Source: Pseudomonas caspiana (GTDB lineage: Bacteria; Pseudomonadota; Gammaproteobacteria; Pseudomonadales; Pseudomonadaceae). Taken from it: a DNA stretch of 64,000 nt. This document shows, piece after piece, positions 1 to 64,000 of the stretch. The notes beneath the pieces are model-generated. The model saw only the letters and a list, made by a program, of their open reading frames with translations, was not told the origin of the DNA and did no database searches. Positions within the stretch are counted from its first letter, which is position 1, and every line of letters starts with the position of its first letter. The position numbers and the translations under genes were made by a program. Where the stretch lies: assembly GCF_002158995.1 (NCBI RefSeq), contig NZ_LOHF01000001.1, positions 91,367 through 155,366 of the forward strand, given 5' to 3'.

Positions 1-28
1 TGTCTCGCGGTGCTCGTGAGCTCCTACA
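1..28. repeat. Truncated arm of a GTAGGAGC-type palindromic repeat
   Basis: The first 28 bases read as the reverse complement of the arm seen at 19660-19690 (GTAGGAGC..CACGAGCACCGCGAG). The window therefore opens inside one copy of the second intergenic palindrome family found here; the other arm lies outside. Confidence 0.6.
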
Positions 29-50
29 GTAGATATCGAAGGATGTGCAC

Positions 51-815
51 ATGACCGAAGACACCATCAAACGCCGTGCCCGTGGGCTTGATCGAGCGTT
101 CGATATCCTTGATTTCCTCAAGGAGCAGGGCACGCCCATGCGGCCCAATGAGATTGCCAGTGGCATCGGCAGTCCCAAATCGACGGTTTATGAACTGGTT
201 GGCTCGCTGCTGGAACGGCGCATTCTTGAGCCTGTAGGCAAAGACGGCCACGTTTACCTTGGCCGTCAGCTGTATTTTCTGGGGCAGGCACACTTGCGCC
301 ATTTCGACTTCACCCGTGAGGCAGAGGTCTGCCTGCGCGAGATCGTCAGCCAGACTCGCGAAACCGCGCAGATGTGTTTGCTCAATGGCCGCAAGTACAC
401 CGTCGCGCTGATGAAAGAGGGCGAACGGCACTTTCGGATTTCCTCCAATATCGGTGAGAACGCGCCGATTCCGTGGACCGCCTCCGGGCGCCTGCTGCTT
501 TGCCATCTAAGCGATCAGGAAATCGTCGACCTGATCGATGCCGAGGATTTTGTTCTGCCAGATGGTCAGCGCCTGCCGCTTGAAACCTTTTTGGCCGAGA
601 TCCGCAAGGCGGGTGAGGAAGGCTTCTTTTCCTTCGATAGCGTTGCAGACACTTTCACCCATTGCTTCGCGGCGCCCGTCAAAGACGAACATGGCGTGTG
701 CATTGCAACGCTGTGCATCGTTGCGCCACGGGCTGACGCCCAAACCCACTACGCCGACTACCGCAGGGTGCTGATTGACAGTGCCAGCGGGCTGGCGCGT
801 CGCATCAACGAATAA
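51..815 (+). CDS. IclR-family transcriptional regulator
   Basis: 254-aa protein with an N-terminal winged helix (about residues 10-75; RAFDILDFLKEQG, then SPKSTVYELVGSLLERRIL) and a C-terminal IclR effector-binding domain (about 80-250, with the usual ENAPIPWTASGRLLL stretch). IclR proteins are dimeric local regulators that bind small carboxylic metabolites. I chose ATG 51 because AGGA at 39-42 lies about 8 bases upstream; GTG 45 is too close. The gene sits 16 bases ahead of the deaminase and kinase genes, so it probably controls them. The ligand is unknown; a D-amino acid or a keto-deoxy sugar acid would fit the neighbours. Confidence 0.88.
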   Translation: MTEDTIKRRARGLDRAFDILDFLKEQGTPMRPNEIASGIGSPKSTVYELVGSLLERRILEPVGKDGHVYLGRQLYFLGQAHLRHFDFTREAEVCLREIVSQTRETAQMCLLNGRKYTVALMKEGERHFRISSNIGENAPIPWTASGRLLLCHLSDQEIVDLIDAEDFVLPDGQRLPLETFLAEIRKAGEEGFFSFDSVADTFTHCFAAPVKDEHGVCIATLCIVAPRADAQTHYADYRRVLIDSASGLARRINE

Positions 816-831
816 TATCCAGGAGACCATC

Positions 832-2037
832 ATGACTATTGCAGTTGTAGAAAAGGGCGCCGCCGCTCCAGGCGATCATCTCGTGCGTGACGTAAGCCTG
901 CCGGCGCTGGTGATCCATCGTCAGGCGCTGGACCATAACATCCGTTGGATGCAGGCGTTCGTCACTAACAGCGGTGCAGAGTTGGCGCCTCACGGCAAAA
1001 CCAGCATGGTTCCGGCGCTGTTCCGTCGGCAGCTGGAAGAAGGTGCCTGGGGCTTGACCCTGGCAACTGCGGTGCAGACTCGCGCTGCCTACGCCCACGG
1101 GGTGCGTCGGGTGTTGATGGCCAACCAGTTGGTCGGCACTGCGAACATGGCGTTGATCGCCGAGATGCTTGCTGACTCGATGTTCGATTTCCATTGCATG
1201 GTCGACCATCCGGATAACGTGGCGGCGTTGGGCGAGTTCTTCGCGGCCCGTGGCCTGCGTTTGAACGTGATGATCGAATACGGGGTGGTCGGCGGTCGCT
1301 GCGGTTGCCGGACCGAGCAGCAAGTGCTGGAACTGGCCGAGGCGATCGCGGCCCAGCCAGCTCTGGCGCTGACCGGTATCGAAGGTTACGAAGGGGTGAT
1401 TCACGGTGATCAGGCGGAAAGCGGTATTCGCGCTTTCGCTGCCTCGCTGGTGCGTCTGGCGGTGGACCTGCAGGATCGCGGTGCGTTTGCGCTGGAACGG
1501 CCCATCGTCACTGCCTCAGGTTCGGCCTGGTATGACCTGATCGCCGAAGCGTTTGACGAGCGCCAGGTGCGCGAGCGATTCCTCGGTGTGTTGCGCCCTG
1601 GCAGCTATGTCGTGCATGACCACGGTATCTATAAAGATGCGCAATGCTGCGTGCTGGATCGCCGCAGTGATCTGCACGAAGGCCTGCGTCCGGCAATGGA
1701 AGTCTGGGCTCATGTGCAATCAATGCCTGAACCCGGCTTCGCCGTGATTGCCATGGGCAAGCGCGATGTTGCCTATGACGCAGGCTTGCCAAATCCATTG
1801 CTGAGCTACAAGCCCGGTGTTGTGCCGACGCAAGGCGTGGATGTCAGCGCCTGCAAGGTGACGGCCGTGATGGATCAGCACGCGTTCATGACTGTAGCTC
1901 CCGGTTGTGAGCTGAAAGTCGGCGACATCATTGCGTTCGGTGCTTCCCACCCGTGCCTGACGTTCGACAAGTGGCGCAGTGGCTGCCTGGTGGATGAAAA
2001 CCTGCAAGTCATTGAAAGTTTCGACACGTATTTCTAG
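832..2037 (+). CDS. PLP-dependent (D-)amino acid deaminase, D-serine dehydratase/threonine aldolase-like fold type III
   Basis: 401 aa. The N-terminal alanine-racemase-like barrel carries the probable PLP lysine in HGKTSMVP (about residue 45), and the C-terminal domain ends in a D-serine-dehydratase-like metal-binding region (GASHPCLTFDKW). Such enzymes deaminate or cleave D-beta-hydroxy amino acids to keto acids. The start is ATG 832, preceded by AGGAG at 821-825; a longer reading frame from 775 overlaps the regulator and is not needed. It lies between the IclR gene and kdgK, the usual Pseudomonas arrangement of an amino acid deaminase with a KDG kinase. Exact substrate is not readable from sequence. 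Confidence 0.82.
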   Translation: MTIAVVEKGAAAPGDHLVRDVSLPALVIHRQALDHNIRWMQAFVTNSGAELAPHGKTSMVPALFRRQLEEGAWGLTLATAVQTRAAYAHGVRRVLMANQLVGTANMALIAEMLADSMFDFHCMVDHPDNVAALGEFFAARGLRLNVMIEYGVVGGRCGCRTEQQVLELAEAIAAQPALALTGIEGYEGVIHGDQAESGIRAFAASLVRLAVDLQDRGAFALERPIVTASGSAWYDLIAEAFDERQVRERFLGVLRPGSYVVHDHGIYKDAQCCVLDRRSDLHEGLRPAMEVWAHVQSMPEPGFAVIAMGKRDVAYDAGLPNPLLSYKPGVVPTQGVDVSACKVTAVMDQHAFMTVAPGCELKVGDIIAFGASHPCLTFDKWRSGCLVDENLQVIESFDTYF

Positions 2038-2055
2038 TCTCGGGAGTCGCGCTCA

Positions 2056-3000
2056 ATGAGTGAGCTGATCAGCCATAGTCGCCCACGAATCGCCCTGATC
2101 GGCGAATGCATGATTGAACTGCAGCAACATGCCAGCGGCACTCTGCAACAGAGTTTCGGTGGTGACACGCTCAATACAGCGGTCTACATGGCCCGCCAGT
2201 TGGGCAGCAGCGCTCAGGTGGATTATGTCACTGCGCTGGGTGATGACAGCTTCAGCGATGCCATGTGCCAAGGATGGGCGCAGGAGGGGATTGGCCTGAG
2301 CAAGGTGCAGCGGCTGTCGGGGCGTTTGCCGGGGCTGTATTGCATTCAGACTGATACCAGTGGCGAGCGTCGCTTCCTGTACTGGCGCAACGAAGCTGCT
2401 GTGCGCGACTGCTTCAATACTCCGGACGCTGACCTGATTCTGGGCTCATTGCCGGATTACGACCTTCTTTATCTGAGCGGGATCACCCTGGCGGTGTTGG
2501 GCGAACAGGGGCGGCGGCGTTTGTTTTCCGCTCTGGCTCAGGCTCGTGCGGCAGGCGTGCGGGTCGCGTTTGACAACAACTATCGGCCGCGTCTGTGGGC
2601 GTCAGTTGAACAGGCGCGTGAAGCGTATCGTGCGTGTCTGGCTCATGTTGATGTGGCGTTGCTTACCGAGGACGACGAGCAGGCATTGTTCGGTTACGCC
2701 GAGAGCGAGCAACTGCTGAGCGCCTACCGCGAGCTGGGCATCAGCGAAGTCGTGGTCAAGCGTGGCTCGCAGAGTTGTCTGGTGGAGTCGGGTGGTGAAC
2801 GCTTCGAGATTCCTGCTCATCAAGTGGAGCGGGTCATCGACAGCACGGCGGCGGGGGATTCGTTCAGCGCGGCTTATCTATCAATGCGTTTGCGCGGCGG
2901 CAGCCCGGTGCAGGCCGCCGAAGCCGGGCATCGTCTTGCGAGCGTGGTGATTCAGCATCCAGGGGCGTTGATTCCCAGAAGTGTGATGCCGGGGCTGTAG
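2056..3000 (+). CDS. kdgK: 2-dehydro-3-deoxygluconokinase (PfkB family)
   Basis: 314 aa, closely resembling E. coli KdgK along its length: GECMIELQ near the start, FGGDTLNTAVYMARQ, GLYCIQTDTSGERRFLYWR, FDNNYRPRLW, and the PfkB signature DSTAAGDSFSAAYL near residue 260 with the catalytic Asp. It phosphorylates 2-keto-3-deoxygluconate to KDPG, feeding the Entner-Doudoroff aldolase step in the cytoplasm. GGGAG at 2041-2045 precedes ATG 2056. It follows the deaminase by 18 bases and is probably cotranscribed. Confidence 0.88.
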   Translation: MSELISHSRPRIALIGECMIELQQHASGTLQQSFGGDTLNTAVYMARQLGSSAQVDYVTALGDDSFSDAMCQGWAQEGIGLSKVQRLSGRLPGLYCIQTDTSGERRFLYWRNEAAVRDCFNTPDADLILGSLPDYDLLYLSGITLAVLGEQGRRRLFSALAQARAAGVRVAFDNNYRPRLWASVEQAREAYRACLAHVDVALLTEDDEQALFGYAESEQLLSAYRELGISEVVVKRGSQSCLVESGGERFEIPAHQVERVIDSTAAGDSFSAAYLSMRLRGGSPVQAAEAGHRLASVVIQHPGALIPRSVMPGL

Positions 3001-3030
3001 GTGATGCGGCTGCGGCGTCTTGCGCAATCC

Positions 3031-3117
3031 GTGGGAGCCGAGCTTGCTCGCGATAAGGCTGGACGCGAATCTGCCTGAGAAATGCGGCGCCCTATCGCGA
3101 GCAAGCTCGGCTCCCAC
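3031..3117. repeat. REP-type inverted repeat (GTGGGAGC family)
   Basis: A 25-base arm at 3031-3055 (starting GTGGGAGCCGAGCTTGCTCG) is perfectly inverted at 3093-3117, with a 37-base spacer. This is the common Pseudomonas REP sequence. It lies between convergent kdgK and the parvulin gene, so it could also act as a transcription-end hairpin. Confidence 0.85.
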
Positions 3118-3162
3118 AGGAAAACATTTCAGTTCTGATGCTTATGGGTGTTTGAATAGGGC

Positions 3163-3438
3163 TTAATCCCGATAAAACACTTGAACCAGGTGATAACCAA
3201 ACTTGCTCTTGATCGGCCCGTGCACTGTGCGCAGCGGCTTTTTGAAGATCACCTGGTCAATCGCGCCGACCATTTGCCCGGGGCGGACTTCACCCAGATC
3301 GCCGCCGCGTTTGCCGGACGGGCAGGTCGAATGTTTCTTTGCGAGCACGTCGAACGCTTCGCCCTTGGCAATGCGCTGTTTGAGTTGCTCGGCCTCTTCG
3401 GCGGTTTTCACCAGAATGTGGCGGGCTTGGGCTTTCAT
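3163..3438 (-). CDS. Parvulin-type peptidyl-prolyl cis-trans isomerase
   Basis: 91 aa consisting of one rotamase domain with ARHILVK, the CPSGKRGGDLGEV core and the final FGYHLVQVFYRD. It is a cytoplasmic single-domain parvulin like E. coli PpiC, with no signal peptide. The start is MKAQARH at 3438; 13 extra residues upstream in frame have no family match. A second parvulin lies at 19824-20105 (same size, clearly related), so this strain has at least two. Substrate proteins are not predictable. Confidence 0.88.
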   Translation of the reverse strand: MKAQARHILVKTAEEAEQLKQRIAKGEAFDVLAKKHSTCPSGKRGGDLGEVRPGQMVGAIDQVIFKKPLRTVHGPIKSKFGYHLVQVFYRD

Positions 3439-3628
3439 GGGGCAGAGGCCTGAGGAAAAAACGGCGGCCATTATCACACAGCAATGAGCAGCTTGCGCGT
3501 CGTTGGCCAGGCATTAGGAAGAGCCGCACCGGTACATACCGCCAAAATTAGAGTCGGGGCTGCCATCTCTGCCGCTCTGTCCGGTATCCTTGCGGCGGAT
3601 TTCTTACTTGCATGGAGTTGCGCGCACG

Positions 3629-5332
3629 ATGATCGTTGGAATCGACCTTGGCACCACCAACAGCTTGGTAGCAGTCTGGCATGAAGGTACGCCGCAATTG
3701 GTTCCCAATGCTCTCGAGCAACTCCTGACGCCCAGTGTCGTTGGCCTTGATGACGAGGGACGGGTACTGGTCGGACAGGCTGCCCGGGAGCGCTTGCAAA
3801 CCCATCCCAAACTAACTGTTTCGTTGTTCAAGCGGCACATGGGAAGCGCCCATGAGGTGCGTCTGGGCAGCAAGCTTTTTCGTCCTGAAGAGTTGTCGTC
3901 GCTGGTCTTGCGCAGCCTCAAGGAAGATGTCGAGCGTCAGTTTGGCGTGACCGTCACAGAAGCGGTTATCAGTGTCCCGGCCTATTTCAATGACGCGCAG
4001 CGCAAAGCCACGAAAATTGCCGGAGAGCTGGCCGGTCTTAAAGTCGAGCGGTTGATCAACGAGCCCACTGCTGCGGCGCTTGCCTATGGCCTGCACCAAC
4101 GTGAGAGCTCAAGTTCGTTTCTGGTATTCGACCTGGGCGGCGGTACGTTCGACGTGTCGATTCTTGAGCTGTTTGACGGTGTCATGGAAGTCCGTGCAAG
4201 CGCTGGCGACAATTTCCTCGGTGGTGAGGACTTCGATACGTTGCTGGTTCAGTCCTTTCTCTCCAGTCAGGCCAATCCACAGGTTCTGGCGGAGTTGAGT
4301 TCACCGGACCTTGCGCACCGTTTACGTCGTGAAGCCGAGCGCGTAAGACGTGTTCTGGGGAATCAGGACAGCGCAACGTTCACCATGCGTCATGGTGATT
4401 CTGAGGTCTCGCAGGTCTATACGCAGACTCAATTGGCGGACCTGTTTGCGCCGCTGCTCACGCGTTTGCGTACGCCGATAGAAACCGCATTGCGTGACGC
4501 ACGCATTCGCCCATCGGAACTCGATGAAGTGCTGCTGGTGGGTGGCACGACCCGCATGCCGATGATTCGTCGAATGGTCGCTGGTTTGTTCGGTCGCTTC
4601 CCCTCCATACAACTGGACCCTGATCAATCGATTGCACTCGGCGCTGCTGTTCAGGCTGCATTGAAATCAAGGGACGCAGCCCTTGAGGAAGTGGTATTGA
4701 CGGACGTTTGTCCTTATACCCTTGGCATCGAAACGTCCATGAGTGTTGGAGGCGGCATCCAGAGCGGGCATTTTCTGCCGATCATCGAGCGCAATAACGT
4801 AGTACCGGTCAGTAAGGTCAAGACGGTATCCACTCTGCATGATCAACAGACACAGGTGCTGGTCAAGATCTATCAGGGCGAGAGTCGCTGGGTCAGGGAG
4901 AATGTATTTCTGGGCGAAATGGACATCGCTGTTCCGCCAGCCCCCCCAGGGCAAATCGAGCTGGACGTACGTTTCACCTACGACAACAACGGCTTGCTGG
5001 AAGCCGAAGTGCAGATTCCTATGACCGGAGAAAAGCGCCATCTGGTCATCGAAAACAACCCTGGTGTGCTCGAGCCGCAGGAAATCAAGGCGCGGCTGGC
5101 CGCTTTGGCTGACCTGAAAATACACCCCCGCGAGCAGCAGGTGAACAGCTTGCTGATCGCTCGTCTGGAGCGTTTGTACCAGGAAAGTCTGGGCGAGTTG
5201 CGAATCAAACTGGACCAGATGGCCAGCCATTTTCAGTATGTACTGGAGGGGCAGGACGAGCGTCAGATTCGCGAAACCCGCGTGGAAATGACTCAGCATC
5301 TTGACGGTATTGAGCAGGGCCTCTGGCAATGA
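3629..5332 (+). CDS. hscC: Hsp70-family chaperone HscC
   Basis: 567 aa, shorter than DnaK (about 640). The ATPase domain is complete ([15 protein letters not shown] at residues 2-16, [49 protein letters not shown]), followed by a substrate-binding domain and a reduced helical lid. This matches the HscC branch, a specialised Hsp70 with dedicated J-proteins. ATG 3629 was chosen because the protein then begins MIVGIDLG; an upstream in-frame ATG at 3590 adds 13 unrelated residues. The next gene, a J-domain protein, overlaps its stop by 4 bases, so the pair is translationally coupled. Confidence 0.88.
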
Positions 5333-6993
5333 GTTGTTGGGACATTCTGGGGCTGTCAGCCGATTCCGATTCCCGCACTATCAAGCGCCAGTACGCGGTA
5401 TTGCTCAAGCAGCACCGGCCCGATGAAGACCCGGTGGGCTTCCAGCGCTTGCGCGAGGCTTACGAGCAGGCAATCAACTGGAGTCGTGACGAAGCCCCCG
5501 TTGCGTTCAACGAACCAGCGCAGTTGCCTGAAGAGCCCGCGGTTGCGCCGACAGGACCAAGCGTCGCTGAGAAACTGGCGATGCAGCTGCTCGATGGCGC
5601 AGAGCCCATCGGGCTGGCCAGTCGTTTTGAGACCGCCAGAAACAGCTATTGCGCAGTCGAGTTCGAGCAGCAGTTGCTGCATCTGTCCCTGTCGGACTCC
5701 CCGCGGGCCATGGCTTTGGCTGAGTGGGGTGTGCAGAATTTTCACTGGTTAAGCCCATGGCTTCGGGATGAAGGCGTGGCCCTACCTCAGCCGCAACTCC
5801 AGCAATTGTTGTCGCGGATGTACCAGCATCATGAGGAAAAACTACGACGACTGCTCGAGTCGCGTGATGTAGGTGCCTTCAGCCAGGCATTTATCAAGCT
5901 TGGCAAAAGTGAATGGCTTGGACCGATCGAGCGCCATGGCTGGCTCAACGCAATCGTCGCGCAGTTGCTGGCCGAGAGTGAGTTCTGGTCCCAGGAGTTG
6001 TTCGAGACTGTCTGTGTCCAGCAAGGCTGGAAGGTGCCCGGCGCTTATGGCCGCTGCCCTGAACCGGAATGGTCCCGCTTGCAGGCTCGCAGCCACGGTC
6101 ATACTTTCGCCGTTGAGCAACGCCGCCTTGCAGGTCTCGATCAACCGACACCGCAATGCCGCGCTGCGCAGATGATGTTTGGCAACCTGACGCTGGAACA
6201 GCGCCAGGTCATGGCCCACCGCTTCAGTGAAGATGACTGGAACGCCTGCCGGCTGTTAACTGAAAAAATCCTCAATCTGCATCCGCAGCTGCGTTCTGAG
6301 ATGCCTGACGGTGAGCCTTATTTCTGGCGCAATTGGGAGGGCGTCAGTAAGCCCTTGCCCATGTATTTACCGTTGCTGGGAATGGGGGCAGGGTGGGTCA
6401 TCCATGATCAGCAGGTGCGGACGATTGCCCTCTCTCAAAGCGTGGGATCTGCATTCTTCTGGATGTTGGTGATGGCAATCCCGACGCTGCTCATGCTGTG
6501 GCTGTGTCGTATCGTTGCTGACCGCAGCCTGGAGCAGGACGATTGGCTGACTCGTAATATTTCTCCTCGCTTGAGTTTGCGTCGGCCCCCACCATCGCTC
6601 ATTCGGGTGTTGCTGCCTTGCTGGGCGACGGGGCTGGTGGTCTGGGCTGCCTTCGGTGTGTATGCCTTTGCTGGATACGCGGCAGGATTAGTGGCCCTCG
6701 AGCTTTTGCCACGTCTGCCAGGCAAAGGGTTGATCAAGTCGTGGGTTGGCGCGATGCGCCGTCCGGTCGATGTTTCATCGCTGTTGATGAAAGTCATCAT
6801 CGCCTCTGCGTTGCTGATAACACTGGGTGCCTTGACCTATATCGATAATCAGCGAGTCGGCCGGGATCAGGGCTTGCAACCCTTTGTCATGCGAGCGTGT
6901 ACAGGTTTGAAAGATACCGCGCCCGGGTGCCGGTTCCCGGCGACCGAAGCTCAGTGGTACGGCAAAAAAAACAACGGACAAGAAGCGCTATGA
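5329..6993 (+). CDS. Membrane-anchored J-domain protein (HscC partner, DjlB/DjlC-like)
   Basis: 554 aa. The N-terminal J-like domain (CWDILGLSADSDSRTIKRQY...FQRLREAYEQAI, residues 3-47) carries HRPDEDP where canonical J-proteins have HPD, as in the E. coli HscC partners' atypical J-domains. A long alpha-helical middle follows, then about four hydrophobic segments between roughly residues 345 and 510. It probably recruits HscC to the inner membrane. It overlaps hscC by ATGA and the next gene by ATGA, giving a three-gene coupled operon. Client proteins are unknown. Confidence 0.8.
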   Translation: MSCWDILGLSADSDSRTIKRQYAVLLKQHRPDEDPVGFQRLREAYEQAINWSRDEAPVAFNEPAQLPEEPAVAPTGPSVAEKLAMQLLDGAEPIGLASRFETARNSYCAVEFEQQLLHLSLSDSPRAMALAEWGVQNFHWLSPWLRDEGVALPQPQLQQLLSRMYQHHEEKLRRLLESRDVGAFSQAFIKLGKSEWLGPIERHGWLNAIVAQLLAESEFWSQELFETVCVQQGWKVPGAYGRCPEPEWSRLQARSHGHTFAVEQRRLAGLDQPTPQCRAAQMMFGNLTLEQRQVMAHRFSEDDWNACRLLTEKILNLHPQLRSEMPDGEPYFWRNWEGVSKPLPMYLPLLGMGAGWVIHDQQVRTIALSQSVGSAFFWMLVMAIPTLLMLWLCRIVADRSLEQDDWLTRNISPRLSLRRPPPSLIRVLLPCWATGLVVWAAFGVYAFAGYAAGLVALELLPRLPGKGLIKSWVGAMRRPVDVSSLLMKVIIASALLITLGALTYIDNQRVGRDQGLQPFVMRACTGLKDTAPGCRFPATEAQWYGKKNNGQEAL

Positions 6994-7997
6994 ACCGCAA
7001 TACGCTGATTGGTATCTGTGTCGCCGGCGTCATTGTGTTCAGCGCCCTGAAACCTCGCGACGTCACCTTGCGCTCCATGGTCAATGGCTGGCTGGGGCTC
7101 GCCGGTTCGGTTGAGCAAAGTCAGGCCAGTGCGTTGCGGCCGTTGATCTCTTGCCTCAACTTCGTTGATGTCAGCTGGCGCCGTGCTTACGAAGACTATC
7201 GAGCACGGGACCCCGAGGTTGAAAGTCCCGGCAAGGCACTCGCTGATCGCTATCCTGAGCTTTTTCAGGCTGCGCAGAGGACTCAGCCCGGTTCCTCGGC
7301 AAGGGGGGCGGGACGCCCCGATCAGTGTGTGTTGGCGGCGGATCAAAAGCGTCGACTGGTAGAGAAATTTCCCGATCTGGGAGCGGTTTATGCGCGCTAC
7401 GTAACCGCTTTGCTCAGGGTCGACGAATTCACTCGGCGATTTGATTTTTATCCGGTATTGGGCGCTCGTCCGGACAGCGCCGCCGACAAGGCCGCACGTG
7501 ACGTCGAGTTTGTGCCAATGGCCGAGGCGTTTTTGCGGGTATCCAGCGAGCTACGCACGCAAGTCGATGCTGCGGATCGCCGGATTCGTGAAGCTCAGTT
7601 GAACCTGCTCAGGCAGCGTGACCATTCGCAAATGGCGTTTTTACCGGGCCTTATTCAGCAGACCCGCGAAGAAATGCATGCGCTGACCGTTGCTGCTGCC
7701 GCGCAAACCCTGACCCAGGCGCAACTCGCCGCAGCCATCGAGCGGCTGAAAACCAGCTGGGTCTGGGATACGACTGACCCACGCCCCGGCATAGGTGATG
7801 CTGACGATGAAGCGCGACGCAATTGGTTCAGGGTTCAGACGCCCGCCACCGAATACTTGCAAGCCTTGCACGAACTGAACGATCACTGGCTCAACCACGC
7901 TGACCCTCAACGCTTGAGTGATGACTTTGCGCTGGCCGGCAAGCACTTTGACCGGTTGATAGACGCGTACAATACTGCGGTGCTTTTGCAGTTCTAG
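6990..7997 (+). CDS. DUF3829-like exported/anchored protein in the hscC operon
   Basis: 335 aa. An N-terminal hydrophobic stretch (LIGICVAGVIVFSAL, residues 4-18) suggests a signal or anchor. The rest is helical, with a conserved-looking CVLAADQKRRLVEKFPDL segment. It resembles the DUF3829 (YiiG-like) family, which has no known biochemical role; I hold this assignment loosely. ATG 6990 overlaps the stop of the J-protein by four bases, so it belongs to the same operon and may be a client or co-factor of the membrane-bound HscC system. Confidence 0.6.
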   Translation: MNRNTLIGICVAGVIVFSALKPRDVTLRSMVNGWLGLAGSVEQSQASALRPLISCLNFVDVSWRRAYEDYRARDPEVESPGKALADRYPELFQAAQRTQPGSSARGAGRPDQCVLAADQKRRLVEKFPDLGAVYARYVTALLRVDEFTRRFDFYPVLGARPDSAADKAARDVEFVPMAEAFLRVSSELRTQVDAADRRIREAQLNLLRQRDHSQMAFLPGLIQQTREEMHALTVAAAAQTLTQAQLAAAIERLKTSWVWDTTDPRPGIGDADDEARRNWFRVQTPATEYLQALHELNDHWLNHADPQRLSDDFALAGKHFDRLIDAYNTAVLLQF

Positions 7998-8181
7998 ATC
8001 AGGGCGCGCTTGTCATGGCGTGATGTCGATGGCTCCAGCAACACAACCGGCTTCATCTATCATTGCTTCACGATGTCTTCTGCCGCCAAGCTATGCGCAT
8101 TCTTCCTGAGAACCGTCATCCGGGTTGAACGTCGCATGAGATGCGGCATCTTTCAGTTAAATCATTTGTGCGGTGTTGCTT

Positions 8182-9354
8182 ATGGATTTCCCGGCGTTGT
8201 TGAAGATTCTGGCCAGCCAGGATGGATCGGACCTTTATCTTTCTACGGGAGCGCCGCCCTGCGCCAAGTTCAATGGCGTGCTCAAACCGTTGGGTACAGA
8301 GTCCCTGAAGCCGGGCCAGGTCGCGCTTGTCGCCGACGGGCTGATGGATGCAGAGCAGAAACTGGAATTCCATCGCGAGCTGGAAATGAACCTCGCGGTG
8401 TCCATGGCCGGGATCGGTCGTTTCCGGATCAACATCTTCATGCAGCGCAACGAGGTGTCTATCGTGGCGCGCAACATCAAGCTGGATATCCCGCGCTTCG
8501 AGGACCTGCACCTGCCGCCGGTGCTGCTCGACGTGATCATGGAAAAGCATGGCCTGGTGCTGTTTGTGGGTGCGACCGGTTCAGGTAAGTCCACTTCGCT
8601 GGCGGCGCTGATCGATCACCGTAACCGCAATGCCAGTGGGCACATCATCACCATTGAAGACCCTGTGGAATTCATTCACCGGCACAAGAAGTCGATCATC
8701 AATCAGCGTGAAGTCGGGGTTGATACTCGCAGTTTTCGCGCCGCATTGAAGAACACCTTGCGTCAGGCACCGGATGTCATTCTGATCGGTGAAATCCGTG
8801 ATCGGGAAACCATGGAGCACGCTTTGGCTTTCGCCGACACCGGGCACTTGTGCCTTTCGACCCTGCACGCCAACAACGCCAATCAGGCGCTGGACCGGAT
8901 CATCAACTTTTTCCCGGAGGAGCGGCGTCAGCAGTTGCTACAGGATCTGGGTAATAACCTTAAAGCGTTTGTTTCCCAGCGACTGGTCAAGACCGTTGAC
9001 GGCAAGCGCAGGGCGGCAGTGGAAGTCATGATGGGCACGCCGACCATACGCGACCTGATCCAGCGCAACGAGTTGACTGAACTCAAAGGCATCATGGAAA
9101 AGTCCGGCAACCTGGGCATGCAGACCTTCGACGGCGCGCTGTTCGATCTGGCCGCAGCCGGTGTGATCAGCGAAGAAGAAGCGCTCAAATACGCCGACTC
9201 TCAGAACAACGTGCGCCTGCGCCTCAAACTGCATGGCGAAGGTGTTACCGCGAACCCGACCGCTGCGCCCAGCGCACCGGTTGGCACATCGAGCGTAAAT
9301 GTCTCGGACTGGGGGCTGGTGGATGAGCACGATGAGGGTGGCGGGCAGAGTTGA
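8182..9354 (+). CDS. PilT/PilU-family type IV pilus ATPase, orphan copy
   Basis: 390 aa. Full retraction-ATPase layout: N-terminal PAS-like part, Walker A GATGSGKST near residue 130, Asp box TIEDPVEFIH, Walker B LIGEIRDRETM, and His box CLSTLHANNANQAL. It is closer to PilU (GMQTFD..L near the C-terminus) than to PilT. Such hexameric ATPases power pilus disassembly at the inner membrane. ATG 8182 is preferred over GTG 8173, which only adds three residues. No other pilus gene is nearby, so it is a stand-alone paralog of the usual pilTU pair. Confidence 0.88.
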   Translation: MDFPALLKILASQDGSDLYLSTGAPPCAKFNGVLKPLGTESLKPGQVALVADGLMDAEQKLEFHRELEMNLAVSMAGIGRFRINIFMQRNEVSIVARNIKLDIPRFEDLHLPPVLLDVIMEKHGLVLFVGATGSGKSTSLAALIDHRNRNASGHIITIEDPVEFIHRHKKSIINQREVGVDTRSFRAALKNTLRQAPDVILIGEIRDRETMEHALAFADTGHLCLSTLHANNANQALDRIINFFPEERRQQLLQDLGNNLKAFVSQRLVKTVDGKRRAAVEVMMGTPTIRDLIQRNELTELKGIMEKSGNLGMQTFDGALFDLAAAGVISEEEALKYADSQNNVRLRLKLHGEGVTANPTAAPSAPVGTSSVNVSDWGLVDEHDEGGGQS

Positions 9355-9465
9355 TTTTATACCGGGCAAACCCAGCTCCCGTAGGGCTATCTGCTAGGAG
9401 CGCGATAGCTTCTCTGAAGTAAGCCGTAGCGGGCTAGCGTTGCTTTGACAGGCGAGCGCTTTCTC

Positions 9466-9555
9466 CTGTGGGAGCCGGGCTTGTCCGCGATGCAGAAGCC
9501 GCGATTTTGCAGTGGAGCCAAGTTGATTTTATCGCGGGCAAGCACCGCCCACAGG
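9466..9555. repeat. REP-type imperfect inverted repeat
   Basis: Left arm CCTGTGGGAGCCGGGCTTG (9466-9484) is matched by an inverted, imperfect arm ending CACCGCCCACAGG at 9531-9554. Same family as 3031-3117. Located downstream of the pilus ATPase gene, convergent with bdhA. Confidence 0.75.
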
Positions 9556-9565
9556 AATCACTGAT

Positions 9566-9661
9566 GACGTGGGACCGGCTTCAGCCGGGAAGGGGCCTGC
9601 ACATTCAGTACATCTTCATCGTCAGCAATGCAGCCTTCCCGGCTAAAGCCGGTCCCACGTC
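9566..9661. repeat. Palindromic intergenic repeat (GACGTGGGACCGGCTT type)
   Basis: Left arm GACGTGGGACCGGCTTCAGC at 9566-9585 is inverted at 9634-9661 (CCTTCCCGGCTAAAGCCGGT then CCCACGTC), differing at one or two bases. With 9466-9555 it fills most of the 9355-9726 gap, in which I see no gene. Confidence 0.8.
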
Positions 9662-9726
9662 GACTTGCGGGCAAGCATAGAATCTCCCACAGGACTGCAT
9701 TTCAAATTTCGAGTGGTCTGATTACC

Positions 9727-10497
9727 TCACCGCGCCAGCCACCCCCCATCCACATTCCACGCCGCACCGCGTACCTGGCTGCCTGCTTCACTGGAGAGGA
9801 ACAACACCAGCTCGCCCAACTGTGAGGGTGTCACGAACTCCAGCGATGGCTGTTTCTCGGCCAGCAAATCATGTTTGGCCAGATCCGCATCACCACTGGC
9901 CGCTGCCCGGTCATCAATTTGCTGCTGCACTAACGGGGTGAGCACCCAACCGGGGCATATCGCGTTGCAGGTGACATTGGTCGTGGCGGTTTCCAGGCCG
10001 ACGACTTTGGTCAGGCCAATCACACCGTGCTTGGCCGCCACGTAGGCCGCTTTGCCGGTAGAACCCACCAAGCCATGTACTGAAGCGATGTTAATGATCC
10101 GTCCCCAGTTTTTACCGCGCATACCCGGCAGGCACAGGCGGGTGCTGTGGAATACCGAAGACAGGTTGATCGCGATGATCGAGTCCCAGCGCTCGACGGG
10201 GAAATCCTCAACCGCGTCGACGTGCTGGATACCCGCGTTATTGACCAGAATGTCGACCCCGCCAAACTCGCGTTCGGCGTACTCGATCATCTCGGCGATC
10301 TGCTCGGGTTTGCTGACGTCAGCGGGATGATGACCGACCTTGCCGCCGAACTTCGCAACCTCGGCAATCACTGCCGAGGCATCGCCGAAACCGTTGAGGA
10401 TCAAGTCAGCTCCAGCCTTGGCAAGCGACAGGGCAATGCCCAGCCCGATACCGCTGGTAGAACCGGTGACCAGTGCTGTTTTACCTTTAAGACTCAT
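9727..10497 (-). CDS. bdhA: 3-hydroxybutyrate dehydrogenase (SDR family)
   Basis: 256 aa short-chain dehydrogenase: NAD-binding TGSTSGIGLGIA at the N-terminus, NNAG, the catalytic set Ser/Tyr/Lys in NIASVHGLVGSTGKAAYVAAKHG, and the family-typical CNAICPGWVLTPLV. It interconverts (R)-3-hydroxybutyrate and acetoacetate with NAD. Start is ATG 10497 (MSLKGKTALVTG). It follows the permease gene by 10 bases in the same direction, and HbcR lies upstream, so it acts in uptake and oxidation of 3-hydroxybutyrate. Confidence 0.9.
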   Translation of the reverse strand: MSLKGKTALVTGSTSGIGLGIALSLAKAGADLILNGFGDASAVIAEVAKFGGKVGHHPADVSKPEQIAEMIEYAEREFGGVDILVNNAGIQHVDAVEDFPVERWDSIIAINLSSVFHSTRLCLPGMRGKNWGRIINIASVHGLVGSTGKAAYVAAKHGVIGLTKVVGLETATTNVTCNAICPGWVLTPLVQQQIDDRAAASGDADLAKHDLLAEKQPSLEFVTPSQLGELVLFLSSEAGSQVRGAAWNVDGGWLAR

Positions 10498-10507
10498 ACT
10501 CTGTGCC

Positions 10508-11899
10508 TCACACAATGCCAGTCGCGTAGAAAGTACCGATCACCACGAACACCGCCAGTGTCTTGATGATGGTGATGCCGAAAATGTCTTTGTAAGCCTC
10601 GCGATGGGTCAACCCCGTGACGGCCAGCAAGGTAATCACCGCGCCGTTATGCGGTAGCGTGTCCATGCCGCCGCTGGCCATGGCCGCTACGCGGTGCAAC
10701 ACCTCTAACGGGATGTTGGCGGCGTGAGCGGCGCTGATGAAGGTTTCTGACATGGCGGCGAGGGCGATACTCATGCCGCCAGACGCTGAACCCGTAATGC
10801 CGGCCAGCAAAGTCACGGTAATGGCTTCGTTGACCAGTGGATCGGGAATGCCTTTGAGCCAGTCTGCAAGCACCAGAAAACCCGGCAGAGAGGCGATGAC
10901 CGCGCCAAAGCCATATTCCGAGGCGGTATTCATCGCGGCCAGTAACGCGCCGTTGACCGCGCTTTTGCTGCCTTCAGCCAGACGACTGCGAATGGCCGTG
11001 AAACCGAAGGCCAGCACCATCAGAATCCCGATCAGCAGGGCGGCCTCGACTGCCCATATCGCGGTGAGCTTGGCGATCTCGGTCTGTACCGGAGTGGCCA
11101 TGCCAGGCAGCGCCAGGGTATGCGTCTTGCCATACCACTGGGGGATCCACCAGGTGAACAGCAGGTTCATAAGCCCAACCAGCAGCAAAGGCGAAATCGC
11201 GATCCACGGGTTTGGCAGCTTGATGTCTTCCGGGGTATCCGGTTCGTTGCGTAACTCGGTGCCGTAACCTTCACCCGCACGCAGCGCCTTATTGCGTTGG
11301 CGCTGCAGGTAGAGCATGCCCGCACAAAACACAAAGATGGTGCCGATCACTCCCAGCCACGGTGCGGCCCAGGCGGTGGTATTGAAGAACGTGGTGGGGA
11401 TGATGTTCTGGATTTGCGGGGTGCCGGGCAAAGCGTCCATCGTGAACGAAAACGCACCGAGGGCAATGGTCGCGGGGATCAGACGTTTAGGGATATCGCT
11501 CTGTCGAAACATCTCTGCCGCGAACGGATACACCGCAAACACCACGACGAACAGCGAAACGCCACCGTAGGTGAGCAGGGCGCAGACCAGGACGATGACC
11601 AGCATGGCCTGGCGAGTTCCCAGTACGCCAATGGCCGCCGCGACAATAGACCGGGAAAACCCGGACAACTCGATCAGCTTGCCAAAAACGGCGCCCAGCA
11701 GAAACACCGGAAAGTACAGCTTGATAAAGCCGACCATCTTGTCCATGAACAGGCCGGTAAAGGCTGGAGCCACGGCGGACGGATCAGTCAGCAGCACTGC
11801 GCCGAGGGCGGCGATGGGGGCAAAGAGGATAACGCTGTAACCACGATAAGCAGCAAGCATCAACAGCGCGAGGGCTGCCAAGGCAATGATTACACTCAT
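10508..11899 (-). CDS. GntP-family permease, probable 3-hydroxybutyrate transporter
   Basis: 463 aa with about 12 hydrophobic segments and GntP-type motifs (LLTYGGVSLFVVVFAVYPFA, MDTLPHNGAVITLLAVTGLTH). GntP proteins import gluconate or hydroxy acids by cation symport at the inner membrane. Its position between hbcR and bdhA matches the Pseudomonas 3-hydroxybutyrate locus, so D-3-hydroxybutyrate is the likely substrate. A sigma-54-type promoter lies about 125 bases upstream. Confidence 0.82.
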   Translation of the reverse strand: MSVIIALAALALLMLAAYRGYSVILFAPIAALGAVLLTDPSAVAPAFTGLFMDKMVGFIKLYFPVFLLGAVFGKLIELSGFSRSIVAAAIGVLGTRQAMLVIVLVCALLTYGGVSLFVVVFAVYPFAAEMFRQSDIPKRLIPATIALGAFSFTMDALPGTPQIQNIIPTTFFNTTAWAAPWLGVIGTIFVFCAGMLYLQRQRNKALRAGEGYGTELRNEPDTPEDIKLPNPWIAISPLLLVGLMNLLFTWWIPQWYGKTHTLALPGMATPVQTEIAKLTAIWAVEAALLIGILMVLAFGFTAIRSRLAEGSKSAVNGALLAAMNTASEYGFGAVIASLPGFLVLADWLKGIPDPLVNEAITVTLLAGITGSASGGMSIALAAMSETFISAAHAANIPLEVLHRVAAMASGGMDTLPHNGAVITLLAVTGLTHREAYKDIFGITIIKTLAVFVVIGTFYATGIV

Positions 11900-12025
11900 T
11901 GAGTGTCTCCTGGCCTGGGAATCCAGCGTACTCAGAGGCCGCCGAAAGCGCTCTGCATGGTTCGCTGAATCCTGTCGGCATATTGTTATTGTTTTCGGCT
12001 GCGGGAGTGCCGCTTGCGCGCTGTA

Positions 12026-12040
12026 GCGGGATTCGTGCCA
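12026..12040 (-). promoter_or_regulatory. Sigma-54 (-24/-12) promoter for the permease-bdhA operon
   Basis: On the minus strand the sequence TGGCACGAATCCCGC fits TGGCACG-N4-xxGC, with the invariant GG and GC exactly ten bases apart; the TT before the final GC is CC here. The predicted start site leaves a leader of about 115 bases before the permease. The adjacent gene encodes a sigma-54 activator. Confidence 0.6.
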
Positions 12041-12207
12041 GGTGTTTAAGGCATTGATTTGTATGGTGGTTTATCTATTGCGGCGGGAGCCGGATGAGGT
12101 TTTGTCTCTGAATCGAGACTTTTCACCGTGGAATTAGGCAAAAATCGATCTATGTAGTAGCGGCCAAGTGCCTATTACACTGCGAATTTTCGCGCTAAAC
12201 GGTTGAC

Positions 12208-12289
12208 TGTAGGGGCGCACGAGCACCGCGAGGCCGCGATGGCAGCGCATCAGACTGACCGCCATTGCAGCCTTCGGCAGCTCCTACAA
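12208..12289. repeat. GTAGGAGC-type palindromic repeat
   Basis: TGTAGGGGCGCACGAGCACC at 12208-12227 with an imperfect inverted arm ending GGCAGCTCCTACA at 12289. About 80 bases long and closely similar to 19660-19741. It lies in the 11900-12360 gap between the permease and hbcR, which otherwise holds only the -24/-12 promoter. Confidence 0.75.
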
Positions 12290-12360
12290 AAGGCTCGATA
12301 GAGCTTGGCCTTGAGATCAGTATGATGTTGGGTGATCTCTATCTGGAGACCCAAGTCTCT

Positions 12361-13776
12361 CTATTGAGACTCGGCAATCCCCAGCGCGGCCATTTTCTTG
12401 TAGAGCGTCGATCGACCCAGGCCAAGCTGATTGGCGGCCTCCACGACATTCCCTGCGCATTGCACCAGGGCTTGTTCAATCAACTGTCGATCAAAGCGCT
12501 GTCGTGCCTGACTGAAGGTTTCGAAGCAGGCGGGCTGAGAGGCGTGGCCCGGCTGGTTGCTGACCGGAACCAGATTGCCAATCGACGCACGAATTTCTTT
12601 GGCGTTGAGGATCAAGTCATCACTGAGCAACGCTGCGCGCTCCAGCACGTTACGTAGCTCGCGAATATTTCCCGGCCACGCGTGCTGCGCCAGTAATGCC
12701 TGAGCGCCGGGGTCGAGCTCGTGCTGACTGCGTAACTCTTCGAGGATCGATTCGCTGAGCGCTGGCAAGTCATCCAGACGCTCACGCAGCGGCGGAACCT
12801 GGATGGGCAACACGCTCAGACGATAGTAGAGATCGGCGCGGAACTGGCCGCGCTTGATAGCGGCTTCAAGGTCGGTGGATGTCGCAGCAATCAGCCGGAC
12901 ATCGCTCTTGTGTACTTCGTTGGAGCCGACCGGTTCGTACTCCTTCTCCTGCAGCACCCGCAGCAGCTTGCTTTGTAATGGCAGCGGCATGTCGCCGATT
13001 TCATCCAGAAACAAGGTGCCGCCCTGAGCGATCTGCAGCTTGCCGGGGCGTCCCTTGCGATCGGCACCCGTAAATGCACCCGGCGCAGTGCCGAAAAACT
13101 CTGCCTCCAATAACGTTTCCGGAATGGCCGCGCTGTTGATGCTGACAAATGCTTTATGCGCCCGGGGAGATGCATTGTGAATTGCGTGAGCCAGCAATTC
13201 TTTGCCGGTGCCGGTTTCGCCCAGCAGCAGGACTGGCGAGTCGGCACTGGCACTGCGTCGTGCCCGGCGTTTGACTTCCAGGCTGGCCGAGCTGGTCCCG
13301 ATGAAATGCGCGAAGCTGTATTTTGCCTGACGAGCGCGCAGTAGCGAACGGGTTGAGGCCAGTTCCTCCTGCATGCTCAAGTAGCGCTTGAGCAGGGGAG
13401 ACAGGGCCTGCAATTCATCAAAAAGAGCAAACCCGATAGCGCCGATCACGCCCCCTTTGTCGTCGTGAATCGGCAGACGCATGACCACCAGAGGGTCCTT
13501 GGCGGTGTCCATCATGTCCAGCAGGATCGGTCGCCCATTGGTCGCAACCTGGCGCAGCAGGCTGCCGGGGATGACCTTTTCACAGGGTTGGCCCAGCGCC
13601 AGACTGGAGTCCTGCAGCCCGAAGCGACGGGCGTAGCGTTCGTTGATCCAGACTATCCTGGCATCCTTGTCGACAATCACGGTGCCTTCACTGGACTGCT
13701 CGATGATTTCGAACAGCGAACGAATCGCCAGTTGGCGAACGCTGCGGTAATCGTTAAGGCTATGGCTCTCTTTCAT
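12361..13776 (-). CDS. hbcR: Sigma-54-dependent activator of 3-hydroxybutyrate catabolism (HbcR)
   Basis: 471 aa. Domains in order: PAS sensor (about residues 15-125, TVIVDKDARIVWINERYARRFG), AAA+ ATPase (about 150-375, with GETGTGKE, the sigma-54 contact loop GAFTGA, Walker B TLFLDEIGDMP, and R-finger region), and a Fis-type HTH at the C-terminus (VVEAANQLGLGRSTLYKKM). It opens sigma-54 promoters using ATP. The gene order with the permease and bdhA is that of the P. aeruginosa HbcR locus, so I use that name. Confidence 0.85.
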   Translation of the reverse strand: MKESHSLNDYRSVRQLAIRSLFEIIEQSSEGTVIVDKDARIVWINERYARRFGLQDSSLALGQPCEKVIPGSLLRQVATNGRPILLDMMDTAKDPLVVMRLPIHDDKGGVIGAIGFALFDELQALSPLLKRYLSMQEELASTRSLLRARQAKYSFAHFIGTSSASLEVKRRARRSASADSPVLLLGETGTGKELLAHAIHNASPRAHKAFVSINSAAIPETLLEAEFFGTAPGAFTGADRKGRPGKLQIAQGGTLFLDEIGDMPLPLQSKLLRVLQEKEYEPVGSNEVHKSDVRLIAATSTDLEAAIKRGQFRADLYYRLSVLPIQVPPLRERLDDLPALSESILEELRSQHELDPGAQALLAQHAWPGNIRELRNVLERAALLSDDLILNAKEIRASIGNLVPVSNQPGHASQPACFETFSQARQRFDRQLIEQALVQCAGNVVEAANQLGLGRSTLYKKMAALGIAESQ

Positions 13777-13831
13777 AGGGTGTTCCGTTGTGCGTCACCG
13801 GCGTCTGGCCGTACAGAATGCCCGTTTTTTT

Positions 13832-15415
13832 TCAGCTGAATCCAGGGTGCGCCGCCGCCAGCAATTCCTTGGTGTAAGGATGTTGGGGCGCGTCGAACAG
13901 ATCGTGACTGGCGCCACGTTCGACAACCTTGCCGTCTTTGACCACGATCACATCGTGAGCCAATGCCTTGACCACAGCCAGATCATGGCTGATGAACAGA
14001 TAGGTCAGGCCGTGTTTCTCCTGTAACTGACGCAGCAAAGCCACGACTTGTTTCTGTACTGTCCGGTCAAGCGCCGAGGTCGGTTCATCCAGCAGGATCA
14101 GCGCCGGTTTGAGGACCAATGCCCTGGCAATGGCGATACGCTGACGCTGGCCACCGGAAAACTCATGGGGATAACGATGTCGACTTTGCGGGTCGATGCC
14201 GACTTCTTCCAGCACCCGAATGACTTCAACTTCGCATTGCACCGGGTCCAGCTCACTGTGGACTTCAAGCCCTTCACTGATGATTTGCGCCACTGACATG
14301 CGTGGGCTGAGGCTGCCATAAGGGTCTTGGAAAACCACCTGCATCTGTTTGCGCCACGGGCGCATTTGCTTCTGGTTCAGGTCATTCAGGCTCTGCCCCT
14401 GAAAACGAATACTGCCACGCGATTCAAGCAGGCGGAGGATTGCCTGACCAAGTGTCGATTTTCCCGACCCCGACTCACCCACGATGCCCAAGGTTTTACC
14501 GCGTTCTATGCTCAGGCTGATGTCATCTACGGCCTTCAGGTATTCCTTGTGCTGGCGGAAAATGCCGCCACCCAGAGAGAACCAGACACGCAGATTATCA
14601 ACCTCCAGCACTTTCTCCCGACTGTCGCGGGGCAACGGTTCACCTGCGGGCTCGGCGTCCAGTAACAGCTTGCTGTAAGGGTGCTGTGGCTGTTTGAACA
14701 ACGAGTGACAATTGGACTGCTCGACGATTTCCCCGGCGCGCATCACGCAGACGCGCTGGGCAATGCTGTGCACCAGATTCAAGTCGTGACTAATCAGCAG
14801 CAGGGACATGTTCAAGCGTTGCTGCAGTTCCTTGAGCAGCAGCAGGATCTTGCGCTGCACGGTGACATCAAGGGCCGTAGTCGGCTCGTCGGCGATCAGC
14901 AGTTCCGGTTCGCAAGCCAGCGCCATGGCGATCATCACCCGCTGTCGTTGTCCGCCGGACAGCTCGTGCGGATAGGCTTTAAGGCGCTTCTCCGGTTGTT
15001 GAATGCCGACCAGTTCGAGCAGTTCAACGATGCGCTTTTGTGCAGCCCGGCCAGTCAGGCCTTTATGCAGCAGAAGCGTTTCGCCGATTTGTTTGGATAC
15101 CGTGTGCAACGGGTTCAGCGAGGTCATTGGCTCCTGGAAAATCATTCCGATCTGGTTGCCGCGCAAACGGCGCAAGGTACGGCCGTCGGCGCCGAGCAAC
15201 TGCTGGTCTCGATACAGAATGCTGCCGGTGCTTACCGTGCCGCTGCTGGGCAACAATTGCAGGATCGAGTGCGCGGTCACTGACTTGCCTGAGCCGGACT
15301 CACCCACCAACGCCAGGCATTCACCGGCGCGGATATCCAGACTCAGGTTCTTGACCACCGTTTGCCCGCTGAAGGCGACGCAGAGGTCACGGATTTCAAT
15401 CAGGTTCTCCGACAT
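13832..15415 (-). CDS. yejF: Oligopeptide ABC importer, duplicated ATP-binding protein YejF
   Basis: 527 aa with two ABC domains in tandem. Half one has [22 protein letters not shown] and [11 protein letters not shown]; half two has [22 protein letters not shown] and [10 protein letters not shown]. The double-length ATPase is typical of YejF. Start at [12 protein letters not shown] (15415), one base after the yejE stop, so translation is probably coupled; a start at 15457 would overlap yejE. It energises import of oligopeptides, in some bacteria microcin C-type peptides. Confidence 0.92.
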
Positions 15416-15416
15416 A

Positions 15417-16439
15417 TCAAGACCTCGGGTCGAAGGCGTCACGGAGCGCCTCGCCAATGAACACCAGCAGCGACAGAATCAACGCCAGAGTGAAGAAAGC
15501 GGTCAGCCCCAGCCAGGGTGCTTGCAGGTTCTGTTTGCCCTGGGCAATCAGCTCGCCCAGCGATGCACTACCAGCCGGCATACCGAAGCCCAGGAAATCC
15601 AGCGCTGTCAGGGTGGAAATCGCCCCGGTGAGGATGAACGGCAGGTAACTCAGGGTCGCGTTCATGGCGTTAGGCAGAATGTGTCGGGTGATGACTTTAC
15701 GGTCGCCCATTCCCAATGCGCGAGCCGCCTTGACGTACTCAAGGTTGCGCCCGCGAAGAAACTCGGCGCGCACCACATCCACCAGCGCGAGCCATGAGAA
15801 CAGCGCCATGATGCCCAGCAACCACCAGAAATTGGGTTCGACAAAACCAGACAGGATGATCAGCAGATACAGCACCGGCAGCCCTGACCAAACCTCCAGC
15901 AGGCGCTGACCGATCAGATCGACCCAGCCACCGTAGTAACCCTGCAGCGCACCCGCGGCGATACCGATCAGGGCACTTATCGTGGTCAATACCAGTGCAA
16001 ACAAAATCGACACGCGCGCGCCGAAGATCACTCGGGCCAACACGTCACGGGCCTGATCATCAGTGCCCAGCCAGTTTTGCGCGGTTGGCGGGCTGGGGGC
16101 AGGGCGATTGAGGTCGTAATTGGGGGTGTTGTCGCTGAACGGGATGGGCGGAAACAGCATCCAGCCGTCACCCTTTTTGATCAGGTCCCGAACGTAATCA
16201 CTGCGATAGTCGGGCTGAAACGGCAGTTGGCCGCCAAACTCTTGTTCGGTGTAGCGCTTGAGCGCCGGGAAATACAGCGAGTTCTGATAACTGAGCACCA
16301 GTGGTTTGTCATTGGCGATCAACTCGCCCCCCAGTGTCAGCAGGAACAAGCCGCAGAACAACCATAACGACCACCAGCCTCGGCGGTTATTGCGAAAGCG
16401 TTCCAGGCGTCTTTGGGCCAGCGGAGAAAGTCTGCGCAT
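15417..16439 (-). CDS. yejE: Oligopeptide ABC importer permease YejE
   Basis: 340 aa with an N-terminal membrane segment (WSLWLFCGLFLLTLGGEL), a periplasmic region of about 100 residues, and a permease core with the EAA-type loop (EYVKAARALGMGDRKVI). ATGA overlap with yejB. It forms the channel with YejB. Confidence 0.92.
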   Translation of the reverse strand: MRRLSPLAQRRLERFRNNRRGWWSLWLFCGLFLLTLGGELIANDKPLVLSYQNSLYFPALKRYTEQEFGGQLPFQPDYRSDYVRDLIKKGDGWMLFPPIPFSDNTPNYDLNRPAPSPPTAQNWLGTDDQARDVLARVIFGARVSILFALVLTTISALIGIAAGALQGYYGGWVDLIGQRLLEVWSGLPVLYLLIILSGFVEPNFWWLLGIMALFSWLALVDVVRAEFLRGRNLEYVKAARALGMGDRKVITRHILPNAMNATLSYLPFILTGAISTLTALDFLGFGMPAGSASLGELIAQGKQNLQAPWLGLTAFFTLALILSLLVFIGEALRDAFDPRS

Positions 16440-17509
16440 CAGGCATTCCTCGCGCTGAAGTCGATTCGCGGATCGACCAGGGTGTAGCAGATATCGCCCA
16501 CCAGCTTTATCAGCAAGCCGAACAGGGTGAAGATGAACAGTGAGCCGAACACCACGGGATAGTCCCGCGAAACCGCGGCCTCGTAGCTCATGCGGCCTAG
16601 ACCATCAAGGGAGAAAATCACCTCGATGAGCAGCGAGCCGGCAAAAAATACGCTGATGAATGCCTGAGGGATACCGGCCACCACCAGCAGCATGGCGTTG
16701 CGGAATACATGACCGTACAGCACCCGACGCTCGCTCAAGCCTTTGGCTCGGGCCGTGACGACGTACTGGCGGGTGATTTCATTGAGGAAGGAGTTCTTGG
16801 TCAGGATGGTCAAGGTCGCGAAACCGCCGATGACCAGTGACGAAACCGGCAATACCAGATGCCAGAAGTAGTCGGCGATCTTGCCCACGGTCGTCATCTG
16901 TTCGAAGTCTTCAGAAACCAGCCCGCGTACCGGGAACCAGTTCAGGGACGTGCCCCCGGCGAAGAGCACCACCAGTAGCATTGCAAACAGAAACGCCGGC
17001 ATTGCGTAGCCGATGATGATGGCGGTGCTGCTCCAGATGTCGAAATGACTGCCGTGTTTGACGGCCTTGCGAATCCCTAACGGTATCGAAACCAGGTAGG
17101 TGATGAGCGTCGCCCAAAGCCCCAGTGAAATGGATACCGGCATCTTTTGCAGAATCAGATCGGTGACCGTCGCGCCCCGGAAGAAGCTTTTACCGAAATC
17201 CAGTTGCGCATAGCTTTTAAGCATCAACCACAGACGCTCGTGCAGAGGCTTGTCGAAACCATATTGATGTTCGATTTCCTTGATCAGTTTTGGATCTAGG
17301 CCGCGAGAAGCGCGGGACTGGTTAGCGTTGATCGACTCGGCCGGTACGCCGCCCGCGCTGGAACTGGCACCGCCGATACCTTGCAAGCGTGCGATGGCTT
17401 GCTCCACGGGGCCACCGGGCGCGGCCTGCACAATGAAGAAGTTAACCAGCAGAATGCACAGCAAGGTGGGAATGATCAGCAGCAGGCGCCGCAACAAATA
17501 GCCGAGCAT
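16439..17509 (-). CDS. yejB: Oligopeptide ABC importer permease YejB
   Basis: 356 aa. Begins [20 protein letters not shown] as in DppB/OppB permeases; five to six membrane segments, and EAA-type loop near [17 protein letters not shown]. The start codon overlaps the very end of the yejA reading frame neighbourhood (yejA stop at 17510), so the two genes abut. Confidence 0.92.
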
Positions 17510-19378
17510 TCACTTCATCTCCGAGGCAACGGCGGAAGCACCGCGTTTTTCTGCGAACTGCTCGTTGGTCAGCGGGGTAGGGCTGACCTCCCACCAGGTA
17601 TCGATGGCCTCCGCATTACTGGCCTGGATTTTCGGAATGCCAAACCGATTCCACCACAACGTCGACGAGCCTGGCGGGTAATAGTTAGGAATCCAGTAGT
17701 AGCCCCATTGCAGCACGCGATCCAGGCAACGGGCGTAATCGACCATGGTGGATTTCTGATCGGCGCTGACGAGCCCTGCGATCAGGCTGTCGACGGCTGG
17801 ATTTTGCAGCACCATATAATTGTTGGAGCCGGGATCCCGGGCACCTTTGGAGCCGAAGTTGTTGTACAGCTCCATGCCGGGTGAGGTCGAGACCGAGTAG
17901 CCCGTCACGATCATGTCGTAATCACGAGCCATCACCCGGTTCAGGAATTGCGCCGCGTCAATACGGCGAATCTCGAAGTCAATACCGATCTGCGCGAGAT
18001 TGCGCTTATACGGCAGCAGTATTTTTTCAAATCCTGCCTGGCCATTGAGGAAGGTAAAGGTAAACGGCTCGCCTTTGGCGTTGACCAGATGATCCCCCTT
18101 GGGTGTCCAGCCGGCGTCTTCCAGCAGTTTCAGCGCTTCCAGTTGCTTGTCGCGGATATAACCGGTGCCGTCGGTTTTTGGGGTTTTATAAACCTCGCTG
18201 AATACTTCTGGCGGAACAGTCGCGCGGAGCGGCTCGAGGATTTTCAGCTCGGCGGGTGTCGGCAGTTCGGTGGCTGCCAGGGACGAGTTGGAGAAGTAGC
18301 TGTTCTGGCGGATGTACATGTTGCGCATCATCTGCCGGTTGGTCCATTCGAAATCCCACAACATCGACAGTGCCTGACGCACCCGGCGGTCCTTAAAGAT
18401 CGGTCGGTCCAGATTGAACACAAACCCTTGAGAACTCTGCACCGCGCCTTTGGCCAGATGGGCTTTTTGCAGGCGGCCGTCGCTCAGCGCCGGGCTGTCA
18501 TAAAGAATCGAGTAAGCGGTGGCCGAGTATTCGCGGTTGTAGTCGTAAGCACCGCCCTTGAGCACTTGCCGGGCAACATCAGTGTCGCCGAAGTACTCGA
18601 CGCTGAATGTATCGAAGTTATAAAAACCTCGATTGACCGGCAAATCCCTGGCCCACCAGTCAGGATCACGGGCGAACGTGATGCTGCGTCCGGGATCAAC
18701 CTTGGCGACTTTGTAGGGACCGCTGCCCACCGGTATCTCAAAGCCGCCACCGCCCGCGAAGTCACGGCTCTTCCACCAGTGCTCTGGGAAAACCGGCAGA
18801 GAAGCAAGGTCCAGCGGCAAGGTACGGCTTTCATTGGTTTTGAAGTCAAAGCGAATCTGGGTTGGCGATTCAACTTCGACGCCTTTGATGTCCTGAAATT
18901 GAGTCCGGTAAGAGAGGCTGCCTTGGGTCATCAGCAGGTCATAGGTGTAGCGCACATCTTCGGCGGTAATCGGCACGCCGTCTGCGAAGCGCGCTTTGGG
19001 ATTGATAAAGAACCTGAGCGACAGGCCCTCGTTGCCGCGTTCGATACGCTCGGCGACCAGGCCATACACGGTGTAAGGCTCGTCAAGCGACCTCACGGCC
19101 AGCGGCGAATACAGCATGCCGTTGATTTGCGACACGCCGGTGCCTTTGTCGAGATAGGGCATCAGGTGATCGAACTGACCGATTTCCTGCGCGGAGCGGC
19201 GCATGCTGCCCCCTTTGGGCGCGTCAGGGTTTACATAGTCGAAATGTTTGAAATCCGCCGGGTAGCGAGGTGCTTCGCCGTAGACAGTCAGGGCGTGTTG
19301 TGGCGCCGCGGACAGTAATTGAGGGCCAGAAAACAGGGCCAGTAGTGCCACGATCAGCGATGTAGAAACAAAACGCAT
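17510..19378 (-). CDS. yejA: Periplasmic oligopeptide-binding protein YejA
   Basis: 622 aa. Signal peptide MRFVSTSLIVALLALFSGP..LLSA, then a family-5 solute-binding protein (FDYVNPDAPKGGSMRRSAQ near the N-terminus, DGVPITAEDVRYTYDLL). It captures oligopeptides for YejBEF. I start at ATG 19378, where the signal peptide begins and AGGA precedes by about 8 bases; the reading frame stays open a further 363 bases upstream without sensible sequence. Operon order is yejA-B-E-F on the minus strand. Confidence 0.92.
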   Translation of the reverse strand: MRFVSTSLIVALLALFSGPQLLSAAPQHALTVYGEAPRYPADFKHFDYVNPDAPKGGSMRRSAQEIGQFDHLMPYLDKGTGVSQINGMLYSPLAVRSLDEPYTVYGLVAERIERGNEGLSLRFFINPKARFADGVPITAEDVRYTYDLLMTQGSLSYRTQFQDIKGVEVESPTQIRFDFKTNESRTLPLDLASLPVFPEHWWKSRDFAGGGGFEIPVGSGPYKVAKVDPGRSITFARDPDWWARDLPVNRGFYNFDTFSVEYFGDTDVARQVLKGGAYDYNREYSATAYSILYDSPALSDGRLQKAHLAKGAVQSSQGFVFNLDRPIFKDRRVRQALSMLWDFEWTNRQMMRNMYIRQNSYFSNSSLAATELPTPAELKILEPLRATVPPEVFSEVYKTPKTDGTGYIRDKQLEALKLLEDAGWTPKGDHLVNAKGEPFTFTFLNGQAGFEKILLPYKRNLAQIGIDFEIRRIDAAQFLNRVMARDYDMIVTGYSVSTSPGMELYNNFGSKGARDPGSNNYMVLQNPAVDSLIAGLVSADQKSTMVDYARCLDRVLQWGYYWIPNYYPPGSSTLWWNRFGIPKIQASNAEAIDTWWEVSPTPLTNEQFAEKRGASAVASEMK

Positions 19379-19659
19379 TACTGGAATCCTGACTGACGTC
19401 GGCTGGCGAACATCAGGGTTAAGGGTGGCGGTGATTAAAGTCATAAGACAGGCACGGCCAGACATTGTTCTTGACCGTGGAATGCAGGCTTCAACAAGGT
19501 ACCGGAACCCGGGCACGTTTGTAACCGGATGATGCGCAGTGCGCCAACGGGTTTTTTGCCAAAACCAAGCAATTTGCTTGCCTGGGAAAGGGCATTGGGG
19601 ATAAATGCCTCCCCTTAGTGGATCCTGACGCCACGCTGTCGGGCAGCAGAAGGCAGACC

Positions 19660-19741
19660 TGTAGGAGCGCACGAGCACCGCGAGGCCGCGATAGCGATGC
19701 ATCAGCCTGACCGTTTTCGCCGCCTTCGGCACCTCCTGCAA
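19660..19741. repeat. GTAGGAGC-type palindromic repeat
   Basis: TGTAGGAGCGCACGAGCACC from 19660 with an imperfect inverted arm ending GGCACCTCCTGCA at 19740. Sister of 12208-12289. It occupies the 19379-19769 gap upstream of yejA; no gene seen there. Confidence 0.75.
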
Positions 19742-19769
19742 GGTCGGCTATCGTAAGGTTCGCGCCACA

Positions 19770-19803
19770 AACAAAAACGGCCCGCCGTGAGGCGAGCCGT
19801 TTG
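19770..19803 (-). terminator. Rho-independent terminator of the second parvulin gene
   Basis: On the minus strand ACGGCTCGCC, loop TCAC, GGCGGGCCGT (9 of 10 pairs), followed by TTTTTGTTT. It lies about 20 bases after the parvulin stop. Confidence 0.8.
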
Positions 19804-19823
19804 TAAGCGTCAGCAGCGAGGAA

Positions 19824-20105
19824 TCAATCCTGGCGGCTGGTCACTTCCAGCAGGTGATAACCGAACTGGGTTTTTACCGGGCCTTGAACGACGTTGACTG
19901 GCGCGCTGAACACGACAGTGTCGAATTCCTTGACCATCTGACCAGGGCCGAACGAACCCAGATCGCCGCCTTGACGGCTGGATGGGCAGCTGGAGTTGGA
20001 TTTGGCGACTTCCGCGAAATCAGCACCGCCTTCGATCTGCGCTTTGAGTTCGTTGCATTTCTCTTCGCTGGATACAAGGATGTGGCGGGCAGTGGCTTTA
20101 GCCAT
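19824..20105 (-). CDS. ppiC: Parvulin-type peptidyl-prolyl cis-trans isomerase (PpiC)
   Basis: 93 aa single rotamase domain: ATARHILVSSEEKC, CPSSRQGGDLGSFGPGQMV, FGYHLLEVTSRQD. This is the E. coli PpiC (Par10) size and layout, with no signal peptide. AGGAG lies 8 bases before ATG 20105. A strong terminator follows. It is a paralog of 3163-3438, which differs mainly in the middle (RTVHGPIKSK versus NVVQGPVKTQ). Confidence 0.9.
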   Translation of the reverse strand: MAKATARHILVSSEEKCNELKAQIEGGADFAEVAKSNSSCPSSRQGGDLGSFGPGQMVKEFDTVVFSAPVNVVQGPVKTQFGYHLLEVTSRQD

Positions 20106-20231
20106 GGGGAATTACTCCTGTCAAAAAAAAGAAAGAGCCTACCGGATTAAGGAAGGCATTTCTCGATAAAGTTCAGGCCGATAACCCAAGAGAGGAGCGA
20201 GCGGCGTTAGTTTGCCGCTCTTTTTAGCTCA

Positions 20232-21314
20232 TTACCTGTAACGCAACTTGCTCACGGCTTCGCGTAGCAAATACTCGGTTGCGTCCCAGCCCAAGCAGCC
20301 GTCAGTCACCGAAACCCCGTACCGCATGGATGCAATGATCGGCTGGCAACCCTCAAACAGATGACTTTCGATCATCATGCCGACCAGCGATGAGTCACCT
20401 TGCAAGCGCTGTGCGAGCACGTCGTTGAACACCTCTGGCTGGCGCAGTGGGTCTTTACCACTGTTCGCGTGACTGCAATCGACCATGATGCGTTCGGCAA
20501 TTCGCTGTTTCGCCAGACCCTCGCGTATTTGCGCCACGCTTTGATGATCGTAATTAGGTCCTTTATGTCCGCCGCGCAGCACGATGTGGGTGTCGGGGTT
20601 GCCCTGGGTTTCGATAATCGCCGGATGACCCTGGCGATCCATACCAAAATGACGATGTCCGTGCGCCGCTGAACGCATGGCGTCGCAGGCGATGGCGACC
20701 CCGCCATCGGTACCGTTCTTGAAACCGACCGGCATTGGCAGACCGCTGGCCATTTCCCGGTGGATCTGGGATTCGGTCGTGCGTGCGCCAATCGCGACCC
20801 AACTGAGCAGGTCATCAAAGTAGCCAGCAGCCATGGGTTGCAGGATCTCCTTCGCAATCGGCAAGCCCAGGCGCAACATCTCACGCATCAAATGGCGTGA
20901 GAGCGTCAGGCCTGCGGCCATGTCATCACTGCCATCGAGCCGCGGATCGTAGGCGAGGCCTTTCCAGCCAACCGTGGTGCGGGGCTTTTCTACGTAGGCG
21001 CGCATCACCAGCAGCATCTGGTCGCTGACTTCAGCGGCAAGCGCTGCCAGGCGTTCGGCGTATTCGAGGGCTGATTGCGGATCATGGATAGAGCAGGGGC
21101 CTACAACAACCAGCAGGCGGGAATCTTCGCCATTGAGGATGGCGCGAACAGCGCGGCGATGCGCGGCGACTTGATCGCTTAAAGCCAGATCCAGTGGCAG
21201 CTGGGATTTCAGTTGCAGGGTACTTGGCAGGCGCTGCGGGGCGGGGATGCTGTCGAGCACGGTCAGGTTACTGGTCGACAGGTCGGACGGTTTTACTGCG
21301 ATAGACGAATTCAT
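20232..21314 (-). CDS. 3-deoxy-7-phosphoheptulonate (DAHP) synthase, class I
   Basis: 360 aa of the E. coli AroF/G/H type: LLVVVGPCSIHDPQSALEYA, RAYVEKPRTTVGWKGL, IGARTTESQIHREMASGLPM, VGFKNGTDGG, IMVDCSHANSGKD, MIESHLFEG, YGVSVTDGCLGW. It condenses phosphoenolpyruvate and erythrose-4-phosphate, the entry step of aromatic amino acid synthesis, in the cytoplasm. Upstream lie a leader-peptide gene with aromatic codons, a strong terminator and a second short reading frame, so expression is probably controlled by attenuation. Which amino acid inhibits the enzyme cannot be read safely; the tyrosine codons of the leader suggest tyrosine. Confidence 0.93.
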   Translation of the reverse strand: MNSSIAVKPSDLSTSNLTVLDSIPAPQRLPSTLQLKSQLPLDLALSDQVAAHRRAVRAILNGEDSRLLVVVGPCSIHDPQSALEYAERLAALAAEVSDQMLLVMRAYVEKPRTTVGWKGLAYDPRLDGSDDMAAGLTLSRHLMREMLRLGLPIAKEILQPMAAGYFDDLLSWVAIGARTTESQIHREMASGLPMPVGFKNGTDGGVAIACDAMRSAAHGHRHFGMDRQGHPAIIETQGNPDTHIVLRGGHKGPNYDHQSVAQIREGLAKQRIAERIMVDCSHANSGKDPLRQPEVFNDVLAQRLQGDSSLVGMMIESHLFEGCQPIIASMRYGVSVTDGCLGWDATEYLLREAVSKLRYR

Positions 21315-21356
21315 GGTTCTGCTTCCTGGGCTGGCGGGTCTGGCCCGCTCAAAGCC

Positions 21357-21509
21357 CTACTGGGGTGTTCGACAATTTGCCGGGTTGGCATTCTGTAATG
21401 GGTTGCCACCTGTCAGTGACCGAACGGAGGCGGCTTGCTGTCCCGAACGGAGGCTGCTAAATCGCCAGGCAGTGCAGATGTCGGTGCGGTAATAAGTGCT
21501 GTAGGTCAT
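21357..21509 (-). CDS. Short ORF between attenuator and DAHP synthase, possible second leader peptide
   Basis: 50 codons from ATG 21509 (AGGA at about 7 bases upstream) to TAG 21357, ending 42 bases before the DAHP synthase start. The N-terminus MTYSTYYRTDICTAWRF has three Tyr, one Trp and one Phe in 17 residues. Codons 19-31 contain two direct copies of GCCTCCGTTCGG. It could be a second leader peptide or a translational coupler; its expression is not demonstrated. Confidence 0.4.
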   Translation of the reverse strand: MTYSTYYRTDICTAWRFSSLRSGQQAASVRSLTGGNPLQNANPANCRTPQ

Positions 21510-21547
21510 GTCGTAATCCTCGATTCAATTCAATTTTCAGGAGCGCT

Positions 21548-21584
21548 AAAAAACAAAACCCCCGGTCGGGTAGCCGACCGGGGG
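21548..21584 (-). terminator. Attenuator terminator upstream of DAHP synthase
   Basis: Minus strand: CCCCCGGTCGG, four-base loop, CCGACCGGGGG (11 perfect pairs), then TTTTGTTTTTT. It lies 50 bases after the leader-peptide stop and about 230 bases before the structural gene, so it would end transcription prematurely. Confidence 0.88.
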
Positions 21585-21633
21585 TAGAGAGTTCTCTGGT
21601 TGGCGTCCCCTGAATATGGGCGCCGGATGGGTA

Positions 21634-21777
21634 TCAGGCGCGCCAGTGGCTAAACCAATACCCATAATAAGAAGTACTTTGCGGAGCAACGTTTGCTACC
21701 TGACCACGCACGGCCGCACGTGCTGCCAAGCGATCAACGCTGGTCTGCAACAGTGGCTGTGAGGTGGATGGCAACAT
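21634..21777 (-). CDS. Aromatic-amino-acid leader peptide of the DAHP synthase attenuator
   Basis: 47-aa ORF with a good ribosome site (GGAGAAG, 4 bases before ATG 21777). Near its C-terminus it reads SYYGYWFSHWRA: three Tyr, two Trp, one Phe and one His among twelve residues. The RNA for Tyr-Gly-Tyr (AUGGGUAU, 21658-21665) can pair with AUACCCAU at 21627-21634, which spans the stop codon; the terminator follows. Stalling at the aromatic codons would free the distal segment, the classic logic of trp/phe leaders. The pairing that prevents the terminator is not obvious to me (GGGG near 21615 could pair with the CCCCC arm). Confidence 0.72.
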   Translation of the reverse strand: MLPSTSQPLLQTSVDRLAARAAVRGQVANVAPQSTSYYGYWFSHWRA

Positions 21778-22007
21778 GATACTTCTCCGTTAAGTTCAGT
21801 GAGCTTACTTCAGCCTTGCCGGCCAATTCAATCAGAAAAATCAATTGCGCTCATAGAGGTGTTGCAAGTGCAGGTGAAAGGCCGGTGCATTTCCAATTAA
21901 CAAGTTCGAGACAAAATGTTTAAAGCAGAAAAAGAATGGAGAAAAATCCTACAGCAGAATGCTCTTGGCCCTGCATGCTGCATCTTGACCTGCTGACTTG
22001 CAAAATC

Positions 22008-22241
22008 TCACTCAGCAGATGCTTCAATTTGAAGTTTAGGCTCGGAAGGAATGATGCCGTCCTTCATGCCCAGCAAAACCGCCACTTTATGCGCTTCTCC
22101 GCGCCGACCTTTCTTGCGGCCAGCTAAAACCTGGTAAGTGGTTGCCGGATCAATACTGTTCTCTCGGGCAAACTCTTGAACAGATTTGCCTTGATGTTCA
22201 AGCCATGCCTTGGCTTGTGCGGCAGTACGTATTCCGGGCAT
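22008..22241 (-). CDS. Small HTH DNA-binding protein
   Basis: 77 aa: AKAWLEHQGKSVQEFARENSIDPATTYQVLAGRKKGRRGEAHKVAVLLGM is a Cro/C1-like helix-turn-helix with a basic turn. It resembles small phage-type or plasmid-type regulators. It is transcribed away from the XRE gene at 22334, and its start codon abuts a 10-bp repeat array, so it may bind there. Function otherwise unknown. Confidence 0.65.
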   Translation of the reverse strand: MPGIRTAAQAKAWLEHQGKSVQEFARENSIDPATTYQVLAGRKKGRRGEAHKVAVLLGMKDGIIPSEPKLQIEASAE

Positions 22242-22290
22242 AGTTCAAAACCGTTCAAAATAGTTCATGTCAGTTTAATTTCATTCAGAT
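22241..22290. promoter_or_regulatory. Five helically phased 10-bp repeats between divergent regulators
   Basis: Five consecutive decamers share xxGTTCAxxx in the same phase: TAGTTCAAAA, CCGTTCAAAA, TAGTTCATGT, CAGTTTAATT, TCATTCAGAT. The first begins at the start codon of the minus-strand HTH gene, and the array fills half of the 92-base divergent promoter region. One-turn spacing suggests cooperative binding of a regulator on one DNA face. Confidence 0.6.
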
Positions 22291-22333
22291 CTTACCATTC
22301 GTAAGGGTGGAGTCAATAGGAATACACATTCAA

Positions 22334-22702
22334 ATGAGTGGAATAGGATCCCGGCTACGAAAAGAAAGAGAACGTTTGGGCTTGTCTCAGCGTGCCTTCG
22401 GCGAAATCGGTGGGGTGGAGGCGAATGCCCAGGGCAAGTATGAAAGTGGTGATCGTGCCCCGAAAGCCAATTACCTCGCTGCCATCGCCACTAAAGGTGT
22501 GGATGTATTGTTTGTGCTGACTGGCAGCCCTGCGCCAATCCGTGCCGATAATATTAGCCACGCAGAGGAGAAAGTATTGGGTAGCTACCGCACCCTCACC
22601 AAGGAAGATCAGGATGCCATCAAACGATTGACCATCACTATGGCCGAGCTGTCGGCTTCATATGCCATCCATGGAAGGGCCGCCAGCATCAAGGAGGAGT
22701 GA
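22334..22702 (+). CDS. XRE-family HTH transcriptional regulator
   Basis: 122 aa. N-terminal XRE helix-turn-helix (GSRLRKERERLGLSQRAFGEIGGVEANAQGKYESGDRAP, residues 4-42) followed by a helical C-terminus. ATG 22334 aligns with the start of its paralog at 38237 (MIGIGRRLRQERKRLGLSQ); GTG 22307 would be longer. The two paralogs are about 60 percent alike over the first 65 residues and diverge afterwards. Target unknown; the phased repeats upstream are a candidate site. Confidence 0.78.
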   Translation: MSGIGSRLRKERERLGLSQRAFGEIGGVEANAQGKYESGDRAPKANYLAAIATKGVDVLFVLTGSPAPIRADNISHAEEKVLGSYRTLTKEDQDAIKRLTITMAELSASYAIHGRAASIKEE

Positions 22703-22804
22703 GGTTTTACTGAGGTTGGCGAGGTGTCGCCCGAAAATAATTTATTCTCTTGGTGCTTCGGTGATAGCGTGTGTCCAGTGCTATCTCAAAACTGATGTGG
22801 GTTG

Positions 22805-22825
22805 GACCTAGCGTGATGCTAGGTC
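22805..22825. promoter_or_regulatory. Perfect hairpin in the gacA upstream region
   Basis: GACCTAGC, loop GTGAT, GCTAGGTC: an 8-bp perfect stem 62 bases before gacA. A T-run (CTGTTTTTGC) follows ten bases later, so it may be a weak terminator of the XRE gene or a control element of gacA. The rest of 22703-22886 shows no gene. Confidence 0.4.
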
Positions 22826-22886
22826 TGGTCCGCTGTTTTTGCTATGGTGACCAGTATTCGTTATGTCCGTTTTGCGAGGTGTCTGC

Positions 22887-23531
22887 TTGATTAAGGTGCT
22901 AGTTGTTGACGACCATGATCTTGTTCGGACAGGCATCACGCGCATGCTGGCTGACATTGACGGTCTGCAGGTCGTCGGTCAGGCCGACTCTGGTGAAGAG
23001 TCGCTGAAGAAGGCGCGCGAACTGAAACCGGATGTAGTCCTCATGGACGTCAAGATGCCCGGGATTGGTGGTCTTGAAGCGACTCGCAAATTATTGCGCA
23101 GCCATCCCGAGATCAAGGTAGTGGCCGTTACGGTTTGCGAAGAAGATCCCTTTCCAACCCGGTTGCTGCAAGCAGGTGCCGCTGGTTATATGACCAAGGG
23201 CGCAGGGCTTGCGGAAATGGTTCAGGCTATCCGCCTGGTGTTTGCGGGGCAGCGTTACATCAGCCCGCAGATTGCTCAGCAACTGGCTCTCAAGTCGTTT
23301 CAGCCACAAGTCAACAATTCACCTTTTGATCTGCTCTCTGAGCGTGAGATTCAAATCGCGCTGATGATTGTCGGCTGCCAGAAAGTCCAGACGATTTCCG
23401 ATAAGCTTTGCCTTTCCCCGAAAACAGTCAATACCTACCGTTACCGTATCTTTGAGAAGCTGTCGATCGGCAGCGATGTCGAGCTGGCTTTGCTGGCGGT
23501 ACGTCACGGCATGGTCGATGCCAGCGCCTGA
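22887..23531 (+). CDS. gacA: Response regulator GacA
   Basis: 214 aa, nearly identical in reading to known Pseudomonas GacA: receiver domain ([18 protein letters not shown], phospho-acceptor Asp in [38 protein letters not shown]) and LuxR-type HTH ([43 protein letters not shown]). Partner of the GacS sensor kinase; it switches on the Rsm small RNAs and so secondary metabolism and virulence. The start is the unusual TTG 22887, known for gacA, with AGGTG six bases upstream. One base separates it from uvrC. Confidence 0.95.
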
Positions 23532-23532
23532 A

Positions 23533-25356
23533 ATGAACCCACCGTTTGACCCAAGTGCCTTTCTTGCAACCTGTAGCGGTCGCCCCGGCGTGTATCGAAT
23601 GTTCGATGCCGAGGCGCGCCTCCTTTATGTAGGCAAGGCCAAGAACCTGAAAAACCGGTTGGCGAGTTATTTTCGCAAGACCGGCCATGCGCCGAAAACC
23701 AGCGCACTGGTTTCGCGGATAGCCCAGATCGAAACAACGATCACCGCCAACGAAACGGAAGCGCTGCTCCTGGAGCAGACGCTCATCAAGGAATGGCGTC
23801 CGCCTTACAATATTCTGCTGCGCGACGACAAATCCTATCCCTATGTGTATCTGTCAGACGGCAATTTTCCGCGCCTGAGCATTCACCGTGGCGCTAAAAA
23901 AGCCAAAGGTCGGTATTTCGGGCCTTATCCCAGTGCCGGAGCCGTGCGGGAAAGTCTGAGCCTGATGCAAAAGACATTTCTGGTGCGCCAGTGCGAGGAC
24001 AGTTTCTACAAAAATCGCACACGTCCTTGTCTGCAATATCAGATCAAACGCTGCAAGGGACCTTGCGTTGGTCTCGTTGAGCCAGAAGTCTATGCAGAAG
24101 ATGTGCGCCACTCAGTGATGTTCCTCGAAGGTCGCAGCAACACGTTGACCGACGAGTTGAACGCGCTGATGGAAAAGGCCGCCATGAGTCTGGACTTTGA
24201 ACAGGCCGCCGAATTACGCGACCAGATCGCGTTGCTGCGTCGTGTGCAGGATCAGCAGAGCATGGAAGGCGGGACCGGCGACGTCGACGTCGTTGCGGCG
24301 TTCGTCAATCCTGGCGGTGCCTGTGTGCACTTGATCAGCGTGCGCGGCGGCAGGGTGCTGGGTAGCAAGAACTTCTTCCCGCAGGTGGGTATCGAGGAAG
24401 AGGTTGGTGAGGTCATGTCAGCCTTCCTGTCGCAATATTTTCTGGGTGGTGTGGATCGTGAGCTGCCGGCTGAAGTCATCGTCAACGTCCTGCATGACGA
24501 CTTCCCGACGCTGATCGACGCTATTGAAGAGTCCCGTGGTCGTGAGCTGGTAATCAGTCATCGGGTACGCGGTACGCGTGCACGCTGGCAGCAGATGGCA
24601 GTGACCAATGCGGAGCAGGCGCTGTCGGCACGACTCGCCGATCGACAGCACGTGGCGGCACGCTTCGATGCGCTGCAAAAGGTTCTGAAACTCGACGAGC
24701 CACCGCTGCGCCTCGAGTGCTATGACATCAGCCACTCCAGCGGCGAGGCTACGGTGGCGTCCTGCGTGGTGTTCGGCCCTGAAGGTCCGATCAAGTCGGA
24801 CTATCGTCGCTACAACATCGAAGGTGTCACGGCGGGCGACGACTATGCCGCCATGCATCAGGCGCTGACACGGCGCTTCAGCAAGCTCAAGGACGGCGAG
24901 GGTAAACTGCCCGATATCCTGTTGGTCGACGGCGGCAAGGGGCAGATGTCGATGGCCCGCGATGTACTGAATGAGCTGGCGGTGCCCGACCTGATTTTGC
25001 TGGGCGTCGCCAAGGGCACAACCCGTAAGGCGGGCTTTGAAACCCTGTATCTCAACGACTCCGCTCATGAGTTCACCTTGCCGGGGGATTCTCCGGCGCT
25101 GCACCTCATTCAGCAGATCCGCGACGAAGCTCACCGTTTTGCGATCACCGGCCACCGGGCGCGACGCGGCAAGACTCGGCGCACCTCAAGCCTTGAAGGT
25201 GTCGCTGGAGTAGGGCCTACACGGCGCCGCGACCTGCTCAAACACTTCGGTGGCCTGCAGGAATTGTCCCGTGCGAGCATCGAAGAAATCGCAAAAGCAC
25301 CCGGAATCAGTAAAAAGCTTGCAGAGTCGATTTATGCAAACCTGCACAGCGAGTAG
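23533..25356 (+). CDS. uvrC: Excinuclease ABC subunit C
   Basis: 607 aa. GIY-YIG nuclease at the N-terminus ([29 protein letters not shown]), UVR motif ([21 protein letters not shown]), RNase H-like endonuclease core ([30 protein letters not shown]), and helix-hairpin-helix repeats at the end ([29 protein letters not shown]). It makes both incisions in nucleotide excision repair. The start ATG 23533 lies one base after the gacA stop, the classic gacA-uvrC arrangement. Confidence 0.95.
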
Positions 25357-25388
25357 AATGCCCGCTCACCTCGTAGCAAGTTGTGCCG

Positions 25389-25949
25389 ATGAATATCCCT
25401 AATCTGATCACCGTTCTACGTGTCCTCCTGATTCCGATCTTCATTCTGCTGTTTTACTTGCCGTACCATTGGAGCTACATGGCAGCCAGTAGCGTCTTCG
25501 CTTTCGCAGCAGCGACTGACTGGCTCGATGGATATCTGGCTCGCCGTCTGGAGCAGAGCACGCCGTTTGGCGCGTTCCTTGATCCGGTCGCGGACAAGCT
25601 GATGGTTGCAGTTGCACTGGTTTTGCTGGTTCAGGCCCACGCCAATCTTTGGCTGACGCTGCCTGCGGCTGTGATTATCGGTCGTGAGATTGTCATCTCC
25701 GCATTGCGCGAATGGATGGCTGAACTGGGCGCCAGGGCTCAGGTAGCAGTGTCGAACCTGGGCAAGTGGAAGACTGCCGCGCAAATGCTGGCGCTGGTCA
25801 TTTTGCTGGCCAATCCGCCCGCGTTCACATTCTGGGTTGTGTTGGGGTACGTGCTGCTGATTCTGGCTGCAGGCCTGACTTTGTGGTCGATGCTGCAATA
25901 CTTGAGAGCCGCATGGCCGCACCTGAAAACCACGGCTGATAAAAAATAA
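25389..25949 (+). CDS. pgsA: CDP-diacylglycerol-glycerol-3-phosphate 3-phosphatidyltransferase
   Basis: 186 aa membrane enzyme starting [16 protein letters not shown]. It carries the CDP-alcohol phosphotransferase signature [27 protein letters not shown] (DG..AR....G...D..D). It makes phosphatidylglycerol phosphate in the inner membrane. ATG 25389 fits the family start; GTG 25383 adds two residues. Follows uvrC by 32 bases; tRNA genes follow as in E. coli and P. aeruginosa. Confidence 0.94.
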
Positions 25950-25966
25950 GTTTTTAAAACAAAGGG

Positions 25967-25994
25967 TTGACGGCGCGGTTTGAATCTATAGAAT
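25967..25994 (+). promoter_or_regulatory. Sigma-70 promoter of the tRNA-Gly/tRNA-Cys operon
   Basis: TTGACG (25967-25972), 16 bases, TAGAAT (25989-25994), followed by a GC-rich start region typical of stable-RNA promoters. tRNA-Gly begins 19 bases after the -10 box. Confidence 0.65.
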
Positions 25995-26012
25995 AGCGCC
26001 CGTCACCAAGAT

Positions 26013-26088
<76 letters not shown>

Positions 26089-26134
26089 AGTTTGTACACA
26101 TTGAGTGTTTGTGGTTTGAGCGCTGGATGTTTGA

Positions 26135-26208
26135 GGCCGAGTAGCAAAATGGTTATGCCGCGGATTGCAAATCCGCTTACGCCGGTTCGATTCCGACCTC
26201 GGCCTCCA
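26135..26208 (+). tRNA. tRNA-Cys (GCA)
   Basis: 74 bases with CCA encoded: acceptor GGCCGAG/CTCGGCC, anticodon GCA at 26167-26169 in CGGATTGCAAATCCG, T-arm CCGGTTCGATTCCG. 46 bases after tRNA-Gly. Confidence 0.96.
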
Positions 26209-26217
26209 CTATTAAAG

Positions 26218-26249
26218 AACCCGAAGATTAACGTCTTCGGGTTTTTTAT
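26218..26249 (+). terminator. Rho-independent terminator after tRNA-Cys
   Basis: AACCCGAAGA, loop TTAACG, TCTTCGGGTT (10 perfect pairs), then TTTTATT. Ends the tRNA operon. Confidence 0.92.
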
Positions 26250-26421
26250 TGCTTGCGAAAAAATCTGTCGGCGCTCCTGAAGGCCGCGATGGCGGTGTGT
26301 CAGGGAGTTCGTTTCTCCTTTAATGACGACGAATGGTAACCACTGGTCAGGCCTTATGTGGCGAATTGCAATTAAGCGCCAATTACGGGGTCACAGTAAT
26401 CCCTTAGTAACGAGCAAAAAT

Positions 26422-26637
26422 ATGCTTGCCTCAGAGATGAATTCAGAAGACAGCGAGTACCTGCTGAATGAGCTCAACCTGGCTACTGAAGAGCTCATGT
26501 CAATCGACAAAGCCGCCTTCGGGGGTGAGCATTGGCAAGCAGCGCATCTTCGCCAGCAAGGTGCATTTGCAAACTGGCTCCGCTACATCAGAAAAGATCC
26601 TGTATTCCAAAGCAGATCAGCGAATTTGCATTCTTGA
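26422..26637 (+). CDS. Small hypothetical protein
   Basis: 71 aa from ATG 26422 (MLASEMNSED..), or 66 from ATG 26437. Hydrophilic and helical, with ATEELMSIDKAAFGG and AHLRQQGAFANWL. I believe similar short Pseudomonas proteins exist, but I cannot name a family. No clear ribosome site. A longer frame to 26323 is possible but begins with unlikely sequence. The 26250-26421 gap holds only a decayed piece of a palindromic repeat near 26270-26305. Confidence 0.45.
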   Translation: MLASEMNSEDSEYLLNELNLATEELMSIDKAAFGGEHWQAAHLRQQGAFANWLRYIRKDPVFQSRSANLHS

Positions 26638-26903
26638 TGCGCGGCAGCCTGCATACCCGACATCAGGGGTGGCAGTTGATGATTCTGATGCGAGACGAGA
26701 AATCGCAGGCAAAGAAAAGCCCGCGATGGGGAGAGCGGGCAAAGGCCTGATAGTGCCTGCAGTTAGAGTACGAGGCTGGGTGTGAAAATGGTGTGAAGAT
26801 CTGACTGGAAAAACTGTGCTACGCGTAGCCGAGCGATGATCGGCAACGAACAGGCTCAGGATTGTCTACTCTTGGTGAAACCTGGGTCAGCAGAGGACGC
26901 ACG

Positions 26904-27161
26904 ATGTATTCAAAACCAGATATCCAGCGAGTTCTTGAAACAGCATTTTTGCCCTCAAGGTGCGAATGCGCTATCGGTGTAAGCGACAATTTTTCGGTGA
27001 AACTCATCAACCCCGAATCAGGCGATATCGAGCTGTATGTAACAGGGATAGCTTTTTCTGAGCTTTCTACCAGCCGATCCATCGCCCGGTTGGTGCTCTC
27101 GCTGAAAGAGCAGCGAGACCTCATGGGTAAGATGGAGTTGTCCATGAAGCGACTGGGGTAG
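26904..27161 (+). CDS. DUF1652 domain protein
   Basis: 85 aa: MYSKPDIQRVLETAFLPSRCECAI..VTGIAFSELSTSRSIARLVLSL matches the short Pseudomonas-specific DUF1652 family (E/QR..ESAFLP..CEC, then VTGI...L...RAIA.L). Function unknown. Start chosen at ATG 26904 with GAGGA 7 bases upstream. 27162-27356 contains no gene that I can see. Confidence 0.75.
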   Translation: MYSKPDIQRVLETAFLPSRCECAIGVSDNFSVKLINPESGDIELYVTGIAFSELSTSRSIARLVLSLKEQRDLMGKMELSMKRLG

Positions 27162-27356
27162 GGCAGATACGACGAAAAACGCGGAAGTTTCCGAACGGAA
27201 CATCGGTTCGGAGCAATTACAACTTGCTCGGGGTTAAAGTCGGGCTAACTGACCTCCATCCCGACAATCTAGTCCCCCCACATCGCACTTTTTTGCATTT
27301 TCCCGATCTATGTCTGTCCCGGCCGCGCTGACTTCCTGCGCGGACAGTGAATCAGA

Positions 27357-28115
27357 ATGGTGCCGATGGATCGCACGTTACCTTCATGTACTACTCGATG
27401 GATGCGCCAGCCGCTTGTATTGGCAATGGTTTTTCTGCTTGGCGTCAGTGGTTGTAGTCAGCAACAGGGCCGCGATATCGCCACTCAATTCAGTAAAGGC
27501 AAGCCTGACGAGCTATTCCAGACCAGCGTCGATCGCATGGCCACGCTTGGCATGCATGACAATCTGCAAAGCCTGTATTTACTGATGAACAAGCTTTATC
27601 TGCGTAATCCCAATCAGTGGCGTCAATCGGGTTATACAGATGCTATCAGTGCTGCACGGGCGATCCGCCAAGCTATAGAGCTACGCCAGCCTCTGCCTGC
27701 TCTCGGAGAGCGTCGTGACCTGGCGGCGCTGAGTTATTCCTTGAGTCCGGAGTTTCGCGGCGACCGTGTAGGGGCTTTTACCTACGCGATTGGCAGCATG
27801 CTGGTAACTGCTCATGGTGGCCGCACCGAGTTTTATGTGACGGACTCCATCAATCCACAGTTCGTCAGCAACGCTGCGCGCAATATCGAAAAAGCCACAT
27901 GGCTGCTCAGTCAGCGTCAGGATGCCAATGGTGTGCTGTTGCTGTTTTCCAATGAAATATCGGATCAGTCCAGTAACCTGAGTTTCGCTGTGGAATTCGG
28001 CAAGATCGTCGCGCGGCTCGACTTGCTGGCGCAGATTCTGGATGAGCGTTATCGGCGTATCGGGCTTAATTACGCGCAGAGTCTGTTGCTGTTGAATTTC
28101 CTGCCGGTGCAGTAA
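27357..28115 (+). CDS. Hypothetical lipoprotein
   Basis: 252 aa. Signal peptide with lipobox VSGC (LVLAMVFLLGVSGCSQQQG), so the mature protein is anchored at Cys30. The remainder is helical, with QSLYLLMNKLYLRNPNQW and a closing ERYRRIGLNYAQSLLLLNFLP. No enzymatic motif is visible. Start could be ATG 27357 or 27366. Family not recognised with certainty; likely a conserved Pseudomonas outer-membrane or periplasm-facing lipoprotein. Confidence 0.68.
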   Translation: MVPMDRTLPSCTTRWMRQPLVLAMVFLLGVSGCSQQQGRDIATQFSKGKPDELFQTSVDRMATLGMHDNLQSLYLLMNKLYLRNPNQWRQSGYTDAISAARAIRQAIELRQPLPALGERRDLAALSYSLSPEFRGDRVGAFTYAIGSMLVTAHGGRTEFYVTDSINPQFVSNAARNIEKATWLLSQRQDANGVLLLFSNEISDQSSNLSFAVEFGKIVARLDLLAQILDERYRRIGLNYAQSLLLLNFLPVQ

Positions 28116-28127
28116 TGAACCGGGCCA

Positions 28128-28584
28128 TTAATTAGTCAGGCCCGGGATTACACACTTCGCGGGCATGTCCTTCAGTAACCGATCCAGCACGGGCGCCATC
28201 TTTGTCTCTGTGCCCTGAAACTTCATCATGGATAACCCACCTTTGCCACGCAGATAATAACGCGCGGCTTCCAAACGACGTTTCTCGCTATCCCATATCT
28301 CCAGGTCTGCGCTGGAGAGATACGGCACGATATCCCATGTTCGATACGCTACGTACGTCAGTCGATAGTTGCAGCTAGCGGGCACTTGGGCATAGACCTC
28401 GGAACTGATACTGCGGTCCAAAAGCCCACGCTGCACCACCGAGACAAAATCCGTGACCAGCACTTTAGGTTTTGCTCAATGCATATATTCGCCGGGCGTA
28501 CCGTGAGCGGCTCGACATCAATGGATGTGCAGCCACCTAACCACCCAGCCCTGCGAGAACCAGACCACCTGCCAATGCTTTCAT
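28128..28584 (-). pseudogene. Frameshifted Sbal_3080-family lipoprotein gene
   Basis: Three minus-strand pieces make one protein. ATG 28584 (after AAGGAAC) opens a signal peptide (MKALAGGLVLAGLGG) that hits TAG at 28537. The lipobox LGGCTSIDVEPLTVRPANIC continues in another frame to about 28468. The remainder (VLVTDFVSVVQRGLL ... YYLRGKGGLSMMKFQGT) is in a third frame to 28128. Adding one base near 28540 and one in AACCTAAAG near 28465 (giving Asn-Pro-Lys-Val) restores the family sequence. Two losses of one base each suggest a decayed gene, unless they are read errors. Confidence 0.65.
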
Positions 28585-28887
28585 CAAAACCCGTTCCTTC
28601 CTGGATTGCGACCTCGTGTTTATGAGGAGGCTTTAAAGTACTTGGCCGCACGGTTGCGGCTGGGCGGCATAGTGCCACATGGACGCATTGGATGGTTCGC
28701 GCAAATCACCGGATCAAAAGGCCAGTCCAGCCATCCAGGCCCTGGAGGAAACTGGCTAAGTACCACCGGTAACGATTCTGGTGGCAATCGTGGTAATGCG
28801 CCTCCGAAGAATGGATGAGCAGATCAGACGATTTGAACTGCCGCTACCTCAAGGTGCCAAAACAGAACCTATCATGAGGACAGCGCA

Positions 28888-29004
28888 ATGACTGACGAAA
28901 AGAAAGAACCGCCAAAGGACGACACACCCGCTCATTCCACGAAGGAAGAGCGGGAGCGTCTGAAGGACTTCAATAAGGGTGGTATTCCGCCTGGGGCTTG
29001 CTGA
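28888..29004 (+). CDS. Small charged protein (38 aa)
   Basis: ATG 28888 has a good ribosome site (TGAGGACAGC, AGGA 8 bases upstream). The product begins MTDEKKEPPKDDTPAHSTKE and ends DFNKGGIPPGAC. It is very hydrophilic and probably disordered. I know no family. The surrounding 28640-28887 and 29005-29069 show nothing else. Confidence 0.4.
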   Translation: MTDEKKEPPKDDTPAHSTKEERERLKDFNKGGIPPGAC

Positions 29005-29069
29005 TTACCAGCCGATTAGTTGCTATTTGCGTGTCACATTTGGGGCGTAAGTAGCAACTGCATGGCGAT

Positions 29070-29312
29070 TTAAAGAGTTTCCTCAACGCTTGCCCGCACA
29101 ATTCGCCCGGTCTTCACCTCGTTCGCGAAGTTGAGCAAGGCTGTTTCTGATGCCTGATAGTTGTTTACGATGTCCTGTATCGCTTGCGCTTCTTTCTCGT
29201 TACCGGCGTCGGATAATTCGCAGGCTTTTTTATGCAGGTCCGCAGACGACCATTTGAGAAGGAATGCTGCTGATATGAGCGCTTCACCCAGTTCCTGATT
29301 TTCCTTCGTCAT
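29070..29312 (-). CDS. Hypothetical helical protein
   Basis: 80 aa from ATG 29312, with GGAG 9 bases upstream; an in-frame extension to 29483 lacks support. The sequence MTKENQELGEALISAAFLLKW.. is a single helical domain with a short amphipathic stretch and no export signal. Unknown function. Confidence 0.55.
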   Translation of the reverse strand: MTKENQELGEALISAAFLLKWSSADLHKKACELSDAGNEKEAQAIQDIVNNYQASETALLNFANEVKTGRIVRASVEETL

Positions 29313-29630
29313 GCTTTCTCGCTCCTTTTTTATAATCGACACTGGTTCAGAGGTCCATTTGTGCCAAGCCATCGCTTTAGAGGCTAGCACCGAAGCCATG
29401 TAAAGAATGCCACTGAAGCAGTGGCCGGCGTTTGTAAACTCCGTTAGAGCTTGGGGGCTGGCTGGACTTTCTGGCGTGTCCAAGCCGACAAGAATAGCGT
29501 GCTTGCTGATGATGTCGGTAGCTAATGTGCATGTAGCGCCGACTGTTCGTTGTCCGGTCCTGATGGCAACTGGTGCGCGTCATTATTAGGATGCAGAGCT
29601 CCAAGCGTTAAGGAGCTCGCTGGAGTTGTA

Positions 29631-29957
29631 TCAATAAGAGGCCACGATGGCGGCGGCGAGTTGTTTGTCAGTCATCAGAGGCGGGCTGAAAGTCTCACGA
29701 TAATGCCGCGATGCTTGTTCAAATTGCGCACCCCGGATCTCGCCCTCCGAGCCTACGAAAGCAAGTGCATCAGTTTTAGCTGATGTGAAGATCTTTGGCG
29801 GCTCTGTTGTGAGTGAGGTCGTTCCCCCAATCAAAATAGTTGGCAGAAATGTCGTGATCATCATTCCCTGTTCGATAGGGTTGGCATTTTCGGCTGCCAT
29901 GGCTTGTGATCCAGATAGAACTGACAGGGCAATAGAGAGGGCTGTCCATATTTTCAT
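29631..29957 (-). CDS. DUF2388 secreted protein, copy 1
   Basis: 108 aa. Signal peptide MKIWTALSIALSVLSGSQAMA, then the DUF2388 core ending DALAFVGSEGEIRGAQFEQASRHYRE...MTDKQLAAAIVASY. DUF2388 is a small Pseudomonas periplasmic family of unknown role. A second copy lies at 32137-32463, with the same length and the same motif. 29313-29630 has no convincing gene. Confidence 0.75.
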   Translation of the reverse strand: MKIWTALSIALSVLSGSQAMAAENANPIEQGMMITTFLPTILIGGTTSLTTEPPKIFTSAKTDALAFVGSEGEIRGAQFEQASRHYRETFSPPLMTDKQLAAAIVASY

Positions 29958-30204
29958 TGAGTGATTTCCGTACTGCCTTGTGTTGGCGCGTCACGATAGC
30001 AGATGAAGTGAGGATTGTTGGCGTCAGTACACCGGGAGTAGGGGTGGTCTGTGAAAGAAATCGGCGTAGCAGAAAGCCATTGCATAACGTGAAAAATTAA
30101 GAATAAATGGCGCAATTCTGTGGTTTCTGCCTAGGTAGAGAGTGATATCAATGCTCGGCCGTAGTGTCAGGTTTTTTAGTTTTCGACTGTATAAGGATAG
30201 GGTC

Positions 30205-30852
30205 ATGCGGGTTGTCACTTTCGGAACTGCTATTGCTTTAGTACTTGCCGGATGTTCTGGAATACCTTCAGTCCCCTATCAAGAGCCTGCTCAATCAGAG
30301 GGGTTGGCGCGTATTCGCGTGATCACCAACTCCAGTGTATTTGGAGATAGCATCACTGGCAGTTGTGCCCCTGCCACCCGTCATAAGATGGCTGACGCCG
30401 GACGTTTCGGGCGGGACGGGACGGCGAACATCAACTATCCGCAATACCCCCTGAAGTCGGCGAGCATTGGCATGCCGAAAAGAGTTGCGCCTGCTCTTAG
30501 TGAATATGTCCCCGCAGTCCGGATGGGCGAAGGAGTATATAAAGAGGTAGTCACCGAGTATCGCGTCAGGGCTGATCTGCCATTCCAGCTTGCAACCCTC
30601 GGCGCAACCATTGGCAGTTATGGAAGTACTTACTCGTCTTGCGGTGCCGAGGCCCTCGTTTACAAGCTGGAACCGGGGAAAGATTACGAAGCCTTGGTAG
30701 GCGTAGGTACCAGACCAAACCTGGACGGCGGGCAAGCGCTTATCTGCATGTTCGGGGTCATCGAACTTTTGCCTTTGCCTGGCACTTCAATTGTAATTCC
30801 CCAGAAACTGACGCCTTCCGAGCCCCCTCAGGTGGCGTGCAAAACGAAATAA
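30205..30852 (+). CDS. Hypothetical lipoprotein
   Basis: 215 aa with signal peptide and lipobox LAGC (MRVVTFGTAIALVLAGCSG). The mature part is beta-rich and has four further Cys residues (SCAPAT, SSCGAEA, ICMFG, VACKTK) that could form disulfides. ATG 30205 follows AAGGA by 9 bases; an upstream frame to 30142 is not needed. No family recognised. 29958-30204 shows no gene. Confidence 0.68.
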   Translation: MRVVTFGTAIALVLAGCSGIPSVPYQEPAQSEGLARIRVITNSSVFGDSITGSCAPATRHKMADAGRFGRDGTANINYPQYPLKSASIGMPKRVAPALSEYVPAVRMGEGVYKEVVTEYRVRADLPFQLATLGATIGSYGSTYSSCGAEALVYKLEPGKDYEALVGVGTRPNLDGGQALICMFGVIELLPLPGTSIVIPQKLTPSEPPQVACKTK

Positions 30853-31085
30853 GTAACGCCCGTCATCGAGCGGGTTTGGGGCTGGCAGAGCCTGTAAAGC
30901 TTCGACATTGATCGTAATGCTGGTAGCAGTAAGAGCTGAGTGGATCAGCGAGAGGCAGAACTAAATATGCTCACTGAGTATCCTGGCTCACGTAAACGCT
31001 CAGGAGACATACTCGCATCCACGATGGTGATCCGATCCAGGTCGTTGTAAATGCTACAGTCCCACCAAATCAGAGAGGGAGCGAC

Positions 31086-31655
31086 ATGCGAATTTTGATT
31101 GGCGCGCTTGTGGTGGTGCTTTTGGCAGGGTGCAGCGCCTCAAGCCCTCAAAGATTTGATAAATACGCCACCATGCGAGCCTGGGAGTTCTACCGCACAG
31201 ACATTAAGTACGGCTATTTTGACGAGAAGACCGGCGTCCGCCTGGCCGGTAATTATTTGCCAAGGATGCTGCCGTTAAGGATTGCTGACAATAATGAATG
31301 GATGGACTTCACCGCTGAAAAGCGCGGCGGCTACATTATTTTTGGCAACCGTTTACATCGAGAGACATTCCCGACTGGTTTAGAACCCATCGCAGAATTC
31401 ATTGCGTGGGCTGACCTCCCAGCGACGCAGCGGACGGCAAGCGCTAAAAAACTGAATGCGAGGGAAGAGTTCACCTCCATTAACGCACGAGTTGTGACTG
31501 AGAACGGTACAGGTGAACCGCTACTGGTGTTCAAAAAGAACTCGCTTGCATTCACAAGTCCGTCGAACTATTCGATAGATCTCCCTAATGCCAAAGAGAT
31601 GATCCGTAGGGCTGCGATCTGGAACAGCGCTCCTGAACCGAAAGTGTCTGACTGA
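31086..31655 (+). CDS. Hypothetical lipoprotein
   Basis: 189 aa, signal peptide and lipobox LAGC (MRILIGALVVVLLAGCSAS), GAGGGAGCGAC just before ATG 31086. The mature domain is mixed alpha/beta without a motif that I recognise. 30853-31085 holds no gene that I can support. Confidence 0.68.
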   Translation: MRILIGALVVVLLAGCSASSPQRFDKYATMRAWEFYRTDIKYGYFDEKTGVRLAGNYLPRMLPLRIADNNEWMDFTAEKRGGYIIFGNRLHRETFPTGLEPIAEFIAWADLPATQRTASAKKLNAREEFTSINARVVTENGTGEPLLVFKKNSLAFTSPSNYSIDLPNAKEMIRRAAIWNSAPEPKVSD

Positions 31656-31675
31656 CTGCGTCAAACCTGGAAAAT

Positions 31676-32125
31676 TTAATTTTGCCAATACCCGCTCTCG
31701 TCGACCAGTAAAGGGTATCGGGTTTCATCCAGCAGTAGGCGTAATTGCCGGGAGTGGGCGGATCGGCTAAAAAGCACCTGGCACTCAGCCGTATCAAAAA
31801 AGCGTCTGAGCCACAGGAGAAGCGATTCGACCAAGTCCGGATCAAGTCTAAGCGAGGCCGTAATCAGATCAGGCTGATCGCTCAGGTCTCGATATAGGCC
31901 CATGGTCAAAACGCTCTTGTTCAGCGCGGACGAATAGATGTGGACGTCGCCAGCGCCAATAGGCGTGCCTTCGATATAGCAGTCGTACAGTTTTGCGAGG
32001 TCGAGATCGATACCCGCGAGGCTCAATGCGGCTGCCAAATCTGCATCTGGTGCGTGCTTCTCCTCCACCCATGAGACTAAATCGGAGATTGATACGCAGA
32101 TGTCGGCGTAGCCGATAGGGAGCAC
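31676..32125 (-). CDS. Hypothetical cytoplasmic protein downstream of DUF2388 copy 2
   Basis: 149 aa, start GTG 32125 with AAGGA 8 bases upstream; it begins 11 bases after the DUF2388 stop, so the pair is likely cotranscribed. Acidic, Leu-rich, no signal peptide, ends LLVDESGYWQN. No family identified. Confidence 0.6.
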   Translation of the reverse strand: MLPIGYADICVSISDLVSWVEEKHAPDADLAAALSLAGIDLDLAKLYDCYIEGTPIGAGDVHIYSSALNKSVLTMGLYRDLSDQPDLITASLRLDPDLVESLLLWLRRFFDTAECQVLFSRSAHSRQLRLLLDETRYPLLVDESGYWQN

Positions 32126-32136
32126 TTAACTGATCC

Positions 32137-32463
32137 TTAGAATGCAGTCGCGATTGCCTGGGCCAGCTGTATATCCGACATAAGTGGCGTGCTATAGGTG
32201 TCGCGATAGTAGCGAACCGCCTGCTCAAACTGAGCACTACGAATTTCACCGTCTGAACCGATGAAAGCAAGGGCATCAGCTTTGGCCAAGCCAAAGTACT
32301 TATCTGGATGAGACGTGACATCGGTGGCGGTAGAACTGAGTAGCGTCGGTCCAGCTGTTGTCCAGACCATCCCACGATCACTGGGTTTATCGATCTCACC
32401 GGCCACTGCCTGGGTGCTACCTAATGCAAGCAATGCAATCGCCAAAATTTTCAAAGCTGCCAT
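32137..32463 (-). CDS. DUF2388 secreted protein, copy 2
   Basis: 108 aa. Signal peptide MAALKILAIALLALGSTQAVA; core DALAFIGSDGEIRSAQFEQAVRYYRDTYSTPLMSDIQLAQAI closely parallels copy 1 at 29631, pointing to an old tandem or nearby duplication now separated by two lipoprotein genes. Confidence 0.75.
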   Translation of the reverse strand: MAALKILAIALLALGSTQAVAGEIDKPSDRGMVWTTAGPTLLSSTATDVTSHPDKYFGLAKADALAFIGSDGEIRSAQFEQAVRYYRDTYSTPLMSDIQLAQAIATAF

Positions 32464-32532
32464 TCTCTACTGATTTGGTTTGTTCAAAGCCATGGCGCCT
32501 CTGTTGAATCCCATTCCCCACATAATCCGGGC

Positions 32533-32739
32533 TCATGATTTCAAAAGCAGAAACATCACCCACAAGGGGAGGGCGAGCACCAAAGGAACAGTGATGAGTA
32601 GGACAATGCCCTGAACAAGATATCTCCAGCGGTAGAGGCTTGTTCCCTCAGGTGCATTCCTGGCGTCCTTCCACCAGTCCCAAAGGTCCAAAATCCTCAG
32701 CAGCTCAAAAACGTCGCCGATGTTCACACGCAATGCCAA
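32533..32739 (-). CDS. Small single-pass membrane protein
   Basis: Up to 68 aa. Hydrophilic N-terminus (LRILDLWDWWKDARNAPEG), then one long hydrophobic segment (GIVLLITVPLVLALPLWVMFLLL). No ATG: TTG 32739, TTG 32733 or GTG 32727 are possible starts, with GGGGAG nearby at 32741-32746. Unknown function. Confidence 0.42.
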   Translation of the reverse strand: MALRVNIGDVFELLRILDLWDWWKDARNAPEGTSLYRWRYLVQGIVLLITVPLVLALPLWVMFLLLKS

Positions 32740-32823
32740 TTCTCCCCGTACCTACGAATATCCGCGCTTCGCACCAGCTCACAAAGGCCGCACATTCCAC
32801 ACATACGACACGCGAGCCGGGGT

Positions 32824-32994
32824 GTGGGTATCGTCGACCCGGATGTCTTCTGGGTCATGGTGCTGGTCGTCCGAAATCTTCTTGAAGCGATCTTTGCCTT
32901 TTTACTGCAGGCGCTTAATGTAAAGCATTTCATCTTGGGGGAAGAGGTAGCCTCCATCCCCCGTGAATTACCTGATCGTTACATGTACCAGTAA
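32824..32994 (+). other. Possible remnant of a membrane protein gene
   Basis: 56 codons from GTG 32824 to TAA 32994 read VGIVDPDVFWVMVLVVRNLLEAIFAFLLQALNVKHFILGEE..., which looks like genuine protein with one hydrophobic segment. There is no ribosome site, so it may be the 3' end of a lost gene. 33000-33286 is otherwise empty. Confidence 0.3.
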
Positions 32995-33286
32995 GGGGGG
33001 GGCGCGCGGTCTTTTATCCCGACCTGGCGTGGAAAGTCGACATTAATCGCCTTGCTCGCAGGAACCATGGCAGCGGCTTAGACAGCAACAGAGATGCGCT
33101 GCCTTGCATCGTCAGGCAAATTCTTTCGATGTTTCGCTAGCATCATTGAGTATTTTGCACACCGCAACTTGCTCCAAAAAAACCGCCATCTGAGCGGAGT
33201 TTTATGCGTTTAGATCCTGTAAACACCCAGCCTCGTTCGAGGAGCGTCAGCGTCGCGTGCTATCTTGTTGAGATCAATAACCGGGT

Positions 33287-33712
33287 ATGGACTCAGGAAT
33301 GCCAGCGCTAGCTAGAAACCTTGTATTTATCTTATTTCCCTTGTCCCTGGCCGCATTGGGCTACTCCGTCGAAGGATTCCGAGATAATCCTGCAGATGCT
33401 TTAGGGGCTTACGGGCTTCCACCTGTTGTAATGTATTTCGTAGCGCTGATGGCGGTTGGTACTTTTTCACTATGCTTAGCCGGCCTCGGCAAGCTGTTGG
33501 AGCGTCAGTCATTACTCGGTAGCGGTAAAAAAGTAGTGCTGCGGCTGCTGTGTTACTCGCCGTTGTTGCTGTCAGCATGTCTGACAGCTTTGGTCAGTGC
33601 GACACACGCCCTGAACTCAACGGCCGGATGCGCTGCACTCGTTCTTTCGCTGGTTTCAGCAGCGACCGTTTTGTACTGGTTAATACGTGGATCCACCGCG
33701 CTTCTCAGGTAA
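33287..33712 (+). CDS. Small integral membrane protein
   Basis: 141 aa with about four hydrophobic segments (LVFILFPLSLAALGYS, VVMYFVALMAVGTFSLCLAGLG, LLCYSPLLLSACLTALVSA, AALVLSLVSAATVLYWLI). No motif identified. ATG 33287 or 33299 may be the start. Confidence 0.58.
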   Translation: MDSGMPALARNLVFILFPLSLAALGYSVEGFRDNPADALGAYGLPPVVMYFVALMAVGTFSLCLAGLGKLLERQSLLGSGKKVVLRLLCYSPLLLSACLTALVSATHALNSTAGCAALVLSLVSAATVLYWLIRGSTALLR

Positions 33713-33803
33713 CCGATTACTACCTTTTGTCAGAAGCCCGGCCTGATAGCTGGGCTATCATGTGTATCGGATTTACTTGTAACTAGCGAAGCCACGGCAT
33801 GAT

Positions 33804-34544
33804 CTAAATGTCTGCTTTGAGCTTTAGCCGTTCTAAAGCGCGAGTGCATCCATATTCGGCAGACTTGTGAAGATATTGGATTTCTTCTTGCCTAAGGTTC
33901 TGCCTGGACATTTGAGTTGAGAGACTCATGTACAGATCGGCGCGAATCGCTTTTTCATTGAGGGATCCGATTGCATCTTTCCCGCTGGACGCGCGCGCCG
34001 TGTCGCATCTCGGCATAAGTACTGGCTGCGGGTAGTACTTACTATACTGGCTTGTGGGTTCAGGCAAGGCATCAATCAGTGATCGAAACTCGACCGTTTT
34101 CACATCGTCGAAGCAGTAGCTGATCATCTGTAGACCTGCCGGCGCGAACCCTTTTGTCAGGCTGGATTTCAGCAAATAGCAAACCTGCCCCACAACTTTT
34201 TCTCTGGGTTCAAATACAATTGCGAGCCAGGCAAGTCGATATTGTGCGGCGGGATTCCCTTCATCAGATGAGCGTTTGAGTAGCGGGGTAGCTTCCGCGA
34301 CTAGTGAGCGTATCTTTTTTGTGAGAGCGTCTTTTTTTTCCTCCGGGAATTTATCTTTATCGGGGAGCTGACGCCGAAGAGTAAACAATTCGTTGTTCAG
34401 ATCGTCAATTTCGTCCAGGTAAGGCAGCGCCTTGAAGTAAAGCGCCTCGGCCTTGGGTGAAACATCAGTTGGTACCGCAATTGCGATATCAGCGAAGCAA
34501 GCCATTAAGGTTAGCGAAAGATGTCCGAAACCGCTTTTAGCCAC
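33804..34544 (-). CDS. Hypothetical exported Sel1-like protein
   Basis: 246 aa. Probable signal peptide (LSLTLMACFADIAIAVP). Contains helix-pair segments resembling Sel1 repeats (EGNPAAQYRLAWLAI, KGFAPAGLQMISYCF, and YLHKSAEYGCTRALERL near the end). Possible protein-interaction role in the periplasm. Specific family uncertain. Confidence 0.58.
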   Translation of the reverse strand: MAKSGFGHLSLTLMACFADIAIAVPTDVSPKAEALYFKALPYLDEIDDLNNELFTLRRQLPDKDKFPEEKKDALTKKIRSLVAEATPLLKRSSDEGNPAAQYRLAWLAIVFEPREKVVGQVCYLLKSSLTKGFAPAGLQMISYCFDDVKTVEFRSLIDALPEPTSQYSKYYPQPVLMPRCDTARASSGKDAIGSLNEKAIRADLYMSLSTQMSRQNLRQEEIQYLHKSAEYGCTRALERLKLKADI

Positions 34545-34821
34545 TGCGTCATCCTCTTGGTAATCTGCTTTGGTAGCTTATCTAGAGACTATTATGCCCG
34601 CTGACAAAATTTCTTTCCCATATTCAAGCCTCGCATTTGCCGAGGCTCTTTCGTTTTCGCAAATGTGCCTTTTGATCCGGATTGGTGAATGCGTTGGGAA
34701 ATGATGAGTCAGAGCTCCACAAAAAGTCTTGATCGGCTTTTGACAGTTAAGTGCAATTGATGCGGGTTATTGAGTCGGCAGGACGCCAAAATAAGGTAGA
34801 AATCGAGAGTTGCGGTGCAGA

Positions 34822-34862
34822 AAACAAAAAGGGCCTACGCCAGAAACCAGCGTACGCCCTTG
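34822..34862 (-). terminator. Terminator downstream of tRNA-Leu
   Basis: Minus strand: AAGGGCGTACGC, TGGTTTCT loop, GGCGTAGGCCCTT, followed by TTTGTTTT. Begins about 9 bases after the tRNA. Confidence 0.75.
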
Positions 34863-34870
34863 ATCTGAAA

Positions 34871-34956
34871 TGGTGCCCCGAGCCGGGGTCGAACCGGCAC
34901 GTCCAAAGGACGAGGGATTTTAAGTCCCTTGCGTCTACCAATTTCGCCATCGGGGC
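34871..34956 (-). tRNA. tRNA-Leu (UAA)
   Basis: 86-base class II tRNA with CCA encoded: acceptor GCCCCGA, D-arm GGCGAAATTGGTAGACGC, anticodon TAA (34920-34922 on the complement) in GGGACTTAAAATCCC, variable arm, T-arm GCCGGTTCGACCCCGGC. In enterobacteria a tRNA-Leu closes the gly-cys operon; here one of this anticodon lies about 8.7 kb away in the opposite orientation. Confidence 0.96.
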
Positions 34957-35118
34957 GGTAGCGCTGAAGAGCAGGGAATATATACACCCAACTCCCCTGA
35001 AGCAAGCCCGCAAGATATTGAAATAAGACAAGATCTTGCTTTTAAGGCTGGAAAAAATACGCGGGCCTTGTCTGTCGGTGACCAAGGCCCTCGATCGGGC
35101 TCAACCCAAGCGACCGTA

Positions 35119-37674
35119 TCACAGGTTCAGAACCTGCTTCAGAAACGGTGCGGTTTTGCTCGCAGCAACCTTCACAACCTGCTCTGGCGTCCCTGCAGCC
35201 ACGATCTTCCCACCCTGATCCCCTGCGCCGGGGCCGATGTCGATGACCCAGTCGCTTTGGGCCACCACACGCATCTCATGCTCGACGACCACAACGCTGT
35301 TACCCACGTCGACCAGAAGGTTGAGCTGTTTGAGCAAACGGTCGACGTCGGTAGGGTGCAGGCCGGTAGTCGGCTCATCCAGCACATACAAGGTTGCGCC
35401 GCGCTGTGTGCGTTGCAATTCGGTGGCGAGTTTGATGCGCTGTGCTTCGCCGCCCGACAGTTCTGTGGCCGGTTGGCCGAGACGCAGATAACCCAGGCCG
35501 ATGTCGCGAAGCACAGTCAGCGGTCGCAGCACGGCGGGTTCGTCCTTGAACTGCACCACGGCGTCATCGACGGTCAGTCGAAGTACCTCGGCGATGTTCA
35601 GGCCCTGCCAGGTGATGGTCAGGGTTTGAGGGTTGTAGCGTGCGCCATGGCAAGTAGAGCAGGGCGCGTAGACGCTGGGCATGAAGAGCAATTCAACGCT
35701 GACGAAGCCTTCGCCCTCGCAAACCGGGCATCGGCCTTTGGCGACGTTGAAGGAGAACTGCCCGGCGTCGTAGCCTTGCTTGCGTGACGCCGGAGTTGCA
35801 GCGAACAGTTTGCGTACCTGGTCGAAGAGGCCGGTATAGGTCGCGAGGTTTGAACGTGGGGTTCGACCGATAGGTTTTTGGTCGACCTTGACCAGCCGGC
35901 GAATGGCTTCCAGTCCGCTGACAACTTTGCCACTGGCGGATTGAGGCGCGTCGTCTTCCAGGCTTGGCGCATCAGCCTCGTTGTTCTCGGCGGTCTGGCC
36001 CAGATGCGAGCCCACCAGTTCCAACAGCGCATGGCTGACGAGGCTTGACTTGCCTGATCCGGAAATGCCCGTGACCGAGGTAAAGCAGCCCAGCGGGAAC
36101 TCGGCGCTGAGGTTGTCCAGATTATTGCGGGTCACGCCTTCCAGCTTCAGCCAGTCCGTCGCTTTGCGTCGTTCAGGTTTGCTGGTTTTGTGTTCGGCAA
36201 ACAGGTGCAACCGGGTTTGTGAAGCCTCGACGTTGGCAAGACCGGCAGGCGGACCACTGTAGAGGACGCGTCCACCGTGTTCTCCGGCGGCAGGGCCAAC
36301 ATCAATCAGCCAATCGGCGCGGCGCATGGTTTCAAGGTCATGCTCAACCACGAACAACGAGTTGCCCGCAGCCTTCAGGCGTTGCAGCGCGCTGAACAGT
36401 GCTTCGCCGTCTGCGGGGTGCAACCCGGCTGATGGCTCGTCCAGCACGTAGATAACGCCGAACAGCTGCGAGCCGAGCTGGGTTGCCAGCCGCAGACGCT
36501 GCAACTCGCCGGACGACAGCGTTGGCGTGCTGCGCTCCAGAGCCAGGTAGCCAAGGCCCAGATCGGTCAGGGTGCTGACTCTGGCCAATAGATCCTGCGC
36601 AATACGTTGCGCAGCGATACGTTTTTCGATGGACAGATCATCTTTGAGCGGCGCGTCGCTGGCGGCGACTGGACGCAACACTTCAGCCAATTGCAGGAGG
36701 GACATTTGCGCGAGCTCACCAATATCGAAACCGGCAAACTTCACCGACAGCGCGGCCTGCGTCAGGCGTTTGCCATCGCACAGTGAGCACGGGCTGCCAA
36801 TCATGTACTGCGCGACGCGCTTCTTCATCAATGCGCTTTGCGAATGGGTGAAGGTGTGCAGTACGTAGCGACGGGCTCCGGTAAAGGTGCCTTGATAACT
36901 CGGTTCGAGCTTTTGTTTGAGGGCTTTGCGGGTTTCTGCAGGTGTCAGGCCTGCATACACCGGTACGGTGGGTTGTTCGTCAGTGAACAGAATCCAGTCG
37001 CGTTGTTTTTTAGGCAGATCGCGCCATGGAATGTCCACGTCATAACCCAGGGTGACCAGAATGTCGCGCAGGTTCTGGCCTTGCCAGGCCGTGGGCCATG
37101 AGGCAATGGCACGCTGGCGAATGGTCAGTGAGTCGTCAGGGACCATCGATTGTTCGGTGACTTCATACACCCGACCCAAACCATGACACTGTGGGCATGC
37201 GCCTTGAGGGGTATTGGGCGAGAAGTCCTCGGCGTAGAGCATGGGCTGCCCGGCGGGATAATTGCCCGCTCGGGAGTAGAGCATGCGGATAAGGCTCGAC
37301 AGGGTCGTGACGCTGCCCACCGACGAGCGTGTGCTCGGTGTGCCACGTTGTTGCTGGAGTGCCACTGCGGGTGGCAGCCCTTCAATAGAGTCCACATCGG
37401 GTACACCGACCTGGTCGATCAGGCGTCTTGCGTAGGGGGCGACCGACTCAAAGTAGCGGCGTTGAGCTTCGGCATACAGCGTCGAGAATGCCAGCGAGGA
37501 TTTTCCTGAGCCGGACACGCCCGTGAAAACCACTAGCGCGTCGCGGGGAACATCGACATCAACATTTTTCAGATTGTGCTCTCGTGCACCGCGCACTTGT
37601 ACATAGCCAGTGTGCTGTTGAGGCGCAGTGGCTGAGAGGGTCTTTCCGTCAGGGGTATTGTGCTGCGAAGTCAT
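35119..37674 (-). CDS. UvrA paralog (short UvrA2-type ABC ATPase)
   Basis: 851 aa versus about 940 for UvrA. Two ABC modules: [23 protein letters not shown] with [15 protein letters not shown] and [10 protein letters not shown]; then [17 protein letters not shown] with [15 protein letters not shown] and [13 protein letters not shown]. Zinc-knuckle CxxC pairs remain ([27 protein letters not shown]), but the UvrB-binding insertion is shortened. This matches the UvrA2 class linked to tolerance of DNA-binding drugs rather than core repair. A cytoplasmic, stand-alone gene. Confidence 0.85.
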
Positions 37675-37735
37675 CGTCCAGCCTTGTTATTCAAAGGCGA
37701 CGGCACAGCGCACGCCTGCTGCTTGAATTCACAGA

Positions 37736-37939
37736 TCAGTGTTTGACCGGTGTATTGGTGTTCGCGCCCGGGACTTTGGGGGCATGCCCCTCGTTATCCT
37801 GCCGACCGCCAGTCTGTTCCTGCTCTTCCAGGGTTTCTTCAGTACGTTGTTGATGATCAGCGATGTCGGCCGGATGTTGCTCAGGATCATTGAGATTGTT
37901 GCCTTGGTTGTTGCGTTTGTCATGAGGCATTTGCGTCAT
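37736..37939 (-). CDS. Small hydrophilic, probably disordered protein
   Basis: 67 aa (or 64 from the second Met) rich in Gln, Asn, Glu and His: DKRNNQGNNLNDPEQHPAD..HAPKVPGANTNTP. The opposite strand encodes a hydrophobic frame that looks like a mirror artefact. Weak ribosome site. Unknown family. Confidence 0.42.
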   Translation of the reverse strand: MTQMPHDKRNNQGNNLNDPEQHPADIADHQQRTEETLEEQEQTGGRQDNEGHAPKVPGANTNTPVKH

Positions 37940-38236
37940 CCAGAAGTTTAAGGGCTAATTGGTCACAGGATTACGATCAGGCAGCGCGGCTGATCGTTCA
38001 ATCCAATACTGTTTAGTCAGCGATAGCGGTACGGCAGGCAAATGCTTCGTAGCTTTGGCAGCTTCTACAGAAAATGCATTCCAGTGCCAGGAGTACGTTT
38101 GTTTGATAGGACGTTTCAGTGATTTACGTAGGAATGGTCTTACAGTGTCTCAGGCTGTTGTGCGATGCCTGAGGTTGGCTGTTTAATCCGTTTTTTCCTG
38201 ACCCACTAACAGACTTGATGTGGAGCGAGCAGATCC

Positions 38237-38611
38237 ATGATCGGTATCGGTAGAAGACTACGGCAGGAGCGTAAGCGTCTGGGGCTGTCCCAAAAAGAAA
38301 TGGGGGGGCTCGGTGGCGTTGCCGCCAACGCACAGGGCAAGTATGAAAGCGGCGAGCGTGCGCCCAGGGCCGATTATCTCGCGGCTTTGGCACGGGAGGG
38401 CGTCGATGTGTTGTTCGTGCTTACCGACCGGCGAGCTACACGCGTCCAGACAGGCAGTGTAACCAGTGAAGTTTATAGTGCGCCCGTCAACCCTGAACTT
38501 TTACTCAGTGAAGTTCAGCAGGCCGTCCGCCATTTTGTGTCCACCATAGAGGAGCTTTCCAGCAACTATGAAGTGGACAGCATCCGCCGCGACCATGATG
38601 AGCATCAGTAG
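38237..38611 (+). CDS. XRE-family HTH transcriptional regulator, paralog
   Basis: 124 aa. HTH at GRRLRQERKRLGLSQKEMGGLGGVAANAQGKYESGERAPRADYLAAL, then DVLFVLTDRRAT. Paralog of 22334-22702; the C-terminal half differs. GGAGCGAG sits about 10 bases before the ATG. The 37952-38236 gap upstream shows no gene. Confidence 0.78.
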   Translation: MIGIGRRLRQERKRLGLSQKEMGGLGGVAANAQGKYESGERAPRADYLAALAREGVDVLFVLTDRRATRVQTGSVTSEVYSAPVNPELLLSEVQQAVRHFVSTIEELSSNYEVDSIRRDHDEHQ

Positions 38612-38659
38612 AGTGTTACCGGGCTATCGACTCATGAACGTGTCGGGAGTACCGGCTTG

Positions 38660-39712
38660 TCAGGCGCTGCCTGAAGGTTTCTCCAGTACTTTTTGCGCCA
38701 GACTCTGAAGGTAATTCGCCAGCGCCACTTCTTCCAGACGTAAGCCTTTGCGTTGTCTGGATCGAGGAATCAAAGCAAGCTCTCCTAATAGAAAACCCTC
38801 GAGTACTGCTGGATGGATGTAGCACTTGCGGCAGACCGCCGGGGTATTGCCGAGCTGCTTCGCCACCGCTTTCACCATATCGACAATGTGTTTTTTGGCA
38901 TCGGCCTCAGGCTCCCAGTGCAGTTTACGCAGGGTCGCCAACGCTAACGCACTGCCTGCCCAGGTTCGGTAGTCCTTGGCAGTGAAATCCGAGCCGGTGA
39001 GCTGTTGCAGGTAGGCGTTGATATCTGAAGAACTCACGCTATGGCGCTCGCCGTTGTCGTCCAGATACTGAAACAGATTCTGGCCGGGCAACTCCATGCA
39101 GCGTTTGACGACTTTCGCCAGGCGTCGGTCAGTCACGTTGATCTGGTGCTCGACGCCGCTTTTGCCGCGAAACTCGAACAGGATGTCGTTGCCGTGCACT
39201 TCGACGTGTTTGTTGCGCAGCGTGGTTAATCCGTAAGAACGATTGTCCCGTGCGTACTGGCTGTTGCCGATGCGGATCAGCGTCGCGTCGAGTAATGAAA
39301 CAACCGTGGCCATGACCTTGTCGCGACCGATACCTGGCTCGGCCAGCTGGGCTTCAATCTTTTTGCGGACCTTGGGCAAGGCCAGACCAAACTCGATCAT
39401 GCGTGAGTATTTGTTCTGATCGCGAACTTCTCGCCAGCGCGCATGATAGCGATATTGCTTACGCCCTCGGGCGTCGCGGCCTGTAGCCTGCAGATGCCCG
39501 CGCGGATCCGGACAAATCCAGACGTCGGTATAGGCGGGCGGGATGACCAGTGCGTTGATTCGTTTGATTTCTGTTTCATCACGAATCCGTTGACCTTCCT
39601 GGTCGAAGTAAACGAATTTGCCTCTCAGGATCTTGCGGCTGAAACCCGCTTGAGTGTCCTCAACGTAATGCAGGTCCGGGGGCAGTTGGTCGATAACGGT
39701 CGAGTCAGGCAT
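38660..39712 (-). CDS. DNA topoisomerase IB (poxvirus type)
   Basis: 350 aa. N-terminal domain (GFSRKILRGKFVYFDQEGQRI, WICPDPRGHLQATGRDARGRKQYRYH) and catalytic domain with YGLTTLRNKHVEV, FRGKSGVEHQI, RTWAGSALAL and the active-site Tyr in CRKCYIHPAVLE near residue 305. It relaxes supercoils through a 3'-phosphotyrosine link without ATP. No partner genes; some bacteria use it against ribonucleotide or topological damage. Length is usual for the bacterial branch. Confidence 0.92.
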   Translation of the reverse strand: MPDSTVIDQLPPDLHYVEDTQAGFSRKILRGKFVYFDQEGQRIRDETEIKRINALVIPPAYTDVWICPDPRGHLQATGRDARGRKQYRYHARWREVRDQNKYSRMIEFGLALPKVRKKIEAQLAEPGIGRDKVMATVVSLLDATLIRIGNSQYARDNRSYGLTTLRNKHVEVHGNDILFEFRGKSGVEHQINVTDRRLAKVVKRCMELPGQNLFQYLDDNGERHSVSSSDINAYLQQLTGSDFTAKDYRTWAGSALALATLRKLHWEPEADAKKHIVDMVKAVAKQLGNTPAVCRKCYIHPAVLEGFLLGELALIPRSRQRKGLRLEEVALANYLQSLAQKVLEKPSGSA

Positions 39713-39780
39713 GGTTGCAATCCACAGGGCAGTTATGTGGATTGACCGCGGCGGTTCTCAAGGGTGCCAAGTATTTACGA

Positions 39781-40869
39781 TCAGGCCAGCACCGCTACCG
39801 ATTTGATCTGCGCCCAGAGCGGTTGCCCCGGCACGAGCTGCAACTGATCACGGGAGTAGCGAGTGATACGCGCTAACAAGGGCGTACCGGCTGCGTCCAG
39901 ACGGACCAGCACATGAGCCGCGTTGTCTGCCGGTATCTCACTGACTACCGTCACCGGAAGGCGATTGAGGATACTGCTCTGATTGTCTGGCTGCAGGCTC
40001 AGGCTGACGTCACGGGCCTGAATCTTGAAGCGCAACGCTTTGCCTGACGGCAGCGGCGTGTGGGCAAGGCGCATTTGCAAGTCGCTGTGGGGCAGGGCGA
40101 CACGGAGTAACTGGTACTCGACGTCATGGGCAATCACCGTGCCTTCAATCACTACGCCCGCGTCGTCACCCATGGCCATGGGCAGGTCCAGCCGCGCCAG
40201 GGTTTCGCCAATCGGACCACTGGCCAGCGCCTTGCCTTCACTCATCAACACCAGATGATCGGCCAGGCGCGCCACTTCGTCCTGGGAGTGGCTGACATAG
40301 AGCATGGGAATGTCCAGCTCGTCGTGCAGCCGCTCCAGATACGGCAGGATTTCGCTTTTGCGTTTTGTATCCAGCGCTGCCAGCGGCTCATCGAGCAGCA
40401 GCAGTCTAGGGCTGGTCAGTAGGGCGCGCGCTATACCGACCCGTTGCCGCTCACCGCCGGACAGCTTATCCGGGCGTCGCTCAAGCAGGTGCTCAATACC
40501 GAGTAATTGCGCCGCGTGCTGCAGATCGACATGACGCTGATCGGCTGGAATCCGTCGCAGGCCAAACTCCAGATTGCCGCGTACCGACAGATGCGGGAAT
40601 AGGCTCGCTTCCTGAAAGACGTAGCCCAGGGCGCGTTTGTGTGGGGGGACGAACAGACCTTTGGCGGTGTCTTGCCAGACCTCATCGTTGATCTGGATAA
40701 ACCCTCGCTCGGGCTTTTCCAGGCCAGCGATGCAACGCAGGCAGGTGGTTTTGCCGGAGCCTGAATGCCCGTACAACGCGGTCACACCGCGTCCGGGCAG
40801 TACCAGGTCGACATCCACGCTGAATTCCGCGTAGTTGACCTGTAAACGAATCTGGATATCTGCACTCAT
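39781..40869 (-). CDS. modC: Molybdate ABC importer, ATP-binding protein
   Basis: 362 aa: [46 protein letters not shown], then a C-terminal Mop domain (about residues 290-355) that binds molybdate and may regulate uptake. Last gene of modABC; 3 bases separate it from modB. Confidence 0.94.
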
Positions 40870-40872
40870 CGA

Positions 40873-41553
40873 TCAGCTCCAGGCCGCTTTGGTCTTGCCG
40901 CTGGAATAGAGCGCCAGTAGAACCAGGAATGAGAACACCACCATTGAGCCCGCCAGCCAATGGGCCTGCAGATACTCCATGGACTCAACGTGATCGAAAA
41001 TCTGCACTGAGACCACGCGGGTTTTCTCGGGGATATTGCCGCCGATCATCAGTACCACGCCAAACTCGCCCACGGTATGCGCAAAGCCGAGAATGGCCCC
41101 GGTGATGAAGCCGGGTTTGGCCAAGGGCAACACCACGCTGAAGAAGGTATCCCAAGGGCTGGCGCGCAAGGTTGCTGCTACTTCAAGCGGGCGCGTGCCA
41201 ATGGCCACGAACGCGTTTTGCAGCGGCTGAACCACGAAGGGCATGGAGTACAGCACCGAGCCGATGACCAGACCGGGAAAGCTGAACGTCAATGTTCCCA
41301 GGCCCAGGCTTTGAGTCAGTTGACCGACAGTACCGTTGGGGCCGAGCAGCAACAGCAGGTAAAACCCGATCACCGTCGGAGGCAGCACCAGCGGCAGGGC
41401 CACAATGGCGCCGATGGGGCCTTTGAGCCACGAACGGGTATGCGCTAGCCAGAGGGCGATGGGCGTGCCGATCACCAGTAGAATCAGCGTGGTCAGCGAA
41501 GCCAGTTTCAGGGTCAACCAGATTGCAGCAAAGTCGGTACTGTCGAGTGGCAT
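40873..41553 (-). CDS. modB: Molybdate ABC importer, permease
   Basis: 226 aa, five hydrophobic segments, EAA-type loop ([26 protein letters not shown]). Its ATG immediately follows the modA stop (TAAATG), so translation is coupled. Confidence 0.94.
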
Positions 41554-42423
<870 letters not shown>

Positions 42424-43500
42424 TTATGCCCGGATAAGTTTTTCCAGGGCCTGGCTGGCGATAAGCCGGGTCAGTTGCTCAGCCCCGTGCTCATGTTTGA
42501 TCCCCACAGCCTGTCCTGCCCACAGGTTCATGAAGTCGCCATTGCCCGCAGGTTCGGCGATCGCCCGCAGCGGTATCAGCGCGCCCCCGGCCAAAGGAAA
42601 GGCGGGGGCAATCGGGCTGACAGGACCCAGTTCGGTCATGATCCTGTTGACGATGCCCCGAGCCGGGCGACCGGTGAAAATGTTGGTCAGCGCGGTCTGG
42701 CTTTCATTGGCGCTGCGCAGCGCTTGATAGTGCGGCTTGCTGACTTTGGCTTCGGGGCAAAACAGGTACGCAGTACCGATTTGTACCGCTGAAGCACCGA
42801 GCATGAAGGCCGCTGCCATCCCCCGCGCATCGGCAATTGCACCTGCGGCAATCACGGGCACGCTGACCGCGTCGACAATCTGTGGGACCAGGGCCATGGT
42901 GCCCACCTGAGTCGTCAGGTCAGTGCTGAGGAACATCCCGCGATGTCCGCCAGCCTCGTAGCCCATGGCAATAATCGCGTCGCAGCCGTGGGCTTCAAGC
43001 CAGACGGCTTCGGCAACAGTCGTCGCTGATGAAATGACTTTGGCGCCAGTGGCCTTGACCCGTAACAGCAGGTCAGCTTCAGGCAGGCCGAAGTGAAAAC
43101 TGACCACTTCGGGTTTCAACGCTTCGACCAGCTCACAGCTGACACGATCAAACGGAGCGCGGCTGGATACCGGAGTAGGGGCATCGAAGTCCGCGCCCAG
43201 CTCCTGATAATAGGGGCGCAGCGCATCCTTCCAGTGGACGTGACTTTGTGGGTCATCCTTCGGCGGCTGATGGCAAAAGAAATTAAGGTTCAGCGGTCCT
43301 TTGCATTGCTGACGTATCAGACTGACTTCATCACGGATCTGCTGTGGACTCAGCATCGCACAGGCGAGGGAGGCCAGTGCGCCGGCATTGCCTACCGCAA
43401 CGGCCATCGCCGAGCCGCCCGCGCCAGCCATGGGGCCTAGAAGGATGGGCAGTTCAATCCCGAACAGATCAATAATGCGAGTATCAGGCCAGGCGCTCAT
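42424..43500 (-). CDS. Nitronate monooxygenase-like flavoprotein
   Basis: 358 aa NAD(P)H-dependent flavin oxidoreductase of the 2-nitropropane dioxygenase family: FGIELPILLGPMAGAGG, FHFGLP, ISSATTVAEA, and the FMN-binding GYEAGGHRG followed by ALVPQIVDAV and VIAAGAIADARG. It probably oxidises alkyl nitronates, detoxifying propionate-3-nitronate or nitroalkanes. It is transcribed away from the TetR gene at 43619. Its substrate is inferred only from family. Confidence 0.85.
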   Translation of the reverse strand: MSAWPDTRIIDLFGIELPILLGPMAGAGGSAMAVAVGNAGALASLACAMLSPQQIRDEVSLIRQQCKGPLNLNFFCHQPPKDDPQSHVHWKDALRPYYQELGADFDAPTPVSSRAPFDRVSCELVEALKPEVVSFHFGLPEADLLLRVKATGAKVISSATTVAEAVWLEAHGCDAIIAMGYEAGGHRGMFLSTDLTTQVGTMALVPQIVDAVSVPVIAAGAIADARGMAAAFMLGASAVQIGTAYLFCPEAKVSKPHYQALRSANESQTALTNIFTGRPARGIVNRIMTELGPVSPIAPAFPLAGGALIPLRAIAEPAGNGDFMNLWAGQAVGIKHEHGAEQLTRLIASQALEKLIRA

Positions 43501-43592
43501 AGACAGATAGCTCCATGCAGTTATTTTTGAGGTGCTATTGAGCGTGCGCGCGGCGCATTTGGCAACCGCTGAAGTGCACCGGTTGACTTAAG

Positions 43593-43607
43593 AGACGATC
43601 GGTCTAA
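43593..43607. promoter_or_regulatory. Operator-like site 1 for the TetR regulator
   Basis: AGACGATCGGTCTAA, a near-palindrome (AGAC-GATC-GGTCT), 12 bases before the regulator start and in the divergent promoter region with the flavoprotein gene. An identical 15-mer is at 44270-44284. Similar in form to the TAGACC-N4-GGTCTA operator of NemR-type TetR proteins. Confidence 0.72.
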
Positions 43608-43618
43608 TATTGCCCTTC

Positions 43619-44251
43619 ATGAATACACCCCAATTGAAACGCCGCCCGGGTCGCCCGCCAAAGGTCGACCGGGAGAACTTCGAAACCCGTGAAGCGCTGA
43701 TTCGTTGCGGCACTGAAGTGCTCACTGAGCAGGGCTTCACAGCTACTGGTATCGATTACATCCTCAAGCGGATTGGCGTCCCCAAGGGTTCCTTTTATCA
43801 CTACTTCCCCAGCAAAGAGGCTTTCGGTCACGCGGTCCTGGATAACTACGCCGGGTACTTCTCGCAGAAGCTCGACCGCTGGCTTCTTGATGAAACACTG
43901 ACGCCGCTTGAGCGTCTGGTCGGATTCGTGCAAAACGCGAAAGCCGGCATGGCTCGTCACGACTACCGGCGGGGATGTCTGGTGGGCAATCTCGGGCAGG
44001 AAGTCAGCCTGCTGCCTGACGGCTTTCGGGAGATGCTGGAAGCCATCTTTGTCGACTGGCAAGCGCGCTTGAGTGCGTGCTTTAAAGCCGCACAGGCCAG
44101 CGGCGAGCTATCGCGCCACGCTGACTGTGATGAGCTGGCAGCTTTTTTCTGGATTGGCTGGGAAGGTGCGGTGCTACGCGCCCGCCTGGTTGCCAGTGAC
44201 ACGCCACTTAATACGTTCATCTCGGGGTTTCTACGCGGTCTGCCGCAATAA
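43619..44251 (+). CDS. acuR: TetR-family regulator (AcuR/NemR-like)
   Basis: 210 aa. HTH at [45 protein letters not shown] (residues 25-70), ligand domain with [12 protein letters not shown] containing a Cys as in electrophile-sensing relatives. ATG 43619 is preferred over TTG 43610. Identical operator-like sites lie before its own gene and before the reductase 46 bases downstream, suggesting self-repression and induction by an acrylate-like or other electrophile. The AcuR name is by analogy. Confidence 0.75.
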
Positions 44252-44269
44252 ATTTTTTCAAATATTAAA

Positions 44270-44284
44270 AGACGATCGGTCTAA
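44270..44284 (+). promoter_or_regulatory. Operator-like site 2 for the TetR regulator
   Basis: AGACGATCGGTCTAA identical to 43593-43607, placed 13 bases before the reductase start and just before its ribosome site GGAGG (44288-44292). Confidence 0.72.
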
Positions 44285-44297
44285 ATTGGAGGCAAGC

Positions 44298-45281
44298 ATG
44301 TTCAACGGCATTCTGATCGAAAAGGACGACGATGGTTATCGCTCAACCCTGACTGAGCTCAACGAAGAGTCCCTGCCTGACGGTGATGTCACCGTTGACG
44401 TCGCCTACAGCACTCTCAACTACAAGGATGGGCTGGCGATTACCGGCGACGGACCGATTGTGCGCAGCTTTCCGATGGTGCCGGGTGTCGATCTGGCAGG
44501 CACCGTAACCGCCAGCAGCGACCCGGACTTCGCTGTGGGTGATCAAGTGGTTCTCAATGGTTGGGGCGTCGGCGAGGGGCACTGGGGCGGATTGGCGCAG
44601 AAAGCCCGCTTGCAAGGCAAGTGGCTGATCAAGCTGCCCGACGCGTTCAGTGCCGCGCAAGCCATGGCCATCGGCACGGCCGGTTATACGGCGATGCTCG
44701 CGGTCATGGCGCTGGAAAATAACGGCGTGACGCCTGATCACGGCGATGTGCTGGTCACGGGTGCCAACGGCGGCGTCGGTAGTTTTGCCGTGGCGATTCT
44801 TTCCCGTCTGGGCTATCGAGTCGTGGCTTCTACGGGGCGTCTGAACGAGGCTGCGTACCTTGAGCGCTTGGGCGCGTCGGAGATCATCGACCGCAAGACG
44901 TTATCCGAGCCCGGACGGCCCTTGACTAAAGAGCGCTGGGCGGGAGCCATCGATTCGATTGGCAGCCACACCCTGGCCAATATCTGTGCCGCGACGCGTT
45001 ATCGCGGCACTGTTGCTGCGTGCGGACTGGCTCAGGGTATGGAGTTTCCGGCTTCTGTCGCGCCGTTCATTCTGCGCGGAATCACTTTGGCGGGTATCGA
45101 CAGCGTTACCCGGCCTCGCGCTGACCGGGTGGCGGCGTGGGCCAGGCTGGCGACCGATCTGGACCTCGCATTACTGCCGTTGATAAGCCGTGAAATCGGC
45201 CTGAGCGAGGTGATCGACGTCGCGCCCAGACTGTTGGCTGGCGAAATTCGTGGCCGGGTGGTGGTGGATGTGAACCGGTAG
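44298..45281 (+). CDS. acuI: Acrylyl-CoA reductase/YhdH-type quinone oxidoreductase
   Basis: 327 aa zinc-free MDR enzyme: [32 protein letters not shown] site [16 protein letters not shown]. It matches E. coli AcuI/YhdH, an NADPH-dependent acrylyl-CoA reductase that removes toxic acrylyl-CoA. Start ATG 44298 has GGAGG five bases upstream; the reading frame continues upstream into the TetR gene without meaning. Confidence 0.85.
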
Positions 45282-45350
45282 TGGACGGGGTTGTATGCAC
45301 GCTTGGGCATCTACCTGAGACCTCTGTGTTGGCGACAACCAGCACTGATT

Positions 45351-45420
45351 GCAGGAGCTGCCGAAGGCTGCGAAGCGGCGAGTCAGGTCTAACGCTATCG
45401 CAGCCTTTCGGCAGCTCCTA
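45351..45420. repeat. Palindromic intergenic repeat
   Basis: GCAGGAGCTGCCGAAGGCTG at 45351 is inverted at 45398-45420 (arms differ by one or two bases). Lies between convergent acuI and ada and may end both transcripts. Confidence 0.78.
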
Positions 45421-46536
45421 CCGGTTATTGACGTTGTAGGGTGATGGCGGCGTGTCAGGTTCTTGCGCCAGCTCAACCTCCCGATCCAGCAACTGCTGCT
45501 TGCGCTCCACCCCCCATCGATAACCGGAAAGACCACCATCGCTACGTACCACACGGTGACAAGGGATAGCCACTGCCAGCCGGTTGGCGCCACAGGCCAT
45601 AGCGACGGCGCGGAAGGATTTGGGTGCGCCAATGCGCTGGGCGATTTGCGCGTAGCTGGCTGTAGTGCCAGGCGGAATGTCCTTGAGCGCTAACCAGACT
45701 CGCTGCTGAAAGGCTGTTCCGCGCATGTCCAGCGGCAGATCCAGGCCCAGGTTCGGTGACTCGATAAAGCCCACCACTCTCGCGATCAGTTGCTCGAAAT
45801 CTTCGTCTGCGCCCAGCAGGGTTGCGTGGCGGAACTGATCCTGAAAATTGCGCACCAGTGTTTGCGGATCGTCGCCAAGCAGGATGGCGCAAACGCCGCG
45901 CTGACTTTGCGCCACCAGAATCGAGCCCAACGAGCATTCGCCAATGGCGAAGCGGATCTCGGTGTCGTTACCGCCCTGACGATACTGCGCGGGCTTCATG
46001 CCCAGCAAGGCATCGGACGCCGCGTAAAAACGGCTGCTGGAGTTGAAGCCTGCATCGTAAAACGCGTCGGTGATTGAGCTGCCCGATGACAACTGCTGAC
46101 GTATCCGTTTTGCTCGATGTGCGTCGGCGTAAGCCTTGGGTGTCAGCCCGGTGACGGTTTTGAACACTCGATGGAAATGGTACGGGCTAAGTCCGGCAGT
46201 ATGAGCGAGCGTCTTGAGGTCGGGAGCCGAGTCAGCCTGTTCGATGCAGCGACAGGCGCTGGCCACTAAAGCAGCATGCTGCTGAGCGACGTGGCTTTGG
46301 TCGGCGGCAATGCGCTTGCTGGGCCGATACCCGGCTGCTTCGGCCTGTGCAGCGGTATCGAAAAACACCACGTTGTCAGGATTGGGCAAGCGCGACAGGC
46401 TACTCGGGCGGCAGTAGACGCCGGTAGTGCGTACCCCGTAGACAAACTGGCCGTCGGCGGAGGCGTCGCGGGTCAGCACTGATTGCCAGCGCGGGTCTTT
46501 CTCGGTGACGGACGATGATGATCTGCTGCGACTCAT
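45418..46536 (-). CDS. ada: Ada: methylphosphotriester/O6-methylguanine-DNA methyltransferase and AraC-type regulator, zinc site altered
   Basis: 372 aa: N-terminal Ada domain (GVYCRPSSLSRLPNPDN..YRPSKRI), AraC HTH (GLSPYHFHRVFKTVTGLTPKAYADAHR), and C-terminal methyltransferase with MACGANRLAVAIPCHRVVRSDGGLSGYRWG (active Cys near residue 325). Of the four Zn-binding Cys of E. coli Ada (CRPSC..CKRC), only the first, the methyl acceptor, remains; the others are Ser, Ser and Ile. The protein should still repair O6-methylguanine; phosphotriester sensing is doubtful. Confidence 0.85.
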   Translation of the reverse strand: MSRSRSSSSVTEKDPRWQSVLTRDASADGQFVYGVRTTGVYCRPSSLSRLPNPDNVVFFDTAAQAEAAGYRPSKRIAADQSHVAQQHAALVASACRCIEQADSAPDLKTLAHTAGLSPYHFHRVFKTVTGLTPKAYADAHRAKRIRQQLSSGSSITDAFYDAGFNSSSRFYAASDALLGMKPAQYRQGGNDTEIRFAIGECSLGSILVAQSQRGVCAILLGDDPQTLVRNFQDQFRHATLLGADEDFEQLIARVVGFIESPNLGLDLPLDMRGTAFQQRVWLALKDIPPGTTASYAQIAQRIGAPKSFRAVAMACGANRLAVAIPCHRVVRSDGGLSGYRWGVERKQQLLDREVELAQEPDTPPSPYNVNNR

Positions 46537-46623
46537 GAGCCGGTACCTTGCACGGATACGATGACGTTCAGCTTATGCGGTGGCCCAATAGCCAGCACTC
46601 CGAGTCTTGCGGTCAAATTCGGT

Positions 46624-47481
46624 TCAGTCGGCGAGCATGGGGGGCAGGGTTCCTAGCAGGGAAACCGCCATCAGCGCGGCCATTCCAAACAGGCATTCAA
46701 CCATAACGCTGGTGCGCAGTATGTCTAGCCGCAGATGAGTGCGATTGAGCATTAGTCGATTGAACAGCGCCAGAAACAGCATGCATAGCACCATGGCCAC
46801 TTTGACGGCCAGCACTAGCCCGAAGCCGGAAAACGCTGGCGTCGGCCAGGGAGCTCCACTCATGACGCGCACGTTGATCAATCCGGTGGCGATGATCATT
46901 GCAACCATCACATACCCAAACCCGCCAAAACGCAGCAAGAGCGCACGCATATCCACATCCGCATGTTGGCGCAGGGCAACCAGCAGCAGGTAGAGCCCGC
47001 CCAGCCAGGCGCCCACTGCAACCAGATGGATGAACTGGTTGAATATCAAAAACTGGCCGTAGACGCCTTCAAACATTGCCACATGCCCAACGGGTGCCAA
47101 TGTGGCCAGCAACAGCGTAACCAGGAGCAGGCGCAGCCAGCGATTGCCAGCCAGGAACAGGGTGACCAGCAGTACCAGGTTCAGGCCGATGTGCCAGCCC
47201 CAGAATGTGCCAAACGAGGTGTGGCCCAGCACCAGCAGCAATGTAGCCGGATCAATGGCGTCGGCCCAACTGCTGGCCATGCTCGCAGCAGTCAGCATTA
47301 GCCAGGCAATCGCGCTGAGCAAGGCAAGTGCTGCCAGCCAGAACGTCAAGCGGGGCGACTGCAAATGCCTCATGCGAGTAAGGAGGGGGCGCAATAGCAG
47401 CTCTTGCGACAGGCAAATTCCGAACAGCGTCAACAGCACCCAGAAATGTGCAAAGCGACACAGGATGAGTGCGGTCTGCAT
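46624..47481 (-). CDS. copD: Copper resistance membrane protein CopD
   Basis: 285 aa with eight hydrophobic segments, including HTSFGTFWGWHIGLNL and FNQFIHLVAVGAWLGGLYLL with the conserved His residues. CopD is an inner-membrane partner of CopC, believed to move copper across the membrane. Four bases after copC. Confidence 0.88.
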   Translation of the reverse strand: MQTALILCRFAHFWVLLTLFGICLSQELLLRPLLTRMRHLQSPRLTFWLAALALLSAIAWLMLTAASMASSWADAIDPATLLLVLGHTSFGTFWGWHIGLNLVLLVTLFLAGNRWLRLLLVTLLLATLAPVGHVAMFEGVYGQFLIFNQFIHLVAVGAWLGGLYLLLVALRQHADVDMRALLLRFGGFGYVMVAMIIATGLINVRVMSGAPWPTPAFSGFGLVLAVKVAMVLCMLFLALFNRLMLNRTHLRLDILRTSVMVECLFGMAALMAVSLLGTLPPMLAD

Positions 47482-47485
47482 GGAA

Positions 47486-47875
47486 TCAAGGGCTTACAGT
47501 GAAGCTGTAACTGCCTTCGCTTTTGTGGGTATCAACGGACACCGCGTGCCATTCGACCTTGTACTCGCCTGCCGCCAGCGGCGCTGCGGGGGTGACGATC
47601 AGAACTTTTCTGTCTGCGGGGTCGGTGGCAATCTCGGGTACCGGTTCCACCAGTGTTTTGCCACCTTTGGCTGTCGAGGTGATGCTGATTTTGGTGAATT
47701 TCTCTTCAACACCTTCCGAGAAATGCAGGCGCAGTTCCTTGGGGCTGCTGACGATGCTGTCAGCGGCAGGCAGTTGGCTGTCCAGGTGCGCATGGGCAGA
47801 GGCGTTGCTCGCCAGCGTCAGGGATGCGAGTACAGAAAGGGTCGAGAGGAGGTGCTTGAAACGTTGGGCAGACAT
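47486..47875 (-). CDS. copC: Periplasmic copper-binding protein CopC
   Basis: 129 aa. Signal peptide ending NASA, so the mature protein begins HAHLDSQLPAAD, giving the N-terminal His copper brace; YKVEWHAVSVDTHKSEGSYSFTV near the end is the usual CopC terminus. Start is ATG 47875 (a TTG precedes it). Carries Cu(II) in the periplasm; acts with CopD. Confidence 0.9.
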   Translation of the reverse strand: MSAQRFKHLLSTLSVLASLTLASNASAHAHLDSQLPAADSIVSSPKELRLHFSEGVEEKFTKISITSTAKGGKTLVEPVPEIATDPADRKVLIVTPAAPLAAGEYKVEWHAVSVDTHKSEGSYSFTVSP

Positions 47876-47993
47876 CAAAAAAATTACCTGTTAGCGGACG
47901 CTGAATGCGCGTTTGATCGGCAGTCGAGGGCCTAATAGACCAGAAACTGCGGAGCGACTCCAGCGTTGAGCACCATAGCAGGGCAAAACCCCC

Positions 47994-48026
47994 AAAAAAA
48001 AGCCACCGCACAGAAGTGAGGTGGCT
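47994..48026 (-). terminator. Rho-independent terminator of the sRNA candidate
   Basis: Minus strand: AGCCACC, T/C mismatch, CAC, loop TTCT, GTG, GGTGGCT, then eight T. It is oriented toward copC and cannot serve copC, which starts downstream of it. Confidence 0.85.
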
Positions 48027-48150
48027 ATAAAGTTTTAACCAAAGGAATGATGAAGCGGGAGCATCAATCTGGCGCTCACTGATGCGGATTCAGAGAGCGA
48101 TCGAAACATGTTCTTCATCGCCGCCAACACTAACATCGTGGGAAAGATTC
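47994..48150 (-). ncRNA. Fur-box-controlled sRNA candidate (PrrF-like)
   Basis: No protein frame runs here, yet the minus strand has a Fur-type box (48167-48181), a short transcribed region and a strong terminator (47994-48026). The implied RNA is about 130-155 bases, the size of PrrF-type iron-responsive sRNAs. It contains TGTTGGCGGCGATGAAGAAC, which I think resembles the PrrF core, though I cannot check. The start point is an estimate from the promoter position. Confidence 0.5.
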
Positions 48151-48166
48151 AGACTATTACGATAAT

Positions 48167-48181
48167 TGATAGTGACTATCA
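48167..48181. promoter_or_regulatory. Fur-type box
   Basis: TGATAGTGACTATCA is a perfect 7-1-7 palindrome, differing from the Fur consensus TGATAATnATTATCA by one symmetric change. It overlaps the predicted promoter of the sRNA candidate and also lies upstream of the OprD porin (272 bases away). Confidence 0.72.
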
Positions 48182-48438
48182 TCAATTGCACAGGTCATGA
48201 ATTTTGAAAGGTGTTAAAAAATCGCCGGCAGGGGAGCAAACCTGCTATCCAGACCGGCTGCAGATTCACGAACGGAATCGCTAGAATTCTTGATCAATTC
48301 TGTATGTCAATAATATTTTTATTCATTTTATTTCTGCCGAATCTCTTCACTTATCGCGTACGTCTGCGTCAGGGCCGCAACTATTGCTGTAGCCTTGTTG
48401 CGCGAAAACGATAAGCAATATTGAAACAGGGGAAAAGA

Positions 48439-49773
48439 ATGAAGTTTCTGAAGTGCAATCTCATCACGCTTGCGGTGTCGCTGGGCGTCAGTCAGCTCGC
48501 GTCGGCAGGCGCTGTCAGCGATCAATCAGAGGCCACCGGGTTTGTTGAAGGCAGTAGCCTCAACATCAATCTCAGAAACTATTACTTCAATCGTGACGGA
48601 AAAAACAGCAACGGCGAACGCACGGGCGACCAGAAGGACTGGACCCAGGCAGTGCTGGGTAATTTCAGCTCCGGCTTCACCCAGGGCACGGTCGGTTTTG
48701 GCGTTGACGCCTATGGTTACTGGGGGTTGAAGCTGGACGGCGGTGCCGGGACCAGCGGCACCGGGAATCTGCCGGTGAACCGCAACGATTCGCCTGAGGA
48801 TGAGTACGGAACTGCCGGCGGTGCAGTCAAACTGCGTATATCCAAGACTGAACTGCGTTACGGCAACCTGCAGCCGACGGCGCCGGTATTTGCCGCCGGG
48901 GGGACCAGACTGTTCCCGCAAACCGCAACCGGCTTCAATTTGCTGAGCAGTGAAATCGACGGTCTGGATCTTGACGTTGGCCACTTCACGGGAAGTAATG
49001 GCCCGGTCACGACCAATAACGATCACGGTCTGTACGCGTCCTATGCAGATGTCGAGGCATCCAGCGTTGATTATGCCGGTGGCAAGTACACCATCAACGA
49101 TAATCTGACCGTCAGCCTCTATGGTTCGGACCTCAAAGATGTATGGCACCAGTACTATGCCAATACCAATTTCACGCTGCCACTTGCCGAAGAGCAGTCA
49201 CTCAATCTGGATTTCAATATCTATCGCACTACGGATTCGGGTCAGGCCAAGGCCGGGGATATCAGTAACACTACCTGGTCGATGGCGGCGGCTTATTCTT
49301 TCCTGACGGCGCACACGGTGACGCTGGCGTTCCAGAAAGTTAATGGCGATACGCCATTTGATTACGTGGCTTTCGGTAATAACTCGGCAGGCGATACAGC
49401 GGACTCCATCTTCCTCAGCAACTCCGTGCAATATTCGGACTTCAATGGCCCCGGAGAAAAGTCATGGCAGGCGCGTTATGACCTGAACATGGCGAGTTAT
49501 GGTGTGCCCGGTCTGGGGTTCATGGTGCGCTACGTCACGGGTGATGATATCGACGGCACGAACATGCCTGCCAATACCCGGTACGGCGGTTATGGCGAAG
49601 ACGGCAAGCACCATGAGACTGATCTGGAGGCCAAGTACGTGGTGCAATCGGGGCCAGCCAAAGATCTGGCGTTGCGTATGCGCCAGTCCTGGCACCGGGC
49701 CAATGCTGATCAGGGCGATACGGATAACAACGAATTCCGTCTGATCGCCGACTACCCGATCAATATCTTCTAA
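48439..49773 (+). CDS. OprD-family outer membrane porin
   Basis: 444 aa. Signal peptide ending ASA (LAVSLGVSQLASAGAVSDQ), then OprD features: SLNINLRNYYFNRDGK, KDWTQAVLGNFSSGFTQGTVGFGVDAYGYWGLKLDGG, RLFPQTATGFNLLSSEIDGLDLDVGHFT, a GLGFMVRYVTGDDIDGTN stretch and a terminal FRLIADYPINIF strand. An 18-stranded substrate-specific barrel for amino acids, peptides or aromatic acids; substrate not predictable. ATG 48439 follows GGGGAAAAGA; a TTG at 48421 is not needed. Confidence 0.9.
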   Translation: MKFLKCNLITLAVSLGVSQLASAGAVSDQSEATGFVEGSSLNINLRNYYFNRDGKNSNGERTGDQKDWTQAVLGNFSSGFTQGTVGFGVDAYGYWGLKLDGGAGTSGTGNLPVNRNDSPEDEYGTAGGAVKLRISKTELRYGNLQPTAPVFAAGGTRLFPQTATGFNLLSSEIDGLDLDVGHFTGSNGPVTTNNDHGLYASYADVEASSVDYAGGKYTINDNLTVSLYGSDLKDVWHQYYANTNFTLPLAEEQSLNLDFNIYRTTDSGQAKAGDISNTTWSMAAAYSFLTAHTVTLAFQKVNGDTPFDYVAFGNNSAGDTADSIFLSNSVQYSDFNGPGEKSWQARYDLNMASYGVPGLGFMVRYVTGDDIDGTNMPANTRYGGYGEDGKHHETDLEAKYVVQSGPAKDLALRMRQSWHRANADQGDTDNNEFRLIADYPINIF

Positions 49774-49838
49774 TACCCCTCGCATCATCGCCAGGCGGAC
49801 ATTGTGTTTGCCTGGCGCCTGGGCCTCCCTGGCTGAAA

Positions 49839-49855
49839 GTTTGTAATTTACAAAC
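49839..49855. promoter_or_regulatory. Perfect 17-bp palindrome, operator-like
   Basis: GTTTGTAATTTACAAAC, eight-base arms around one central base, 65 bases after the porin stop. A one-base loop makes it a poor RNA hairpin, so a dimeric regulator site is more likely. The 49774-50152 gap contains no supported gene. Confidence 0.4.
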
Positions 49856-50082
49856 GAGCAATCGTCCCCACGACATCCCGGGTATCGCTGATACATTGAT
49901 ACGGGTATCGGGTTCGCGCGGCTGGCAGGAACATTCGCTATTTCAGCGACCCGCGAAGTCAACATACTTTTTTATAACGATGTGTTTTTAATCATCGCAC
50001 TTGTCGCAGTACTGACCATGAGCGCAATTATTGTTCATGGCCTGTGGCTCAGGTGTCACCCGACGGGGTAACCCTAAACTGA

Positions 50083-50118
50083 CAAGGCCGCTGCATAGTG
50101 AAATGCTGCGGCCTTTTG
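50083..50118 (+). terminator. Rho-independent terminator (plus strand)
   Basis: AAGGCCGC ... GCGGCCTT with a roughly 16-base partly paired loop (TGCATAGTGAAATGCT), followed by TTGTTT. Probably ends plus-strand transcription from the porin; it also lies just beyond the stop of the minus-strand DUF2790 gene. Confidence 0.65.
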
Positions 50119-50152
50119 TTTACGTCATACGTTGAGCCAATAAGCATCCGAC

Positions 50153-50425
50153 TCAGCCATTCTGGCAGTTGTTGCCATCACTGATGCGGGTGTATTCCAG
50201 GTTGTGCTCAACGCCTTTGCTGTCGAGGTACAGCATGTGCGCCACGACTGGGCCACAGGTATTACTTTGCGCCGCCGTCACGTTGAGAACTTTGGCAATA
50301 TCAAGGTTTTGCGAGTAGTCGTAATCGACCGCCGCTGGAATCTGCGAGTTGTTATTGACTTGGTCGTTAGCCGAAGCGAAGACCGCGAAGAACGATAAAG
50401 CGGCGAACAGCGCGAGGTTTTTCAT
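50153..50425 (-). CDS. DUF2790 secreted protein
   Basis: 90 aa: signal peptide MKNLALFAALSFFAVFASA, then YDYSQNLDIAKVLNVTAAQSNTCGPVVAHMLYLDSKGVEHNLEYTRISDGNNC, the DUF2790 pattern with two Cys likely to form a disulfide. Periplasmic, unknown function; other members respond to copper or stress. Transcribed away from the cluster at 50705. Confidence 0.8.
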   Translation of the reverse strand: MKNLALFAALSFFAVFASANDQVNNNSQIPAAVDYDYSQNLDIAKVLNVTAAQSNTCGPVVAHMLYLDSKGVEHNLEYTRISDGNNCQNG

Positions 50426-50704
50426 GTGTATCTCCGAAGACGTTTAAGTAATTTTTTCTGCAAAGCTTCAGATTTGCTTTGCTGTTGAAGTGGATTCTAT
50501 GCGCGCCAATGGTCATTCAAAAATGGAGCGTGTCGATACACGCCATCACCGGGGCCGATACATGTGTGAAGTTGATATTCGAACCGCTTAAACCATTCGG
50601 ATCTAATAATTAGATACGCGACGTCGGTTGTATCAATGGATCAGATAGCCACTTTCTATCGCCGACTGCATGCTCTGGCCATTAATTAGCCACGGACGCT
50701 GAAC

Positions 50705-51097
50705 ATGCAGAAGTTCGAAATACTTCGACAAACCCGCTTCGATAATCTGGTCCATCAATACGGTCTGGACGGCAGTCGTTTACTGCCATGGCAGGGCTAC
50801 CCGATGCCGTTTGCCGGGGGCTGGTGCGTCGTCCGGCCAGGAACAAGCAGCGAAGCACACACCCAGATCGATCAGGAAATCTTCATCGCCATCAAAGGCC
50901 GCTCGCGACTGGTCGTGGGTGAGCGTGAACTGGAGTTCGGCGTAGGAGATATCGCGGCGATTCCGAAGCACACCAATCACTACATCATCAATGACTCGGA
51001 GGAGGACTTTCACTTCTACGTGGTCTGGTGGGACATGAACTACGTCAATGACTTCGTCGCCCAACACAACGAAACCACGGGGTGCCTGAATGACTAG
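50705..51097 (+). CDS. Cupin, stand-alone subunit of a probable hydrazine (N-N) synthetase
   Basis: 130 aa single cupin. Motif 1 is EAHTQIDQEIFIAIKG and motif 2 GDIAAIPKHTNHYIIN, offering His52, Glu58 and His92 as metal ligands (Gln54 replaces the second His of the usual HxH). In s56-p1, triacsin and formycin-type pathways a zinc cupin fused to a MetRS-like domain joins an N-hydroxylated amine to an amino acid with formation of an N-N bond. Here the cupin is a separate protein whose last 8 bases overlap the MetRS-like gene. First gene of the operon. Role inferred from context; a plain cupin has many possible jobs. Confidence 0.72.
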   Translation: MQKFEILRQTRFDNLVHQYGLDGSRLLPWQGYPMPFAGGWCVVRPGTSSEAHTQIDQEIFIAIKGRSRLVVGERELEFGVGDIAAIPKHTNHYIINDSEEDFHFYVVWWDMNYVNDFVAQHNETTGCLND

Positions 51098-52589
51098 GTT
51101 CGTTGTCACCATCACGCCGCCGACACCCAATGGCGACCTGCACATCGGGCACATTGCCGGGCCTTTTCTGGGCGCGGATGTTTTCACCCGTGTTCAGCGC
51201 CAGCGGGGTCATGACTGTGTGCTGGTTTCCTATTCCGACGATTACCAGTCCTACATGCTGCGCAAAGGGCTGGAGCAGGGCGTGGACCCGGTCGAGCTGG
51301 CGGGGCGCAACTCTGATCGGATTGAAGCGTCACTCGCGGCGATCAACATCAGGCCCGACAACTGGATGCGTCCACATGGCAATCCGTTTTTTGCCGACGC
51401 CGTGCGAGAGGTTTTCGACAAGGCCCGCGCAGCGGGAGCCATCGAATTTCGTGATTCCAGCGAGGCGTACTGCCCTGACTGTGACGTCTGGGGCTACGAA
51501 GCGTTTGCTCGTGGCCTGTGTAACTACTGCGGGGCCGAGTCCGATGCCAGCCAGTGTGAAAACTGCGCTCAGGCTCCCGACTCCGAACTGATGAGCGAAC
51601 TGCGTTGCAAGCTGTGCAGTGAGCCAGTGCAGTGGCGCAGCAGCCATCGGGCATTCCTCAAACTGGCGCGGTTCAAACCCGCGTTACGCGACAGCCTGCT
51701 CAATCGCAAATGGCGCAAGCCGCTGGACAGCTGGCTGCCCGAGACGCTCGAACATTTACATGACTGGGGCGTGACCCGGCCCGGCGACGCGGGGCTGGAT
51801 CTGGCTGAAGGCGATTCGTGCCGGGTGCACACCTGGTTCATGGGGCTGGCCGGTTATATGGCCGCTTTCCGCGAACACGCCGCTCGCATAGGCGAGCCCG
51901 AGCTGTTCCAGCAGTACTGGCAGTCGGGGCAGGGCACGCTGGTGCATTTTCTCGGTTTCGACTGTGTGTTCAGTCACGCTGTGGTTTACCCGGCCTTGTT
52001 GTCGGTGCTGGACGATCTGCAGATCCGCCAACACTTCATGCCCAACCAGTTCCTCAAGCTTGACGGCTTGAACCTGTCCACTAGCCGCAACCATGCGATC
52101 TGGGTCGCCGATCTGGCCCGCCAAGCCTGTGCCGACAGCGCTCGGTTGTATCTGGCGAGTATTGCGCCGGAGGAGTGTGAGGGCGATTTCCGTCTGCAGC
52201 ATTTCCTGCTCTGGCGCGACAGCCTGTTTGGCGAGTTTTTCCCTGCGTTGCTTGAGGCGGGCGCCCGGCAGCACGGCAGTTGGTGGAGCGGCATGTGCGG
52301 ACCTGACGCTGGCCTGCTTGAAGCGTTGCGGCTGCAATGGGTCAAGGCCACGCAGCCGGAACAATTCTCTATGAAAACCATGGCCAGCGTCCTGCTCGAC
52401 GTGATTGCCATCGCGCGTATCCGTCTGGGCGAAGGACGTCCGGTCAGCCACTTCGCCGCGTTCATTGCCGTGACCGGTCAGGCGCTGATTCCGGACACGA
52501 CCGCACGCATCGTCGAATCATTCGAGCTGCCACTGGACAGGGTCAGTGCAACGATTCTCACCGGCTCGGCCGCTGAATACTGCATTTGA
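51090..52589 (+). CDS. Methionyl-tRNA-synthetase-like enzyme of a hydrazine synthetase
   Basis: 499 aa class I synthetase core. HIGH signature LHIGH at residues 17-21; four zinc-knuckle CxxC pairs between about residues 128 and 175 (CPDC, CNYC, CENC, CKLC); the KMSKS loop is altered to LNLSTSRNH near residue 328. It is shorter than cellular MetRS and seems to lack the anticodon-binding helix bundle and tRNA-binding tail. In known clusters this domain uses ATP to attach an amino acid to the hydroxylamine oxygen, and the cupin then rearranges it to N-N. Overlaps the cupin gene (ATGACTAG). Not a housekeeping synthetase. Confidence 0.8.
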   Translation: MTRFVVTITPPTPNGDLHIGHIAGPFLGADVFTRVQRQRGHDCVLVSYSDDYQSYMLRKGLEQGVDPVELAGRNSDRIEASLAAINIRPDNWMRPHGNPFFADAVREVFDKARAAGAIEFRDSSEAYCPDCDVWGYEAFARGLCNYCGAESDASQCENCAQAPDSELMSELRCKLCSEPVQWRSSHRAFLKLARFKPALRDSLLNRKWRKPLDSWLPETLEHLHDWGVTRPGDAGLDLAEGDSCRVHTWFMGLAGYMAAFREHAARIGEPELFQQYWQSGQGTLVHFLGFDCVFSHAVVYPALLSVLDDLQIRQHFMPNQFLKLDGLNLSTSRNHAIWVADLARQACADSARLYLASIAPEECEGDFRLQHFLLWRDSLFGEFFPALLEAGARQHGSWWSGMCGPDAGLLEALRLQWVKATQPEQFSMKTMASVLLDVIAIARIRLGEGRPVSHFAAFIAVTGQALIPDTTARIVESFELPLDRVSATILTGSAAEYCI

Positions 52590-52604
52590 ACGGACGCACA
52601 CCTC

Positions 52605-53741
52605 ATGTTGATGGACTATGACGTCGCAGTGATCGGCGCGGGCATTATCGGCGCCAGTATTGCGGCACGGCTCAGCACTGCCGGACTGGCTGTGGCCCTG
52701 ATCGATAAGGACGCGGCAGGCGCTGGCGGAGCAAGTGCGCTGTCCGGCGGGCTGGTGCGGGTGTATGACCCCGACCCACTGTTGATGGACTTCGCTGCGT
52801 TTTCGATTGGCCTGCTGGACGACGGTATTTTCGCCGGTACGTACGCTCGGGCCTTGCAGCGCAGCGGCGCACTCTATCGCGCTGCGCCTGAGCAAATGGA
52901 CGACCTCTGCCGCGCCATTGAGCAACACGCCAGCCCTCGTTACCCCATGCGCCTGATCGCCAGTCGCGAGCTGGATGGCGGGCAGTTTCCACTGTGCCCT
53001 GATCAAGCTCGGGTCAATCTGTACGAGCCGCATGCCTGCATCGGCAACGTCAGGCTGGCGACCCAACTGCTGGCAGATGTGGTGCGGCGCAATGGCCTGT
53101 TGCTGGAACATTGCCAAGTACGCGCCATTGATTGCAAATCACCTCACGAGGTCCATGTAGGACTGGGCGAGAGCACCTTGCGTTGCCGTGCGCTGGTGGT
53201 GGCTGCCGGTGGCTGGAGTCGGCGATGGGTGCCGGGTTTGCAACTGCAAACCCGCTCCATTCCGCTGGCTCGGGTACTGACCAACACAGAGTGCGGCATG
53301 CCGGTGATTGATGCCGTCAGCCAGAGTTACCTGATTCCCCTGACGCGCCAGGTGGTGCAGACCGGTTGTGGCTTTCGCGACACGGAGCAATCTCCGGATG
53401 ATCTGCCAGCCACTGACCTGCGCAATCGGCAGGACGCGGTCAATCGGGTGCGTCAGTTGACCGGCTGTACTCACTCTGAAGTGCTGGATGTGCTGCCCGG
53501 TTTTGATAGCTACAGCCCAGACGGTCGCCCGCTGCTGGGGTTTGTCGAGGAAGACAGTCCGGTGTTCCTCGCCACTGGCATGTCCGGCCTGGGCTTCAAG
53601 TTTGCGCCTGGCATCGCCCAGATCGCTTTTGAGCACATGCAAAGTCGCCTGCTCGGTAAGGAAACTGGCGCTGGCTGGTCGGCACTGTCCCCACGGCGTG
53701 CCATGCAACATGGGGAAGTTGTCGCGGGAGTGCAGCCATGA
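52605..53741 (+). CDS. FAD-dependent amino acid oxidase (DAO/glycine oxidase-like)
   Basis: 378 aa. FAD-binding VAVIGAGIIGASIAARLSTAGLAVALIDKD at the N-terminus, a central substrate domain and the C-terminal DAO signature GFDSYSPDGRPLLGFVEEDSPVFLATGMSGLGFKFAPG. In hydrazine pathways a DAO-type oxidase (for example those of triacsin and formycin) cleaves the N-N intermediate oxidatively to release a hydrazine or hydrazinoacetate. That is its likely role here. 15 bases after the MetRS-like gene; overlaps the next gene by ATGA. Confidence 0.82.
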   Translation: MLMDYDVAVIGAGIIGASIAARLSTAGLAVALIDKDAAGAGGASALSGGLVRVYDPDPLLMDFAAFSIGLLDDGIFAGTYARALQRSGALYRAAPEQMDDLCRAIEQHASPRYPMRLIASRELDGGQFPLCPDQARVNLYEPHACIGNVRLATQLLADVVRRNGLLLEHCQVRAIDCKSPHEVHVGLGESTLRCRALVVAAGGWSRRWVPGLQLQTRSIPLARVLTNTECGMPVIDAVSQSYLIPLTRQVVQTGCGFRDTEQSPDDLPATDLRNRQDAVNRVRQLTGCTHSEVLDVLPGFDSYSPDGRPLLGFVEEDSPVFLATGMSGLGFKFAPGIAQIAFEHMQSRLLGKETGAGWSALSPRRAMQHGEVVAGVQP

Positions 53742-54694
53742 CGATGCTCAAAGTCGGTGTGTCTGCCTTGTTTGATCCTGCGGTCACTCCCCACGCGAGA
53801 ACTTTTCTACGGGCAATGTGCGTGGCACGAAACTTCATCCCGGCTCTGGCTCCGGTGCAGTGGCATTTCCTTGATGACGGCGCCAATCGTGCGCGTGCCG
53901 AGCAGGTCGCGGAGCACATGGTGGCTGCTGACGTCGACCTGGTGATCGGTCATTTCTCATCCGATGCGGCAGTCAGCGCAGCACCGGTTTATCGGCAAGC
54001 GGGCATCGCGTTGCTGACCCCGGCGGCGACGATTGATTGCCTGACCCAGGACCATCACAACGTGTTTCGTTTTTGCCCGTCGGACCGGCAACTGGCCAGG
54101 GATCTGCTCGGCTGGATCGCCGTCAAAGGCTGGCAAACCCTGCACATCTGCGCCGATAACAGTGCGCACGGACAAGCCTTGGCCAAGTGCATTGCTCAGG
54201 CTGCAAGGGATGGCGGCCTACGCCAGACCGATGAGCGTGAACTGGCGCAGGTGGAAGTATTTGCCGGGCGCCTGCGCAGCAGCCGCGAGCATTGGCAGCA
54301 GCGTCGTGCGGCGGGCAGTCAGCGGCCGCTGATCCTCACCGATGATGCCGCTTCGCCATATCTGGGCAACGCCGCCGCGGACGACCGCACGACCTGGGTG
54401 ATCGGTTTCGGCAATGCCGAAAATCCAGAGCAGCCATGTCCGGGCATCTTGCAGCACAGGGCACTTTTTGGGACAGCCGCTGAAACCTACTACCGGGAAA
54501 GCCTGCTGCTGTTCCACGTACTGGGCGTATTGGCCGGCCGCCACTGGCGTCGCGCCGAGCTGCTGCATGCCTTGAATCACACCACCTTCAACACGCCGTT
54601 GGGCGACGTCAGTTTCGATCAGGGCGAGCGCCGGGGCGCGTGTAACAACCTCTGGCGAGTGGGCCCCCAAGGGCTGCAAGCCATTAACGAATAG
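53738..54694 (+). CDS. Periplasmic-binding-fold protein without signal peptide
   Basis: 318 aa resembling type I substrate-binding proteins of the branched-chain amino acid class (KVGVSALFDPAV near the start; DLVIGHFSSDAAVSAAPVYRQAGIALLTPAATIDCL; a hinge VFRFCPSDRQLARDLLGWI). No signal peptide or membrane segment is visible at the N-terminus, so it should remain in the cytoplasm. It could be an AmiC-like sensor or a repurposed binding or catalytic protein of the pathway. No ABC permease is nearby. Overlaps the preceding oxidase gene by ATGA. Confidence 0.65.
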   Translation: MTMLKVGVSALFDPAVTPHARTFLRAMCVARNFIPALAPVQWHFLDDGANRARAEQVAEHMVAADVDLVIGHFSSDAAVSAAPVYRQAGIALLTPAATIDCLTQDHHNVFRFCPSDRQLARDLLGWIAVKGWQTLHICADNSAHGQALAKCIAQAARDGGLRQTDERELAQVEVFAGRLRSSREHWQQRRAAGSQRPLILTDDAASPYLGNAAADDRTTWVIGFGNAENPEQPCPGILQHRALFGTAAETYYRESLLLFHVLGVLAGRHWRRAELLHALNHTTFNTPLGDVSFDQGERRGACNNLWRVGPQGLQAINE

Positions 54695-54725
54695 CAATGC
54701 CTTAAACACTATGGATGGGACGCAA

Positions 54726-56042
54726 ATGAGTGCATCAACAACAGGGGGCGTTCACGCAGACGCCGTGTGTATCGGCTTCGGTCCGGCGGGCATCGCGCTG
54801 TCGTGTGTCTTCGAAGACGCACGCGAAGCAGGCTCACCGCTTGGCGAGCTTTCCATGTGTTTTCTGGAGGCCGCTCATGACACACAGTGGCATCGCGAAC
54901 TGCTCCTCAGCGGTACGGACATCAATCATCACGTGTTCCGTGATCTGGTCACGCCGCGTGATCCGCGCAGCCGCTTTTCGTTCGCCATGTACCTCAAGGA
55001 TCAGGGCCGCATGTTCGACTTCGGCCTGCTGGGTCGCCCGGCCAGTCGCCACGAATGGTCGGACTACCTGCGCTGGGTTTCGGCGCAAGTCGATGGTCAG
55101 ACGAAATTCAATGCACCGGTCAGGGAAATTCTGCCGGTGATGGAGGAGGGGCGCCTTAGCCGTGTTCAGATCGAAATACCGAACGGCCGTGTCGAAACCC
55201 GCAATATCGTGCTGTCCAGCGGCAGCGCGCCTCATATCCCTGAGCTGTTCCAGGGTTTGCTCGGACCGACGTTGTTTCACACCTCGCAGTTCCTGACCCG
55301 CTTGCAGGCGTTCGGCGAGTCCTTGCCCAAGCGCTGGCTGGTGGTCGGCTCAGGGCAGAGTGCAAGCGAATCGGTGCTGGAACTGATCGCCCGGGAGCGC
55401 CACATCCTTGTGCATTCGGCCCATCGTTCTGCGGGTTTCAAACTGACCCAGCTCGGACAGTTCCCCAATCGGGTGTTCGCCCCGGACCACGTGGATTACT
55501 TCCACGGCCTGGACCCTGCCGCCCGGCAGCGTTTTCTGGGCTGGAGTCGATCGACCAATTACGCCGGAATCGATCCGGACGAAAGCCAGAAGCTGTTTTC
55601 ACTGATCTACGAAGACGCCATCGCCGGTCGCCAACGCCTGCGCACCCATGCCTACAGCGAGATCAGCAAGGTGGAAAAAATCACCGATGGCTACCAGGTC
55701 ACGCTGACGGACACCTTCAGCCTACGCAGTCAGGTGCTGGAGGTTGACGTAATTGTGCTGGGCACCGGTTATCAGCAGCCTGTCTTGCCGCCGCTGCTAA
55801 GCAACTTGCAGCCGTGGCTAAAGGCCGATCTGGATGGCGGGCTGGTGATTGATCGCGATTACCGCATCGCTACACAGGGCCAATGCGACATCAAGTTGTG
55901 GGTCAACGGGCTCTCCGAGCGCAGTCACGGCATCAGCGACAGCCAGTCGTTTTCGCTGATGGCATTGCGTGCCGAGCGTATCGCGCTGGGCCTCGAACGT
56001 GCCGTGCAGGCGCAAACCCTTGAACCGCTGCTGACTGAATGA
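54726..56042 (+). CDS. Amine N-hydroxylase (SidA/PvdA/IucD family)
   Basis: 438 aa: FAD motif CIGFGPAGIALS, HRELLLSGTDINHHVFRDLVTPRDPRSRFSFAMYL (typical of ornithine/lysine N-oxygenases), NADPH motif LVVGSGQSASESVLEL, GFKLTQLGQFPNRVFAPDHVDYFHGL, and VIVLGTGYQQP. It uses NADPH and O2 to hydroxylate a side-chain amine. With an L-Dap synthase next door, the substrate may be the beta-amine of 2,3-diaminopropionate rather than ornithine or lysine. ATG 54726 is preferred; ATG 54711 adds five residues. Confidence 0.82.
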   Translation: MSASTTGGVHADAVCIGFGPAGIALSCVFEDAREAGSPLGELSMCFLEAAHDTQWHRELLLSGTDINHHVFRDLVTPRDPRSRFSFAMYLKDQGRMFDFGLLGRPASRHEWSDYLRWVSAQVDGQTKFNAPVREILPVMEEGRLSRVQIEIPNGRVETRNIVLSSGSAPHIPELFQGLLGPTLFHTSQFLTRLQAFGESLPKRWLVVGSGQSASESVLELIARERHILVHSAHRSAGFKLTQLGQFPNRVFAPDHVDYFHGLDPAARQRFLGWSRSTNYAGIDPDESQKLFSLIYEDAIAGRQRLRTHAYSEISKVEKITDGYQVTLTDTFSLRSQVLEVDVIVLGTGYQQPVLPPLLSNLQPWLKADLDGGLVIDRDYRIATQGQCDIKLWVNGLSERSHGISDSQSFSLMALRAERIALGLERAVQAQTLEPLLTE

Positions 56043-56052
56043 CGTGACCCTC

Positions 56053-58062
56053 ATGTACAACAACATTTCCGAAATCGTTCACGATCAGACCTTTCTCAAA
56101 GTAGCGGGGATCGGGCCTGAGTTCTTTCTAAAGCTGGAGTCGCTGAATCCCGCAGGCTCGATCAAGCTCAAGACAGCCGTCGGCCTGGTCGATGATTTGC
56201 AGAGTCGGGGCCAGATCAACGCGGACACCGTGCTGATCGAATCCTCGTCGGGCAATCTGGGTGTGGCGCTGGCGATGATCTGTGCCGAACGCGGCATCAG
56301 GTTCACTTGCGTGGTTGATCCGAACAGCTCCAATCACAACATCCGCCTGATGCAGACCTATGGCGCCGAGGTTATCCAGGTCAATGAGCTGGACGCCAAC
56401 GGTGGGTATCTCGGTACGCGCATCGCGCTGATCCGCCAGAAAGTCGCTGATGACCCGCGCTTCGTGTGGCTCAACCAATACGAAAACGCTGCCAACCCGC
56501 GCGCTCATGCCCGGACCACCGCGCAGTCCATCGGTCGGCACTTTGGCCACGTGGATTACCTGTTTGTCGGCGCGGGCACCACCGGCACGCTGATGGGCTG
56601 CGTACAGTATTTCCGCCGTCACCACCCGGCGACGACGATTGTGGCGGTGGACAGTGTGGGCTCTGTGACTTTTGATACGCCACCCGGCAAGCGCTTCATT
56701 CCGGGGCTGGGCACCAGCCAGCGGCCGCCGATTTTCAACGCCGAGGGTATTCATTATCTGGAAATGGTCCCGGAGGAGCGGACCATTGCCATGTGCCGTT
56801 TGCTGGCGCGCAACAAAGGTCTGCTGGTGGGCGGTTCCACCGCGACGGTCATCGCCGCGGTGCATGCCTGGCGCGAGCGCATTGAACCGGGTTCGGTGGT
56901 CGTCGCGCTCTCGCCGGATTGGGGCGAGCGCTATCTCGACACCCTTTACGATGATCACTGGGTCGAGCAGCGGTTTGGCCGTCAGGTGTTGCAGATGACT
57001 CTGGATGACATGCCTGTCGAGCCATCGCGGACCACTGATTTGCACAGTGCCCGCCTGAAGCAATCGGCCTTTCATGTGGTCGATGGCAAGACTGTCGCGC
57101 GAATACTCGCCGAGGATCCAGTGGCCTGCATCGATGATGTTCAGCAGGCCTATCTGGAGCATCATGCCGGGCGCAGCATCAACCCCGATAGTTACTTCCT
57201 GCGCTTCCCGCAGGCTCCGGCCAATCGCATTATTGCGCTGCCTGCCAGTCTGTCCGGCGAGCAATCGGTCAGTGGCATCAAGTGGATCTCCAGTTTCCCC
57301 GGCAACATCGAGTCGGGCCTGCAACGCGCCTCGGCGGTGCTGATCCTCAACGACGCGCGCAGCGGTTATGCCTATGCCTGCCTGGAAGCATCGCGGATCA
57401 GCGCCATGCGCACTGCGGCGTCAGCGGTGCTGGCGGCGCGCTGGCTTAACCGGCAGCAACGCAAGGTGGGACGCTTGTCAGTGGTGGGTGCCGGGTTCAT
57501 TGCCCGGACCATCCTCGATATGTTTGTCAGTGACGGCTGGCAGATCGACGCGCTGGAGGTGTTCGATCTGCACAGCGATTCAGCCGCCGCACTCATTGGT
57601 CACGCGACTGTGCAACACCAACTGGCGTGTCAGGCAGTTGACCTCGATAGGGCATTGCAGGCCGATGTCGTGGTGTTCGCCACCACGGCGCCGAGCCCGT
57701 ATGTCATTGAACAGCGCTTCCGGCCAGAGCAGATCCTGCTGAATATTTCCCTGCGCGATTTGGGGCCGGAGATCATCGCGCAGGCCAATAACATCCTTGA
57801 TGATGTCGAGCATTGCCTCAAAGCCCAGACCTCGCCGGACCTGGCCGTACAGCATTATCAGCATCGCGGGTTCATCACCGGCACCCTGGCGCAACTGATG
57901 CTGGGCGAGGTGGAAGTCAGCCCTGATCGGCCGACGATTTTCTCGCCGTTCGGTTTGGGCGTGCTTGATCTGGCGGTGGGCAAGCGGGTTTATGACTACG
58001 CAGTGGAACAGGGCGCGACGTTGCCAGTTCCGGAATTTTTCTTTGAATCGAAGCGCTGGTGA
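56053..58062 (+). CDS. Fused SbnA-SbnB 2,3-diaminopropionate synthase
   Basis: 669 aa. Residues 1-325 match SbnA (PLP Lys38 in NPAGSIKLK, ESSSGNLGVALAMICAERG, CVVDPNSSNHNIRLMQTYGAEV, NQYENAANPRAH, GTTGTLMG). Residues about 335-669 match SbnB (RIIALPASLSGEQSVSGIKWISSFPGN, GYAYACLEASRISAMRTAASAVLAARWL, NAD motif VVGAGFIARTIL). In staphyloferrin B synthesis, separate SbnA and SbnB convert O-phosphoserine and glutamate to L-Dap plus alpha-ketoglutarate and ammonia. Fusion into one chain is unusual. ATG 56053 or GTG 56044 starts; follows the N-hydroxylase closely and overlaps the next gene. Confidence 0.85.
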   Translation: MYNNISEIVHDQTFLKVAGIGPEFFLKLESLNPAGSIKLKTAVGLVDDLQSRGQINADTVLIESSSGNLGVALAMICAERGIRFTCVVDPNSSNHNIRLMQTYGAEVIQVNELDANGGYLGTRIALIRQKVADDPRFVWLNQYENAANPRAHARTTAQSIGRHFGHVDYLFVGAGTTGTLMGCVQYFRRHHPATTIVAVDSVGSVTFDTPPGKRFIPGLGTSQRPPIFNAEGIHYLEMVPEERTIAMCRLLARNKGLLVGGSTATVIAAVHAWRERIEPGSVVVALSPDWGERYLDTLYDDHWVEQRFGRQVLQMTLDDMPVEPSRTTDLHSARLKQSAFHVVDGKTVARILAEDPVACIDDVQQAYLEHHAGRSINPDSYFLRFPQAPANRIIALPASLSGEQSVSGIKWISSFPGNIESGLQRASAVLILNDARSGYAYACLEASRISAMRTAASAVLAARWLNRQQRKVGRLSVVGAGFIARTILDMFVSDGWQIDALEVFDLHSDSAAALIGHATVQHQLACQAVDLDRALQADVVVFATTAPSPYVIEQRFRPEQILLNISLRDLGPEIIAQANNILDDVEHCLKAQTSPDLAVQHYQHRGFITGTLAQLMLGEVEVSPDRPTIFSPFGLGVLDLAVGKRVYDYAVEQGATLPVPEFFFESKRW

Positions 58063-59816
58063 TGCCCATGCCAACGTTTTTTGACGCCCAACGCATTGTC
58101 ATCATAGGCATGGGTTCTCGCGGCCTCAGCGTGCTGGAACAACTGATCGGCGCGGCCCGACGGGATTCGCACAGGCCGCTGGTGATCGACCTGTTCGACC
58201 CACAACTGCCAGGCAGTGGTCTGCACTCACCCGAGCAACCGGACTACTTGATGCTCAACACCATGGCGGGCCAGTTGTCCGGCTTTTCTTCGGCTTATCC
58301 GGCGTGGCAGCCGGATGAAACGCCGGGGCTGACCTTCCTGCAGTGGTGTACCGCTGAGGGGCTACTTCTGAATGAGCGCGGTCATACCAGTGGCAGCGAA
58401 GCAGGGCGGCCTATCGAGTTTGCTGACTTCGTACCGCGCAAGCTGCTTGGCCGTTACCTGCGCGATTGCTATCGATATCTGCTGACGCTTTGCCCGCCCC
58501 AAGTGCAGGTCAACCATCGTCGGAACCTGATTATTGGCTGTCGCCCGAAATCTGGTAATCAAGGCTTTCACCTGCACACCGCTGAAGGGCTGGACGTTGA
58601 GGCTGACGCAGTGTTTCTGACCACCGGACACACGCCGCAACCAGAGGCAGATTGCGAAGGTAAACGCGTAGCGATCGAAGGCCTTGGTCTGAGCGCCATG
58701 GATCAGATCGCCCACCTGACTGAAGGCCGGGGTGGTCGCTTTGTCCGCGATGACAGCCAGGGTGGATGGCGTTATCTACCTTCGGGGCGTGAGCCGCAGA
58801 TTTATCTGTTTTCCCGCTCGGGCCTGCCGTTTCATTGTCGGCCGCATGGGACGCCAGCGTCTTCGGTGACGCAACGGTTGTTCTTCACCGCCCAGGTTAT
58901 TGTCGAGCTGCGCAAAAACAGCCCGGACGGGCGACTGGATTTCGCTCAGCAGGTTTTGCCGCTGATCGAGGACGAGATGCGCAATGCTTTCTACCTGGCG
59001 CAAGCGCGTCTGCAGCAGCCGGGCCGTCTGGAGTTTGTTCGCCACTCGCTGCAAAACGCGAAGACTGAACAAGCGCTGCGGAAGGTTTTTGCAGCATTGG
59101 CCGAAGAATTTGGCCCGTTCGAGCCGCAGGCCTATCTGAATATTCAGGGCTGGCGGGGCGATCCGCAACACTACTCCCAATGGTTTCGGCAGTGGGTCGC
59201 CCGCGATCTGACGCGCAGTTGTCTGGGTGTTGATGCGAGTCCACTCACGCAAGCGCTGGAGGTGTGGCGTGACTGCCGGGACCTGTTGCGATTAGTCGCC
59301 GATCACGACGGCCTCAATGATCGCTCGACCCTTGAGTTCTACGGCGCATGGGCAGGCCTTGGCAATCGTCTGGTCGGTGGGCCGCAGAAGGAGCGTTACG
59401 AGGATTTGCTGGCGCTGATGAATGCTGGCGTGGTCATGCCTGTAGCGCCTGATGGCATCCACGCGATTGAAATCGACAGCCTGATCAGTGCCCGCAACGC
59501 CCCCAGTGGCCTGGGCCAGAACCGTTTGCTTTTGATCGATGACTTGCTTGGGCAAGGCCTGATCAAAACAGCGCATCCATACCCGGCTGACGGCATCGCG
59601 GTTGATGCCCAAAGCCGGGCGCTACGTCGCGATGGTTCTGCCCATGAGCGCCTTTGGGTGCTTGGGCCCGGCGTCGAAGGCAGCACGTTTTACAACCATT
59701 ACGTGCCAACGCCGGATCCTGCCTGCAAAGCACCGTTGCAGGCGCGAACTGCGGTGCGGGCCTGCCTCGCGGCGCTGCATGTCGAGGTCGAGGTCGAGAG
59801 TCTGGCGGTTAATTAA
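58062..59816 (+). CDS. FAD/NAD(P)-binding protein (NAD_binding_9 type), pathway role unknown
   Basis: 584 aa. N-terminal dinucleotide site VIIGMGSRGLSVLEQL, then PGSGLHSPEQPDYLMLNTMAGQLS, and a C-terminal LWVLGPGVEGSTFYNHYVPTP. This resembles the FAD-NAD(P)-binding proteins grouped as pfam13454, some of which oxidise amines or amino acids in natural product pathways. Start ATG 58062 overlaps the preceding stop (TGATG). Last enzyme of the tightly packed operon. Confidence 0.7.
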   Translation: MPMPTFFDAQRIVIIGMGSRGLSVLEQLIGAARRDSHRPLVIDLFDPQLPGSGLHSPEQPDYLMLNTMAGQLSGFSSAYPAWQPDETPGLTFLQWCTAEGLLLNERGHTSGSEAGRPIEFADFVPRKLLGRYLRDCYRYLLTLCPPQVQVNHRRNLIIGCRPKSGNQGFHLHTAEGLDVEADAVFLTTGHTPQPEADCEGKRVAIEGLGLSAMDQIAHLTEGRGGRFVRDDSQGGWRYLPSGREPQIYLFSRSGLPFHCRPHGTPASSVTQRLFFTAQVIVELRKNSPDGRLDFAQQVLPLIEDEMRNAFYLAQARLQQPGRLEFVRHSLQNAKTEQALRKVFAALAEEFGPFEPQAYLNIQGWRGDPQHYSQWFRQWVARDLTRSCLGVDASPLTQALEVWRDCRDLLRLVADHDGLNDRSTLEFYGAWAGLGNRLVGGPQKERYEDLLALMNAGVVMPVAPDGIHAIEIDSLISARNAPSGLGQNRLLLIDDLLGQGLIKTAHPYPADGIAVDAQSRALRRDGSAHERLWVLGPGVEGSTFYNHYVPTPDPACKAPLQARTAVRACLAALHVEVEVESLAVN

Positions 59817-59861
59817 CTCCCCCCATTCACTTTTATCAATTACTGAAGAAGGATTATCTCC

Positions 59862-60494
59862 ATGGTCGAGATCACTTTGCTGACCGCGCTCGCCGGCGCT
59901 TTTATCGTGCTGATCATCAGCCCCGGCCCGAATTTTCTGGTCATTACTCAACTGTCCATCAGCCAGTCTCGACAACAGGGAATCTGCGCGGGATTGGGCG
60001 TTGCATCGGGCAGCATCATCTGGGCATTGCTGGCCTGTACGGGGTTGGGTCTGATGTTTCAGCAGTTGCCTTGGGCGCAACCCGCGTTGCAGTTGCTGGG
60101 GGGCGCGTACCTGATCTGGCTGGGCAGCAAAAGCCTGTGCAATGCCGGGGCGCAACCCAAGCCGCGCAACATCGGCGAGCTGGGTATTGGCAGTCTGGGC
60201 CGGGCGTATCGGTTCGGTTTGCTCACCAACATGACCAATCCCAAGGCGCTGGCGTTCTACACCAGTGTGTTCACCACTGTTTCGACACCGGGCTTGCCGA
60301 TGTGGGTGCGTACCGCCGGGGTTTTGATCATTGCCGTGCTGGCCATCTCCTGGTTCGTATTGCTCGCCACGCTGTTTTCCATTCCCGCCGTGCAGGCGCG
60401 TTATCAGCGCATGAAAAAAGCCATCGACATTATTACCGGTGTGTTCATGGTCGCGTTTGGCCTGCGCTTGCTGATCGGGTTGTGGGCTTTCTGA
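59862..60494 (+). CDS. LysE/RhtB-family exporter
   Basis: 210 aa with six hydrophobic segments, starting MVEITLLTALAGAFIVLIISPGPNFLVI and carrying the family core GLGVASGSIIWALLACTGLG and GAYLIWLGSKSL. These proteins export amino acids and analogues; the product or a by-product of the cluster is a likely cargo. GAAGGAT precedes ATG 59862 by about 9 bases; 45 bases after the FAD protein. Confidence 0.86.
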   Translation: MVEITLLTALAGAFIVLIISPGPNFLVITQLSISQSRQQGICAGLGVASGSIIWALLACTGLGLMFQQLPWAQPALQLLGGAYLIWLGSKSLCNAGAQPKPRNIGELGIGSLGRAYRFGLLTNMTNPKALAFYTSVFTTVSTPGLPMWVRTAGVLIIAVLAISWFVLLATLFSIPAVQARYQRMKKAIDIITGVFMVAFGLRLLIGLWAF

Positions 60495-60541
60495 TCGTCT
60501 GATCCGGACAAGAGGCAGTTTTCCGGGTTGACCCAAATTCC

Positions 60542-60630
60542 GTAGGAGCTCACCGAGTTTACGAGGCCAGCGATGGCGGTGTGTCAGATAAAACGCTATC
60601 GCTGGCCCCGTAACCTCGGTGAGCTCCTAC
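60542..60630. repeat. Palindromic intergenic repeat (GTAGGAGC type)
   Basis: GTAGGAGCTCACCGAG (60542-60557) ... inverted CTCGGTGAGCTCCTAC (60615-60630), and inner arms CCAGCGAT/ATCGCTGG. Lies between the LysE gene and the alcohol dehydrogenase, which may mark the end of the biosynthetic operon. Confidence 0.8.
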
Positions 60631-60691
60631 AGGTCCCGTGTTTGCTGGGCGACTGGGGCAACTCTTATTGATTTGAACAAGGATGAACACC

Positions 60692-61846
60692 ATGCAAAGC
60701 AATGATTGGCACTACCCGACGTCGATCCGTGTGGGACCGGGGCGCGTTCGGGAATTGGCCCAGGCCTGCGAAGCCAGCGGTATCCGTCGACCACTGCTGG
60801 TGACTGACCGTTTCCTCGGCGGGACCGACATGATTCAGCGTGCGCTGGCGGACTGCCGTAAAGCGCTTGGGCTCTGCGGTCTGTTCGATCAGGTCAAAGG
60901 CAACCCGACCGGGACCAACGTCGCCGAGGGTCTGCAAGCCTACAAAGCGGGCGCCCATGATGGGGTGATTGCCTTTGGTGGCGGCTCGGCGCTGGATGCC
61001 GCCAAGGCCATCGCGTTGATGTCCGGTCAGACTCGGCCGTTGTGGGACTTTGAAGACATCGGTGAAAACCATAAGCGCGCTGACCCTGACGGCATTGCCC
61101 CGATTATCGCGTTGCCCACCACGGCCGGGACTGGCTCGGAAGTCGGTCGGGCTTCAGTGATCACTGACGAACAGGCACGGGTCAAACGCACGATTCTGCA
61201 TATCCGGATGATGCCGCGCGTAGCTATTCTGGATGCCAACCTGACACTGGATTTGCCCGCCGACCTCACCGCCGCAACCGGCGTCGATGCCTTGACCCAC
61301 TGCATGGAAGCGTACTGCTCGCCGGTGTATCACCCCATGGCGGAAGCCGTTGCGGTAAAGGGCATGCAGATGATCAAGCAGTTCCTGCCCCGGGCGGTCG
61401 CAGATGGCAGCGATCTTCAGGCCCGACAGGAAATGCTCGTGGCTTCCAGCCTCGGCGCAGCGGCCTTTCAGCGTGGGCTGGGGGGGGTGCATGCGATTGC
61501 TCAGACGCTGGGCGCTCTGTATGACCATCACCACGGGTTGCTCAACGCAATCCTGCTGCCCTATGTGTTGCAGGCGAATCAATCGGCGTTGGGGCCACAA
61601 ATGGATGCATTGGCCGTGGCGCTGGGTTTGACCCGGCCGGGGTTCAACGGAGTGATGGAGTGGTTGTTGACGCTGCGTGAGCACATCGGTATTCCCCATA
61701 CGCTTGGCGCCTTGGGTATCGACGAGCGCGACGCCGGGCTGGTGGGGCAGATGGCGTTTGCCGATGGCTGCTCGCACACCAATCCGATTCGCCATTCGGC
61801 TGAGATGTACACGCAGATCTTCTGCAATGCGGTGCGAGGCCGGTGA
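60692..61846 (+). CDS. Iron-containing alcohol dehydrogenase
   Basis: 384 aa: FGGGSALDAAKAIALM, ALPTTAGTGSEVGRASV, metal ligands in GVDALTHCMEAY and GGVHAIAQTLGALYDHHHGLLNAILLP. Group III NAD-dependent dehydrogenase for primary or secondary alcohols. ATG 60692 has AAGGA eight bases upstream; ATG 60683 is too close to it. It overlaps the serine hydrolase gene (GTGA). Possibly an accessory of the neighbouring cluster or a separate unit. Confidence 0.85.
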   Translation: MQSNDWHYPTSIRVGPGRVRELAQACEASGIRRPLLVTDRFLGGTDMIQRALADCRKALGLCGLFDQVKGNPTGTNVAEGLQAYKAGAHDGVIAFGGGSALDAAKAIALMSGQTRPLWDFEDIGENHKRADPDGIAPIIALPTTAGTGSEVGRASVITDEQARVKRTILHIRMMPRVAILDANLTLDLPADLTAATGVDALTHCMEAYCSPVYHPMAEAVAVKGMQMIKQFLPRAVADGSDLQARQEMLVASSLGAAAFQRGLGGVHAIAQTLGALYDHHHGLLNAILLPYVLQANQSALGPQMDALAVALGLTRPGFNGVMEWLLTLREHIGIPHTLGALGIDERDAGLVGQMAFADGCSHTNPIRHSAEMYTQIFCNAVRGR

Positions 61847-62985
61847 TTGTCGATGCAGCGACCATCAAGCGCATCGACGAGGTCTGGCATGGCGTCGTTG
61901 ATCAAGGCCGGATTGTCGGTGGCGTGGTGCTGCTGGCTCAGGCGGGTGAACTTCGTTACGCCTGCGCTCGGGGTTGGGCGGATCGCGAGGCGCAGAAGCC
62001 CATTACCCGGCATCAACGTTTCCGGCTGGCGTCACTGACCAAGCTGATCACTTCGGTCTGCGTTCTGCGTTTGCAGGAACATGGCGTGTTACGTATCGAT
62101 GATGCGCTGACCCGCTGGTTGCCGGACTTCACGCCGAAACTGGCGGACGGCTCAGTGCCGATTATCACGTTGCGCCATCTGCTGTCCCACACGTCGGGGC
62201 TGGCCTATGGTTTTGAATTACCCCCCGGTAACCCATATGAACAGGCCGGAGTCAGCGACGGGCTGGACCTGGTTGCCTTTGATCAAGCTGAAAACCTGTG
62301 GCGGCTGGCGAGCGTCCCGTTGCTGTTCAGACCGGGCAGCGCGTGGCGGTATTCACTCGCCACCGACGTGCTGGGTGTGGTGATTCAGCGTGCGACAGGT
62401 ATGACATTGCCTGAGGCCATCAGGCATTGGGTTACCGGGCCGCTGGGAATGAGCGCTACCGGATTTCACGAGGGTGATCCGCAATCCCTGGCATGTGCTT
62501 ACAAGGATGACGCCCATTGGCCGGTGTTGATCAATTGCGCTGATGAGCTGCATCTGGACACCGGCAGGGCCAGCGTTTCAGCCTGTCGCAGCAGTGATCC
62601 ACACGGCTGGTCTTCGGCCGGGGCCGGGATGGTCGGCAACGCCGACGACTATCTACGTTTACTGGAGTGCCTGCGACTAGGAGGTGCGCCATTATTGACC
62701 GAGGCTGCCACATCCAGCCTGTTAAGCAATGCGATCGGCGAGGTACAGATCGAGGGCAGGGGGCCGGGCTGGAAATTTGGCCTCGGCCCCATGCTGCTGA
62801 CCGATCCGCTTCAGGCCCGGCAGTTACAAGGACCGGGAAGCTGGTCGTGGTGCGGGATTTACGGCTGCCATTATTGGGTGGACCCGCAAGCCGAAATCAG
62901 TCTGGTGGCGATGACCAACACTGCGGTGGCGGGCGCCTGGGGGGAATTTCCTGACGCCCTGATCGAAGCGATTTATTCGCCGTGA
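61843..62985 (+). CDS. Beta-lactamase-fold serine hydrolase
   Basis: 380 aa, EstB/class C beta-lactamase fold: SxxK in RLASLTKLITSVC (near residue 63), LRHLLSHTSGLAYG, Tyr motif WRYSLATDVLGVVI, and WCGIYGCHYWVDP in place of KTG. No signal peptide, so cytoplasmic esterase or amidase rather than antibiotic resistance. GTG start overlaps the dehydrogenase stop. Confidence 0.8.
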   Translation: MIVDAATIKRIDEVWHGVVDQGRIVGGVVLLAQAGELRYACARGWADREAQKPITRHQRFRLASLTKLITSVCVLRLQEHGVLRIDDALTRWLPDFTPKLADGSVPIITLRHLLSHTSGLAYGFELPPGNPYEQAGVSDGLDLVAFDQAENLWRLASVPLLFRPGSAWRYSLATDVLGVVIQRATGMTLPEAIRHWVTGPLGMSATGFHEGDPQSLACAYKDDAHWPVLINCADELHLDTGRASVSACRSSDPHGWSSAGAGMVGNADDYLRLLECLRLGGAPLLTEAATSSLLSNAIGEVQIEGRGPGWKFGLGPMLLTDPLQARQLQGPGSWSWCGIYGCHYWVDPQAEISLVAMTNTAVAGAWGEFPDALIEAIYSP

Positions 62986-62989
62986 GCCA

Positions 62990-63943
62990 TCAAGCCCGGG
63001 TGAACTGCTTGCGGTAGCTGCTGGGGCTGACGCCAACGATGTTGCGGAAGTGGCGACGGAACGACTCCTCGGAGCCGAACCCTGCGACATCGACGACTTC
63101 GGTCAGGCGCATGTTCGAGGACTCGAGCAACTCCTTCGCGTAGGCAATGCGTTCACCCAGCAGCCAGTCGTTGGGGGTCAGGCCGGTGCTTTCCATGAAA
63201 CTGCGGTGCAGCGTTCGGGTGCTGACGGCTGCGTGATCCGCCATGTCCTTGATGCTGTGCTGGCGTTGCAGGTCGCTGCGGATCCAGTCCATCAACTTCG
63301 AGATTGGTCCTTCGCTGGCAGACACCAGCTGGCGCGAGGCGTATTGCGACTGACCGCCTTCACGATGGGGCGGGATGACCATGCGTTGCGCGACCATGTT
63401 CGCCACTTTTGCGCCGTGATCGTTACGCACCAGATGCAACATCATGTCCAGTCCCGCCGCAGAACCGGCAGCGGTAACGATCTGGCCCTGATCGACATAC
63501 AGCTCGTTTGGCTGGATGGTCAGTTCCGGATACATGCTCGCCAGCAAATCGGTGTAGCGCCAATGCGTCGTGACGCGTTTGCCTTCGAGCAATCCCGCTG
63601 CAGCCAGGACAAATGCACCGGTACAGATCGAGCAGATCCGTGCGCCACGGGCATGCGCTGCCTGCAACTGGGCAATCAGCTTGGGAGGGACCTCGGATTC
63701 GACGCCGCGCCAGCCGGGCACGATGATGGTATCGGCGTTCTCCAGCAACACTTCGCCCGGTGTGGGCACGATGGTAATACCGCCTGCGGCCGTGATCTGG
63801 CCTTCATCCACCGGGAACGTAGCGAACTCATACCAGGTGACACCCAGTTCGGGTCTTTTCAAGGCGAATACTTCAACCGTGCACCCAAACTCAAAGGTGC
63901 ACAGCTGGTTATAGATGAGGGCAACGACGAGATGATTTTTCAT
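62990..63943 (-). CDS. ftrA: FtrA-type transcriptional regulator (DJ-1/PfpI + AraC HTH)
   Basis: 317 aa. N-terminal DJ-1/PfpI-like domain (VVALIYNQLCTFEFGCTVEVFALKRPELGVTWYEF; nucleophile-elbow region RICSICTGAFVLAAAGLLEGKRVTTHW) and C-terminal AraC double HTH (MADHAAVSTRTLHRSFMESTGLTPNDWLLGERI, VDVAGFGSEESFRRHFRNIVGVSPSSYRKQF). Convergent with the hydrolase gene (4 bases apart). Ligand unknown. The final 57 bases of the window are its upstream region. Confidence 0.84.
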   Translation of the reverse strand: MKNHLVVALIYNQLCTFEFGCTVEVFALKRPELGVTWYEFATFPVDEGQITAAGGITIVPTPGEVLLENADTIIVPGWRGVESEVPPKLIAQLQAAHARGARICSICTGAFVLAAAGLLEGKRVTTHWRYTDLLASMYPELTIQPNELYVDQGQIVTAAGSAAGLDMMLHLVRNDHGAKVANMVAQRMVIPPHREGGQSQYASRQLVSASEGPISKLMDWIRSDLQRQHSIKDMADHAAVSTRTLHRSFMESTGLTPNDWLLGERIAYAKELLESSNMRLTEVVDVAGFGSEESFRRHFRNIVGVSPSSYRKQFTRA

Positions 63944-64000
63944 GGCACGATGTTACCGGATATTGGCATTTCCGCCAGTAGTGCGGTGCAAATGTACTGG

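Follow-up and report, generated by a model that had tools for sequence, protein, structure and literature searches.

A predicted diaminopropionate-based hydrazine operon with an additional FzmM-like flavin N-oxygenase in Pseudomonas caspiana and related bacteria

Organisation of the operon

The stretch of Pseudomonas caspiana DNA analysed here (64,000 nucleotides, hereafter the window) contains a run of ten genes, recognised from open frames and family searches, that are all encoded on the + strand and together span positions 50705-62985. The run begins with a standalone cupin of the Cupin_2 family (A, 50705-51097), a protein resembling methionyl-tRNA synthetase (B, MetRS-like, 51090-52589), a DAO/ThiO-type flavin oxidase (C, 52605-53741; PF01266, 141 bits) and a leaderless Venus-flytrap amino-acid-binding protein (D, 53738-54694; Peripla_BP_6). 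These are followed by a SidA-type flavin N-hydroxylase (E, 54711-56042; PF13434, 252 bits), an SbnA-SbnB fusion (F, 56044-58062), a flavin N-oxygenase that resembles FzmM and CreE in sequence and fold but has an altered substrate chamber (G, 58059-59816) and a LysE/RhtC-type amino-acid exporter (H, 59862-60494; PF01810). Adjacent genes overlap at the A/B (8 nt), C/D, F/G and I/J junctions (4 nt each), and the remaining junctions as far as H are gaps of 1-45 nt. After a spacing of 188 nt the run continues with an iron-containing alcohol dehydrogenase (I, Fe-ADH, 60683-61846; PF00465) and a beta-lactamase-fold serine hydrolase (J, 61843-62985; PF00144).

An earlier note, made from the DNA letters, had described seven of these genes as a closely packed unidirectional operon for hydrazine biosynthesis at 50705-60494. 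All seven are present as + strand open frames, and their family matches bear out the identities given to the cupin, the MetRS-like protein, the N-hydroxylase, the oxidase and the amino-acid-type exporter. The gene run itself stands, but its extent has to be revised, as gene D was missed inside it and I and J lengthen it to 62985. Family searches detected no carrier-protein, NRPS, PKS or amide-ligase family among the ten genes, as the note had stated for the first three. No Hrp-box was found at the operon; the pattern GGAACC-N14-17-CCAC matches the window once (47625-47648), with 0.49 matches expected by chance. Scans for sigma-70 promoters and terminators gave results at chance level only. The AraC-like gene K (62990-63943) was considered as a pathway regulator and rejected: it neighbours J in 12 of the 13 regions that were fetched and is more conserved (87-97 % identity, vs 59-75 % for J), so it is probably part of the core-genome flank.

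Conservation and gene co-occurrence

Related loci were collected through B by taking the nearest 80 with names among the 363 found, a selection from which records near the window's genome may be left out, and were then grouped through F. Presence was counted from profile matches above 50 bits; shadow frames concealed some genes in the automatic gene-order listings. Two homologue listings were also used, comprising 120 of 398 in one and 120 of 683 in the other. Among these best 80 of 363 loci, 51 carry SbnA/B only, 19 a diaminobutyrate transaminase only, none both and 10 neither, a pattern resembling a swap of the gene that supplies the diamine. The transaminase label denotes E <= 1e-30 to two reference proteins, with 15 of the 19 above 350 bits and four at 112-239 bits.

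Genes A to F are found in 51/51 SbnA/B-type loci and G in 49/51, whereas G occurs in 0/19 transaminase loci. The SbnA/B-type loci span three genera (Pseudomonas, Burkholderia and Paraburkholderia), and the presence of A, C, D and E in all 51 means that their grouping is not due to chance, although the counts are not independent events, since most of the loci come from related Pseudomonas. The scattering of the genes in relatives that might have undone the pathway is thus not seen. The tail of the operon is more variable, with H in 30/51, I in 33/51 and J in 29/51 loci; the 33 include two loci (L061 and L063) in which I lies about 8 kb away and gives a weaker match. None of the three was found in the 10 kb covered for the P. 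graminis-type and Paraburkholderia loci. The two Burkholderia loci have I 5' of the cupin, adjoining the exporter gene.

A predicted split hydrazine synthetase and its oxidase

Proteins A and B are predicted to form a split hydrazine synthetase, with A as the N-N-forming half. The closest solved relative of A is plu4264, and its metal site reads H52-x-Q54-xxx-E58 ... H92. In the cupin alignment Glu58 coincides with the residue (PyrN Glu56, RHS1 Glu69) that has been called invariant in cupin/MetRS synthetases (PMC8664883). The second zinc-ligand position is Gln54 in A and histidine in PyrN (His52) and RHS1 (His65). Glutamine is present there in 51/51 cupins of SbnA/B-type loci and in 0/21 other cupins aligned at more than 35 bits (His 9, Asn 12). 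In PyrN the H52A substitution leaves < 3 % activity, and in RHS1 the H65A substitution costs the protein its zinc; the histidine is not called defining by the authors (PMC8664883).

Protein B, the predicted enzyme for adenylating the partner amino acid and forming the ester, matches synthetase catalytic-domain families alone (tRNA-synt_1g among them), over residues 5-372. NCBIfam names it 'methionine--tRNA ligase' (NF008859, 808.8 bits, above cut-off) and its best match in the PDB is a Met-tRNA synthetase (1rqg, residues 1-373). It is nevertheless distinct from the housekeeping enzyme, in agreement with the note: the genome has its own MetG on a separate contig (C12), which scores 98 bits against B, compared with a self-score of 1174 bits. 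Oxidase C is predicted to cut a C-N bond of the hydrazine conjugate. Assignment to the cupin/MetRS synthetase type is consistent with the sharing of the cluster by an N-hydroxylase and a DAO-type oxidase in 51/51 loci.

The N-hydroxylase and the predicted supply of diaminopropionate

Both halves of F score above their NCBIfam equivalog cut-offs (TIGR03945, 409.8 > 349.95 bits; TIGR03944, 417.9 > 326.9 bits), and F is therefore predicted, as the note had proposed, to be an L-2,3-diaminopropionate (Dap) synthase. For P. syringae DC3000, a table published in 2011 lists a fused SbnA-SbnB (PSPTO_2960) with the product given as 'Unknown' (PMC3179956), the one paper on PSPTO_2958-2963 that our literature search turned up. 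In Burkholderia glumae, sbnAB is assigned to a siderophore in the excerpted text of a deletion study (PMC7909282), which was set aside because of that assignment and because its cluster is not among the loci analysed.

The N-hydroxylase E is close to a P. syringae structure (PDB 5cqf, 776.7 bits). The PvdA of the genome is encoded on a different contig, and E does not group with it in a tree in which PvdA forms a long branch, so that the objection that E might belong strictly with pyoverdine biosynthesis is not borne out. The comparison of residues was made with three ornithine-type enzymes, PvdA, KtzI and 9nns (the ornithine enzyme EtcB by its entry title), none of them a proven lysine N-hydroxylase. 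PvdA Lys69, which we take to be the carboxylate anchor, is also lysine in the other two and is replaced by Arg77 in E. Arginine occupies this position in the window and in every E protein of the 51 SbnA/B-type loci, and also in all 14 clade-X enzymes from other clusters, of which 13 belong to transaminase loci and one, L067, does not. With its greater reach, an arginine anchor would suit a diamino acid whose chain is shorter than that of ornithine. The Asn72/Arg77 signature of E is not specific to Dap, however, as it is shared by three Photorhabdus and Serratia enzymes whose loci lack SbnA/B.

A probable second flavin N-oxygenase

Protein G has the three-domain fold of the L-aspartate N-hydroxylases FzmM and CreE. 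We aligned 167 rows (the protein of the window, those of the related loci and listed homologues of more than 500 aa, with near-copies kept), and the catalytic asparagine (FzmM Asn62) is retained in 167/167. G also keeps the arginine cluster (FzmM Arg266/409/412/416). The position of FzmM Asn413, in the aspartate-binding entry chamber, is Asp408 in the window's protein and Asp or Glu in 159/167 rows (Asp 138, Glu 21, Asn 3, other or gap 5). The FzmM substitution N413E abolishes aspartate hydroxylation (PMC10404684), so a positively charged substrate fits G better than aspartate does. In L061 and L063 this position is Asn and two of the arginines are lost. The G tree was drawn from 27 of 49 HS-type loci and holds 26 of these (fragment L041 was dropped) plus the window.

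Homologues of G also occur where the synthetase is absent. The ten such HS-negative loci fetched represent 10 of 13 at E <= 1e-45 (G046, G162 and G178 left out), eight weaker matches (E 1e-22 to 1e-30) lying outside the sample. In 9/10 of them G stands beside SbnA and/or SbnB; both Sbn genes are listed in six and one in three, where an overlong frame conceals the other. This adjacency ties G to Dap chemistry. The lone SbnA-SbnB-G cassette is followed by GST-like, permease-like and MocR-type regulator-like genes. It is likely from these comparisons that G is a second N-oxygenating enzyme of the operon besides E, in which case the product would be a more oxidised compound.

A possible pathway and its alternatives

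We tentatively propose, with a little less than even confidence, that A to H form one sequential pathway. F would make Dap, which E would convert to N3-hydroxy-Dap; B, by homology to PyrN/RHS1, would activate the partner amino acid as its adenylate and esterify the N-OH, and A, on the same grounds, would rearrange the ester to create the N-N bond. C may then oxidise the partner-side C-N bond in the fashion of Apy10, yielding L-2-amino-3-hydrazinopropionate (beta-hydrazinoalanine); the Dap part would be retained, since a dedicated Dap synthesis would be wasted were Dap discarded. G, as a multi-round N-oxygenase like FzmM, could oxidise the terminal nitrogen, possibly to N-NO or N-NO2. D has a Type I periplasmic-binding fold whose first strand starts at residue 5, no export signal was found in it, and the other nine operon genes include no ABC family that could supply a permease or ATPase; it is predicted to hold an amino-acid-like intermediate in the cytosol, while H is predicted to export the product. 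I may serve in by-product reduction or tailoring. A single path is simplest because no amide-ligase, NRPS or carrier family occurs among the ten genes; the Gln at the cupin ligand position, the Asn413 and Arg deviations of G in L061 and L063 and the patchy presence of H, I and J count against it.

A narrower form of this proposal, in which G alone oxidises beta-hydrazinoalanine stepwise to free L-2-amino-3-nitraminopropionate or the nitroso form, is in our view doubtful. The operon's predicted product appears to be undescribed. Neither 'Hydrazinoalanine' nor 'nitraminoalanine' occurs as a term in the open-access literature searched.

The lone SbnA-SbnB-G cassette also means that Dap may serve G only and that E may use something else. 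A to E would then act on N-hydroxy ornithine, lysine or diaminobutyrate, and F and G would make an N-oxygenated Dap, the two modules meeting later or giving two products. We regard this as unlikely, though less so than the readings that follow: A to E are indeed found without SbnA/B or G, as in the transaminase loci, and E-like enzymes occur in the Photorhabdus and Serratia loci, but the ten genes include no ligase family to join two products, the merged subtype retains both modules (G in 49/51) and the Lys-to-Arg change of the anchor sets E apart from the three ornithine-type enzymes compared.

The note had speculated that the pathway ends at beta-hydrazinoalanine or its cyclic form, 4-aminopyrazolidin-3-one (a five-membered cyclic hydrazide). 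On this reading G would act as a side or detoxifying enzyme. Such an end seems improbable. The one-carbon-longer L-2-amino-4-hydrazinobutanoate is made by Apy9/Apy10 toward a dihydropyridazinone (PMC11705231, excerpted text), and a small amino-acid-like product would suit an RhtC-type exporter, yet an FzmM-class enzyme in 49/51 loci is hard to square with a stop before N-oxidation; beta-hydrazinoalanine, or its pyrazolidinone, more probably arises on the way or as a side product. It is very improbable that G is an ordinary aspartate N-hydroxylase whose nitrosuccinate (nitrite or 3-nitropropionate) feeds N-N chemistry in the style of CreE/CreD, since its homology and fold match FzmM but Asn413 is so widely replaced by Asp or Glu and none of the ten genes is of a CreD-kind lyase family. 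The 2010 proposal of a highly oxygenated Met-Lys-type dipeptide or siderophore, in which P. syringae was named as a carrier (PMC2922099, in part), is hardly to be expected now that relatives have been shown to form hydrazines (PMC8664883; PMC11705231, excerpted text).

Relation to known systems

The comparison group comprises split and didomain hydrazine synthetases (RHS1 and its MetRS-like partner from Rhodococcus jostii; PyrN, Spb40, Tri28, Apy9 and Por11). The P. caspiana operon shares with them adjoining cupin and MetRS-like genes, a nearby N-hydroxylase, a DAO-type oxidase and the invariant Glu, and differs in its SbnA/SbnB supply, Gln metal ligand and extra FzmM-like oxygenase. Known members use the N-hydroxy forms of Lys, Orn, DABA, putrescine or diaminopropane, so the diamine varies, and Dap is absent from the N-hydroxy substrates named in the excerpted text of a review (PMC11705231). 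A close parallel is actinopyridazinone (Apy9-11), where according to that text DABA is N-hydroxylated, joined to an amino acid and cut at C-alpha-N so that the diamine keeps the hydrazine (PMC11705231); here Dap is predicted to replace DABA, and the ten genes lack a carrier protein.

The note had called the operon undescribed-looking, which appears to hold for the variant with Dap and an N-oxygenase but not for the operons as such. MetRS-paralogue/cupin/lysine-monooxygenase operons, including that of P. syringae, were described by Aravind et al. in 2010 and share the gene core and periplasmic-binding-superfamily proteins in their neighbourhoods; a Met-Lys peptide was predicted, and Dap, N-N chemistry and FzmM are not named in the excerpt of that paper (PMC2922099). 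The PSPTO_2960 entry followed in 2011 (PMC3179956). We judge the novelty to lie in a Dap-based hydrazine operon with an added N-oxygenase, the hydrazine synthetase family itself being already known. Protein G resembles FzmM (8cp2/8cp5) and CreE in fold, catalytic Asn62 and arginine cluster; unlike them, it mostly has Asp/Glu at Asn413 and sits with SbnA/SbnB in an operon without a CreD-kind lyase.

In the N-nitroglycine (nng) pathway of Streptomyces noursei a hydrazino acid likewise precedes a nitramine, but that route relies on tethering to an NRPS and on two oxidative enzymes, a P450 and a diiron protein of the haem-oxygenase-like type, where P. caspiana has one FzmM-like flavoenzyme and no NRPS; its final oxidation is unresolved according to the excerpted text (PMC13274452). 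Should a hydrazine be the substrate of G, this enzyme could account for the missing conversion of hydrazine to nitramine, and if the product is a nitramine, a direct, carrier-free enzymatic step would match the unresolved one in nng. Further predictions follow from the operon: hydrazine synthetases would gain a new N-hydroxy substrate, the cupin that forms the N-N bond would have a naturally variant metal site, the aspartate N-hydroxylase family would include a branch linked to Dap, and Venus-flytrap proteins of the cytosol would recur in hydrazine pathways.

Distribution

Plasmid carriage was considered and set aside, with just two MetRS-like matches below 40 % identity (Vibrio halioticoli and a Xenorhabdus record). 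An orphan operon whose core is shared by many Pseudomonas, among them a large part of the plant-associated P. syringae group, gains a concrete predicted pathway, and a nitramine or N-nitrosamine product, if it is made, would be a small N-N metabolite widespread in that group. In the survey of carriers that the note had suggested, B is present in 30/398 genomes sampled across Pseudomonas species, a count that includes the genome of the window, and G accompanies it in 29 of those 30. Records of P. syringae, P. cichorii, P. viridiflava and P. amygdali are among the named carriers in the best 80 of 363 relatives.

Gene content and conservation of the operon

Positions 50705 to 62985 of the window are occupied by ten genes, all on the forward strand. 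Assignment of their reading frames with Pfam and NCBIfam identified, in order, a cupin (A), a MetRS-like protein whose match is confined to the catalytic region, residues 5-372 (B), a DAO-type oxidase (C), a Peripla_BP_6 protein (D), a Lys/Orn-type N-hydroxylase (E), an SbnA-SbnB fusion with each half above the equivalog cut-off (F), an NAD_binding_9 flavoprotein (G), a LysE/RhtC exporter (H), an Fe-ADH (I) and a beta-lactamase-fold hydrolase (J). All seven genes named in an earlier note (A, B, C, E, F, G and H) were recovered, but D had been overlooked. The genome encodes a separate MetG and a separate PvdA, each on a different contig from its relative in the operon, so that B is not the housekeeping copy and E is not the pyoverdine copy. 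In a midpoint-rooted N-hydroxylase tree, in which PvdA forms a long branch, E and the transaminase-type enzymes make up a 73-row clade (support 100/99) that does not include this PvdA. The hydrazine-synthetase-type B matches NF008859, named 'methionine--tRNA ligase', at full length and above cut-off, so database names of such proteins are probably misleading.

A 15-bp palindrome (7-1-7) at 50601-50615, approximately 90 bp 5' of the cupin start, is a possible operator. Downstream, an AraC/GATase1-like regulator gene (K, 62990-63943, reverse strand) is convergent with J. Among 13 related regions compared on this side, 12 retain K (87-97 % identity), and in the same 12 a second, divergent relative (30-40 %) adjoins it.

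Relatives were sought in named genomes, the query being an alignment of MetRS-like proteins, and the best 80 of 363 loci were scored with the window's proteins for gene presence. SbnA/B-type genes occur in 51 of these 80, in records of Pseudomonas (47), Burkholderia (2) and Paraburkholderia (2). Genes A to F are present in all 51 and G in 49, being absent from the rearranged L029 and from L031, which lies at a contig end; H, I and J are found in 30, 33 and 29 loci, respectively. SbnA and SbnB are unfused in P. graminis-type loci, L061, L063 and both Burkholderia loci, and fused in the remainder. In an even sample of 398 Pseudomonas species B is found in 30 (E <= 1e-100), 29 of which contain G (E <= 1e-20; the exception is G346). 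In one sampled genome, with B at the same place as in P. syringae GR12-2 (L012), the G match is split into two pieces with a small step between (G022:C1:227329-228927). A MetRS-like relative (37 % identity) is present in a 28.9 kb Xenorhabdus sp. TCT-1 record from a plasmid collection (AP028980.1).

Proposed pathway

The 29 loci without SbnA/B include 19 with a diaminobutyrate transaminase and 10 without; no locus among the best 80 of 363 combines the two supply systems. Two representative transaminases exceed NCBIfam cut-offs. Since published hydrazine synthetases use N-hydroxy Lys, Orn, diaminobutyrate (DABA), putrescine and diaminopropane, according to the review PMC11705231, the swapped supply gene gives a fair indication of which diamine is used. 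In the proposed pathway F would synthesise L-2,3-diaminopropionate (Dap), which E would convert to N3-hydroxy-Dap for N-N coupling to a partner amino acid by B and A. C would then cleave the partner away as a 2-oxo acid, leaving beta-hydrazinoalanine, whose outer nitrogen G would oxidise, and H is the putative exporter. The analysis establishes what the genes are, how they are arranged, how far they are conserved and which residues differ, whereas all substrates and products are inferred.

In PMC8664883 the MetRS-like part is shown to use ATP to esterify an amino acid with an N-hydroxy amine, and the zinc cupin to rearrange this ester to a hydrazine; the zinc ligands of the synthetase PyrN are H50, H52, E56 and H90. 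The corresponding residues in the window cupin are H52, Q54, E58 and H92; unlike PyrN it has Gln54 in place of His52, although the essential Glu is retained. This Gln is present in 51/51 SbnA/B-type loci versus 0/21 other aligned cupins. Gln is a known metal ligand in other cupins, and the window protein may therefore have a tuned, rather than dead, metal site.

Arg77 of E aligns with Lys in the ornithine-type enzymes PvdA, KtzI and 9nns, and is found in the window, in all 51 SbnA/B-type rows and also in 14/14 rows of the other clade. An arginine here would draw the carboxylate closer to the flavin, as would be expected for a diamino acid with a shorter chain than that of ornithine. A counter-example is the Asn72/Arg77 pair of three enzymes from Photorhabdus and Serratia, whose loci lack SbnA/B.

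Relation to known clusters

A 2010 paper (PMC2922099) described operons that combine a MetRS paralogue with a cupin and a lysine-type monooxygenase; it named P. syringae and guessed at a Met-Lys peptide as the product. The P. syringae DC3000 SbnA-SbnB fusion was tabulated in 2011, its product given as 'Unknown' (PMC3179956). The hydrazine synthetases listed in PMC11705231 include Por11 of P. orientalis and a P. fluorescens enzyme, and a 2026 mining study reports 129 clusters with such enzymes (PMC13061610), the word Pseudomonas being absent from its text. The literature searched, in which coverage of 2024 work on these enzymes was incomplete and an earlier mention is possible, contained no description of this cluster in connection with Dap or with a partner resembling FzmM, an L-aspartate N-hydroxylase. 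We therefore regard the operon as a variant within an established family.

A separate Pseudomonas cluster (L157-L165), for which no published description was found, encodes SbnA, SbnB and an FzmM-like oxygenase, followed by GST-like, permease-like and MocR-type genes, without a hydrazine synthetase. The G homologues of L061 and L063 (Pseudomonas) have Asn at the FzmM Asn413 position and have lost two arginines, and may have a shifted function. Hydrazine-type clusters of Serratia and Photorhabdus (L058, L060 and L062) encode two different N-hydroxylases, a diaminobutyrate transaminase and a protein resembling DABA decarboxylase.
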